Source: Candidatus Omnitrophota bacterium (GTDB lineage: Bacteria; Omnitrophota; Gorgyraeia; Zapsychrales; Fredricksoniimonadaceae). From it: a stretch of 42,031 nt of DNA. Both the position numbers and the translations under genes were made by a program. The notes under the pieces are model-generated. The model saw nothing but the letters and a program-made list of their open reading frames with translations, was not told the origin of the DNA and made no database searches. Shown in pieces: positions 1-42,031 of this stretch. Location of the stretch: positions 1-42,031 of the forward strand of contig JADFYF010000011.1 of NCBI GenBank assembly GCA_015233165.1, read 5' to 3'. Position 1 is the first letter of the stretch. Every line of letters begins with the position of its first letter.

Positions 1-2
1 AT

Positions 3-848
3 CTGGCTGCTCAGCCCATTGTTCGCACCGCCTATGAGGAACCTAAAAGAACCTTTGATACGAATCTAGGGGGAACGGTGAATGTCTTGGAGTGTGTACG
101 AAATTCGTCCTTTGTTGAGGCTGCGGTGATTATTACCAGCGATAAATGTTACGAAAATGTTGGTATTGCAAGAGGGTATCGAGAAGATGATCGCTTAGGC
201 GGAGAAGATCCGTACAGTGCAGCTAAAGCTTGTGCAGAAATTGCATGCAGCGCTTATTATCGTTCATTCTTTTGTCATCAGGATAAAACGCGTCTGGCTA
301 TGGCTCGAGCAGGGAATGTCATCGGTGGCGGAGATTGGGCCAAAGATCGTATTATTCCTGATTGTGTCCGTGCATGGAGTCAGGGGAAGACAGCCATTAT
401 TCGAAATCCCAAAGCCACTCGTCCCTGGCAACATGTTCTTGAACCGTTGAGTGGATATTTGTGGCTAGGCGCTTGTTTGTTGAAAGGAAATAAAAAGTTA
501 GTTGGAGAGGCTTTTAATTTTGGTCCGTATCAGAAAGCTAGCAAGGATGTGGGAACGTTAGCAGATCTTTTTGTATCATTCTGGGGAAAGGCTGCCTGGG
601 AACACGTTTTGGCGGGTGGGAAAAAGAAGGAGGCCTTGTTATTACAATTATCTCCGCAAAAGACTAAGACGATGATGGCCTGGAGAGCTTCTCTGTCATT
701 TAGAGAAACCGTTGAGTTTACGGCGTTGTGGTACAAGCAGTATTATGGCAAGAAGGTGAATATGATGGATTTGAGTTGTCAGCAGATTAATGCGTATATT
801 CAAAAAGCAGAATCGCTTAATTTAGCGTGGACCAAAGGACTCTCCTAA
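3..848 (+). CDS. rfbG: CDP-glucose 4,6-dehydratase, 5'-truncated by window edge
   Basis: This enzyme converts CDP-glucose to CDP-4-keto-6-deoxyglucose, the entry step to CDP-deoxysugars. The reading frame is open from the first bases of the window (LAAQPIVRTAYEEP...), so the N-terminal NAD-binding half lies upstream, and the GTG at position 78 is internal. Visible short-chain-dehydrogenase motifs are ITSDKCYEN, the catalytic YSAAK (in DPYSAAKACAE) and the family-typical RPWQHVLEPLSGYL. The C-terminus matches the family in length and layout. The stop overlaps the next start by one base (TAATG). Its usual partner rfbF lies about 2 kb downstream, separated by two other genes, which is an unusual order. 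Assignment to RfbG rather than another SDR rests on these motifs and on the presence of rfbF. Confidence 0.9.
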   Translation: MAAQPIVRTAYEEPKRTFDTNLGGTVNVLECVRNSSFVEAAVIITSDKCYENVGIARGYREDDRLGGEDPYSAAKACAEIACSAYYRSFFCHQDKTRLAMARAGNVIGGGDWAKDRIIPDCVRAWSQGKTAIIRNPKATRPWQHVLEPLSGYLWLGACLLKGNKKLVGEAFNFGPYQKASKDVGTLADLFVSFWGKAAWEHVLAGGKKKEALLLQLSPQKTKTMMAWRASLSFRETVEFTALWYKQYYGKKVNMMDLSCQQINAYIQKAESLNLAWTKGLS

Positions 849-1285
849 TGATCGAGGGTGTTCAAATTAAACCGCTTAAGATTTTTCGCGATGAGCGTGG
901 TCAGGTGATGCATATGATGCGTTGTGATGACGGTGTTTTTGAGCGTTTTGGTCAGATTTATTTTTCTGTGACAAATCCTGGGGTTATTAAGGCGTGGAAG
1001 AAGCATTTGAGAATGACTCAGCATTTTGCAGTGCCTCGAGGCGATATTAAGCTTGTGATTTATGATGATCGAGCGGGAAGTAGTACTCAAGGAAAAGTTC
1101 AGGAGATAAATGTAGGTGAAAAGAACTATCAGTTAATATGTATTCCTCCTCAGCTATGGTATGGATTTTGCGCGCAGGGTGATCAGCCGGCTATGATTGC
1201 CAATTGTAGCGACATTCCCCATGATCCTCAGGAAGTGGAGCAAGTTTTCTTGGGGGATGGGCGCATACCTTATAGCTGGGTATAA
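848..1285 (+). CDS. RmlC-like sugar 3,5-epimerase family protein (cupin)
   Basis: This is a 145-residue cupin of the dTDP-4-dehydrorhamnose 3,5-epimerase family, which epimerises nucleotide-4-keto-deoxysugars. The start chosen is the ATG at 848, which overlaps the rfbG stop; an in-frame GTG at 827 would give seven extra residues with no support. Visible features are an N-terminal FRDERGQV motif, a core strand KAWKKHLRMTQHF, LVIYDDR, the IPPQLWYGF segment, and a C-terminal NCSDIPHDP. It is shorter than classical RmlC (about 180 aa), like the short homologues found in CDP-sugar clusters. The WHxH motif that I expect in this subfamily reads WKKH here, so catalysis may differ. The substrate is inferred from context to be the CDP-4-keto-6-deoxyglucose made by rfbG. 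Confidence 0.75.
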   Translation: MIEGVQIKPLKIFRDERGQVMHMMRCDDGVFERFGQIYFSVTNPGVIKAWKKHLRMTQHFAVPRGDIKLVIYDDRAGSSTQGKVQEINVGEKNYQLICIPPQLWYGFCAQGDQPAMIANCSDIPHDPQEVEQVFLGDGRIPYSWV

Positions 1286-1332
1286 AGGTCGTAAGAGAAT
1301 AAACACAGTGATTTAAAATCAGGTATAGGTGA

Positions 1333-2715
1333 ATGTTTAAAGAATCAGAAACAGTTGAGTTCAAGAAATCTACTGCTGAGCTTAAAGGAGCTGTCATCTC
1401 GATGGTAGCGATGCTTAATAAGCATTGCCGCGCAGAGGTGTATTTTGGAATTGCAGATGATGGTACGGTTTTGGGACAAACCATCGGGCAGATGACTCTC
1501 AAGGATGTGACTCAAGCGGTGGTGGATAATACCGAGCCGAAAGTTTTTCCGAAAGTTGAGGTTCGGCGGATCGAAGGCAAAGACTGCATTGTGGTTGAGG
1601 CGCAGGGAATTAACAGTCCTTATTTTGCGTATGGCCGGGCGTATATTCGTGTTGGTGAATCAGACAAGATCATGAGTGCTCATGAGATAGAAACGCGTAT
1701 GCAAAGCAAGAAGAAGTTCCTTTGGGAAAGTGAAATCTCTAAGAAAACTCTTGTCGATGTTAACGAAGAGGCCGTTAAGGAGTTCATGAGCAAGGCCAAG
1801 GCCGCGAAACGTATCGATTTTAATTTTGTGGATGTTAAGACGACCTTGCACAAGCTTAGTCTTCTGGATCAGAAGCAGTTGACTCGGGCAGCCGAAATTC
1901 TTTTTTGTGATGAGAATTCAATGGAAGTTCAGGCCGCGATTTTTGCCGGGACGGACAAGCTGACCTTTTTGGATATCAAGTCGTTCAAAGGAAATATTTT
2001 TACTTTGCGTCAGCAGGCCGAGATCTATGTCAAAGAACATATGAAGTGGCGGGCTGAATTAAAGGGAGGCCCGCGGAAGGAAATTCCTGAGATTCCGGTG
2101 GAAGCTATCAGGGAAGCTGTTGGTAATTCGCTTTGTCATCGTGATTTTTCTAATCCTAAGGGGAATGAGGTTGCGATATTTAAGGATCGGATCGAGATCT
2201 ATAATCCGGGGTTATTTTCGCAGGAGATCAATCCGGAAGATTTCTTCACAGGTGGCGAGCATTCTATTTTGCGTAATCCTTTAATAGCGGAAACGATGTA
2301 TAAGTCTAAGGATATTGAACGTTGGGGAAGCGGGATTAAGCGCATTCATGATGAATGTGTTGCTGCAGGGATTCGGGTTGAGTTTAAGAGGCTTAAAACC
2401 GGTTTTGTGGTGATTTTTTATCGACCGAAATGGGAAGAGGGCGAAGGACTCGATCAAGGTGATCAGAAAAGTTGGGAGAAAAGTAGGGCGAAGACTAACC
2501 AGAGAACTAACCAGAAAACTAACCAGAAAACTAACCAGAAGATTTTGAATTTGATAGGCCAAAACTCTAAGATAACTATTGAAGAATTAGCACAGACAAC
2601 AGGTTTAAGTTTTGCAGGTGTTAAATATAATTTGAATAAGCTTAAAAAAGAAAATATGTTAAAACGTATCGGTCCAGATAAAGGTGGATACTGGGAGATT
2701 GTGACTAAGGGATAA
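1333..2715 (+). CDS. AlbA_2 (Schlafen-type) DNA-binding / GHKL ATPase transcriptional regulator-like protein
   Basis: This 460-residue protein has three parts. Residues about 5-120 match the AlbA_2/Schlafen domain (ESETVEFKKS start, YFGIADDGTVLG, YIRVGESD). Residues about 250-375 match the HATPase_c_4 domain common in RecG-like putative regulators (IREAVGNSLCHRDF, EIYNPG, RWGSGIKRI). Residues about 400-460 form a winged-helix module (TIEELAQTTGLSFAGVKYNLNKL). The linker before the winged helix carries four TNQ(R/K) repeats. Homologues are usually annotated as ATP-binding proteins or putative transcriptional regulators, and their substrates are unknown. It sits inside the CDP-sugar gene set, between the epimerase and rfbF, with no obvious metabolic link, so it may be a cargo insertion or a local regulator. 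Confidence 0.85.
   Translation: MFKESETVEFKKSTAELKGAVISMVAMLNKHCRAEVYFGIADDGTVLGQTIGQMTLKDVTQAVVDNTEPKVFPKVEVRRIEGKDCIVVEAQGINSPYFAYGRAYIRVGESDKIMSAHEIETRMQSKKKFLWESEISKKTLVDVNEEAVKEFMSKAKAAKRIDFNFVDVKTTLHKLSLLDQKQLTRAAEILFCDENSMEVQAAIFAGTDKLTFLDIKSFKGNIFTLRQQAEIYVKEHMKWRAELKGGPRKEIPEIPVEAIREAVGNSLCHRDFSNPKGNEVAIFKDRIEIYNPGLFSQEINPEDFFTGGEHSILRNPLIAETMYKSKDIERWGSGIKRIHDECVAAGIRVEFKRLKTGFVVIFYRPKWEEGEGLDQGDQKSWEKSRAKTNQRTNQKTNQKTNQKILNLIGQNSKITIEELAQTTGLSFAGVKYNLNKLKKENMLKRIGPDKGGYWEIVTKG
2494..2541 (+). repeat. 4 x 12-bp in-frame tandem repeat (TNQR/TNQK)
   Basis: Four consecutive 12-bp units of the form ACTAACCAGARA encode TNQR-TNQK-TNQK-TNQK in the linker of the AlbA_2 protein. The last three units differ only at the final base. 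The near identity suggests recent slippage-driven expansion, so copy number may vary between strains without breaking the reading frame. Confidence 0.9.
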
Positions 2716-2749
2716 GGCGGTCATTGGGTCTGTTGAGAAAGGATATCCT

Positions 2750-3517
2750 ATGAAGGTTGTGATATTTTGTGGAGGAAAAGGAACTCGTTTACGCGAGGAA
2801 ACCGAATATAAGCCAAAGCCTATGGTTGAAGTGGGTGGGCGTCCTATTCTTTGGCATATTATGAAACATTATGCGTCTTACGGATTTAATGATTTTGTTC
2901 TTTGCCTGGGCTATAAGCAGGAATATATTCGTCAGTATTTCCTTAATTATGAATATATGAATAATGATTTTACCATTCATTTAAATTCTAAGGAGAAAGC
3001 TCTTCTTCATAATCAGCATGCTGAAGATTGGACGGTCTCCATGATTGATACGGGGGTTGAGACTCCCAAGGGGAAAAGACTTAAGATGGTGGAGCCTTTC
3101 ATAGGGAAGGAGGATTTTTTAGTCACCTATGGGGATGGGGTTGCCGATATAGATTTAAAAGCATTAAATGCGTTTCATCGTGCTCATAAGAAAATTGCTA
3201 CTTTTACCGGAGTCCATCCTGTTTCTCGTTTTGCTATGGTTAATGCGGATGAGAAGGGGAAGGTGAAGTCGTGGAAAGAAAAGCAGCAGATTAAAGAGTA
3301 TGTGAATGCTGGTTTTTTTGTTTTCAAGAATGATGTTTTTAAATATTTGAATAAGAGTGAAGAATTGGAAGAAGGACCGATGGAAAAGTTGACGGCTGTC
3401 CAGGAGGTCATGATGTTTCGACATGAAGGCTTCTGGCAGTGTATGGATACTATGCGAGATCATCAGCTTCTTGAAGGCATGTGGAACAGTAAAAAAGCTC
3501 CTTGGAAAATATGGTAA
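2750..3517 (+). CDS. rfbF: Glucose-1-phosphate cytidylyltransferase
   Basis: The enzyme makes CDP-glucose from glucose-1-phosphate and CTP, supplying rfbG. The 255-residue length is normal for RfbF. The N-terminal nucleotide-binding signature FCGGKGTRLREET is complete, followed by KPMVEVGGRPILWHIM, which is highly typical of this family. Further matches are the metal-binding TYGDGVADID and the C-terminal FWQCMDTMRDHQLLEGMW. A ribosome binding site (AAAGGA) lies just before the ATG. The stop overlaps the start of the following glycosyltransferase. Confidence 0.95.
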   Translation: MKVVIFCGGKGTRLREETEYKPKPMVEVGGRPILWHIMKHYASYGFNDFVLCLGYKQEYIRQYFLNYEYMNNDFTIHLNSKEKALLHNQHAEDWTVSMIDTGVETPKGKRLKMVEPFIGKEDFLVTYGDGVADIDLKALNAFHRAHKKIATFTGVHPVSRFAMVNADEKGKVKSWKEKQQIKEYVNAGFFVFKNDVFKYLNKSEELEEGPMEKLTAVQEVMMFRHEGFWQCMDTMRDHQLLEGMWNSKKAPWKIW

Positions 3518-4479
3518 ATTTTACTCCTGTCGTTAGCGTTATTATGAATGGCTTGAACTGTCAGGAATATTTGCAAGAAGCCATAGACAGCGTTTTTGCT
3601 CAGACATGGGCTGATTGGGAAATCATTTTCTTTGACAACTGTTCAACCGATGACACAGCCAAGATGGCTAAGAGTTATGGCGAGAAGGTAAGATATTTCA
3701 AAAGTGATAAGACCCTGCCTTTAGGGGCAGCTCGCAATTTAGCCATAGAAAAGGCGCAAGGAGGGTATATTGCCTTCTTGGATTGTGACGATGTTTGGTT
3801 GCCCCAAAAGCTGGAGAAACAGTTAAATTTATTTAACAGCAATCCTTCCTTCGCGATGGTTTTTTGTGACGCTTTTTTTTTCTCTAAGGAAAACGTGTCG
3901 TTATCTTTATTTGCGCATCGGCCACCAGCCCAGGGGTTAGCTTTTCGATCCATGCTTAAGAACTATGAAATACCAATGTCGACGACGATATTTAGAAGAA
4001 ACATATTAAATGATATTGGCGGTGGTTTTGACGAGAGATTTAATATGGTGGAGGATGCGGATTTCTTTCTACGTATGGCTTACTATTATCCTATGGGGTA
4101 TGTGAATGAAGCGTTGGTGAAAAGGCGAATGCATGACAGAAGTTGGACGGCTACACGGAAGGAGCTTTTTCCAAAAGAAGAGGAAGAGATGTTAAAGAAA
4201 TTTGCTTCGATGTGGCCTTCTTTTGAAGCGGATTTCTCTGAGGAAATTCGATTTCGCAGATGTGTTATAGGGTATCAGCAGGCTATGGTTGAGTGGGAGA
4301 AGGGCAATGCTGCTGTTGCTCGAGAACGATTAGGTCCTTTTTTAAAGGATCAGAAGAAATGGTTATTAGCCTATTTATTTAGTTTTGTGTTCTCATACTC
4401 TGTTTATAAGAAATTAAAAGGATGTTTTAAGGGTGCTTTAGCTCCTTTTAAAGGAAGCTTTGACGATCAGGCATTTTAA
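3511..4479 (+). CDS. GT2 family glycosyltransferase
   Basis: This predicted cytoplasmic GT-A-fold glycosyltransferase of 322 residues probably adds one sugar of the polysaccharide repeat unit. The start is taken at the ATG at 3511, which overlaps the rfbF stop; a TTG at 3502 is possible. It opens with PVVSVIMNGLNCQEYL, followed by FFDNCSTDDT and the DxD-like metal site DCDD at residues 91-94 (FLDCDDVW). The acceptor-side motif EDADFFLRM is also present. A weakly hydrophobic stretch at about residues 283-305 may associate with the membrane. Donor and acceptor cannot be read from the sequence. Confidence 0.85.
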   Translation: MVNFTPVVSVIMNGLNCQEYLQEAIDSVFAQTWADWEIIFFDNCSTDDTAKMAKSYGEKVRYFKSDKTLPLGAARNLAIEKAQGGYIAFLDCDDVWLPQKLEKQLNLFNSNPSFAMVFCDAFFFSKENVSLSLFAHRPPAQGLAFRSMLKNYEIPMSTTIFRRNILNDIGGGFDERFNMVEDADFFLRMAYYYPMGYVNEALVKRRMHDRSWTATRKELFPKEEEEMLKKFASMWPSFEADFSEEIRFRRCVIGYQQAMVEWEKGNAAVARERLGPFLKDQKKWLLAYLFSFVFSYSVYKKLKGCFKGALAPFKGSFDDQAF

Positions 4480-4487
4480 GAAGGTAT

Positions 4488-5603
4488 ATGGAAAAACAAA
4501 AAATAGTTTTGCTATGCACCAATCTCAATGGAACCGGGGGGACAGCTAAGCATATTGTTCAAACCTACCATTTCATGGATCGAGAGAAATTCACTCCTAG
4601 CATTGTTTTTGCTTCCTTATCAGAGAGTACACTCTTAGAATTTTTTTATAAGCATGGATGTTCGAAAGAAGATCTTTATAGCGTCCCATCTTTGTCCAGG
4701 AGTCCCTGGGGCCAGTATTTTTCTTTAAGAAAACTCTGGAAGAAAATTCAACCGGATATCATTCACTCTTATTTTTTGCACAGTGATATTCTTTCTTGTT
4801 TAACGGGATTGAAGGATATTCCAAGGAAAAGAATATCATCGGTAGAAGGTCAGTTTATTTGGGATCATGTCAACGGAGTGGGGGGCTTTAAGAATTTCTG
4901 TTATAAAGTGGCTAATGGGATGATACGAGGGAAATTCTTCTGTACCATTACAGTATCCAAAAGTCTTAAGGAAGAGGTCGTTCAAGGCGGTGGCGTGGCT
5001 AGAAGAATAGAAGTCGTTCCTGTGGGAATACCCTTAGTGAGTGATCAATTATTGCAAACAAGAAGTAAAGACCAAGAGCCCGTCATCGTCTGTTTGTCTC
5101 GTCTGAGTAAGGATAAAGGGGTGGATCTTTTTTTACAGGTTGCCGCGATATTGGTGAAACAGGCTCCTCGTGTGCGTTTTAAGATTGCCGGAAACGGAGA
5201 GGAAGAGAAGACTCTCCAAGAACTGTGTTCCAACCTTGGTCTTGATTCCCATGTTGAGTTCTTAGGTTGGGTTGAGAATACAACAGATTGTCTTAATGAT
5301 GCGGATATCTTTGTTATGCCCTCTCGAAGAGAAGGATGTCCTTTGGCATTGATCGAGGCCATGATGCACAAAAAGGCTGTGGTAGGGTTTGATGTGGCAG
5401 GAGTGAATGAAGTGATTATTCATGAGGTTAATGGATATCTTGTCCCTGCATTTGATGTCAATGCGATGGCAGGTTCGATTGCTCAATTAATAGCAGATCC
5501 AACGCAAAGAGAAAAGCTTGAAAATAATGCCAGGGCCCACGCCTTGGCCTACTATACGATTGATCGGGAGAAGGAACTTTTAGAGGGGATTTATAGTGAA
5601 TAA
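4488..5603 (+). CDS. GT4 family glycosyltransferase
   Basis: This 371-residue GT-B-fold retaining glycosyltransferase has an N-terminal acceptor domain (LNGTGGTAKHIVQTYHFM). Its C-terminal donor domain contains VCLSRLSKDKGVDLFL, the IAGNGEEEKTL segment and the EX7E motif at residues 282-290 (EGCPLALIE). The length is standard. It lies eight bases after the preceding GT2 gene and its end overlaps the next gene by eight bases, so it is probably co-translated in the polysaccharide operon. The donor sugar is unknown. Confidence 0.87.
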   Translation: MEKQKIVLLCTNLNGTGGTAKHIVQTYHFMDREKFTPSIVFASLSESTLLEFFYKHGCSKEDLYSVPSLSRSPWGQYFSLRKLWKKIQPDIIHSYFLHSDILSCLTGLKDIPRKRISSVEGQFIWDHVNGVGGFKNFCYKVANGMIRGKFFCTITVSKSLKEEVVQGGGVARRIEVVPVGIPLVSDQLLQTRSKDQEPVIVCLSRLSKDKGVDLFLQVAAILVKQAPRVRFKIAGNGEEEKTLQELCSNLGLDSHVEFLGWVENTTDCLNDADIFVMPSRREGCPLALIEAMMHKKAVVGFDVAGVNEVIIHEVNGYLVPAFDVNAMAGSIAQLIADPTQREKLENNARAHALAYYTIDREKELLEGIYSE

Positions 5604-7089
5604 GTTAACACATAAGAAATGTTGTTTGGAAATAGTGGGGCTTGGTCTTATAGGAGCCTATTGCTTTTTAAGCGCTGTGTTTGGTGCTAACTTTGCGAAG
5701 ATTCACTTATCGTTTTCCTTCATTAAGATTCCTTTATTTATTGGGGAAGCTCTTTTATTAGTCTGCGCAGGTATCCTAGTGGTCCTTATGATTAATAAAA
5801 GAGTATTGCTGACTAAGGAGCAATATTTTTTCTTGGGGTATTTACTAGTCATCGTCCTATGGGGAGGGGTTGATTATTTCCATTACAATAATTCAGCCTT
5901 GGCTTTTAGGAATTCACTTTTATTCTTTTATCCTGTTTTTTCTTTGTTTACCTATTCTTTTTATCGTCGGGCATTTCTTAAACTATGGGTAAAGATTTCT
6001 CTATTGTCTTTATTATTTATCTTTGGTTTATATGTCAAAACCTACTATTCCTTTGTTTTTCTTATTTTGGGTATCCTTTTGTTAACGGGGCTTAAGAAGC
6101 CATGGAATTATATATTGGGGTTCGGATTTCTGGCGTTATGGCCGTATAAGGAATTCTTATCTGAGCAAAGAACATGGCTTGTTTCAAGCTCTGTTGTGAT
6201 ACTATTTTTTATTTATGTCATTCTGAGATATTTCTTGAATTTAAGAAAGTCGTATAGGTGGGTTGGGGGCGTTGTTTTAAGTCTTATTTTAATAGCAGGA
6301 ATTTGGTATTTTGCGGACAAGGGAGGACTTAGAAGTTTAGTATGTCCTCAAGAGGTTATTGAATTCTATAGGGAAGAGAAAAAGATTATCAAGGAGAAGA
6401 AGTCGACCCATGTTGCAGAACACCTAGATGTGGGGCTTTATCACAATCAAAAGGATAATAAGGAGATTTCTTTAAAGATTTCTCCTAAAAAGGAACTCCA
6501 AATTACGTACTATCCTCTTTCGATACTTTCTGATCAGGCGGCTCAATCAAAGGTAGAAGTCTCCCCAGAGGATGTTGTGTCATCTCATTTTAAGAGAAAG
6601 AGTGATGGTAGAAATATTCAGACGGCGTATGTGAATATTGTATTTCGTTTATTAATTTGGGAAGATATGATGGGAGAATTATGGCAGAAGAAAGCCGTTT
6701 TGGGTGTGGGGATGGGAGAGCCCCAGCGTTCAAGAAGTATTGAAATATTAGGATGGGCAGATGGAGAATGGGAAAGGGATGGTTGGATTGCTCCTCATAA
6801 TTCGTTCTTACATTTGATTTATAGAGCAGGAATTATTGGCGTGGGGATCATCGTTGTGATTTTTATGCTTTTACAGAGTCTTATAAGAGGTTTTATTGAT
6901 CGGCGTTCTATGGTCGGTATATTATTATCTGGAATTATTATTTATGGATTGGTCGCGGCTAATTTCTTATTAATTCTAGAATTGCCGTATTATGCGATTC
7001 CTTTTTGGAGTCTATTGGGTTTAACGTTAGCGTATCGTAGAGACCTGTTATTGAAAGAAAGGGTTATAATCCATGACGACGGAAGATAG
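5596..7089 (+). CDS. O-antigen ligase / polymerase (Wzy-like) membrane protein
   Basis: This 497-residue polytopic membrane protein has about ten predicted hydrophobic segments and starts at a GTG overlapping the previous stop. A large hydrophilic loop at about residues 250-375 and the motif APHNSFLHLIYRAGIIGVG are typical of the O-antigen ligase/polymerase family, in which the HN-containing loop is periplasmic. The enzyme would polymerise lipid-linked repeat units or ligate the glycan to lipid A-core; the two roles cannot be separated by sequence inspection. The Lys/Glu-rich part of the loop (EEKKIIKEKK) is less conserved in the family. Confidence 0.8.
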   Translation: MNKLTHKKCCLEIVGLGLIGAYCFLSAVFGANFAKIHLSFSFIKIPLFIGEALLLVCAGILVVLMINKRVLLTKEQYFFLGYLLVIVLWGGVDYFHYNNSALAFRNSLLFFYPVFSLFTYSFYRRAFLKLWVKISLLSLLFIFGLYVKTYYSFVFLILGILLLTGLKKPWNYILGFGFLALWPYKEFLSEQRTWLVSSSVVILFFIYVILRYFLNLRKSYRWVGGVVLSLILIAGIWYFADKGGLRSLVCPQEVIEFYREEKKIIKEKKSTHVAEHLDVGLYHNQKDNKEISLKISPKKELQITYYPLSILSDQAAQSKVEVSPEDVVSSHFKRKSDGRNIQTAYVNIVFRLLIWEDMMGELWQKKAVLGVGMGEPQRSRSIEILGWADGEWERDGWIAPHNSFLHLIYRAGIIGVGIIVVIFMLLQSLIRGFIDRRSMVGILLSGIIIYGLVAANFLLILELPYYAIPFWSLLGLTLAYRRDLLLKERVIIHDDGR

Positions 7090-8803
7090 AAGTCTGACTC
7101 ATTTGTTTTATGCGCGTTGTTTGGCGGGAGTTTGTCTTTGTATTCATTTAATGTCTTCCTTGATTGGCTGGAATAATTCTTTGCTGGATCATCATGGTTT
7201 TCGTCAAACGCAGACAGCTATTACATCGTATTATTTCATTAAGGATGGATTTAAATTGAATTATGAGACTCCCGTTTTTGGAGTACCCTGGTCCATTCCT
7301 TTTGAGTTTCCGTTATATCAAGGAGTAGTGGCTTTGATTGTTAAAGCAACAGGATGGGGATTAGATCAGACGGGTCGAGGAGTCAGTTTATTTTTCTTTT
7401 ATGCCATGCTGATGGTGTTGTATCGTTTGGTTATTGCCCTTTCAGGCAGCAGGGTCTGTGCCTGGTTTGCGGTGGCCTTTAGTCTTTCTTCTCCGTTGTA
7501 TATTTTCTGGTCCAGAACCTTTCTCATGGAATCCATGGCCTTGTTTTTTGGAATTCTTTATTTATGGAGCATTGTTGAATCACATAAAAATAAGAGTTTC
7601 TATTGGCTGTTATTAGCGATGTCCGCAGGGAGCCTGTCAGGTTTAGTTAAAATTACAACCTTTGCTTTAGCCTTGGCTTTGGGATCGATGTTCTGTCTGA
7701 TATGGTGGTTAAAACAAGGCAAGAACAAGTTTTCCCATCCGACGTGGATGAGGGTAGGGTTGATGGCGATCTTCTTTGGGCTCTTACCCATGACTGTTTC
7801 AATGGGGTGGACGGCCTTCGCCGATTTTCTTAAGAGTCAAAACTTGCTTGCCATGGATTTGACTTCCAAGGCTCTGATGCAATGGAATTTTGGAAATCTA
7901 CAGCAAAGAATTTTTGGACAATTACATCATGTTCCTATCCTTGTTCTATTCTTGGGGTTAATGGTTGTCTTTATGGCTTTGTTATTTTTAGTGAAAGGTC
8001 TTCGACCATACTTTGCCGCTTTCTTTGTGACATTCTTCTTGGGTCCAATGGTTTTTACAAACCTATATATTGAGCATACGTATTATTGGTATGCCAGTGC
8101 CGTCTATCTGTATGTTGCCTTGGCCTTTGTTGCTTATAAACTGATTGATAAGAAGGGGTGGTCTGTTTGGCTTCGATGGTGTTTGATACCGGTATTTCTA
8201 GCCTTCATGGTAGGGGTTTCTGTCATTCGTTATCTACCTAGTCAGCTGCATGATTCAGGATCTGCTTTTGTAGCTTCTGCACAGAAAGTTCAAAAATATA
8301 TTTCTTCCGATGGTGTGATCCTGTGTTATGGCCTTGGCTGGGATTCTTCCTTTCCTTATTACGCTAAGCGTAAAGCGTTAATGGTTCGAGGAGATCCTGA
8401 AATAATAGATCCTGCACTTGCTAAGACCATTGCCTTAACAGGCCCGGGAAATATTCAAGCGTTGGTGGTGGGGCCTTTTACAAGCAGGGATGAGAAATAT
8501 TTAAGAACCATAGCCAGTAGATTTCATCTGACGGAAGAAATTTCTCTGTCTAATGGTGAAAACATGGTGACCCAATCAGATATTGAGAAATCATGGTTCG
8601 ATTGGAATGATGTCTCCTCGAAATTGGTGAGAAATGGATGGGCGATAAGAATTAGCTCCACGGAGTTAAAATTAAGCTCTAATTTAGATTCTCAAAAAGA
8701 ACGTATGGCTCAAGTCTTTGGAAAGAATTTCCAAGGGATTTATCAAGTCTTAGAACAATCTACTCATTTTATAGCGTTTGTTCGACCATCCTTAAGGAAT
8801 TAA
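7073..8803 (+). CDS. GT-C (GT39/ArnT-like) membrane glycosyltransferase
   Basis: This 576-residue protein has about 10-12 transmembrane segments followed by a soluble C-terminal part from about residue 400. The first periplasmic loop contains DHHGFRQTQTA, resembling the acidic catalytic loop of GT-C enzymes of the PMT/ArnT type, which use polyprenyl-phosphate-linked sugars in the periplasm. A second loop has WSRTFLMESMALFFG. The gene overlaps the O-antigen ligase by 17 bases and the following epimerase by one base. It probably decorates the glycan after flipping; a nearby DPM1-like GT2 could provide the lipid-linked donor. Confidence 0.75.
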   Translation: MTTEDRSLTHLFYARCLAGVCLCIHLMSSLIGWNNSLLDHHGFRQTQTAITSYYFIKDGFKLNYETPVFGVPWSIPFEFPLYQGVVALIVKATGWGLDQTGRGVSLFFFYAMLMVLYRLVIALSGSRVCAWFAVAFSLSSPLYIFWSRTFLMESMALFFGILYLWSIVESHKNKSFYWLLLAMSAGSLSGLVKITTFALALALGSMFCLIWWLKQGKNKFSHPTWMRVGLMAIFFGLLPMTVSMGWTAFADFLKSQNLLAMDLTSKALMQWNFGNLQQRIFGQLHHVPILVLFLGLMVVFMALLFLVKGLRPYFAAFFVTFFLGPMVFTNLYIEHTYYWYASAVYLYVALAFVAYKLIDKKGWSVWLRWCLIPVFLAFMVGVSVIRYLPSQLHDSGSAFVASAQKVQKYISSDGVILCYGLGWDSSFPYYAKRKALMVRGDPEIIDPALAKTIALTGPGNIQALVVGPFTSRDEKYLRTIASRFHLTEEISLSNGENMVTQSDIEKSWFDWNDVSSKLVRNGWAIRISSTELKLSSNLDSQKERMAQVFGKNFQGIYQVLEQSTHFIAFVRPSLRN

Positions 8804-9873
8804 TGAAGAAAGTACTCATCACAGGGGGTTGTGGTTTTGTGGGTTCTAACCTGGCCGTTGCTTTTTCCAAGCAAGGATATCAGGTCACTTCCTTGGATAA
8901 TTTTAGTCGTAAGGGCTCCGAGATTCTTAAAACAAGGATTCAGGGTTTTGGGGTGGAGGTTGTTGGGGGAGATGTGCGCAATGTCGCTGATCTCAATGAT
9001 CTTAAAGGTCCCTTCGACTTGATGATCGAGGCTTGTGCAGAACCGTCTGTTTTGGCAGGAGTTCAGGGAAAGGATGCTCGCTATGTCTTGGATGTTAATC
9101 TTCTAGGAGCAATCAATTGTTTTGAATGGGCCAGAGAAAGACATGTTCCTGTGATTTTTCTTTCCAGTTCCAGAGTCTATCCCTATGATCGTCTCAATGC
9201 TTGTCATTTTTTAGAGAAGGACACTCGTTTTGTCATGGATCAGTCTTCCTTGGGGCTCAGTCCGTCGGGAGTTTCTATCGAGATGCCGCTAGAAGGAATA
9301 CGATCTCTTTATGGGGCGACAAAATTGAGTGCAGAATTTATTCTCAAAGAGTATGCCGTTAATTATAGATTACCCTCGATCGTGAATCGTTGCGGCGTTA
9401 TCGCTGGCCCCTGGCAATTAGGTAAGGTAGATCAGGGCGTTTTTACGTATTGGTTGAGTCAGCATTATTTTAATAAAGCTCTTTCGTATATCGGATACGG
9501 CGGCAAAGGAAAACAAGTTCGGGATCTTTTGCATATTGATGATTTAACAGACTTAATTCTAAAACAAGCGGCGTGTTTGATGGGAGCAGATTCATCTTTT
9601 CGTGGAGATATATTTAATGTGGGTGGTTCGTTACATTCCAATTTGTCCTTGTTAGAGACAACAGAAATATGTCAGCAATTAACGGGGAACAGGATTAACG
9701 TGGGTCGTATTCTTGAACAACGCCCGGCAGATCTGATGTGGTATATTACGGATAATGGAAAAACAGAGAAGGTTTTTGATTGGCAGCCAAAGCACTCAGC
9801 TCAAAAGATTCTCGAAGACACCCATATCTGGCTGAGGGAGAATGAGACTCTTTTTAAACAAGTGTTTGTTTGA
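8803..9873 (+). CDS. NAD-dependent nucleotide-sugar epimerase, CDP-paratose 2-epimerase (RfbE)-like, copy 1
   Basis: This 356-residue extended short-chain dehydrogenase begins with the Rossmann motif [12 protein letters not shown]. The segment [15 protein letters not shown] is characteristic of CDP-paratose 2-epimerase-like enzymes. Catalytic residues are intact: SSSRVYP and YGATK (Y170, K174). The substrate loop contains [17 protein letters not shown]. The start overlaps the previous stop (TAATG). With rfbF and rfbG upstream, a CDP-sugar substrate is likely. It is a paralogue of the next gene. Confidence 0.8.
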
Positions 9874-9896
9874 TTTTAGTTAAGATAGGGATGAAT

Positions 9897-10985
9897 ATGA
9901 AAACTGTTCTAGTCACAGGTTCGGCGGGATTGGTGGGTTCCGAGGTGGTTCGATTTTTTCATGAGAAGGGATTTCATGTGCTAGGAATCGACAATGATCT
10001 TCGCAAGTACTTCTTTGGAGAAGAAGGTTCAACTCAATGGAATTTAGAAGCCCTCAAAGAGGAATGTCCACGTTTTGTCAATAAAGGTGTAGATATCAGG
10101 GATCGCAAGAGTGTGATGGATATTTTCTCACAATATAATTCACAGATCAGTCTTGTTATTCATACGGCCGCTCAACCTAGTCATGACTGGGCTGCCCGTG
10201 AGCCTTTTACTGATTTTGAAGTCAATGCGACAGGAACCCTGAATCTTTTAGAAGCCACACGTCAATATTGCCCCCAGGCTGTTTTTATTTTTACGTCAAC
10301 GAATAAGGTTTATGGGGATAATCCTAATCGTCTGCCCTTGGTAGAACAAGAAACGCGCTGGGAAATAGACGACAAGCATCCTTATCATGCTCAAGGGATT
10401 GATGAATACATGTCCCTGGACCATTGCACTCATTCCATTTTTGGAGCTTCTAAGCTAGCGGCTGATGTTTTAGTTCAGGAGTATGGCCGTTATTTTGGGA
10501 TGAAAACAGGTGTTTTTCGTGGGGGATGTTTAACCGGCCCTAGACATTCGGGCGCTGAATTGCATGGTTTCTTAGCCTATTTAATGAAATGTGCGTTGAC
10601 GGGACGAGAATATCGTATCTTTGGGTATAATGGGAAGCAGGTCAGGGATAATATTCATTCCTTCGATTTAACAAATGCCTTTTATCATTTTTATCTCAAT
10701 CCTCGTCCAGGGGAAGCCTATAATATTGGTGGCAGCAGGTTCAGTAATTGCTCCTTGCTTGAAGCGATCGCCTTCTGTGAAAAGATTAGCTTAAAGACAA
10801 TGAAAACTTCCTATGTCCCATCGAATCGCACGGGGGATCATATATGGTGGATTAGCGATGTATCTAAGTTTGCTAGCCATTATCCTCAGTGGCGTTTAAC
10901 TAAGAATATTGAAGATATTCTTCGAGAGATTTATGATTACAACTGCAAGCGTTGGCTTACAGAGGTTGGAAGACAGGATTATTAG
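9897..10985 (+). CDS. NAD-dependent epimerase, CDP-paratose 2-epimerase-like, copy 2 (catalytic Tyr replaced by Phe)
   Basis: This 362-residue extended SDR is closely allied to CDP-paratose/tyvelose epimerases, with [13 protein letters not shown] at the N-terminus, [15 protein letters not shown] and [17 protein letters not shown]. The ATG at 9897 is preferred because AGGG lies seven bases before it; alternatives are ATG 9891 and TTG 9870. The expected YxxxK catalytic motif reads FGASK (F182, K186), so the general acid/base tyrosine is missing. The neighbouring paralogue keeps its tyrosine. I recall FGASK in other members of this subfamily, so it may be a conserved variant rather than a mutation. 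Confidence 0.8.
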
Positions 10986-11738
10986 ATGGAAAAGACCAAT
11001 AATATTTTTCTTACGATATTAATACCTGCGCATAATGAAGAAGCTGGCATCTCTTCAACGTGTGAAGCGATCATGAATACCTTTGGATCTAAGGGAATGG
11101 ATGATTATGAGATTTTGATTGTTAACGATAATAGCAGTGATCAAACGGAAGACGTTTTGAAGGGACTTTGTGTTAAGTACAAGACGATACGGTATATTAA
11201 CAATACCCCTCCCCATGGTTTTGGATTTGCAGTTCGAAAGGGTTTAAAAGAATTTCGTGGAGAGGCGGTTGCCATTGTGATGGCGGATTTATCTGATTCT
11301 CCCGAGGATATTGTTAAGTATTATCAAGAATTGAAGAATGGAGCGGAGTGTGTTTTTGGATCACGTTTTATAAAACATTCTAAAGTTTATGATTACCCTA
11401 TTCATAAGTATGTGTTAAATCGATTGGGGAATTGGTTTATTAAAATGTTGTTTTCCCTTTCCTATAACGATACAACGAATGCCTTTAAAGCCTACCGACG
11501 ACAAGTCATTGTTGGTTTACAGCCATTGTTATCTCACCACTTTAACTTAACTGTTGAAATACCTTTGAAAGCTATTGTCCGAGGTTTCCATTATGTTGTC
11601 GTTCCTATCTCCTGGACTAACCGTAAGGCGGGAGTGTCGAAATTTAAAATTAAGGAAATGGGCAGCAGGTATCTTTTTATCATCTTTTATGTTTGGTTGG
11701 AAAAGACATTTTCAATGGGAGACTATAAAAGATTGTGA
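10986..11738 (+). CDS. GT2 glycosyltransferase, dolichyl-/polyprenyl-phosphate sugar synthase-like
   Basis: This 250-residue GT2 enzyme resembles DPM1/GtrB, which transfers a sugar from a nucleotide donor to polyprenyl phosphate. Visible motifs are ILIPAHNEEAGI, VNDNSSDQTEDVL, the metal-binding region VMADLSDSPEDIV and SWTNRKAGVSKF near the end. It lacks the two C-terminal transmembrane segments of GtrB and has one hydrophobic stretch (YLFIIFYVWLEKTF). The ATG directly follows the stop of the epimerase. Its product could feed the GT-C enzymes of the cluster, which is an inference from family pairing. Confidence 0.85.
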   Translation: MEKTNNIFLTILIPAHNEEAGISSTCEAIMNTFGSKGMDDYEILIVNDNSSDQTEDVLKGLCVKYKTIRYINNTPPHGFGFAVRKGLKEFRGEAVAIVMADLSDSPEDIVKYYQELKNGAECVFGSRFIKHSKVYDYPIHKYVLNRLGNWFIKMLFSLSYNDTTNAFKAYRRQVIVGLQPLLSHHFNLTVEIPLKAIVRGFHYVVVPISWTNRKAGVSKFKIKEMGSRYLFIIFYVWLEKTFSMGDYKRL

Positions 11739-11751
11739 AGACCATTAAGGT

Positions 11752-12924
11752 ATGAATGTCTTACAGATCCATAATCATTATATTTTCCCTGGTGGGGAAG
11801 ATACCGTAGCCGCCTCAGAAGCATCGTTATTATCCTCATATGGCCACCATGTTTTCCAATATCATCGATCCAATCATGAACTTAAAGGTTTGCCACTTGT
11901 AGAACAACTTAAGTTCTATCTGCAGGATATTTATTTCTATAAACGGGTTTATAAGGATTTGCGCAAGCTTATTGATCAAAAGAAGCCGGATGTCGCTCAT
12001 TGTCATAATGCTTTTTTTCTGTTAGGACCAGCCGCCTATGAAGCATGTTTTGATGCGGGTGTTCCGGTCGTGCAAACACTTCATAATTATCGCTTTCTAT
12101 GTGCAGCGGGGACTTTCTTTAGAAATGGACATGTTTGTGAGGATTGCGTCCGTCAGGGACGAGGAGCGGGGATTAAATATGGTTGTTGGCATGGTTTTGG
12201 AGCCAGCTTTTTAATGACACGGGTTATTGAAACGTATGAGAAGCGCGGCCTGTTAGACAAGATTTCAAGTTTTATAGCTTTAAGTAATTTTAGTCGACAG
12301 AAGTTCCTGGAATCTGGATGGAATCCTAAACGAATGACAGTGAATGGAAATTTTCTAGAAGAGGATCCTGGCGGTGTTTCTTTTAAGGGGAAGCATATTT
12401 TGTATGTGGGGGCACTTCAAGAGTATAAAGGGATAGAAGTTCTTTTAAAGGCCTGGGGACTGTCATCAAAGGCGTTGCCGCTTAAGGTGGTAGGAAGCGG
12501 ACCGATGGTATCGCTGTTTGAGGATCAATTCGTTAAGGGCATCGAATATTTGGGGCAGAAATCATCGACGGAAGTTATGGAATTAATCAAGGACTCCTTA
12601 TGTGTCGTCATTCCTTCTTTATGTTATGAGAATTTTCCAAGAGTCATTATTGAAGCGTACGCCTGTGGGGTTCCTGTTGTTGCCAGCAATCTGGGTGCTT
12701 TAAAAGAAATCGTCGAGGATCAAAAGACGGGTTTGCTTTTTGAAGCACACAACATGGGATCATTATCAGAGAAACTAGATTTTCTCATTCAGAACCCACA
12801 GGAAGCTTCGCGAATGGGAAAACAGGCTCGAGCGGCTTTTGAACAAAAATATTCCAAGACAAGGCATTATGAGATCATGATGAATATTTATCAAAAGGCT
12901 ATGCACCCTGAAGAAGACTTTTAA
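11752..12924 (+). CDS. GT4 family glycosyltransferase
   Basis: This 390-residue GT-B enzyme opens with NVLQIHNHYIFPGGEDTVAA, a start typical of a GT4 subgroup in polysaccharide clusters. It contains VVQTLHNYRFLCAAG and a Cys-containing loop (VCEDCVRQG). The donor domain has LYVGALQEYKGIEVLLKAW, and ENFPRVIIEAYACGVPVVAS includes the EX7E site. An ATG directly after its stop opens a short 24-codon frame that overlaps the next gene. The specific sugar is unknown. Confidence 0.87.
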   Translation: MNVLQIHNHYIFPGGEDTVAASEASLLSSYGHHVFQYHRSNHELKGLPLVEQLKFYLQDIYFYKRVYKDLRKLIDQKKPDVAHCHNAFFLLGPAAYEACFDAGVPVVQTLHNYRFLCAAGTFFRNGHVCEDCVRQGRGAGIKYGCWHGFGASFLMTRVIETYEKRGLLDKISSFIALSNFSRQKFLESGWNPKRMTVNGNFLEEDPGGVSFKGKHILYVGALQEYKGIEVLLKAWGLSSKALPLKVVGSGPMVSLFEDQFVKGIEYLGQKSSTEVMELIKDSLCVVIPSLCYENFPRVIIEAYACGVPVVASNLGALKEIVEDQKTGLLFEAHNMGSLSEKLDFLIQNPQEASRMGKQARAAFEQKYSKTRHYEIMMNIYQKAMHPEEDF

Positions 12925-12965
12925 ATGAACTATTATTTTATCGTAGTCACAATAGGATACATCGC

Positions 12966-14594
12966 ATGGTGTCTCGCCATTCATGGGGCAAAACTATAAT
13001 TCCCCTGTCGCATTTGCCTACCTGTTTTTTTATTATCGGATACCCATTATTCTGGATAGAACTGTATTTTTTAAAGTCGCCGCAAGGAGTAACCTCTCCC
13101 TTGGCGTGGGTTTTATTTTTGTTTGTATTTGTATCTATTTTAGGACAATCATGGGGGGTGTTTAAAGCTGGTTGGAGTCAGCTGCGTTCGTTTGGGTTGT
13201 CTCTTGGATTATTTGAGAAGTTTCTCTGGCTGAGCGGATTTATTTTAGTTGGAGTGATTCTGATCATCATTATTCTAGCGGGAATGCAGCCGATCCATTT
13301 AACACAAGAAACCGACTGTATGCAGTATCATTATGCCTTGCCGAGGCAACATCTGATTTTAGGTTCGTTTGCTCATATTCCATGGGCTGCGGATGATTTA
13401 TTTTTACTTCCCCTTGATTTTTCTTTGTCTCCGTTTTGGTTTGCTACAGAATTTCCTAACAAAATTCCACAATTGATTGTTATGTTTGGATTGATCGCTG
13501 TTTTGATAAGATTGGCATTCTCGCTGAGGGGAGCAATCCGTTATGGGAATTTAATCTTGATTGTTTTTGCAGTCCTAGGCTCTCGTGGATTAGGCATACA
13601 AATGGGTACGGGGATGTTAGATTTAGTAGTAGCTTACTTATTTTTTGCATCTTTAGATAGTTTTCGTCAAGGGCAATGGGGGATGGGAGCCGTTGAGTTT
13701 ACTTTCTTTTTTTGGTCTAAACCGTTATTACCCCTACAAGTTCTCTTCGTACTATTGTTATTAGGCATGGCGCTGGTTATGGCTAGATACTTTAAGTGGC
13801 CAATGATTGAGGAATTTAAGATTCAACATTGGCAAAAAGGATTATGTTTGTTTGTTGTATTGAGTGTGTTCGTAGCAGGTCCTTTTATCATGAAATCTAT
13901 TTATTATGCTGCGACACCGCTGTTTCCCATAGAGCCAGGAATGTTAGGGAATAAAGCGGCTATTCAATCTAATCCGCAAGCCTGGATGTCTTTGCAAAAG
14001 GCTAGTTTCATATGGATGCATGGGGTTAAAGATAATTACGGCCATGGAAGAGGAATTATCGCGTTTATCAAGCATTGGTGGCTATTGGCTGTTCCAGAAA
14101 AAGGAGTGAATAATAGTTTTGATTATCCTATGGGTTTGAGTTATTTGCTTTTTATAGGACCGTTTTTATTTTATTTGGTTAGAGATTTCATGGGACGAAA
14201 AGTATCCGTGGGGAGCTGGGTTGTTATTTTTTTATGGATGCTCTGGTGGTTGAGTACTCAGCAGGCAAGATTCCTTTATATTCCAATACTGATGGTCTTT
14301 CTTTTGGTTTCTGTGCGATTGGCTAAACCTTCTAGAAGCCTGTTGATAGGCTTGATGGTGGCGCTTTTGATGCAGGTTGTTTCATTGTTAGGAGCGCATA
14401 GAAAAGATATCTTTCACCCCTCTTGGGATGTCCTAAGAGAGCAGGATCGACGTTTAGTTGAAATGAGTCGGGCCTACCAAAGAGATTCTAAGAAAGGTTA
14501 TATTGATTGCCCTAGTCATGAAGTTGCCTACGCTCAATTTCCTGTCAGAGTTATCAAGGAAAACTTGCCGCATACAATTCTTTTTGATATATAA
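12966..14594 (+). CDS. Polytopic membrane protein, probable GT-C glycosyltransferase
   Basis: This 542-residue hydrophobic protein has roughly ten transmembrane segments and a short soluble tail. The loop after the early membrane segments contains TQETDCMQYHYALPRQHLI, an acidic/His periplasmic loop of the kind seen in GT-C glycosyltransferases. I do not recognise a specific family. The N-terminus is uncertain: an ATG directly coupled to the preceding stop (12925) opens another frame encoding a hydrophobic peptide that ends inside this gene, whereas the frame used here begins at the ATG at 12966. Context implies a role in polysaccharide assembly. Confidence 0.65.
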   Translation: MVSRHSWGKTIIPLSHLPTCFFIIGYPLFWIELYFLKSPQGVTSPLAWVLFLFVFVSILGQSWGVFKAGWSQLRSFGLSLGLFEKFLWLSGFILVGVILIIIILAGMQPIHLTQETDCMQYHYALPRQHLILGSFAHIPWAADDLFLLPLDFSLSPFWFATEFPNKIPQLIVMFGLIAVLIRLAFSLRGAIRYGNLILIVFAVLGSRGLGIQMGTGMLDLVVAYLFFASLDSFRQGQWGMGAVEFTFFFWSKPLLPLQVLFVLLLLGMALVMARYFKWPMIEEFKIQHWQKGLCLFVVLSVFVAGPFIMKSIYYAATPLFPIEPGMLGNKAAIQSNPQAWMSLQKASFIWMHGVKDNYGHGRGIIAFIKHWWLLAVPEKGVNNSFDYPMGLSYLLFIGPFLFYLVRDFMGRKVSVGSWVVIFLWMLWWLSTQQARFLYIPILMVFLLVSVRLAKPSRSLLIGLMVALLMQVVSLLGAHRKDIFHPSWDVLREQDRRLVEMSRAYQRDSKKGYIDCPSHEVAYAQFPVRVIKENLPHTILFDI

Positions 14595-14611
14595 TACCCC
14601 CTTCTCAAAAT

Positions 14612-15364
14612 ATGATAGAAACGATTTTATTACTAGGGGTTAAGGTTAGCAGAGTCAATCTTGATTCTGCTAGTCAGCAAATTTTCCAATGGATTAAGGA
14701 AAAGAAGCAGACCTATGTCTGCGTTGCTCCTGTTGCCACCTTGGTGGACGCCAATCGAGATCCGGCGTATGCTGCTGTTGTCAATGCGGCGGGCATGGTC
14801 ACACCGGATGGTATGCCCGTCGTATGGTTAGCTCGTGCTAAAGGTTGCCGTGACATTGAACGGACCTATGGCCCGGATTTGATGCGGTTGGTTTGTAAAC
14901 AATTTCAGCAAAAAGGGTTACGTCATTTTTTTTATGGCAGCACAGAGAAGACCTTGGTACAATTGCAGCAATCTTTAAAGGAACAGTATTTAGATATCAA
15001 CATCGTTGGAGTCTATTCACCATCCTTCCAATCACAGGCTGTTCGTGAAAGCGATGAGGTGATACGCCTGATCAATGAATCCAAGGCGGATGTTCTTTGG
15101 GTGGGATTGGGTTCACCCAAGCAGGATTTCTGGATGAGTATGCACAGGCCTTTACTGGATGTGCCTGTGATTGTCGGAGCTGGAGCGGCTTTTGACTTTT
15201 TATCAGGCTGCAAACCTCAAGCCCCTGTATGGATGCAGCGAAGCGGTTTAGAGTGGGTGTTTCGCTTGGGCTGTGAACCCCAACGTCTCTGGCGACGGTA
15301 TTTGATTGGAAATACACTGTTTATATTTTATATTTTAAGGGATCTTATTAAGAGAAATCTATGA
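14612..15364 (+). CDS. WecG/TagA/CpsF family glycosyltransferase (GT26)
   Basis: This 250-residue GT26 enzyme adds the second sugar (for example ManNAcA, ManNAc or glucose) to a polyprenyl-diphosphate-linked sugar at the inner face of the membrane. Family hallmarks are VAPVATLVDANRDPAYA, the diagnostic MVTPDGMPVVWLAR, RTYGPDLM, WVGLGSPKQDFWM and the C-terminal GLEWVFRLGCEPQRLWRRY. The length is standard. It overlaps the following polyprenyl-phosphate sugar transferase by four bases (ATGA), fitting consecutive first and second steps of repeat-unit assembly. Confidence 0.93.
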   Translation: MIETILLLGVKVSRVNLDSASQQIFQWIKEKKQTYVCVAPVATLVDANRDPAYAAVVNAAGMVTPDGMPVVWLARAKGCRDIERTYGPDLMRLVCKQFQQKGLRHFFYGSTEKTLVQLQQSLKEQYLDINIVGVYSPSFQSQAVRESDEVIRLINESKADVLWVGLGSPKQDFWMSMHRPLLDVPVIVGAGAAFDFLSGCKPQAPVWMQRSGLEWVFRLGCEPQRLWRRYLIGNTLFIFYILRDLIKRNL

Positions 15365-16785
15365 CACAGCGCAATTTTGTTCATACGAGTTTAATACGAT
15401 TGGTTTACACACTGCTGGATGTGATCGCAGTAACTCTTGCCTTCTATTTAGCCTGTTTCTTTAGACCTCAAACCATTCCTTTTCCTGTTGGCTTTGAAGG
15501 ATTCTTTTTAAGTCCTCATAATCCTTATCGGTTAATCTTTGTGTTATGGCTGTTGGTGGTTTTGTTTTTTAATCAGGCGCATAATCTTTACCAAACTCGA
15601 CGGACGATGCTAGAGACGATGGAGATTTGGGAGGTTGTTAAATCGGTTCTTAGTGCGACCTTTGTAGGGATTATTATTACCTATCTTTTAAAGGTGCAAG
15701 ATTTTCCTCGCAGTGTTTTGATCATTAGTGTGATTTTACAAACTATATTTTTGTCTTCATGGCGTATCGCTAAGAAGATATTGGTGGATTACCTGGTGTC
15801 CAATGGATACAACAATTTTAATGCGCTTATTATTGGTGCAGGGAAGATAGGTCGACTTTTAGAGAAAGAAATTAAGAATCGTCCAGGATTAGGAATCAAG
15901 GTGATTGGATTTCTGGATGATTTTAAGGATGTGAAAGCGAATTCGAAGGATATCTTAGGGAGGGTTGAGGATTTTTCAGATATTGTCCGTCGATCTTTTG
16001 TTAAGACTATTTTTGTGACGATTCATCCTGATGACAAAATGCTAGTCAGTATATTAGAGCAGTCCAAAGAATTAGACGTGGCTGTCAGGGTGGTTCCTCA
16101 AGGCTTTGAGTGGATGTCTAAGGACACCAATCGTTTTAATATTGGAGTCGTTCCTATCTTAGAATATACCCATATTGAGGTGTCATACAGGCAACAGGCG
16201 AAGAGAGTCTTTGATTTTGTTTTATCGGTGATTGGCTTTATTTGTTTTATGCCTGTTTTCTTGTTTCTTGGGATATGGATTAAGATGGATAGTCGAGGCC
16301 CCATATTTTACACATCCCAACGTTACGGTAAGGGGGGGCGAATATTTCATATGTTAAAATTCCGCAGTATGGTGATTAATGCGGATGAATTACTAGCACA
16401 GCTAAAGGTAAAGAATGAGGTGGATGGTCCTATTTTTAAAATCAGAAAAGATCCTCGAATAACGAAGGTGGGAGCATTTTTACGTAAATACAGTCTCGAT
16501 GAATTGCCGCAAATTTTAAACGTTATTTTTGGCGACATGAGTTTGGTCGGTCCCAGGCCTCTTCCTATTGAACAGATTGAGAAAGAAGATCTCAGGCAAT
16601 TAAAACGCTTGAATATTAGACCAGGAATTACAGGTTTATGGCAGATCAGAGGACGCAGTGACGTTTCCTTTCAGCGTTTCTTACGTTGGGATATTTGGTA
16701 TATAAATAATTGGTCATTTAGTTTAGATTTGTATATATTGTTTCAAACTTTACCGGTCGTCATTAAAGGCAGAGGAGCGTATTAA
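15361..16785 (+). CDS. Polyprenyl-phosphate glycosylphosphotransferase (WcaJ/WbaP family)
   Basis: This 474-residue initiating sugar-phosphate transferase starts the lipid-linked glycan on undecaprenyl phosphate. The N-terminus has four or five transmembrane helices (residues about 10-130), followed by a CoA-binding-like Rossmann domain (ALIIGAGKIGRLLEKEI). The C-terminal catalytic domain contains KRVFDFVLSVIGFICF, MLKFRSM, the Asp/Glu motif DELPQILNVIFGDMSLVGPRP and RPGITGLWQIRGRS. All expected catalytic motifs are present. The gene overlaps the GT26 gene before it and abuts gmd. The first sugar could be glucose, galactose or a similar hexose-1-phosphate. Confidence 0.93.
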   Translation: MTQRNFVHTSLIRLVYTLLDVIAVTLAFYLACFFRPQTIPFPVGFEGFFLSPHNPYRLIFVLWLLVVLFFNQAHNLYQTRRTMLETMEIWEVVKSVLSATFVGIIITYLLKVQDFPRSVLIISVILQTIFLSSWRIAKKILVDYLVSNGYNNFNALIIGAGKIGRLLEKEIKNRPGLGIKVIGFLDDFKDVKANSKDILGRVEDFSDIVRRSFVKTIFVTIHPDDKMLVSILEQSKELDVAVRVVPQGFEWMSKDTNRFNIGVVPILEYTHIEVSYRQQAKRVFDFVLSVIGFICFMPVFLFLGIWIKMDSRGPIFYTSQRYGKGGRIFHMLKFRSMVINADELLAQLKVKNEVDGPIFKIRKDPRITKVGAFLRKYSLDELPQILNVIFGDMSLVGPRPLPIEQIEKEDLRQLKRLNIRPGITGLWQIRGRSDVSFQRFLRWDIWYINNWSFSLDLYILFQTLPVVIKGRGAY

Positions 16786-18743
<1,958 letters not shown>

Positions 18744-18772
18744 AACATCAACAGGTGCTGCTGTCGGTTGGG

Positions 18773-20482
18773 TTAATGTCGTGAAGATAGAATAACAACA
18801 CGAAGAAAATTTTCAACCTTGGTTGAGAAGTTCTTGTTTAGGCTCCTCGACATCATGGCTAGTGATACCGCTTTTGAATAATCTTTAGCCTCGAAAGATT
18901 GCACCGCCTCCTCAAAAAGCATGTCCGCTTGTTTTTCTGATGTTTCCGTTAAAAGATAAACATTTTCATGACTTCCTTGTTCCAGTAAATGAACGCTGTA
19001 GGGGCCATGACTGAAATTAAACGGAGACCCTTCAAAGAGAATGCCAGGGGTTTGGCTCATCAGGTCGTTCGACCAGACTTGTTGTTTGAAGTCTTTAATG
19101 GCATAGCCAAAAATATCAAAATAATAAAAATGAGGATAAAGGCGAGACAATTCCTCCTCGACGCCTTTAGGTTTTCTCCAGGCATCGTTGATCGCAAGAG
19201 CTGTTTCCTGACCGGAGGAACGATAATACCCTAGAAAGAGAAAGCCTTTGTATTTCTCGTGGACACGGTTATGAAAGTTCAAGATGTCTGTGGTCATATG
19301 GGCTAATTGGGCGCGGTATACGAAGGCCTGAGTCATAGCGGTAAGCATAAATATTAAGATGAAGCCGTGAATGATTTTTTTCATTCCCCCAGTAGAGGCG
19401 CGCAGATGAACATAAAGAAAAAGAAATAAGACGCCAAATAATCCAATCCCAGGAACCAAATAATGGGGAGAAGGATGTTTGGCAACCAGGGCGAATTGAA
19501 GGATAATTCCCATCGCTGTTACCGTCATAAAAACAGATTCTTGGGTGCGTTTTCTTCTTAAAAGATCCCATAAACCTAAAGACAAGGCCGCAACAGCAGT
19601 GATGACAAGGGGCCACTGTTCGAGAAAGATGGTGTTCCAGTTTGTAATAAAAGAATTTAGGTCGATGACCCCTTGACTGCCATTGGCATATTGTCCAGTG
19701 TGGGTTGTCAGGTTGAAAGCCCATTTCCATAATAAGGGATACCTCTCGAGAATAGGTAAGGTCCAGAAAATAAAAGATCCTGCAGAAATAGCTAGAAAAA
19801 GGGGTTTCATCCTCCAGGGAAGCAGGATTAAGGGGATAATTAAAAGGGGCAGACAACTGAACTTTGTGGCAATACCTAGACCATAGATGAATCCCAGGCC
19901 TAATGTCGCGATAGTTTTTTCTTTAGGTTCTTTGGCAAAGTACAATTTAAGAAAACATAGATTAAAAAGATTGATAATACTAATAAGAAGAGGTTCAGGG
20001 TCAAGATTGGCGACAACCGGAAGAATGGCATCTGAGGATGTATAGGATTTCAGAATCAAGAAGCTTAACGATGGAATTTGGGTCAGGATGGCGGCTGTTT
20101 TATCTTTAGTCTTTTCATAAACGTACACAGCCAGCCCAACCGATGTCAGAAAGCTAAACAGCATAAGAACGGCATGAACGGCATGCATATAGAATTCAGG
20201 AGTGGTCAATACTCGGTTGACTATATCAGGAACAGTCCGACCGATATTAAACAGTCCAATCACAATACAGATTAAAAGCTGTAGAGGCGTTCCTGGATGG
20301 TCGGTGTGTCCTGGGGTAATGCCTTTGACAAGATATAAACCGCTTAAGAGATAAGCGTAAGAAGGATCCAGATTGGTGCTTAACCAATAGGGCCCGGCAG
20401 CTAGATTAAGAAAAAAGGAATACAAGGAAACAAGGGAGGGAATAATAAAGGTAAACCAATATTGTCGCAGGAAATAAGTCAT
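18773..20482 (-). CDS. Polytopic membrane protein, probable GT-C glycosyltransferase
   Basis: This 569-residue protein is the only confident gene on the minus strand. It has about ten to twelve hydrophobic segments, then a soluble C-terminus from about residue 410 with repeat-like helices near the end (FEAKDYSKAVSLAMMSRSLN). The first outer loop contains TNLDPSYAYLLSG, with the Asp expected of GT-C catalytic loops, and then GHTDHPGTPLQLL. I assign no exact family. The start is the ATG at 20482; a TATAAT-like hexamer on the minus strand at 20533-20528 could be its -10 element. It closes the polysaccharide cluster and may act on the same glycan. Confidence 0.65.
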   Translation of the reverse strand: MTYFLRQYWFTFIIPSLVSLYSFFLNLAAGPYWLSTNLDPSYAYLLSGLYLVKGITPGHTDHPGTPLQLLICIVIGLFNIGRTVPDIVNRVLTTPEFYMHAVHAVLMLFSFLTSVGLAVYVYEKTKDKTAAILTQIPSLSFLILKSYTSSDAILPVVANLDPEPLLISIINLFNLCFLKLYFAKEPKEKTIATLGLGFIYGLGIATKFSCLPLLIIPLILLPWRMKPLFLAISAGSFIFWTLPILERYPLLWKWAFNLTTHTGQYANGSQGVIDLNSFITNWNTIFLEQWPLVITAVAALSLGLWDLLRRKRTQESVFMTVTAMGIILQFALVAKHPSPHYLVPGIGLFGVLFLFLYVHLRASTGGMKKIIHGFILIFMLTAMTQAFVYRAQLAHMTTDILNFHNRVHEKYKGFLFLGYYRSSGQETALAINDAWRKPKGVEEELSRLYPHFYYFDIFGYAIKDFKQQVWSNDLMSQTPGILFEGSPFNFSHGPYSVHLLEQGSHENVYLLTETSEKQADMLFEEAVQSFEAKDYSKAVSLAMMSRSLNKNFSTKVENFLRVVILSSRH

Positions 20483-20577
20483 CAGGTTGTGTAGGTAGGT
20501 CCCCCGTTAAGAAATAAGACAAATGATATTATAAAAGCATATAAAAGCAAGGACTATCCGATTCACTCTTTGGTCAA

Positions 20578-20605
20578 TTGACAAAATAGTCATATTCAGT
20601 ATAAT
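20578..20605 (+). promoter_or_regulatory. Sigma-70 promoter of the pgk operon
   Basis: A perfect -35 hexamer TTGACA (20578-20583) is followed after 16 bases by a perfect -10 hexamer TATAAT (20600-20605). Transcription should begin near 20612, giving a leader of about 60 bases to the pgk start. The -35 overlaps a 10-bp palindrome GTCAATTGAC (20573-20582) that might be an operator. Confidence 0.85.
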
Positions 20606-20622
20606 ACGACCTTTCAAACTTC

Positions 20623-20650
20623 GTAAGGAACGCTCGAAACCGTTCTCTAC
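20623..20650 (+). promoter_or_regulatory. Leader hairpin before pgk
   Basis: The predicted pgk leader contains an inverted repeat: outer GTA/TAC plus inner GGAACG/CGTTCT around an eight-base loop, with one G-T wobble and one mismatch. The sequence and geometry resemble the hairpin before tpiA (21859-21888). It ends about 10 bases before the GAGGGAG ribosome binding site of pgk. It may be a regulatory RNA element or a degenerate palindromic repeat. Confidence 0.5.
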
Positions 20651-20671
20651 CTATATTATATCGAGGGAGAT

Positions 20672-21850
20672 ATGAATAAGAAAACCATTAAAGATATTAG
20701 CGTTAAGGGTAAAAAAGTCATTATTCGTGTGGATTTCAATGTTCCTTTAGATGAACATGCCGTGATCACAGATGATCGTCGCATTACTGCTGCTTTGCCA
20801 ACCATTCAATATGCACTTAAAGAAGGGGCCTCCAAGGTTATTTTAATGAGCCACTTGGGACGTCCTAAGGGGACAGGTTTTGAAGCGGAATTTAGCTTAA
20901 AGCCCGTCGCTGTACGTTTGGAACAACTTCTTAAAGAGAAGGTTGCTTTCTTAAGTGATTGTATCGGGGATCCCGTTAAAGAAGCTATTGCCAAGTCTAG
21001 CGAACGTGTTGTTTTATTAGAGAATTTACGTTTTCATAAGGCCGAAGAGAAGAATGATCCTGCTTTTGCCAAGGAATTAGCATCCTTAGCCGATGTGTAT
21101 GTCAATGATGCTTTTGGAACAGCGCATCGTGCCCACGCATCAACCGCGGGGATCACCCAATATCTTCCTTCTGTGGCTGGTTTTCTGATTGAAAAAGAAC
21201 TTCAATATTTAGGGAGTGCTATTAACAATCCCAAACGTCCTCTGGTCGTTATTTTAGGTGGAGCCAAGGTTTCCGACAAAATTGAACTGATTAAAAATCT
21301 TATTCCTAAAGCCAATAGTATTATCATCGGTGGGGGGATGGCCTATACGTTCTTAAAAGCTCAGGGAATCAATGTGGGTAATTCTAAACTCGAAAAAGAC
21401 AAGGTGGATATGGCTCGGGACTTAATCGAGCAAGCTAAAAAAGCAGGTGTTGAGTTGGCGCTGACTACGGATTTTGTGATCACCCAGTCTTTTACCAGCG
21501 ACGATTGTAAGATTTCGGATACTATTCCTGATGGCTGGGAAAGTTTGGATATCGGCCCCAAGACCCGTGAACGTTATAAGGAAATTCTATCTAAAGCCAA
21601 GACCATTGTTTGGAATGGGCCTTTAGGTGTTTTTGAACGTGAGGCGTATGCTAAGGGGACCCGATTTATTGCTGATTATTTAGCATCTTTAAAGGACGTG
21701 ACAGTCATTATCGGTGGTGGTGATTCAGCAGCAGCTGTTGCTAAATTTGGTTTAGAAGATAAAATGACCCACATTTCCACCGGTGGCGGTGCCTCTTTAG
21801 AATTTCTAGAAGGCAAAGAGCTTCCTGGAATTGCGGCGTTGAATAATTAA
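20672..21850 (+). CDS. pgk: Phosphoglycerate kinase
   Basis: This glycolytic enzyme transfers phosphate between 1,3-bisphosphoglycerate and ADP. At 392 residues it is a standard bacterial PGK. The N-terminal substrate motif is [13 protein letters not shown], followed by MSHLGRPKG and [14 protein letters not shown]. The C-terminal nucleotide site includes WNGPLGVFE and [16 protein letters not shown], and the end reads [19 protein letters not shown]. The GAGGGAG ribosome binding site lies just before the ATG. It is the first gene of the pgk-tpiA-secG run, a widespread bacterial order in which gap often precedes pgk; gap is absent here. Confidence 0.98.
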
Positions 21851-21858
21851 TAAATTAT

Positions 21859-21888
21859 TGTAGGGAACGGTCGCGACCGTTTCTTACA
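21859..21888 (+). promoter_or_regulatory. Palindromic hairpin between pgk and tpiA
   Basis: A 16-bp perfect palindrome AACGGTCGCGACCGTT (21866-21881) is extended on both sides by G-T wobbles and a TGTA/TACA stem. The + strand RNA can therefore pair over the full 30 bases, while the opposite strand would have A-C mismatches. It sits in the 59-base gap just before the tpiA ribosome binding site and has no T-tract, so it is not a typical terminator. It resembles the hairpin at 20623-20650. Confidence 0.7.
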
Positions 21889-21909
21889 TTTTGCATCGAA
21901 AAGGAATAT

Positions 21910-22668
21910 ATGCGTAAAGTCATCATTGCAGGAAATTGGAAATTAAATAAAACATCCGCTGAAGCAATCACCTTGGTCGAAGAGTTGAAGCGTGAGGTAG
22001 TAGATGTGAGTGGTGTCGATATAGTTGTTTGCCCACCATTTACGGCTATTAATGATGTAAATGAATGCCTGATAGGTTCTAACATTGATTTAGGGGCTCA
22101 AAATGTATTCTGGCAAGATAGTGGGGCTTTTACAGGTGAAGTTTCAGCACCAATGTTAAAACATTTAGGTGTCAAATATGTCATCATCGGCCACAGCGAA
22201 CGCCGTCAGTTTTTTGGGGAAACCAATGAGACGGTCAGCAAACGTATCCGTGCCGCGTTAACGCATGGTCTGACACCGATTGTTTGTGTCGGTGAGAATT
22301 TGGCGGAACGCGAGTCAAATAAGACCTTTGATGTGATTAAGAATCATTGTGAAGGATCTTTAGTGAATTTAACAGCAGAGGAAATGAGTAAGATTGTCAT
22401 CGCCTATGAACCTGTTTGGGCTATTGGTACAGGGAAAACTGCTACGCCTGAACAAGCGCAGGAAGTCCACGCGTATATTCGTCAATTGTTAGCAAGAATA
22501 TTTAATACCGAAGTGTCTCAATCGGTGCGTATTCAATATGGCGGTTCTGTCACACCAGAGAATATTGCCATTTTAATAGCTAAGCCTGATATTGATGGAG
22601 CCTTGGTTGGTGGGGCTAGTTTAAAAGCGCCATCCTTTGCAGCGATTGTTAAGGCGGCTCAGAAGTAA
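21910..22668 (+). CDS. tpiA: Triosephosphate isomerase
   Basis: This enzyme interconverts dihydroxyacetone phosphate and glyceraldehyde-3-phosphate. The 252-residue TIM barrel has all catalytic residues in canonical places: K11 in GNWKLNK, H95 in IIGHSERR and E167 in AYEPVWAIGTG. The phosphate-binding loops YGGSVTPEN and GALVGGASL are also present. A ribosome binding site (AAAAGGA) precedes the ATG. It forms an operon with pgk and secG. Confidence 0.98.
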   Translation: MRKVIIAGNWKLNKTSAEAITLVEELKREVVDVSGVDIVVCPPFTAINDVNECLIGSNIDLGAQNVFWQDSGAFTGEVSAPMLKHLGVKYVIIGHSERRQFFGETNETVSKRIRAALTHGLTPIVCVGENLAERESNKTFDVIKNHCEGSLVNLTAEEMSKIVIAYEPVWAIGTGKTATPEQAQEVHAYIRQLLARIFNTEVSQSVRIQYGGSVTPENIAILIAKPDIDGALVGGASLKAPSFAAIVKAAQK

Positions 22669-22686
22669 TAAATTAAGGAGAAATAC

Positions 22687-23121
22687 ATGGGGTTTATTTA
22701 TTTTGTTCATATTCTGGCAGCAATTTTACTGGTCATCACTATTTTGATGCAGGCTGGACGTGGCGGTGGTTTAGCAGAGAGTTTTTCTTCAGCAGAATCC
22801 ATGTTTGGAACACAGGCCAACACGTTTATGGTTCGTTGCTCAACCATCCTGGCGGTTATTTTTTTTACGACGTCTTTAACCTTGGCGATCAGTTCAGCCA
22901 AAGGGCATAAGTCCTTGATGGAACACGCAAAACTGCCAGCTCAAAGTGCTTCGATGCCTGAAGAACCAACAGTGAAGGTCAGTGATCCTAAACCCATGGT
23001 GGATGCGGTTAAGGAAATGGCTAAACCAGCGACCAAGGGAGCCGTTAAAGAGACCGTTAAGAAAGAAGTACCAACAGTCAAGCAAGCTGTTTCAACAGTA
23101 ACGACCAACACAGCTCAATAA
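22687..23121 (+). CDS. secG: Preprotein translocase subunit SecG
   Basis: SecG is the small accessory subunit of the SecYEG translocon in the inner membrane. The 144-residue protein has the two expected transmembrane helices (residues about 3-20 and 50-70) joined by the conserved loop LMQAGRGGGLAESF followed by MFGTQAN. The hydrophilic tail from about residue 75 is rich in Ala, Lys, Val and Pro and lengthens the protein beyond the usual 75-110 residues, as in several Gram-negative lineages. An AAGGAG ribosome binding site precedes the ATG. Its place after tpiA is a common conserved order. Confidence 0.93.
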   Translation: MGFIYFVHILAAILLVITILMQAGRGGGLAESFSSAESMFGTQANTFMVRCSTILAVIFFTTSLTLAISSAKGHKSLMEHAKLPAQSASMPEEPTVKVSDPKPMVDAVKEMAKPATKGAVKETVKKEVPTVKQAVSTVTTNTAQ

Positions 23122-23129
23122 AACACTAG

Positions 23130-24830
23130 GTGAAAACCTTATTTGTTCTACTCGCTGTTTTATTTTTTACCCTGCCCGCCATCGCGGATTCCAATCCCTA
23201 TGGCGGGCAGCTTGTTTTATCCGCCTCTTCTGATCCCAAAACGTTCAACGACCTGATGGCCAGTGAAACATCCAGTGCCCTGGTGACAGGAATTCTTTTT
23301 GAGGGGCTGACCCGTCAGGATCCATTTACCTTAAAGGTTATTCCCAATTTAGCGACCAGTTGGACTGTTTCGCCAGACGGTCTTCAGTGGACCTTTGCTC
23401 TTCGTCGGGATGTGTTGTGGTTTGATGGAATGCCCCTGACGGCGGAGGATGTGGTTTTTACCTTTAGAGATTTGATTTACAACCCTAAGATTCCCACGTC
23501 GTCTAAGGATATCTTTACCGTCGATGGTAAGGAGTTTAAGGTTGAGAGGATTGATGACTACACGGTCAGATTTACCTTGCCTAGGAAGTTTGCGCCTTTC
23601 TTAAGAAGCTTGTCCCAATCGATTTTACCCAAGCATTGTTTAGAGAAGAGCGTCAAGGAAGGACGATTTACCTTCACCTGGGGCATTGACACCCCGCCTC
23701 ATGACATTGTCGGTACCGGCCCTTTTTATCTCGATGAATATCAACCCGGCGAACGGCTGGTCTTTAAACGTAATCCACATTATTGGAAGAAATCTGCGGC
23801 TAAGAAATCCCTACCCTATTTAGACAAGGTGATCTTCTTAATTATTCCTGATCCGGATGCCTCCTTACTTAAATTTATCGACAAAGAGTTGGATTATATT
23901 GCTGTCCGTGGACAGGATTACCCTTTAATCAAACCATTGGAGACTAAAAAAGATTTCACCCTGTATGAGTCGGGGGCGGATTTTGGCAGCAGCTTTGTTG
24001 TGTTTAATCAGAATCCAGGTGTTAACGCTAAGACAAACAAGCCTTATATGAATCCTGTCAAACGTAGCTGGTTTGAGAATGTCCATTTCCGTCGGGCTGT
24101 GGCCCATGCCTTGGATAAGAAGAGAATTATTCAGATTTTGTTTAATGAATTGGGCTATGGGCAGGATGGACCGATGAGTCCGTCGAGCGGATTCTTTTAC
24201 AATCCTCAGGTGTCGAACTATGCGTATGATTTAGAGAAGGCCAAGGCGACGTTGGAGGCAGGGGGTTTTGTTTATCGCCAGGGCCTTCTTTATGATGCCA
24301 AGGGAAACAGAGTTGAGTTTAATCTTAGTACCAGCACCAGCTCTCAGCACAGCGAGAACATTCAGATGGCCTATATGATTCGTTCGGATTTAGAGAAGCT
24401 GGGGATGAAGGTCAATTTTCAGTCGCTGGAGTTTAACACCTTGGTTGGTAAGCTGATGGCCAGCTACGATTGGGATGCTATCCTAATTGGTTTGAGTGGA
24501 GGAGTGGAGCCTCATTTCGGTAAGAATGTCTGGGCCTCATCGGGACAGTTGCATATGTGGAATCCTAAACAGAAATCTCCAGCAACAGAGTGGGAGAGGC
24601 GTTTGGATGAGATCTATTCCCAAGGGGTCGAGGAGTTAGATGAAAACAAACGCAAGATTCTCTACGATGAGTTTCAGGTCATTGCTGCCCGTGAACTGCC
24701 GATGATTTACACGGTCTTAGGAGCCAACATCTACGCGGTCCGTAACCGTTTTGGTAATCTTAAACCCTCAGCCTATGCAGGGGCGTTTCATAATTTAGAA
24801 GAAATTTATATCAAGGCGGACAAGAAATGA
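23130..24830 (+). CDS. Peptide ABC transporter substrate-binding protein (SBP_bac_5, Yej/Dpp type)
   Basis: This 566-residue periplasmic binding protein should capture oligopeptides for the ABC transporter encoded next. It starts at a GTG eight bases after the secG stop. The signal peptide (KTLFVLLAVLFFTLPAIA) has no lipobox Cys, so the mature protein should be soluble in the periplasm. Family 5 features are ILFEGLTRQDP, NLATSWTVSPDGLQWTFALR and GTGPFYLDEYQPGERLVFKR. HFRRAVAHALDKKRI and the late QVIAARELPMIYT also match. The ligand could be a short peptide, an opine or a microcin-like compound. Confidence 0.9.
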   Translation: MKTLFVLLAVLFFTLPAIADSNPYGGQLVLSASSDPKTFNDLMASETSSALVTGILFEGLTRQDPFTLKVIPNLATSWTVSPDGLQWTFALRRDVLWFDGMPLTAEDVVFTFRDLIYNPKIPTSSKDIFTVDGKEFKVERIDDYTVRFTLPRKFAPFLRSLSQSILPKHCLEKSVKEGRFTFTWGIDTPPHDIVGTGPFYLDEYQPGERLVFKRNPHYWKKSAAKKSLPYLDKVIFLIIPDPDASLLKFIDKELDYIAVRGQDYPLIKPLETKKDFTLYESGADFGSSFVVFNQNPGVNAKTNKPYMNPVKRSWFENVHFRRAVAHALDKKRIIQILFNELGYGQDGPMSPSSGFFYNPQVSNYAYDLEKAKATLEAGGFVYRQGLLYDAKGNRVEFNLSTSTSSQHSENIQMAYMIRSDLEKLGMKVNFQSLEFNTLVGKLMASYDWDAILIGLSGGVEPHFGKNVWASSGQLHMWNPKQKSPATEWERRLDEIYSQGVEELDENKRKILYDEFQVIAARELPMIYTVLGANIYAVRNRFGNLKPSAYAGAFHNLEEIYIKADKK

Positions 24831-25798
24831 TTTTCTACGTTGTCAAAAGGCTTGTGATTGTGCTTCTGTTGCTCGTCGGTATCAGCTTTCTGACCTTCTG
24901 GCTGATGCATGCCACGCCGGGGAATTTCTTTGATGCCTTGAAACTCAACCCTCAGATATCTCAGGAGACAATTACCCGCTACGAGAAGCTTTATGGTCTG
25001 GATCAACCTTTTCTGGTGCAGTATGGTCATTGGCTGTGGAATGCTTGTCGAGGAGAGTTTGGGTATTCCTTTTATTACAATGTTCCTGTTTCTCATCTGA
25101 TTGGCGGCAGGTTAGGCAACACCTTTATCCTGTCTTTTGCATCCTTGGTCTTGACGTGGATTCTGGCTATTCCTCTGGGTATCTGGGCGGCATTGAATCA
25201 TAATCGTATCGGGGACAAGTTATTGTCCTTGCTGTCCTTTGCGGCGTTTTCAACACCAAGTTTCTTTCTGGCCATGCTTCTTTTATATATGGTTTCTCAA
25301 TGGGGAATTCTGCCACTGGGAGGCATGCATAGCGCCGACTATGAAGGTCTGTCGTGGATGGGGAAGGGGTTGGATTTAGCGAAGCATTTGGTGATTCCAA
25401 CCATCGTCCTGTCTCTGGGTTCGATTGCCAGTTTGCAGAGGATCATGCGAGGCAATATGCTCTCTGTCCTTCGTCAGCAATATATCACAGCCGCTAGGGC
25501 CAAGGGATTACCTGAGAACAGAATCATTTATCATCATGCACTCAAGAATGCCTTTAATCCTTTGGTGACCTTATTGGGTTATGAGTTATCAGGTCTTTTA
25601 AGTGGAGCAGCGCTCATCGAGATTATCTGTTCCTGGCCCGGGCTGGGATCCTTGATGTTAACCGCGGTCAGGTCTAAGGATGTCTACGTCGTTATGGCTA
25701 ATCTATTATTGGTCAGTGCCTTATTATTAATTGGAAACTTGTTGGCGGATATCGCATTGGCAAGGTTGGATCCCAGGATTCGGTATGCAAAAACATAA
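24827..25798 (+). CDS. Peptide ABC transporter permease, DppB/YejB type
   Basis: This inner-membrane permease of 323 residues has six predicted transmembrane helices. The N-terminus (VVKRLVIVLLLLVGISFLTF) and the first periplasmic loop with GLDQPFLVQYGHWL are typical of the DppB class. The ATPase-contacting EAA loop is AARAKGLPENRIIYHHAL. It overlaps the binding-protein gene by an ATGA junction, implying translational coupling, and partners the next permease. Confidence 0.93.
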   Translation: MIFYVVKRLVIVLLLLVGISFLTFWLMHATPGNFFDALKLNPQISQETITRYEKLYGLDQPFLVQYGHWLWNACRGEFGYSFYYNVPVSHLIGGRLGNTFILSFASLVLTWILAIPLGIWAALNHNRIGDKLLSLLSFAAFSTPSFFLAMLLLYMVSQWGILPLGGMHSADYEGLSWMGKGLDLAKHLVIPTIVLSLGSIASLQRIMRGNMLSVLRQQYITAARAKGLPENRIIYHHALKNAFNPLVTLLGYELSGLLSGAALIEIICSWPGLGSLMLTAVRSKDVYVVMANLLLVSALLLIGNLLADIALARLDPRIRYAKT

Positions 25799-26822
25799 AT
25801 CTCAATTCTCAATCGCCATCGCCAGTTTCGCCAAACACCGTCTGGCGATGATCTGTTTCTATGTGCTGGCAGCGCTTTACGCTAGCGCCTTACTTGCGGA
25901 TTTCTTGTCGCCGTATCCCCCTGCTAATGAAGATCGAAATTATTCGTATTGTCCAGCAACAGCGATTGAGTTTTTCGACCAAGGTCGATTGTCCTGGCCC
26001 TTTGTCTATGGGAGGGCATTGAGTTTTGACATTAATCACAAACGTAGTTACGTCGTGGATAAGACTCAGAAATATTCTTTGAGTTTTCTAAACAATAGAC
26101 ATTTGTTTAGCGTCAAGGAGCCAGGAAGGATATATATCTGGGGGGCAGATTCCAGAGGCAGGGATATGTTTTCAAGAATTCTCCATGGAGCGAGGATTTC
26201 TTTATCGATTGGTCTTATTGGTAGTCTGATTTCTTTTTCACTGGGTCTTATCGTCGGTGGTGTGGCAGGATATTTTGGCGGGTGGGTTGATGGCGTCCTC
26301 ATGCGGGTTTGTGAAATGTTCATGCTTGTTCCTGCTTTTTATTTGATGTTAGCTTTGCGCTCAGTCGTTCCTGATAACGTCAATGCCTTCCAGATTTATC
26401 TTATGGTAATTCTAATTTTGGCCTTTATCGGTTGGGCATCCTTGGCTCGTATTATTCGAGGAATGAGTTTGTCCTTGCGGCAGCGTGATTTTGTACTGGC
26501 AGCTAAAGCCATGGGAGTTTCGGACATAAAGATTATTTTCAAACACATTCTGCCGCATACCCTGTCCTATTCCCTGGTCGCTATTATGTTGACGATTCCA
26601 TCCTATATTCTGTTAGAAGCAGGTTTGAGTTTGTTTGGGCTTGGCATTCAGGATCCAACACCTAGTTGGGGCAATATGCTTTCGGAGGCTATGGGTATTG
26701 TTCAAATTCAATTTGCTCCGTGGATTATGATGCCGGGCCTGTTTATTTTTGTAACGGTCCTTTGTTTTAATGTTGTCGGTGATGCGTTGAGAGATGCGTT
26801 TGATCCGTTGTATCGGGAATGA
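25785..26822 (+). CDS. Peptide ABC transporter permease, DppC/YejE type
   Basis: This second permease has 345 residues from the ATG at 25785, which overlaps the previous gene by 14 bases. An in-frame ATG at 25731 would add 18 residues lying inside the DppB reading frame and is less likely. The first helix is followed by a large periplasmic insertion of about 90 residues (NEDRNYSYCP to the GADSRGRDMFSRILHGAR motif), as in YejE-like proteins. Five more helices follow, with the EAA loop LAAKAMGVSDIKIIFKHILP. It forms the heterodimeric channel with the DppB-type subunit. Confidence 0.92.
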   Translation: MQKHKSQFSIAIASFAKHRLAMICFYVLAALYASALLADFLSPYPPANEDRNYSYCPATAIEFFDQGRLSWPFVYGRALSFDINHKRSYVVDKTQKYSLSFLNNRHLFSVKEPGRIYIWGADSRGRDMFSRILHGARISLSIGLIGSLISFSLGLIVGGVAGYFGGWVDGVLMRVCEMFMLVPAFYLMLALRSVVPDNVNAFQIYLMVILILAFIGWASLARIIRGMSLSLRQRDFVLAAKAMGVSDIKIIFKHILPHTLSYSLVAIMLTIPSYILLEAGLSLFGLGIQDPTPSWGNMLSEAMGIVQIQFAPWIMMPGLFIFVTVLCFNVVGDALRDAFDPLYRE

Positions 26823-27604
26823 CAAGATTTAAGAGGCCTATGAAACCTTTATTAGAAGTTAATGACCTAACTATTCAGGTTAACCAACAGCTGCTGTTGC
26901 ACAATGTTTCGTTTAAGGTGGTTCAAGGACGGATCACTGCCTTAGTGGGAGGCTCAGGCAGCGGTAAGACAACCATTGCCAGTGCCATCCTGGGGCTGTT
27001 GCCTCCTGCCTTAGAAGTAACCCGTGGTCAAATTCTTTTTGAACACAAGAATCTTTCTTTATTAAATAAGGAGCAGATGCGTTTGATGCGGGGGTCCTCA
27101 ATAGCGATGGTCTTTCAGGAGCCTTTGGGGGCGTTTAATCCTTTGATGACGATTGGTCAACAGATCGACGAGGTCTTAGAGATTCATACGAAGCTGCATA
27201 AGGATCAAAGATGGCATAAGATTCTAGATGTTCTGTCTCGGGTGGAGTTGCCTAATCCGGCGGAAGTTTATCATCGTTATCCGCATCAGTTAAGTGGTGG
27301 ACAGCGTCAGCGGGCGATGATTGCCCAGGCTGTTGTCGCTCATCCTAAGCTGATTATTGCCGATGAACCTACGAGTAATCTGGATGTCATCCTGCAGGCG
27401 CGAATTATGGATTTATTTCGTCGGTTTAAACGCGAAGGCATGACGATCTTGTTGATTTCGCATGATTTAGGAATGGTTTCTCATCTAGCGGATGATGTGG
27501 TGATTTTAGACAAGGGCCAGGTTGTCGAAGAGGGAAGCGTCAATGCTGTTATGAAACATCCTAAGCATACATATACGCAGAGATTGATGGAGGCGTTTCA
27601 ATGA
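26819..27604 (+). CDS. Peptide ABC transporter ATP-binding protein, DppD type (short)
   Basis: This ATPase subunit has 261 residues, with Walker A GGSGSGK (residues 44-50), signature LSGGQRQR, Walker B LIIADEPTSNLD and the switch His in LLISHDLGM. It overlaps the permease stop (ATGA); a second ATG at 26840 has a better AGAGG ribosome binding site and would remove seven residues. It is shorter than typical DppD (about 320 aa) and lacks the Cys-rich C-terminal oligopeptide/dipeptide extension. It probably pairs with the next ATPase. Confidence 0.92.
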   Translation: MTRFKRPMKPLLEVNDLTIQVNQQLLLHNVSFKVVQGRITALVGGSGSGKTTIASAILGLLPPALEVTRGQILFEHKNLSLLNKEQMRLMRGSSIAMVFQEPLGAFNPLMTIGQQIDEVLEIHTKLHKDQRWHKILDVLSRVELPNPAEVYHRYPHQLSGGQRQRAMIAQAVVAHPKLIIADEPTSNLDVILQARIMDLFRRFKREGMTILLISHDLGMVSHLADDVVILDKGQVVEEGSVNAVMKHPKHTYTQRLMEAFQ

Positions 27605-28305
27605 TTCTTTCGGTGTCTGGGTTTTCTAAGTCTTTTGGAACTGTTCGTGCGGTTGATCAGGTGAGTTTTACTGTTTATCAAGGCGAGAATTTGTGCATCA
27701 TCGGAGAATCCGGCTCTGGCAAGTCCACCCTGGCTAAACTTATGATGGGGTTGCTGAAGGCGGATAAGGGGAAGCTTGAGGGGGATCGTCGATCTATTCA
27801 AATGGTTTTTCAGGATCCTTACAGTTCCCTGGATCCTTTATGGACGGTGCGTTCCATTTTAAAAGAAGCATTCTGTAGGCAGAAACTTTCTGTTAAGGAG
27901 CAACATAAGCAGATGGGGCAGATGCTTTTGGCTGTTGGACTATCCGCCGATATGCTTAACCGTTTTCCTCATGAGCTTAGCGGCGGAGAACGTCAGCGTA
28001 TTGCTATCGCCCGAGCCCTTTTAACAAACCCAAAGATTTTGATTCTAGATGAAGCGGTCTCTTCGTTGGATGTCTTGGTCCAGAAACAGATTGTGGATCT
28101 GTTAGTGGATATTAAACGTCAATTCCAATTGACCTATATTTTTATTTCCCATAATTTGAGAGTGGTCAGAAACTTTAGTGATAGAATAGCCGTTATGCAT
28201 CAGGGAAAGATTATTGAAATGGGTTCAACGCATGAAATTTTTAATCAGCCGCAGCAGAAGTATACTCAACAATTAATACAAGCAGCCTTTGATTATCACG
28301 TATGA
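27601..28305 (+). CDS. Peptide ABC transporter ATP-binding protein, DppF type (short)
   Basis: This second ATPase subunit has 234 residues, with Walker A GESGSGK (35-41), Q-loop MVFQDPYSSLDPLWTV, signature LSGGERQR and Walker B LILDEAVSSLD. The Walker B is followed by Ala-Val instead of the common Pro-Thr, a frequent and harmless change. It lacks the usual C-terminal extension of DppF (about 310-330 aa). ATGA overlaps on both sides show tight coupling with its partners. In YejABEF systems the two ATPases are fused as YejF; here they are separate. Confidence 0.92.
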   Translation: MILSVSGFSKSFGTVRAVDQVSFTVYQGENLCIIGESGSGKSTLAKLMMGLLKADKGKLEGDRRSIQMVFQDPYSSLDPLWTVRSILKEAFCRQKLSVKEQHKQMGQMLLAVGLSADMLNRFPHELSGGERQRIAIARALLTNPKILILDEAVSSLDVLVQKQIVDLLVDIKRQFQLTYIFISHNLRVVRNFSDRIAVMHQGKIIEMGSTHEIFNQPQQKYTQQLIQAAFDYHV

Positions 28306-30461
28306 GTGAAAGATTCTGGGATAGATTAAATTATATTTTTGGTATTTTGGCGATAGGGGTTGTTTTTGGATTAACCGCCTTTATGGCTAGCCTGGAAGTC
28401 AAAGATTTAGACCTATGGCTGCATTTAAGAATGGGTCAGATCATCAGTGAGAATCATGTTGTTCCTGCCCGTGATATTTTATCCTGCTCTATCGTCGGAA
28501 AACCCTGGGTTAATCATGAGTGGTTGTTTCAGATCATTGTTTATCAAGTGTGGCATGCCTGGGGCTTTGACGGTTTGATTAATATGCAGATTGCGGTTGT
28601 TTTTGTAACCTTCCTGCTTCTTCTTTTCTTGGGGTACAGTAAAGACAGGCAATTTTTAACAGCTTTATTCCTACTTTTAATTCTTTTCATTTATCAAAAT
28701 CGTTTCACCATTCGTCCAGACATTTATTCTCTTTTGTTTTTTGTATCCTTTGTCTGGATCTTGTCATGGTTTATTCAAAGGCGCTGGTCTTTATGGGTAC
28801 TTGTTATTCTTCAAGTCCTATGGGCGAATATGCATGGGTTCTTTTTTTTAGGACCGTTATTGGTCGCTGTGGCTTTGCTGTCAGAGTTTCTTAAGCGCCG
28901 CGTACCTTTGCCTTGGGAGTGGAATACGGTCGGCCGTCTTAATGATGACGAGTATCTTCGTTTAAAGAAACTTCTTCCGTTGCTTATGTTAGCGTGCTGT
29001 GTGAATCCATTGACCTTTAAAGGGGCCTGGTATCCTGTCGGAGTTTTGTTAGGTATGGGACAGGGGGGATCAAAGGTCTTTTTTCAACACATCACTGAAT
29101 TACAAAAACCGATCACAGCGTTAACGATATGGACGAAGCAATATGGTTCCTATAAAGCAATGATTATTCTTTCGGCGGTAGGGTTATTCCTGAATAGACG
29201 TAAGATGGATCTGAGTACGTTTTTTGTTTGGGGTATCTTTCTTGTGTTCTCTTTAGTGGCTATCCGTAACATGGTCTTTTTTGCCATAGCTTTTTATTTG
29301 GTGACCATGGTCAATGTGATGTCGATTCATTGGGTAGAGATGATTCCGGTAAGTTTTTCTAGCAAGAAATTTAAATATGTGACGAGTATTATTTTAAAAT
29401 TGGCTTTGATGTTTTGGGTTCTAGATAGCGGTACAAAGATTGCAGTCAATGGGTATTTTGACTTTGATACCTATGAACGCAAGAGCGAATTTTGGGGTGT
29501 TTCTCAAAGATCCTTTCCGTATCATGCCGTCGATTTCTTGGTTAAGAATAAGATCAAAGGAAATTTTTTTAATGATTTTAATTCAGGAGCTTATTTGATT
29601 GGTCGCTGTTATCCGAATATTAAGGTCTATTTAGACGGACGAACAGAAGTTTATGGGGCAGAATTTTTTGAACATTATCAGAAAATATGGCGAGACGGTG
29701 ACAGGTCGGTGTTTTTGGCTGATGCCGCGAAGTACAATCTTACGGGGGCATTTTTAAATAATAACAATCAACAAGTGATGTCAAAGACCTTAAAAATGTT
29801 TTATCAGCTTCCCGATTGGAAAATGGTTTATTTTGATTATGACGCGGTGATTTTCTTGAAAAATATTCCGGCTAATAAGGAGTGGATCGATCGTTATTCG
29901 ATTGACTTAAAGAAATGGCAGGTCAAGCCGTTGGATTTACAGAGATTAGCCACCAAACGTATTGATCCGATACCATTAAGTAGTCGTGCGTATTTATTAA
30001 AGAGTTTAGGGTTTTATGATATGGCGTTAAAAGAGGCGCAGGAAGGTCTTAAGGTTTCTCCGGATGATTTTGATTCTTATAAAATTTTATCGGAAGTGTA
30101 TGAGCAAAAGGGAGATGTTCGTCGTGCGTTTGAGTCTTTTCGAATCGCAACACTTTTAAGGCCGTATGATACCTCCGTCCGTCTGGGATTAGCAGAGGCT
30201 TATGTGCACTTAAAGAATTTCAAGCGTGCTCTGGAACAGTATAATAAAGTATTAGAGGTGGATCCCAAGAGCGCTCGAGGGTATTTTGGGTTAGCTTGGG
30301 TTTACGCGTCGACCAATCAAGAGGCCAAGGCATTGGACAACTTAAAACAAGCGCAGGTTTTAGACAAAGAAGATAAGGTTGATGTTAAAAAAATTCATGA
30401 TATTATTGAAAAAAATAAAAAGCCCAAGAAAGACAGTGAACCATTAAAGAAGAAATCTTAA
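28302..30461 (+). CDS. Polytopic membrane protein with C-terminal TPR repeats
   Basis: This 719-residue protein has about ten transmembrane segments in its first 380 residues, then a soluble domain and about three tetratricopeptide repeats near residues 565-700 (for example RPYDTSVRLGLAEAYVHLKN and DPKSARGYFGLAWVYAST). The first outer loop contains DLDLWLHLRMG and GKPWVNHEWLFQ, a motif set I associate with a widespread uncharacterised GT-C-like membrane family; the Asp/His pattern would suit a lipid-linked sugar enzyme. The tail is lysine-rich. The ATGA overlap with the peptide-transporter ATPase means it is probably co-translated, which is an unexpected partner. Confidence 0.75.
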   Translation: MSERFWDRLNYIFGILAIGVVFGLTAFMASLEVKDLDLWLHLRMGQIISENHVVPARDILSCSIVGKPWVNHEWLFQIIVYQVWHAWGFDGLINMQIAVVFVTFLLLLFLGYSKDRQFLTALFLLLILFIYQNRFTIRPDIYSLLFFVSFVWILSWFIQRRWSLWVLVILQVLWANMHGFFFLGPLLVAVALLSEFLKRRVPLPWEWNTVGRLNDDEYLRLKKLLPLLMLACCVNPLTFKGAWYPVGVLLGMGQGGSKVFFQHITELQKPITALTIWTKQYGSYKAMIILSAVGLFLNRRKMDLSTFFVWGIFLVFSLVAIRNMVFFAIAFYLVTMVNVMSIHWVEMIPVSFSSKKFKYVTSIILKLALMFWVLDSGTKIAVNGYFDFDTYERKSEFWGVSQRSFPYHAVDFLVKNKIKGNFFNDFNSGAYLIGRCYPNIKVYLDGRTEVYGAEFFEHYQKIWRDGDRSVFLADAAKYNLTGAFLNNNNQQVMSKTLKMFYQLPDWKMVYFDYDAVIFLKNIPANKEWIDRYSIDLKKWQVKPLDLQRLATKRIDPIPLSSRAYLLKSLGFYDMALKEAQEGLKVSPDDFDSYKILSEVYEQKGDVRRAFESFRIATLLRPYDTSVRLGLAEAYVHLKNFKRALEQYNKVLEVDPKSARGYFGLAWVYASTNQEAKALDNLKQAQVLDKEDKVDVKKIHDIIEKNKKPKKDSEPLKKKS

Positions 30462-30463
30462 AT

Positions 30464-31669
30464 ATGCGTGATGTTTTAACCTTTATTCTCGCCGGTGGGA
30501 AGGGGGAACGTTTAGATCCCTTGACCCGTGACCGCGCCAAACCCGCCGTCCCTTTTGGCGGGATTTATAGAATTATCGATTTTGCCCTCTCTAATTGTGT
30601 TAATTCCGGTCTTCGTCGGATTTTTCTTCTGACGCAATACAAATCTTTTTCTCTTCAGCGTCATATCCTTGAGGGATGGAATATTTATTCCAATCAATTA
30701 GGGGAATTCATTGATGTTATTCCAGCGCAGCAACGTGTTTCAGCGGATTGGTATCGAGGGACAGCCGATGCGATCTATCAAAACTTCCAGATGATTCGAG
30801 ACTATAATCCCAAGCTTATCCTGATTCTAGCGGGAGACCATGTTTATAAGATGGATTACCGCAAGATGATTGAATACCATCTGTCCAAGGGTGCTGATAT
30901 GACGGTGTCCTGTATCCAGATGCCAAAGTCTGAAGCGGTTAATTTTGGTGTCGTCGAGGTGGATAGCAATAAGATGGTTGTTGGTTTTCAAGAAAAACCA
31001 TCTAATCCTAAGACAATCCCGTCTGATCCTAATGCTATTTTTGGTTCGATGGGAATTTATTTGTTTAATGCCGAAATGCTGTTTAAGGAATTAGAAATTG
31101 ATGCGGCAAGGATAGAATCAGAACATGATTTTGGAAAAAATATTATTCCTCAGATGGTTCAGAAAAAGATGAAGGTCTTTGCCTATGATTTTGCGTTAGA
31201 AAATGATCACTCTACTTATTGGAAAGATATTGGAACGCGCGATGCGTACTATCAGGCGAATATGGATCTGCTTGGCGGCGAACCCAAATTTAGTCTGTAT
31301 GAGAAGGTGTGGCCTCTTCGAACGTATCACCATCAGTATCCTCCTATTCGTGTGATGACCGTGGAACAGGAAAAGGGTTCTATTATTAATTCTATTATTT
31401 CCGGTGGATGTGTGGTCGAGGGCGGGCATGTGGATCACTCCGTGCTTTCGTCTAATGTTTATATTAAAAAACATGCCAGGGTGGCAAGGTCTGTACTGAT
31501 GGAGGGGGTTGTTGTTGGTGAAGGTGCCCAGATTCAGAACGCCATCATTGATAAGGAAGTGACCATTCCTGCACATTCGAAGATAGGTTTTGATTTGGAA
31601 TCGGATCGCCAGCGTTTTGTGCTGACAACATCTGGTATAGTTATTGTTGCGAAGAAGACATCCTTGTGA
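30464..31669 (+). CDS. glgC: Glucose-1-phosphate adenylyltransferase
   Basis: The enzyme makes ADP-glucose, the glucosyl donor for glycogen, and is usually the regulated step of storage. The 401 residues match bacterial GlgC. It has the pyrophosphorylase signature GGKGERLDPLTRDRAKPAVPF, WYRGTADAIYQNF, LAGDHVYKMDY and VGFQEKPSNPK. The catalytic domain is followed by a left-handed beta-helix with hexapeptide repeats (GGCVVEGGHVDHSVLSS, GVVVGEGAQIQNAI). It begins two bases after the TPR gene. Other glycogen genes are not in the window. Confidence 0.96.
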   Translation: MRDVLTFILAGGKGERLDPLTRDRAKPAVPFGGIYRIIDFALSNCVNSGLRRIFLLTQYKSFSLQRHILEGWNIYSNQLGEFIDVIPAQQRVSADWYRGTADAIYQNFQMIRDYNPKLILILAGDHVYKMDYRKMIEYHLSKGADMTVSCIQMPKSEAVNFGVVEVDSNKMVVGFQEKPSNPKTIPSDPNAIFGSMGIYLFNAEMLFKELEIDAARIESEHDFGKNIIPQMVQKKMKVFAYDFALENDHSTYWKDIGTRDAYYQANMDLLGGEPKFSLYEKVWPLRTYHHQYPPIRVMTVEQEKGSIINSIISGGCVVEGGHVDHSVLSSNVYIKKHARVARSVLMEGVVVGEGAQIQNAIIDKEVTIPAHSKIGFDLESDRQRFVLTTSGIVIVAKKTSL

Positions 31670-31684
31670 TAAATTGTCGGATCT

Positions 31685-32896
31685 ATGATCATACAACCTA
31701 AAATTCGTGGTTTCATCTGCACAACAGCCCATCCTATTGGATGCGAAGCTCATGTTGTCGAACAAATCAATTACATTAAGTCCAAGGGGCCTATTGCCGG
31801 TGGTCCTAAGAAGGTTTTAGTGATCGGTTCTTCTACCGGATATGGATTAGCGTCGCGTATTACTGCTGCTTTTGGTTGTGGGGCGGCGACCATGGGTGTT
31901 TTCTTTGAAAAAGAGTCTGACGGTAAAAGAACAGCCACGGCGGGCTGGTATAACACAGTTGCTTTTGAGAAGGCGGCTCTTGCCCAGGGGTTATACGTGA
32001 AGAGTTTTAATGGTGATGCGTTTTCTGATGAAATGCGACAGAAGGTTACTGCGGCGATCAAGAATGATTTAGGACAAGTGGATTGTGTCATCTATTCTTT
32101 GGCTTCCCCTAGACGAGTGGATCCTAAAACAGGTCAGCTTTATAAAAGCGTTCTAAAACCCAAAGGGGTTGCTTACACCAATAAAAGTATTGATTTTGAA
32201 AAGAATGAAGTGATCAGCGTCACACTTGAAACTGCCGTCGATCAGGAGGTTCAAGACACCATTAAGGTCATGGGCGGGGAGGATTGGCAGCTGTGGATTG
32301 AAGCTTTAACTAATCAGGGTCTCTTAGCCCCTCAGGCGGTGACTGTAGCCTATTCCTACATCGGCCCTGATGTCACGACCCCCGTCTATCGCAATGGTAC
32401 CATTGGGGCTGCTAAGGACCATTTAGAGGCAACAGCGCATAGTTTGGATGCTCTTATCAAGAAGCAGGGCGGTCGTGCCTTTGTTTCTGTTAATAAAGCT
32501 TTAGTAACCCAGAGTTCTTCCGCCATTCCTTTTATTCCTTTGTATTTTGTTATTTTAATGAAGATTATGAAGCACAAGAATATTCATGAAGATTGCATTC
32601 ATCAAATCCAACGTTTGTTTGCGGACCGCTTGTATAACAATCGTCCCCTGACAGAGGTGCCGACAGATGGACAGGGACGTATCCGTATCGATGAGTTAGA
32701 AATGCGTCAGGATGTTCAGGAAGAGGTTGCTGCTGTTTGGAAAAACATCACGGATATGAATCTTTGGCAGGTTTCCGATGTCAAAGGCTATAACGAAGAT
32801 TTCCTCAAACTCTTCGGTTTCGGCATGGCCGGCGTTGATTATAACGCTGATATCAACCCCGAAGTCCTTATTCCTTCCATTATAGAAAATCAATAA
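31685..32896 (+). CDS. fabV: Enoyl-ACP / trans-2-enoyl-CoA reductase FabV
   Basis: FabV reduces the enoyl intermediate in fatty acid elongation using NADH. The 403-residue length is typical. The N-terminus IIQPKIRGFICTTAHPIGC is diagnostic, followed by the NAD-binding VLVIGSSTGYGLASRI. The active-site Y-x8-K motif is exact: Y235 and K244 in YRNGTIGAAK, which match the family positions. Other matches are VDCVIYSLASPRRVDP and the C-terminal FGFGMAGVDYNADINP. FabV enzymes are known for low sensitivity to triclosan compared with FabI. It ends the transcription unit before cspA. Confidence 0.96.
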   Translation: MIIQPKIRGFICTTAHPIGCEAHVVEQINYIKSKGPIAGGPKKVLVIGSSTGYGLASRITAAFGCGAATMGVFFEKESDGKRTATAGWYNTVAFEKAALAQGLYVKSFNGDAFSDEMRQKVTAAIKNDLGQVDCVIYSLASPRRVDPKTGQLYKSVLKPKGVAYTNKSIDFEKNEVISVTLETAVDQEVQDTIKVMGGEDWQLWIEALTNQGLLAPQAVTVAYSYIGPDVTTPVYRNGTIGAAKDHLEATAHSLDALIKKQGGRAFVSVNKALVTQSSSAIPFIPLYFVILMKIMKHKNIHEDCIHQIQRLFADRLYNNRPLTEVPTDGQGRIRIDELEMRQDVQEEVAAVWKNITDMNLWQVSDVKGYNEDFLKLFGFGMAGVDYNADINPEVLIPSIIENQ

Positions 32897-32940
32897 GGGG
32901 ATCCGTTAGTAGGGTATTTACGATCGTAGGAATTTATCAT

Positions 32941-32969
32941 TTGACAAACACAAGAACATAGTGCATACT
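32941..32969 (+). promoter_or_regulatory. Sigma-70 promoter upstream of cspA
   Basis: A perfect TTGACA -35 (32941-32946), a 17-base spacer and a CATACT -10 (32964-32969) predict a start near 32976, about 128 bases before the cspA ATG. A long leader is typical of cold-shock genes. A terminator-like hairpin lies between this promoter and the gene. Confidence 0.7.
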
Positions 32970-33012
32970 CTCTTTCGTAGTAAGGAGTAGATAAGGGAAA
33001 AGAATCATAAAG

Positions 33013-33047
33013 CCGCAAGGTGGACGATATCGCCTGGCGGTTTTTTT
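33013..33047 (+). terminator. Intrinsic terminator / possible attenuator in the cspA leader
   Basis: CCGC (33013-33016) pairs with GCGG (33037-33040); after one A-G mismatch, AGGTG (33018-33022) pairs with CGCCT (33031-33035, including one G-T wobble). The stem is followed by seven T residues (33041-33047). The form is that of a rho-independent terminator. It lies downstream of the predicted cspA promoter and upstream of the gene, so it could end read-through from fabV, attenuate cspA, or end a small leader RNA. Confidence 0.65.
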
Positions 33048-33103
33048 ATCTTTGCAATTTGCCGTTATTTACTCAATGTTTAGAAAAAGGAGGTAGTAAA
33101 GTA

Positions 33104-33304
33104 ATGGCAAAAGGAACTGTAAAGTGGTTTAGCGACCAAAAAGGTTTTGGCTTCATTACTCCTGAGTCAGGTAAAGATGTTTTCGTTCATCACAGTGCAA
33201 TTCAAGGTGAAGGTTACAAGTCTTTAAGTGAAGGTCAAGCTGTAGAGTTTGATATCACCACCGGACCCAAGGGGGAACAAGCTCAAAACGTAGTTAAAAT
33301 ATAA
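33104..33304 (+). CDS. cspA: Cold shock protein (CspA family)
   Basis: This single cold-shock domain of 66 residues binds single-stranded RNA or DNA and acts as an RNA chaperone. The start is fixed by the strong AGGAGGT ribosome binding site at 33088-33094 before ATG 33104; a GTG at 33020 would add 28 residues encoded inside the leader hairpin region and is rejected. RNP1 is KGFGFI (residues 13-18) and RNP2 is VFVHH (26-30), preceded by [10 protein letters not shown] long leader before it and a strong terminator after it suggest a monocistronic transcript. The symbol is by family; the paralogue type is unknown. Confidence 0.95.
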
Positions 33305-33323
33305 GTTAGAGCTTATAAGAATT

Positions 33324-33354
33324 GCCCTGTACCGTTCTGGTACAGGGCTTTTTT
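33324..33354 (+). terminator. Intrinsic terminator after cspA
   Basis: A perfect 10-bp stem GCCCTGTACC / GGTACAGGGC with a five-base loop is followed by six T residues. It starts 20 bases after the cspA stop and is a textbook rho-independent terminator. Confidence 0.95.
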
Positions 33355-33380
33355 GTGATCTAAGATTTTTGAGTTCCTCG

Positions 33381-33409
33381 TTGACACTCGAGGAGAAACT
33401 TAATACATT
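33381..33409 (+). promoter_or_regulatory. Probable sigma-70 promoter of smc
   Basis: A perfect TTGACA -35 (33381-33386) is followed by a 17-base spacer and TACATT (33404-33409, four of six consensus bases). It lies between the cspA terminator and smc and would give a leader of about 70 bases, which includes a small TGGTC/GACCA hairpin. Confidence 0.6.
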
Positions 33410-33485
33410 GATATCATTGAAGTTTGTGTCCTACTGGAAATGGTCGGTTAAAGACCACAAGCTGTCTTAAAATATAAGGTTGTGC

Positions 33486-36400
33486 ATGTATCTTAAACGT
33501 CTTGAAATCTTCGGATTCAAATCCTTCGCAGAAAAAACGATTCTTGATTTTCAACAAGGCATTTCAGCCATTGTTGGTCCTAATGGTTGCGGAAAAAGTA
33601 ACGTCTTTGATTCTGTTCGCTGGGTTTTAGGTGAGCAAAGCGTTAAAGAGCTTCGTGGTTCTTCTATGGAAGACGTTATTTTTAACGGGACAGATAAGAA
33701 GCCTGCCTTAGGTTTTGCGGAAGTTTCCTTAATTTTCTCCAATGAATCCAAAGTTCTTCCTTTTGATCAGGAAGAAGTGGTTGTGACTCGCCGTTTATTT
33801 CGTTCCGGAGAAAGTGAATATTTAATTAATAAGACGGTCTGCCGTCTGCGCGATATTGTGGAGATGTTCTTAGGAACAGGGGTTGGTGCTGAAGCGTATT
33901 CTTTGATTCAGCAGGGGAAGGTGGATTTGGTTGTGTCGGCTAAGCCCGATGATCGTCGTCAGATTTTCGATGAGGCTGCTGGTATTACCAAATATAAGGC
34001 CAAGAAGAAGGAGGCTTTAAGTAAGCTCAAAGAAGCGGAAGATAATTTAGTTCGTTTAAATGATATTGTTGTTGAAGTCAAACGTCAGATTGCCACCATT
34101 GAACGTCAAGCCAAGAAAGCCCAGCGCTATAAGGAAGATTTTGAACAGTTAAAGAATTTTGAATTGATTCTAGCGACCCATCAGATGGGTATTTATACCA
34201 AGGAATTTGAAGCCATTACCAGCGCATTAGAGAACTTTCAAAGTAAGGAAGAAGAGGGTTTACGTCAATTAGCAGAATTAAATCAGCAAATTGAACATGA
34301 AACAGGGCTTCTTGAGGAATTAGATCAGAGAATTAATGAATTCAAATCCCAGCAAATCCGTTTGGATAATGAGATCGAGGTTAATGTCCGTCAGATTGGT
34401 TTTAATGAAGAGCGTTTGCAGAATATTGATCAGACGATTTCTCGTCTAGATACAGAAAAGAAGGCTTGTCTTGAACGTTGTGGTGTTCACCAAGGTAAAA
34501 TTGAAGAGATCAATAATCAATTGGGTCAATACGCCCGGTTATTGGAAACGTTGACCCAGGAAGTTGATGAAAAACGCCGCAGTTTAAGTGTTTTATTGAC
34601 TTCGATTGAAGAAGCAACGCATTCCATTAAATCTTCCCAGGAAAGAATTTTTACATTTAATGCTCAACAAGTGCGGGTTAAGAATCAATTGACCGATAAT
34701 ATGAAGCGTGCCATGGAGCAAAATGCGCGCAAGTCTCGTCTTGAGCATGAAAACAGTAAGGTTGCTCAAGAAAAATCCCAAATATTTCAGAAATTTGAAG
34801 CCATTAATTCAGCCATTGTGAATGTGAAAAATGAATTGGAAGGTCAATGGGTTAATTTGAGTCAAGAGCGTCAGAATGAAGACGGCCTTAAAGAACAATT
34901 AGGTCTTTGTGAGTCGAGGATTGATGAGTTGGAGAAGTCCAAGGTCTTTTTGCTTTCTCAAAAAGAATTTGTTGATAAGATGCAGCGTCAGTATCAAGAA
35001 AATCCTGACCCGGTGGTTGAGGGTCGCTTCATTGCTCCTGTCAGGCCTTCGGAAAATCAGACGGGTATTATTGGTAAAATTAAAAGCATTCAGGAAGTCG
35101 AAGGCGGTTTTGAAATTATTTATGAGACCAAATATGTAGAGTTAAATCTAGCCCATATGGATGAGAGAATTATTGCTGTTGAGGCTCAGTTGGCTATTGA
35201 GAATGCCCAAAGGGATAATCTTATTCAGACCTTAAGTGAACACAGGGCCCTTATTGAAGGCGCATTAAAAGATATTCAGCAGCAAGAAAAGAAATTGTCT
35301 GTTTTAGAGGCTCAAAAGAATGATATTGAATTAGAGTCTGGGAAGATTATTGGAGAACTGGATCTAATTAATAGTGAATTTTCTCAGATGGAATCAGCCT
35401 TAGCTGATTTAAAGGTGCAGGAGGCGGATCTAGTGTCGCAATTGCAGGGTATTGACGCTGAGGCTAGGCTTGTTCAAGAAGAAATCAGCGACAGACAACA
35501 GGATATTACCCGTAAGCATCAGGAGCGTGAAGATTGGAATATGGCGATTGTTCAGACAGAAGCCAAATTAAATGCCTTACAGAGCCAACAGCGCAATGCC
35601 CAAGACAATGTGAATCTGCATACTCAGAATTTAGAACGTGATTTATCGGATATTAGCCGATTTGATAGTGAAGCGTTAGAAGTGTCTTCTAAAAGGGGTC
35701 GGATTAACGAAGATATTATTCATTTGCAAAATGCGATTGAAGGTTTAAGGACAAAGAAAGAAGCTTTAAGTGTTGAATTAAATCAGTGTTTAGCAGAAAG
35801 AGCAGAAGTTGCTCAACGTTTAACAAGTATTCGCAGCCATGCGAAAGCTATTGAAGATGATATTATTCAGTCTAAAACTGATTTGCATAACTTGCAAATG
35901 CGTCAGCAGGAGCTGCAGTTTAATCAGCGTACGCTCAAAGAACGATTACTTCAGACATATAAGGTGGATTGGGATTTATGGCAGGCTCAGGGCGGTTTGA
36001 CTCCTCAAGAACCTGTTGCGACGACGGAAGAATCCGCTATGTCATCGCAACAGGTTGGGGGTGCCGCTGCATTGGAGCATGTTTCGGCACAGCCTCAGCC
36101 AGAGGTTAATTTTGAAGAGTTGGCCCTTGAGATTGAGCGTTTAAAAAAGCGTTGCGAATCCTATGGGGCGGTTAATTTGGTTGCTATTGAAGAATTCGAT
36201 GAATTGAAGAATCGGTTTGAGTATCTGACCAAGCAACAAAGCGATCTGTTGACGGCCCGTGAACAGCTGATGCAGACCATTCAGAAGATTAATCGTACCA
36301 CCCGTCAAATGTTTACAGATACCTTTGCTAGGGTCAATGAAGAATTTAAGACTCATTTCTCCATGCTGTTCGGCGGAGGGGAAGCCGAATTAATTCTTTT

Positions 36401-36818
36401 AGATCCTGATAATGCTTTAGAAAGTGGTATTGATATTGTTGCTCGTCCTCCGGGTAAAAAGCTTCAAAATATCAGCCTTCTGTCTGGTGGGGAAAAGACA
36501 ATGACCGCCATTGCGCTTATTTTTGGTGTTTTTAAGGTTAATCCTTCCCCATTTTGTGTTCTGGACGAAATTGATGCCGCTTTAGACGAAAGTAATGTTG
36601 GTCGCTTTGCCAATCTTTTAAAAGAATTTGCTAAAATTGCCCAGTTTGTTGTCATTACTCATAATAAGAAAACCATGGCTGTCGCTGATACCATGTACGG
36701 GGTCACCATGCAGGAAAGAGGCATTTCCCGTATAGTTTCTGTGAAGTTTAACGAGTATCAGCACCAAGCTCCCTCCGCTAGAATTCCTCAATCTGTAGAA
36801 AACGCTGTTGCTGTATAG
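33486..36818 (+). CDS. smc: Chromosome segregation protein SMC, with a reduced hinge
   Basis: This bacterial condensin ATPase organises and segregates the chromosome. The protein is 1110 residues from the ATG at 33486 (AAGG ribosome binding site; a TTG at 33480 is less likely). The N-terminal head has YLKRLEIFGFKSFAEKT, Walker A GPNGCGKS (31-38) and the R-loop region TRRLFRSGESEYLIN. Two long coiled coils follow (about 170-490 and 560-980). The C-terminal head has signature LSGGEKTM (999-1006) and Walker B FCVLDEIDAALDES. The segment between the coils is only about 65 residues (493-558), against roughly 150-200 for a normal hinge with its DLxxV-type motifs. A Gln/Ala/Pro-rich linker lies near residues 840-878. 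Confidence 0.95.
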   Translation: MYLKRLEIFGFKSFAEKTILDFQQGISAIVGPNGCGKSNVFDSVRWVLGEQSVKELRGSSMEDVIFNGTDKKPALGFAEVSLIFSNESKVLPFDQEEVVVTRRLFRSGESEYLINKTVCRLRDIVEMFLGTGVGAEAYSLIQQGKVDLVVSAKPDDRRQIFDEAAGITKYKAKKKEALSKLKEAEDNLVRLNDIVVEVKRQIATIERQAKKAQRYKEDFEQLKNFELILATHQMGIYTKEFEAITSALENFQSKEEEGLRQLAELNQQIEHETGLLEELDQRINEFKSQQIRLDNEIEVNVRQIGFNEERLQNIDQTISRLDTEKKACLERCGVHQGKIEEINNQLGQYARLLETLTQEVDEKRRSLSVLLTSIEEATHSIKSSQERIFTFNAQQVRVKNQLTDNMKRAMEQNARKSRLEHENSKVAQEKSQIFQKFEAINSAIVNVKNELEGQWVNLSQERQNEDGLKEQLGLCESRIDELEKSKVFLLSQKEFVDKMQRQYQENPDPVVEGRFIAPVRPSENQTGIIGKIKSIQEVEGGFEIIYETKYVELNLAHMDERIIAVEAQLAIENAQRDNLIQTLSEHRALIEGALKDIQQQEKKLSVLEAQKNDIELESGKIIGELDLINSEFSQMESALADLKVQEADLVSQLQGIDAEARLVQEEISDRQQDITRKHQEREDWNMAIVQTEAKLNALQSQQRNAQDNVNLHTQNLERDLSDISRFDSEALEVSSKRGRINEDIIHLQNAIEGLRTKKEALSVELNQCLAERAEVAQRLTSIRSHAKAIEDDIIQSKTDLHNLQMRQQELQFNQRTLKERLLQTYKVDWDLWQAQGGLTPQEPVATTEESAMSSQQVGGAAALEHVSAQPQPEVNFEELALEIERLKKRCESYGAVNLVAIEEFDELKNRFEYLTKQQSDLLTAREQLMQTIQKINRTTRQMFTDTFARVNEEFKTHFSMLFGGGEAELILLDPDNALESGIDIVARPPGKKLQNISLLSGGEKTMTAIALIFGVFKVNPSPFCVLDEIDAALDESNVGRFANLLKEFAKIAQFVVITHNKKTMAVADTMYGVTMQERGISRIVSVKFNEYQHQAPSARIPQSVENAVAV

Positions 36819-36934
36819 GTTTCGAAATCATTAAAAAAGAAAATGCTATCTTTTTCAAAGCCGACATGCTATAAACCTATATATATGAATGGGATAAAAG
36901 CATAAAAAAACTTATTAACCCCTACGTGCTTGCC

Positions 36935-36963
36935 TTGACACTCCCCTAGGCACATGGTATACT
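36935..36963 (+). promoter_or_regulatory. Strong sigma-70 promoter of the cvpA-dnaG-rpoD operon
   Basis: A perfect TTGACA -35 (36935-36940), a 17-base spacer and a TATACT -10 (36958-36963) preceded by an extended-10 TGG. The start should fall near 36970, only about 13 bases before the cvpA ATG, so the leader is very short. The preceding 115 bases (36819-36934) are AT-rich with no clear smc terminator. Confidence 0.85.
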
Positions 36964-36982
36964 TCGAGCTAAGTCACTAGAA

Positions 36983-37576
36983 ATGAAGACATTTACACAC
37001 TTTTTGCAGATGATTAATTGGATGGATGTAGCCATGTTGGCGTTACTCATCCGAATTGTTTTTATCGGAGTCAAAACGGGTTTTGTTACAGAGCTTTTCA
37101 AGCTTTTTGGGATTTTATGTGCGGTATTTGTGGGGCTGCATTATTACACTCCTTTAGCCGTATTTATTTCTAAAAAGATAAATTGGTCGTTTCAGATATT
37201 AGAATGTACGTTCTTTGGCTTGCTGGTGATTTTAGTGGTTGTAGCCGTTAAGTATTTTCGTGATGGTTTTTTGTTGATTTTTAGGTTTGAAACAGCTCAC
37301 GAAGGGGTGAATCAATGGGGTTCAGGTTTATTTTCAGTGATTAGGGCTTTATTGTTAATTAGTCTTATCCTGTTTGGATCATTACTGTCTCGGGTAGAAT
37401 GGCTAGAGAGACAGACGATGACCTCTGTATCTCAGAAATTGGCATTGAAGGTTGCTCCTAAGACGTATAGTTTTTTATTTCATAATTTGATAGGTAAAAT
37501 ATTTACTGAAGAAAGATTTAATCAAGAAGCCAATAATGTTGTTATTCATAGTAGCGTTTCTCGTGGGCGGTTTTAG
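36983..37576 (+). CDS. cvpA: CvpA family membrane protein
   Basis: This 197-residue inner-membrane protein of the CvpA/colicin V production family has about four transmembrane helices (residues about 15-35, 40-58, 70-90, 115-135) and a hydrophilic tail. The opening MINWMDVAMLALLIRIVFIGVK and the GFVTELFKLFGILCAV segment fit the family. Other members are linked to envelope homeostasis and biofilm, but the biochemical role is unsettled. It heads the dnaG-rpoD operon here. No ribosome binding site is obvious in the very short leader. Confidence 0.8.
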   Translation: MKTFTHFLQMINWMDVAMLALLIRIVFIGVKTGFVTELFKLFGILCAVFVGLHYYTPLAVFISKKINWSFQILECTFFGLLVILVVVAVKYFRDGFLLIFRFETAHEGVNQWGSGLFSVIRALLLISLILFGSLLSRVEWLERQTMTSVSQKLALKVAPKTYSFLFHNLIGKIFTEERFNQEANNVVIHSSVSRGRF

Positions 37577-37607
37577 CGTTTGAAGGATTTTAGGCAGGGA
37601 GTTTTTT

Positions 37608-39395
37608 GTGGGATTGATTTCAGAAGATATTATTCGAGGGGTCATTGATCGAGCAGATATCATCGATGTGATCGGTCGTTATGTAACCCTCAAGAAGTAT
37701 GGAAGTAATTTTAAAGCTCTTTGTCCGTTTCATACTGAAAAGTCACCGTCGTTTGTCGTTAATCCCGATAAACAGATTTTTCACTGCTTTGGTTGTAACG
37801 TCGGTGGCAATGTTGTTTCTTTTATTATGCGTCAGGAACGACTTGAGTTTCCGCAAGCGGTACGGTTTTTAGCGGAGCAGATGGGAATTGTCATTCCGGA
37901 TGATCAGGAGGATGCGTCAAGTCCCTCTAAGAAGATCAAGGATGACATTTACAAGATTAACGATTGGGCGCTGCAGTTCTTTCACGAAAGGCTTTTGACG
38001 AGTCGTGAACCGACAGCCCAAAAAGCTCGTGAATATTTAAAAGCTCGCGGTGTTGATTTAGAGATAGTGAAGCAGTTTCAGATAGGTTATGCTCCTGATG
38101 AATGGGATGCGCTTATCGGAGTCTTAAGATCTAAAGGTGTATCACCAGAAGTGATGCATCAGGCGGGTGTAGTGATAGCCCGTGATAAAGGCGGCTACTA
38201 CGATCGATTTCGTGGCCGCATTATTTTTCCGATTTTTGACATTAATAGCCGTCCTGTTGCTTTCGGCGCACGCGCCATGAATGACACAGAGGGGGCTAAG
38301 TACATCAACTCTCCCGAGACACCGGTATACACCAAAGGCCGGCACTTATTTGGTCTTAATATGACCAAGACGTCCGTTGGAGACGAAGATGTTGTTTTAG
38401 TTGTTGAAGGATATATGGATATGATTATGCCCTATATCCATGGAGTGAAGAACATAGCGGCCTCACTAGGTACGGCATTGACCGTCGATCAAATTAAATT
38501 GATACGCCGCTATACTTCGAATGTAACAATGCTCTTTGATACAGATCCCGCAGGTCAGTCCGCCATTGTGCGGTCGCTGGACCTTCTTGTGGACGAAGGG
38601 ATGAATGTTAAGGTGGCTACCTTAAGCCAGGGCGAAGATCCGGATTCATTTATCCGGCAACAGGGCCTGGAGGCTTTCCGAGGACGTTTAAAACAGGCAC
38701 AGACGTTGTTTGATTATAAATTCAGCTGGCTTTCTGCCCAGTTCGATGTCAAAACCATCGAGGGTAAAGATAAAATTTGCCAGGAGATGTTAGCAACGAT
38801 CGGCCATTTTAAGTCTGAGGTGAGTAAGTTTGAATTGATGCGTCTTCTGGCTCAACGGTTAAACGTGCCGGAAGAAATTATTATCAAACAGGCGAAGGGG
38901 CAGATTAAATTTTCATCAGTCCCAACAAGAACATCGGTTAAAGAGGTTATTTCGCCTGCACCAGTTAAGATAAATCAGACGCCTAAAGCGCATGAGGAAC
39001 TTTTAATTGCACTTTTCTTAATTGATCATCGCTGGGCAGAAGAAGCAGCAAAGCTTGTCGAATTAACTGATTTTACCGAAGGATTCACGCGGGATTTGGT
39101 CGCAACCATCTGGCAGATGACTCAAGAGAATCTGGAGTGGAAGACATCGGATTTATTAGCATCTTTGTCTTCTGAAGTTGCACAGAGTTTTATTAGCAGA
39201 TTATTAAATGATGCTGGTTCTCGAACTTCTGAGGCGCCTCGTCTTTTCCAGGACTGCATTGGGCGGATTCACAAAGATCGTCTTAAGATTCATAAGCAGG
39301 AATTAATGGAAAAGCTTAAAGAGGCTGAACGCCGCGGAGATACCTCGGTGGTCGAGGAGTTGAGAGCCAGGTTTCAAGAAATTTTAAAACCGTAG
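37608..39395 (+). CDS. dnaG: DNA primase
   Basis: DnaG makes the RNA primers for replication. The 595-residue protein starts at a GTG preceded by GGGAG at seven bases. The CHC2 zinc finger is complete (C39, H42, C60, C63 in CPFHTEKS and HCFGC). The RNA polymerase domain contains [12 protein letters not shown] and GRIIFPIFD. The TOPRIM core contains VVEGYMDMI and [12 protein letters not shown]. The C-terminal third (from about 450) is the helicase-binding region and is more diverged. The dnaG-rpoD pair forms the core of the macromolecular synthesis operon. Confidence 0.97.
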
Positions 39396-39415
39396 TTTAC
39401 CAAATAGAGGTTAAC

Positions 39416-41032
39416 ATGGCAGAACAAGTCAAAGATAGAGATATTCAGGGCGATTTGGATAAGTTAGTGTCCTTAGGTAAGAAGAAGGGTTTCTTAACCT
39501 ATGATGAGGTTAATGAAACCTTGTCTGATCAAATGGACTCTTCTGAAGAAATTGATCAGGTTTTTGACATCTTAGACGGTCAGGAAATCAAGGTTGTTGA
39601 CGCTGATGAAGATTCATCCGCTGGACCGGGTGCACCTGCGTCTGACGAAGGATCGTCACATGATGAAAGTCGCGAACAGCAGGTTCGTCGTGTACGCGAA
39701 GAGAATAAAGAAGAGGATGTCTATTCGGATAAATTTATTCCTTTAGATGATCCCGTGAAGATGTATTTGAAACAAATGGGTTCGATTCCGCTGTTAACGC
39801 GCGAAGAAGAAATTTCTTTGGCTAAGCGTATTGAAGAAGCGGAAATGAAGTTTGCAGAAAGTTTATTTAAGACCTACTTCGCCCGCAAAGAAGCCATTGC
39901 GATGATTAATGCTGTTTTGAAAGATGAAATCAACGCCGAAGATGTTATTAAAGATGAGTTGGAACGCCGTCATCGCTTGATGAAGGATTTGGCCAAGATT
40001 TTAGAAAAGGTGCGCCATACACGCGTGGGTTCTGATATTTCTGCTAAATCTATTGCTGAGTTTAAGTTAACGTCGACCGTTAATGAAGACATTGTTGTTA
40101 AGATTAATGAGATTATTGATAATATCGAACGTATTGATCGTATTTTGAAGTCTAAAAAGAATGCGTTAAATGCTCCTGAATTTAATAAGCAAAAAGAGGC
40201 TCTTTTAAAAGAATTAGGTGAACCTGTTGACACTGTAAAAGTTCAATTGCGTGAAATTAAAACCCGTCAGTCCCGTTTTAATAAAGCCAAGAAGCTTCTT
40301 GTTGAGGCGAATTTGCGTTTGGTGGTTTCCATTGCTAAGAAATATATCAATCGTGGGTTGTCATTCCTGGATTTGATTCAGGAAGGCAACATGGGTTTAA
40401 TCCGCGCGGTTGAAAAGTTTGAATATAAACGTGGTTATAAATTTTCGACCTACGCAACATGGTGGATTCGTCAGGCGATCACTCGATCCATTGCTGATCA
40501 GGCGCGTACGATTCGTATCCCGGTGCACATGACAGAGACGATTAACAAGATCATCCGTATCTCTCGTGTCTTCGTTCAGGAATATGGCCGTGAACCTTCC
40601 GCTCAGGAAATTGGTAAGGAAATGCGCATGCCTGTGGGTAAGGTGAAGGAAATCTTAAAGATTTCTCAGGTGCCTATTTCTTTACAAACGCCCATCGGTG
40701 ATGAAGGTGATACGCATTTTGGGGACTTCATCGAAGACAAAAAAGCCATTTCACCGGCGAATGCCACGTTGCATTCGATGCTCAAAGATGAAATTACGTC
40801 TGTGCTGCAGACCTTGGATGAACGTGAACGCAAGATTTTAGAATTGCGTTTCGGGATTCAGGATGGAACAAGTCGCACCTTAGAAGAGGTGGGGGCTGAG
40901 TTTAACGTCACCCGTGAACGTGTGCGTCAGATCGAGTCCAAGGCTCTTCGCAAGTTGCGCCACCCGACACGTTCCCGCCGTATCAAGTCATTCTTAGATA
41001 TGGCCTCCAAGGATGGGGATGTGATTATGTAG
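39416..41032 (+). CDS. rpoD: RNA polymerase primary sigma factor (sigma-70)
   Basis: This is the housekeeping sigma factor, 538 residues. An N-terminal acidic region 1.1 (residues 1-100, ending in an Asp/Ser/Gly-rich linker) precedes region 1.2 ([20 protein letters not shown]). A moderate non-conserved region comes before region 2 ([57 protein letters not shown]). Regions 3 and 4 follow, including the helix-turn-helix [20 protein letters not shown]. Conserved promoter-contacting segments are intact, which agrees with the TTGACA/TATAAT-like promoters found in this window. A strong terminator follows. Confidence 0.98.
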
Positions 41033-41059
41033 TCAGATTTAAAACCGTTTGAAAAAAAA

Positions 41060-41090
41060 GCCGTTGGGATTAAAACCCAGCGGCTTTTTT
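41060..41090 (+). terminator. Intrinsic terminator after rpoD
   Basis: A nine-base-pair stem GCCGTTGGG / CCCAGCGGC (one G-T wobble) with a seven-base loop is flanked by eight A residues on the left and six T residues on the right, so it may work in both directions. It lies 27 bases after the rpoD stop. Confidence 0.95.
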
Positions 41091-41104
41091 GTTATAGTAT
41101 AACT

Positions 41105-41181
41105 TTGTCATCCCCGAATGCTTTTATCGGGGATCCAGAGTTGGTTAATATTCTGGATTCCCGCCTTCGCGGGAATGACAA
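41105..41181. repeat. Palindromic REP/MITE-like intergenic element
   Basis: This 77-bp element has imperfect terminal inverted repeats TTGTCATCCCCG / CGGGAATGACAA. Each arm folds into its own hairpin (TCCCCGA/TCGGGGA and ATTCCCGC/GCGGGAAT). An inner inverted pair GGATCCAGA / TCTGGATT completes a cloverleaf-like palindrome. The CTGGATTCCCGC...GCGGGAATGACAA arm resembles a repeat that I recall from intergenic regions of many unrelated bacteria. It lies between the rpoD terminator and the lipoprotein gene. Confidence 0.75.
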
Positions 41182-41218
41182 GTTATTACATGAACTAACA
41201 ATTTAAAAAGAAAGTTAA

Positions 41219-41626
41219 ATGATGAATCAACTCTTACGAAGAAGTATTCTTGGTTTAGTTCTTTTAATCGGCATCAGTCTGTGTGCTGTTTCCTGTTCGA
41301 AGCAGGAAGCGCCGGAAGCCGTTTCTTCACAAGGGTCAGCGGCATTGACTCATGGCGTTAAGGCCAGGGATTTTGCTCCGGGACAGCTACAAATGCATTT
41401 CACTAAGCACGGCTATCAATTTGGTGCGATCACGGAAGAAGAGTACTTAGAAGATGCCCGAAAGTTATTAGATGCTCCTGTAGGAACAGATCTCTTGGAG
41501 AAGGTTAGAGAGAATGGGGATATCGAGCATTATCGTCCAAGTACCCGTGAGTTTGCTGTGATGACAAGAACAGGACGAATTCGGACGTATTTTATAACAA
41601 GACCCGGTTATTGGGAGAGACAATGA
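41219..41626 (+). CDS. Small lipoprotein with a C-terminal BECR/EndoU-like nuclease toxin domain (putative)
   Basis: This 135-residue protein has a lipoprotein signal peptide: positive MNQLLRRS, hydrophobic core and lipobox AVSC with Cys26 as the lipidated residue. After a short Ser/Ala-rich linker, residues about 55-135 form one domain with HFTKHGYQFG (H60, H64), TEEEYLEDARKLL, REFAVMTRTGRIRTYF and a terminal GYWERQ. This H-KHG-FG, EYL-A, G-I-TYF pattern is what I know from small tRNase/EndoU-like (BECR-fold) domains at the C-termini of contact-dependent and polymorphic toxins. The next gene overlaps its stop, as immunity genes often do. The toxin role is inferred; it could instead be a domesticated RNase-fold lipoprotein. 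Confidence 0.6.
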   Translation: MMNQLLRRSILGLVLLIGISLCAVSCSKQEAPEAVSSQGSAALTHGVKARDFAPGQLQMHFTKHGYQFGAITEEEYLEDARKLLDAPVGTDLLEKVRENGDIEHYRPSTREFAVMTRTGRIRTYFITRPGYWERQ

Positions 41627-41883
41627 GCAAAACCTATCTGTGTCCGGTCTGTGGGTTTGATCAGTTACAAGAAGAACCTTTTAGTAAGAAGAACGAACCC
41701 TCCTTTGAAATCTGTCCCTGCTGTGGTTTTGAGTTTGGCTTTAATGGAGAGAATAATAAAGCTAGTTTTAAAGAATATCGTGAACGCTGGATTAAAGAAG
41801 GGGCTTCGTGGTTCATTAAGGGATTGGAACCCAAGAGATGGGATTATAAGAAACAGCTACAGGCTTTAGGAAAACATTTCTGA
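41623..41883 (+). CDS. Small zinc-ribbon protein, putative immunity partner
   Basis: This 86-residue protein starts at the ATG at 41623, overlapping the upstream stop (ATGA) with a GGGAGAG ribosome binding site; a TTG at 41611 is unlikely. Two Cys pairs (CPVCG at C7/C10 and CPCCG at C31/C34, with C33 between) make a likely zinc ribbon. The remainder contains SFKEYRERWIKEGASWF and W-rich residues (LEPKRWDYKKQL). I recall similar CPVCG/SFEICPCCGFEFG proteins as small cytoplasmic hypotheticals, some next to toxin genes. There is no signal peptide, as expected for an immunity protein that guards the cytoplasm. The function is inferred mainly from the overlap. Confidence 0.65.
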   Translation: MSKTYLCPVCGFDQLQEEPFSKKNEPSFEICPCCGFEFGFNGENNKASFKEYRERWIKEGASWFIKGLEPKRWDYKKQLQALGKHF

Positions 41884-42031
41884 AATAAGAATTAATTCTT
41901 GAAGAGGGAACGGTCAACTGATAGTTACCCCTTTTCTTCCAAAGATTAACCTGCCAAGAGAATAACTGATCCAAGTCAACCGGTGGAATCATCAGTAAGC
42001 GTTTATCAAGGTTTTGGTTCTTTTCATGAGC
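41816..42031 (-). CDS. Possible partial ORF entering from the right edge (weak)
   Basis: On the minus strand one frame is open from the window edge for 71 codons, including LMIPPVDLDQLFSWQVNLW and NYQLTVPSSRINSYF, and stops inside the zinc-ribbon gene. The other two minus-strand frames close at once. The start would lie beyond the window. Composition is plausible for coding, but the 68-base convergent overlap with the upstream gene is long and I recognise no family. Confidence 0.25.
   Translation of the reverse strand, partial: AHEKNQNLDKRLLMIPPVDLDQLFSWQVNLWKKRGNYQLTVPSSRINSYFRNVFLKPVAVSYNPISWVPIP

Follow-up and report, generated by a model that had tools for sequence, protein, structure and literature searches.

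The window, meaning the whole 42,031-nucleotide stretch analyzed here, is contig C22 from a MAG of Omnitrophota that is 78% complete and comprises 2.29 Mb in 187 contigs, and the closest named relatives by cold-shock protein are Omnitrophota MAGs. On its forward strand, the cold-shock gene cspA is preceded by a leader that contains a promoter, a terminator hairpin, and several further RNA helices:

30464-31669, + strand: glgC
31685-32896, + strand: FabV-type enoyl reductase (Pfam)
32941-32969, + strand: sigma-70-type promoter, TTGACA (32941-32946), 17-nt spacer, CATACT (32964-32969)
32985-32994, + strand: 5ʹ arm of helix P1, GAGUAGAUAA, near the mRNA 5ʹ end (window folding, P1 covariation)
33002-33006, + strand: candidate 5ʹ strand of helix S1, GAAUC, whose partner would lie in the P2 loop; the window copy is weak (sequence inspection)
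33009-33044, + strand: P2 terminator hairpin, arms 33009-33022 and 33031-33044 (folding, covariation)
33026-33031, + strand: candidate 3ʹ strand of S1, GAUAUC, inside the P2 loop (sequence inspection, family support)
33041-33047, + strand: terminator U-tract, T7
33058-33074, + strand: switch strand UUUGCCGUUAUUUACUC, partner of either the P1 5ʹ arm or the Shine-Dalgarno (SD)-start region, the latter pairing termed OFF (MFE, covariation)
33065-33074, + strand: 3ʹ arm of P1, UUAUUUACUC (folding, covariation)
33088-33094, + strand: SD sequence AGGAGGT
33094-33111, + strand: start region UAGUAAAGUAAUGGCAAA, sequestered within the OFF helix (folding, covariation)
33104-33304, + strand: cspA, cold-shock protein of 66 aa (Pfam CSD, 102.8 bits)
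33324-33354, + strand: terminator 3ʹ of cspA
from 33480, + strand: SMC-like gene

The cspA ATG at 33104 lies 57 nt 3ʹ of the T run. The promoter, the hairpin, its seven Ts, the AGGAGGT, and this spacing are all as a first-pass annotation had described them, according to the window sequence, a promoter scan, and folding. That annotation also saw no clear promoter between the hairpin and cspA, and the scan of this interval likewise finds none, so a second promoter 3ʹ of the hairpin was rejected for the window.

The cspA transcript probably starts near 32976. A promoter scoring at least 9/12 occupies the expected place in 97 of 100 related leaders (24 of 500 in a random-position control), and TTGACA is found in 88 of the 100. 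Across the 100 aligned leaders, the first base of P1 mostly follows the -10 box by 8 to 9 nt, which places the P1 5ʹ arm right at the 5ʹ end of the mRNA. Downstream of the hairpin, a site of at least 9/12 is present in only 18 of the 100 relatives. The csp, helicase, and other leaders share the arrangement of a transcription attenuator, in which a terminator separates the gene from its only good promoter. Separately, 48 of the 100 relatives carry a TATAAT, TAAAAT, or TACAAT box just 3ʹ of the P1 3ʹ arm, approximately 24 nt before the ATG. This box, which mostly has a weak -35 and is absent in the window, could be a second promoter in other lineages.

The P2 hairpin (AAAGCCGC-A-AGGUG/CGCCU-G-GCGGUUUU, 33009-33044) has a folding energy of -18.1 kcal/mol (z -3.2), a value equaled in 1 of 200 shuffles. 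In A2, an alignment of 103 rows fitted to P1 and P2, 94% of P2 cells are paired and 8 of 11 pairs show changes on both sides. At least five Us occur within the 9 nt after the stem in 47 of 47 non-redundant leaders, which makes P2 and its U-tract the most conserved parts of the leader and universal among these diverse sequences. P2 is not a chance hairpin. In the window and across the family, it has the form of a textbook intrinsic (Rho-independent) terminator, a GC-rich stem followed directly by Us. Conservation of the hairpin among relatives had been named as one of the points on which the first-pass hypothesis would stand or fall, and this conservation extends throughout the phylum. The accompanying claim, that a terminator lies inside a promoter-driven leader and must be read through, is likewise upheld by the unfailing U-tract and by reuse of the element before DEAD-box helicase and other genes. 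Judged from sequence, termination would yield an RNA of approximately 72 nt ending near 33047.

P1 is a long-range helix that joins the 5ʹ end of the mRNA to a segment 3ʹ of the terminator. In A2, the 5ʹ sequence GAGUAAAUAA pairs with UUAUUUACUC in 96% of cells, and double changes occur in 9 of 9 pairs of the main helix; none of 500 shuffles matched the observed values for P1 and P2. OFF comprises 14 pairs between the downstream P1 3ʹ segment and the SD-start region. It is paired in 86.8% of cells versus 33% to 55% in slid versions and has double changes in nine pairs. Because P1 and OFF both use the strand 33065-33074, they exclude each other. Since A2 had been fitted to P1 and P2, an alignment-free duplex-energy test was added, in which each segment was paired with its own partner and with permuted partners in 47 leaders of less than 72% identity. 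This gave z -9.2 for P1 and z -4.5 for OFF, and three structure-free controls gave p 0.86 (5ʹ segment with SD), p 0.53 (loop with 3ʹ arm), and p 0.13 (upstream segment with SD). A home-made, tree-based, all-pairs covariation test, whose null is too broad and hence too conservative, returned no pair below E 0.05 (best 0.27); its top ranks are mostly P1 and P2 pairs. Covariation is strong for P1 and P2, moderate for OFF, and weak for S1. A pairing of the x/a segment with the U-tract was weak (p 0.02 with all leaders and 0.07 with the non-redundant ones) and was set aside. Several lineages (L053, L069, L077, L080, L020, and L032) carry a second long stem-loop, placed after the terminator and before the P1 3ʹ arm or SD.

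Folding of the growing window transcript places these helices in order. A transcript ending at 33047 folds only P2; in those ending between 33075 and 33104, P1 is complete in the MFE structure and the SD is free; and from 33110 on, OFF is the MFE structure, both at 10 and at 37 °C. P1 forms in 42 of the 47 diverse leaders if the transcript stops before the SD, and in the full leader the probability of OFF exceeds 0.5 in 21 of 47. OFF has fewer than 8 of its 14 pairs in 5 of 47 leaders and is absent or weak in several lineages; it is a common layer, not a universal one. Folding for mutually exclusive structures had been proposed in the first-pass annotation; the clear ones are P1 versus OFF, acting on the SD and start codon, not terminator versus antiterminator. 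Both helices covary, and the SD-start region thus has the alternative structures expected of a csp thermoswitch. In equilibrium folding from 5 to 55 °C, however, OFF is favored throughout in the window leader, with ON lying above it by 7.4 kcal/mol at 10 °C and 4.5 kcal/mol at 37 °C. The proposed comparison of low- and high-temperature folds therefore gave no switch, an equilibrium temperature switch was rejected for the window leader, and the leader is not classed as a thermoswitch. In this model, the RNA by itself does not switch thermodynamically with cold, and any effect of cold would therefore be kinetic or protein-assisted.

S1 is a weaker helix, in which a segment upstream of the P2 stem would pair into the P2 loop as a pseudoknot. 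In the duplex-energy test on 47 leaders, its core reached z -3.5 (p 0.0003) and the version with the outer part z -4.0. A further test gave p=0.0013 for the family and p 0.35 for non-csp leaders alone (n=9). In the window, S1 is short and bulged. Transcripts that end before the P2 3ʹ arm have 6.5 to 6.9 expected S1 pairs. Because S1 would pair before this arm exists, it could delay or reshape the terminator. With moderate support from sequence comparison, S1 is a candidate antiterminator.

The family is tied to cold-shock genes. R1, a covariance model built from 30 leaders, matches at E≤0.01 in 171 of the 285 genomes of Omnitrophota, or in 141 of 216 when only the good genomes are counted, and the window copy scores 109 bits (E 5.5e-15). 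Among 120 matches fetched, 119 lie before a reading frame with a cold-shock domain, and the remaining one is at a contig end. The order upstream of csp in relatives is promoter, GUAGUAAAU, a purine-rich stretch, often GAUCUUAGACC, the hairpin and U-tract, GCCAUUAUUUACU, SD, and AUGGC. R2, a leader-only model, finds the window copy and nothing else up to E 5 in its genome and matches in 94 of 147 genomes of the class. Of 20 weak R2 matches, 17 lie before csp; the other 3 lie elsewhere, each with a good promoter. Presence of the element beyond the phylum was rejected, as 11 genomes with csp from outside Omnitrophota yielded only three matches (E 0.0067-0.05), none of them before csp. These data bear on the idea that the terminated product of approximately 72 nt is itself a functional small RNA and that csp is expressed by occasional read-through. 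Such an RNA would have a defined size, its own promoter, and a U-tailed hairpin, as in sRNAs. It is nevertheless very improbable, as R1 matches stay linked to csp, P1 and OFF need leader sequence beyond the sRNA, and S1 pairs inside the element. The separate RNA of approximately 70 bases suggested in the first-pass annotation draws support solely from the product expected from attenuation anyway.

The attenuator also occurs without the rest of the leader. R3, an attenuator-only model of 55 positions whose seed included three non-csp sequences and no helicase or infA leader, has one match in the window's genome (E 4.6e-9; next 0.21) and 58 matches in 39 genomes of the class. Among 44 R3 loci read, csp follows in 27 and not in the other 17. 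Where these non-csp loci bear promoters, which are strong, they precede genes for DEAD-box RNA helicases, IF-1, NMO, radical-SAM-type proteins, and small Cys-rich proteins; five other matches (L296, L324, L328, L336, and L338), in odd contexts and with no good promoter, were treated as chance. As an unbiased check, helicase genes were gathered from 59 class genomes on protein similarity alone; among 30 of their loci, R3 lies just 5ʹ of the helicase or its short operon in 8 (L339, L344, L350, L351, L356, L358, L359, and L366), against a chance expectation of about 0.007 of 30 loci. Three further helicase loci share an operon: L357 and L360 follow csp behind the csp attenuator, and L340 follows NMO. 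In the infA control, R3 was found at 1 of 30 loci, the infA-helicase operon already in the helicase count, and infA was rejected as a general target. The helicase, infA, and other non-csp leaders have neither P1 nor OFF, which makes the attenuator a module that can stand apart from them.

This separability weighs on a purely translational view, in which P1 and OFF regulate as a thermoswitch while P2 is a rigid spacer and the U-tract binds Csp or another protein, without termination. P1 and OFF are indeed well supported, the second csp gene of the window's genome (L001) seems to have a P1-like helix around a hairpin without a U-tract, and Csps bind U-rich RNA (PMC7825780). However, the helicase, infA, and NMO leaders keep P2, U-tract, and promoter in the absence of P1 and OFF, and the textbook terminator form holds in every one of the 47 leaders; we consider this view quite unlikely. 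A metabolite riboswitch, with S1 and P2 as a ligand-binding pseudoknot and the csp and helicase genes answering to the ligand, would account for a compact pseudoknot joined to a terminator and for NMO and radical-SAM-type genes among the targets. This is scarcely credible, as the loop and upstream segments are highly variable in sequence, unlike a ligand pocket, and csp and RNA helicase genes are the commonest targets.

Several of the accompanying genes recur in more than one setting. A small Cys-rich protein of approximately 45 to 57 aa (e.g., MHKIKTSYKGRKCKLSGCKQILSIYNHEEYCHIH), which has no Pfam or NCBIfam match, adjoins csp and DEAD-box helicase genes (L277, L282, L316, L317, L334, L340, and L351). 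Radical-SAM-type and NMO-type genes (L272, L278, L281, L284, L285, and L326; L286 and L290) follow csp in some genomes, and in others they come immediately after the attenuator. The NMO-type enzyme has PF03060 in L290, and the radical-SAM-type protein (MKIVFIEPRA...), of which a 60-residue piece had no Pfam match, was assigned by look. Two infA genes per genome are present in G221 (L358/L369, G221:C40) and G232; in G221, one of them follows the attenuator and shares its operon with a DEAD-box helicase.

Knowledge of cold-shock control comes from a small number of model bacteria and concerns chiefly leader structures described gene by gene. Protein-dependent attenuators, such as those of TRAP, PyrR, and Bgl/Sac, combine a leader terminator with an alternative upstream pairing. 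The Omnitrophota leader may resemble them in this respect, although S1 is a candidate pseudoknot strand and not a classical antiterminator. No Rfam family matches the leader at gathering score. With the coding sequence included, RF01766 (cspA) scores 69.8 bits against a gathering score of 78, and it does not match the leader alone; membership was rejected, since the sub-gathering match depends on the coding part. No published description of such an RNA in Omnitrophota was found within the open literature searched.

Known csp systems are similar in part. In E. coli, the cspA thermosensor adopts two exclusive folds, with the RNA made in the cold being open (Giuliodori 2010, as summarized in PMC9947658 and PMC9450479), and it shares with the present element a cspA-family leader and a pair of mutually exclusive folds that expose the SD to different degrees. 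However, these summaries describe no terminator there, and the helices differ. PMC8155936 and PMC9947658 report the csp leaders of E. coli, Listeria, and S. aureus as thermosensors or thermoswitches. As outlined in the former review, the thermoswitches of Listeria cspA and S. aureus cspB/cspC are likewise csp leaders, but without a phylum-wide promoter-proximal terminator and not common to helicase genes. CspA-family proteins of E. coli (CspA/C/E) are presented as antiterminators in the account of PMC4347634 (Bae 2000, Phadtare 2002), and B. subtilis CspB and CspD alter terminator read-through, mostly favoring termination (PMC8307031). Csp proteins thus change read-through in both species, although, in the cases these sources present, the terminators belong to other operons and no conserved csp leader element is involved, whereas the Omnitrophota terminator lies within the csp leader. 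The cold-shock set of E. coli includes RNA helicases and IF-1 (infA) (PMC9947658). The sequences preferred by BsCspB are GTCTTT-like and U-rich ones (PMC7825780); a CspB-preferred motif, [GA]UCUU (segment a), occurs in 17 of 47 leaders and is absent in the window, whose U-tract is present. This segment is therefore no more than a lead.

The leader represents a new RNA element whose proposed mechanism combines known kinds in a new way, and it has the appearance of an RNA switch for the cold response that was not described before. In anatomy, conservation, and gene company, the sequence comparisons support attenuation. The preferred reading, to which we assign a probability of roughly 0.6, is a promoter-proximal attenuator common to a cold-shock regulon, to which csp adds a translational switch. 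In the first layer, a transcript from the promoter at 32941 would meet P2 and its U7 approximately 72 nt downstream, and cspA would be made only by read-through, because the terminator precedes the gene. The P2 loop may pair with the segment just 5ʹ of the stem (S1) as part of an H-type pseudoknot able to form before the terminator 3ʹ arm is made. As this layer is placed without the second before DEAD-box helicase, infA, and other genes, it would be the shared control element of the regulon. In the second layer, restricted to csp, the strand 33058-33074 of the read-through RNA would first pair with the 5ʹ end as P1, leaving the SD free, and once the start codon has been made, it could refold onto the SD-start region as OFF. 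Control by cold or by Csp, as in the autoregulation put forward in the first-pass annotation, is a proposal; most likely, cold and/or Csp scarcity would give more read-through and a longer P1 state, whereas abundant Csp would lower expression.

The same evidence can be read as constitutive attenuation, with P2 fixing a low read-through of strong promoters without any sensing, and P1 protecting the 5ʹ end and spacing the SD. The prominence of P2 and the U-tract in conservation, the lineages without OFF, the lack of a temperature switch at equilibrium, and the position of the P1 5ʹ arm, like that of a 5ʹ-end-protecting stem, are consistent with this. Against it, the element is rare, with one match in the genome, and concentrated on cold-shock genes; the S1 segment, for which a plain terminator has no need, is conserved and covaries with the loop; and OFF covaries beyond controls. 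We judge constitutive attenuation unlikely. A more ambitious form of regulated attenuation, to which we would give somewhat less than even odds, is that of a new family in which one pseudoknotted terminator controls the cold-shock regulon of the phylum (csp, DEAD-box helicase, and, in one lineage, infA). Read-through, set by temperature and by Csp and helicase activity, would report the RNA-melting state, csp adding its translational switch, and the regulon would therefore, on this proposal, correct itself. If regulated attenuation is correct, a short and recognizable attenuator common to csp and RNA helicase genes would be a cis-acting, Omnitrophota-wide element of the cold-shock regulon, a natural system in which to test Csp action at terminators, and a means of predicting targets in uncultured bacteria; its small size suits it to reporter tests in laboratory strains.

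Other csp leaders show related architectures. The second csp gene of the window's genome (L001, G000:C147) has a promoter and, by eye, a P1-like GGUAAAU/GUUUACU pairing, and L060 has a P1-like GGUAAAC/GUUUACC pairing, also by eye. The paralogous leader carries a hairpin, GUCGCAA/UUGCGAC, without a U-tract and is apparently P1 minus the terminator. In two records named Nitrospirae (L138 and L139), the csp leaders have a different terminator-like hairpin, CCGCAAAG...CTTTGCGG plus Ts, 52 to 57 nt before the ATG, so terminators in csp leaders may reach beyond Omnitrophota.
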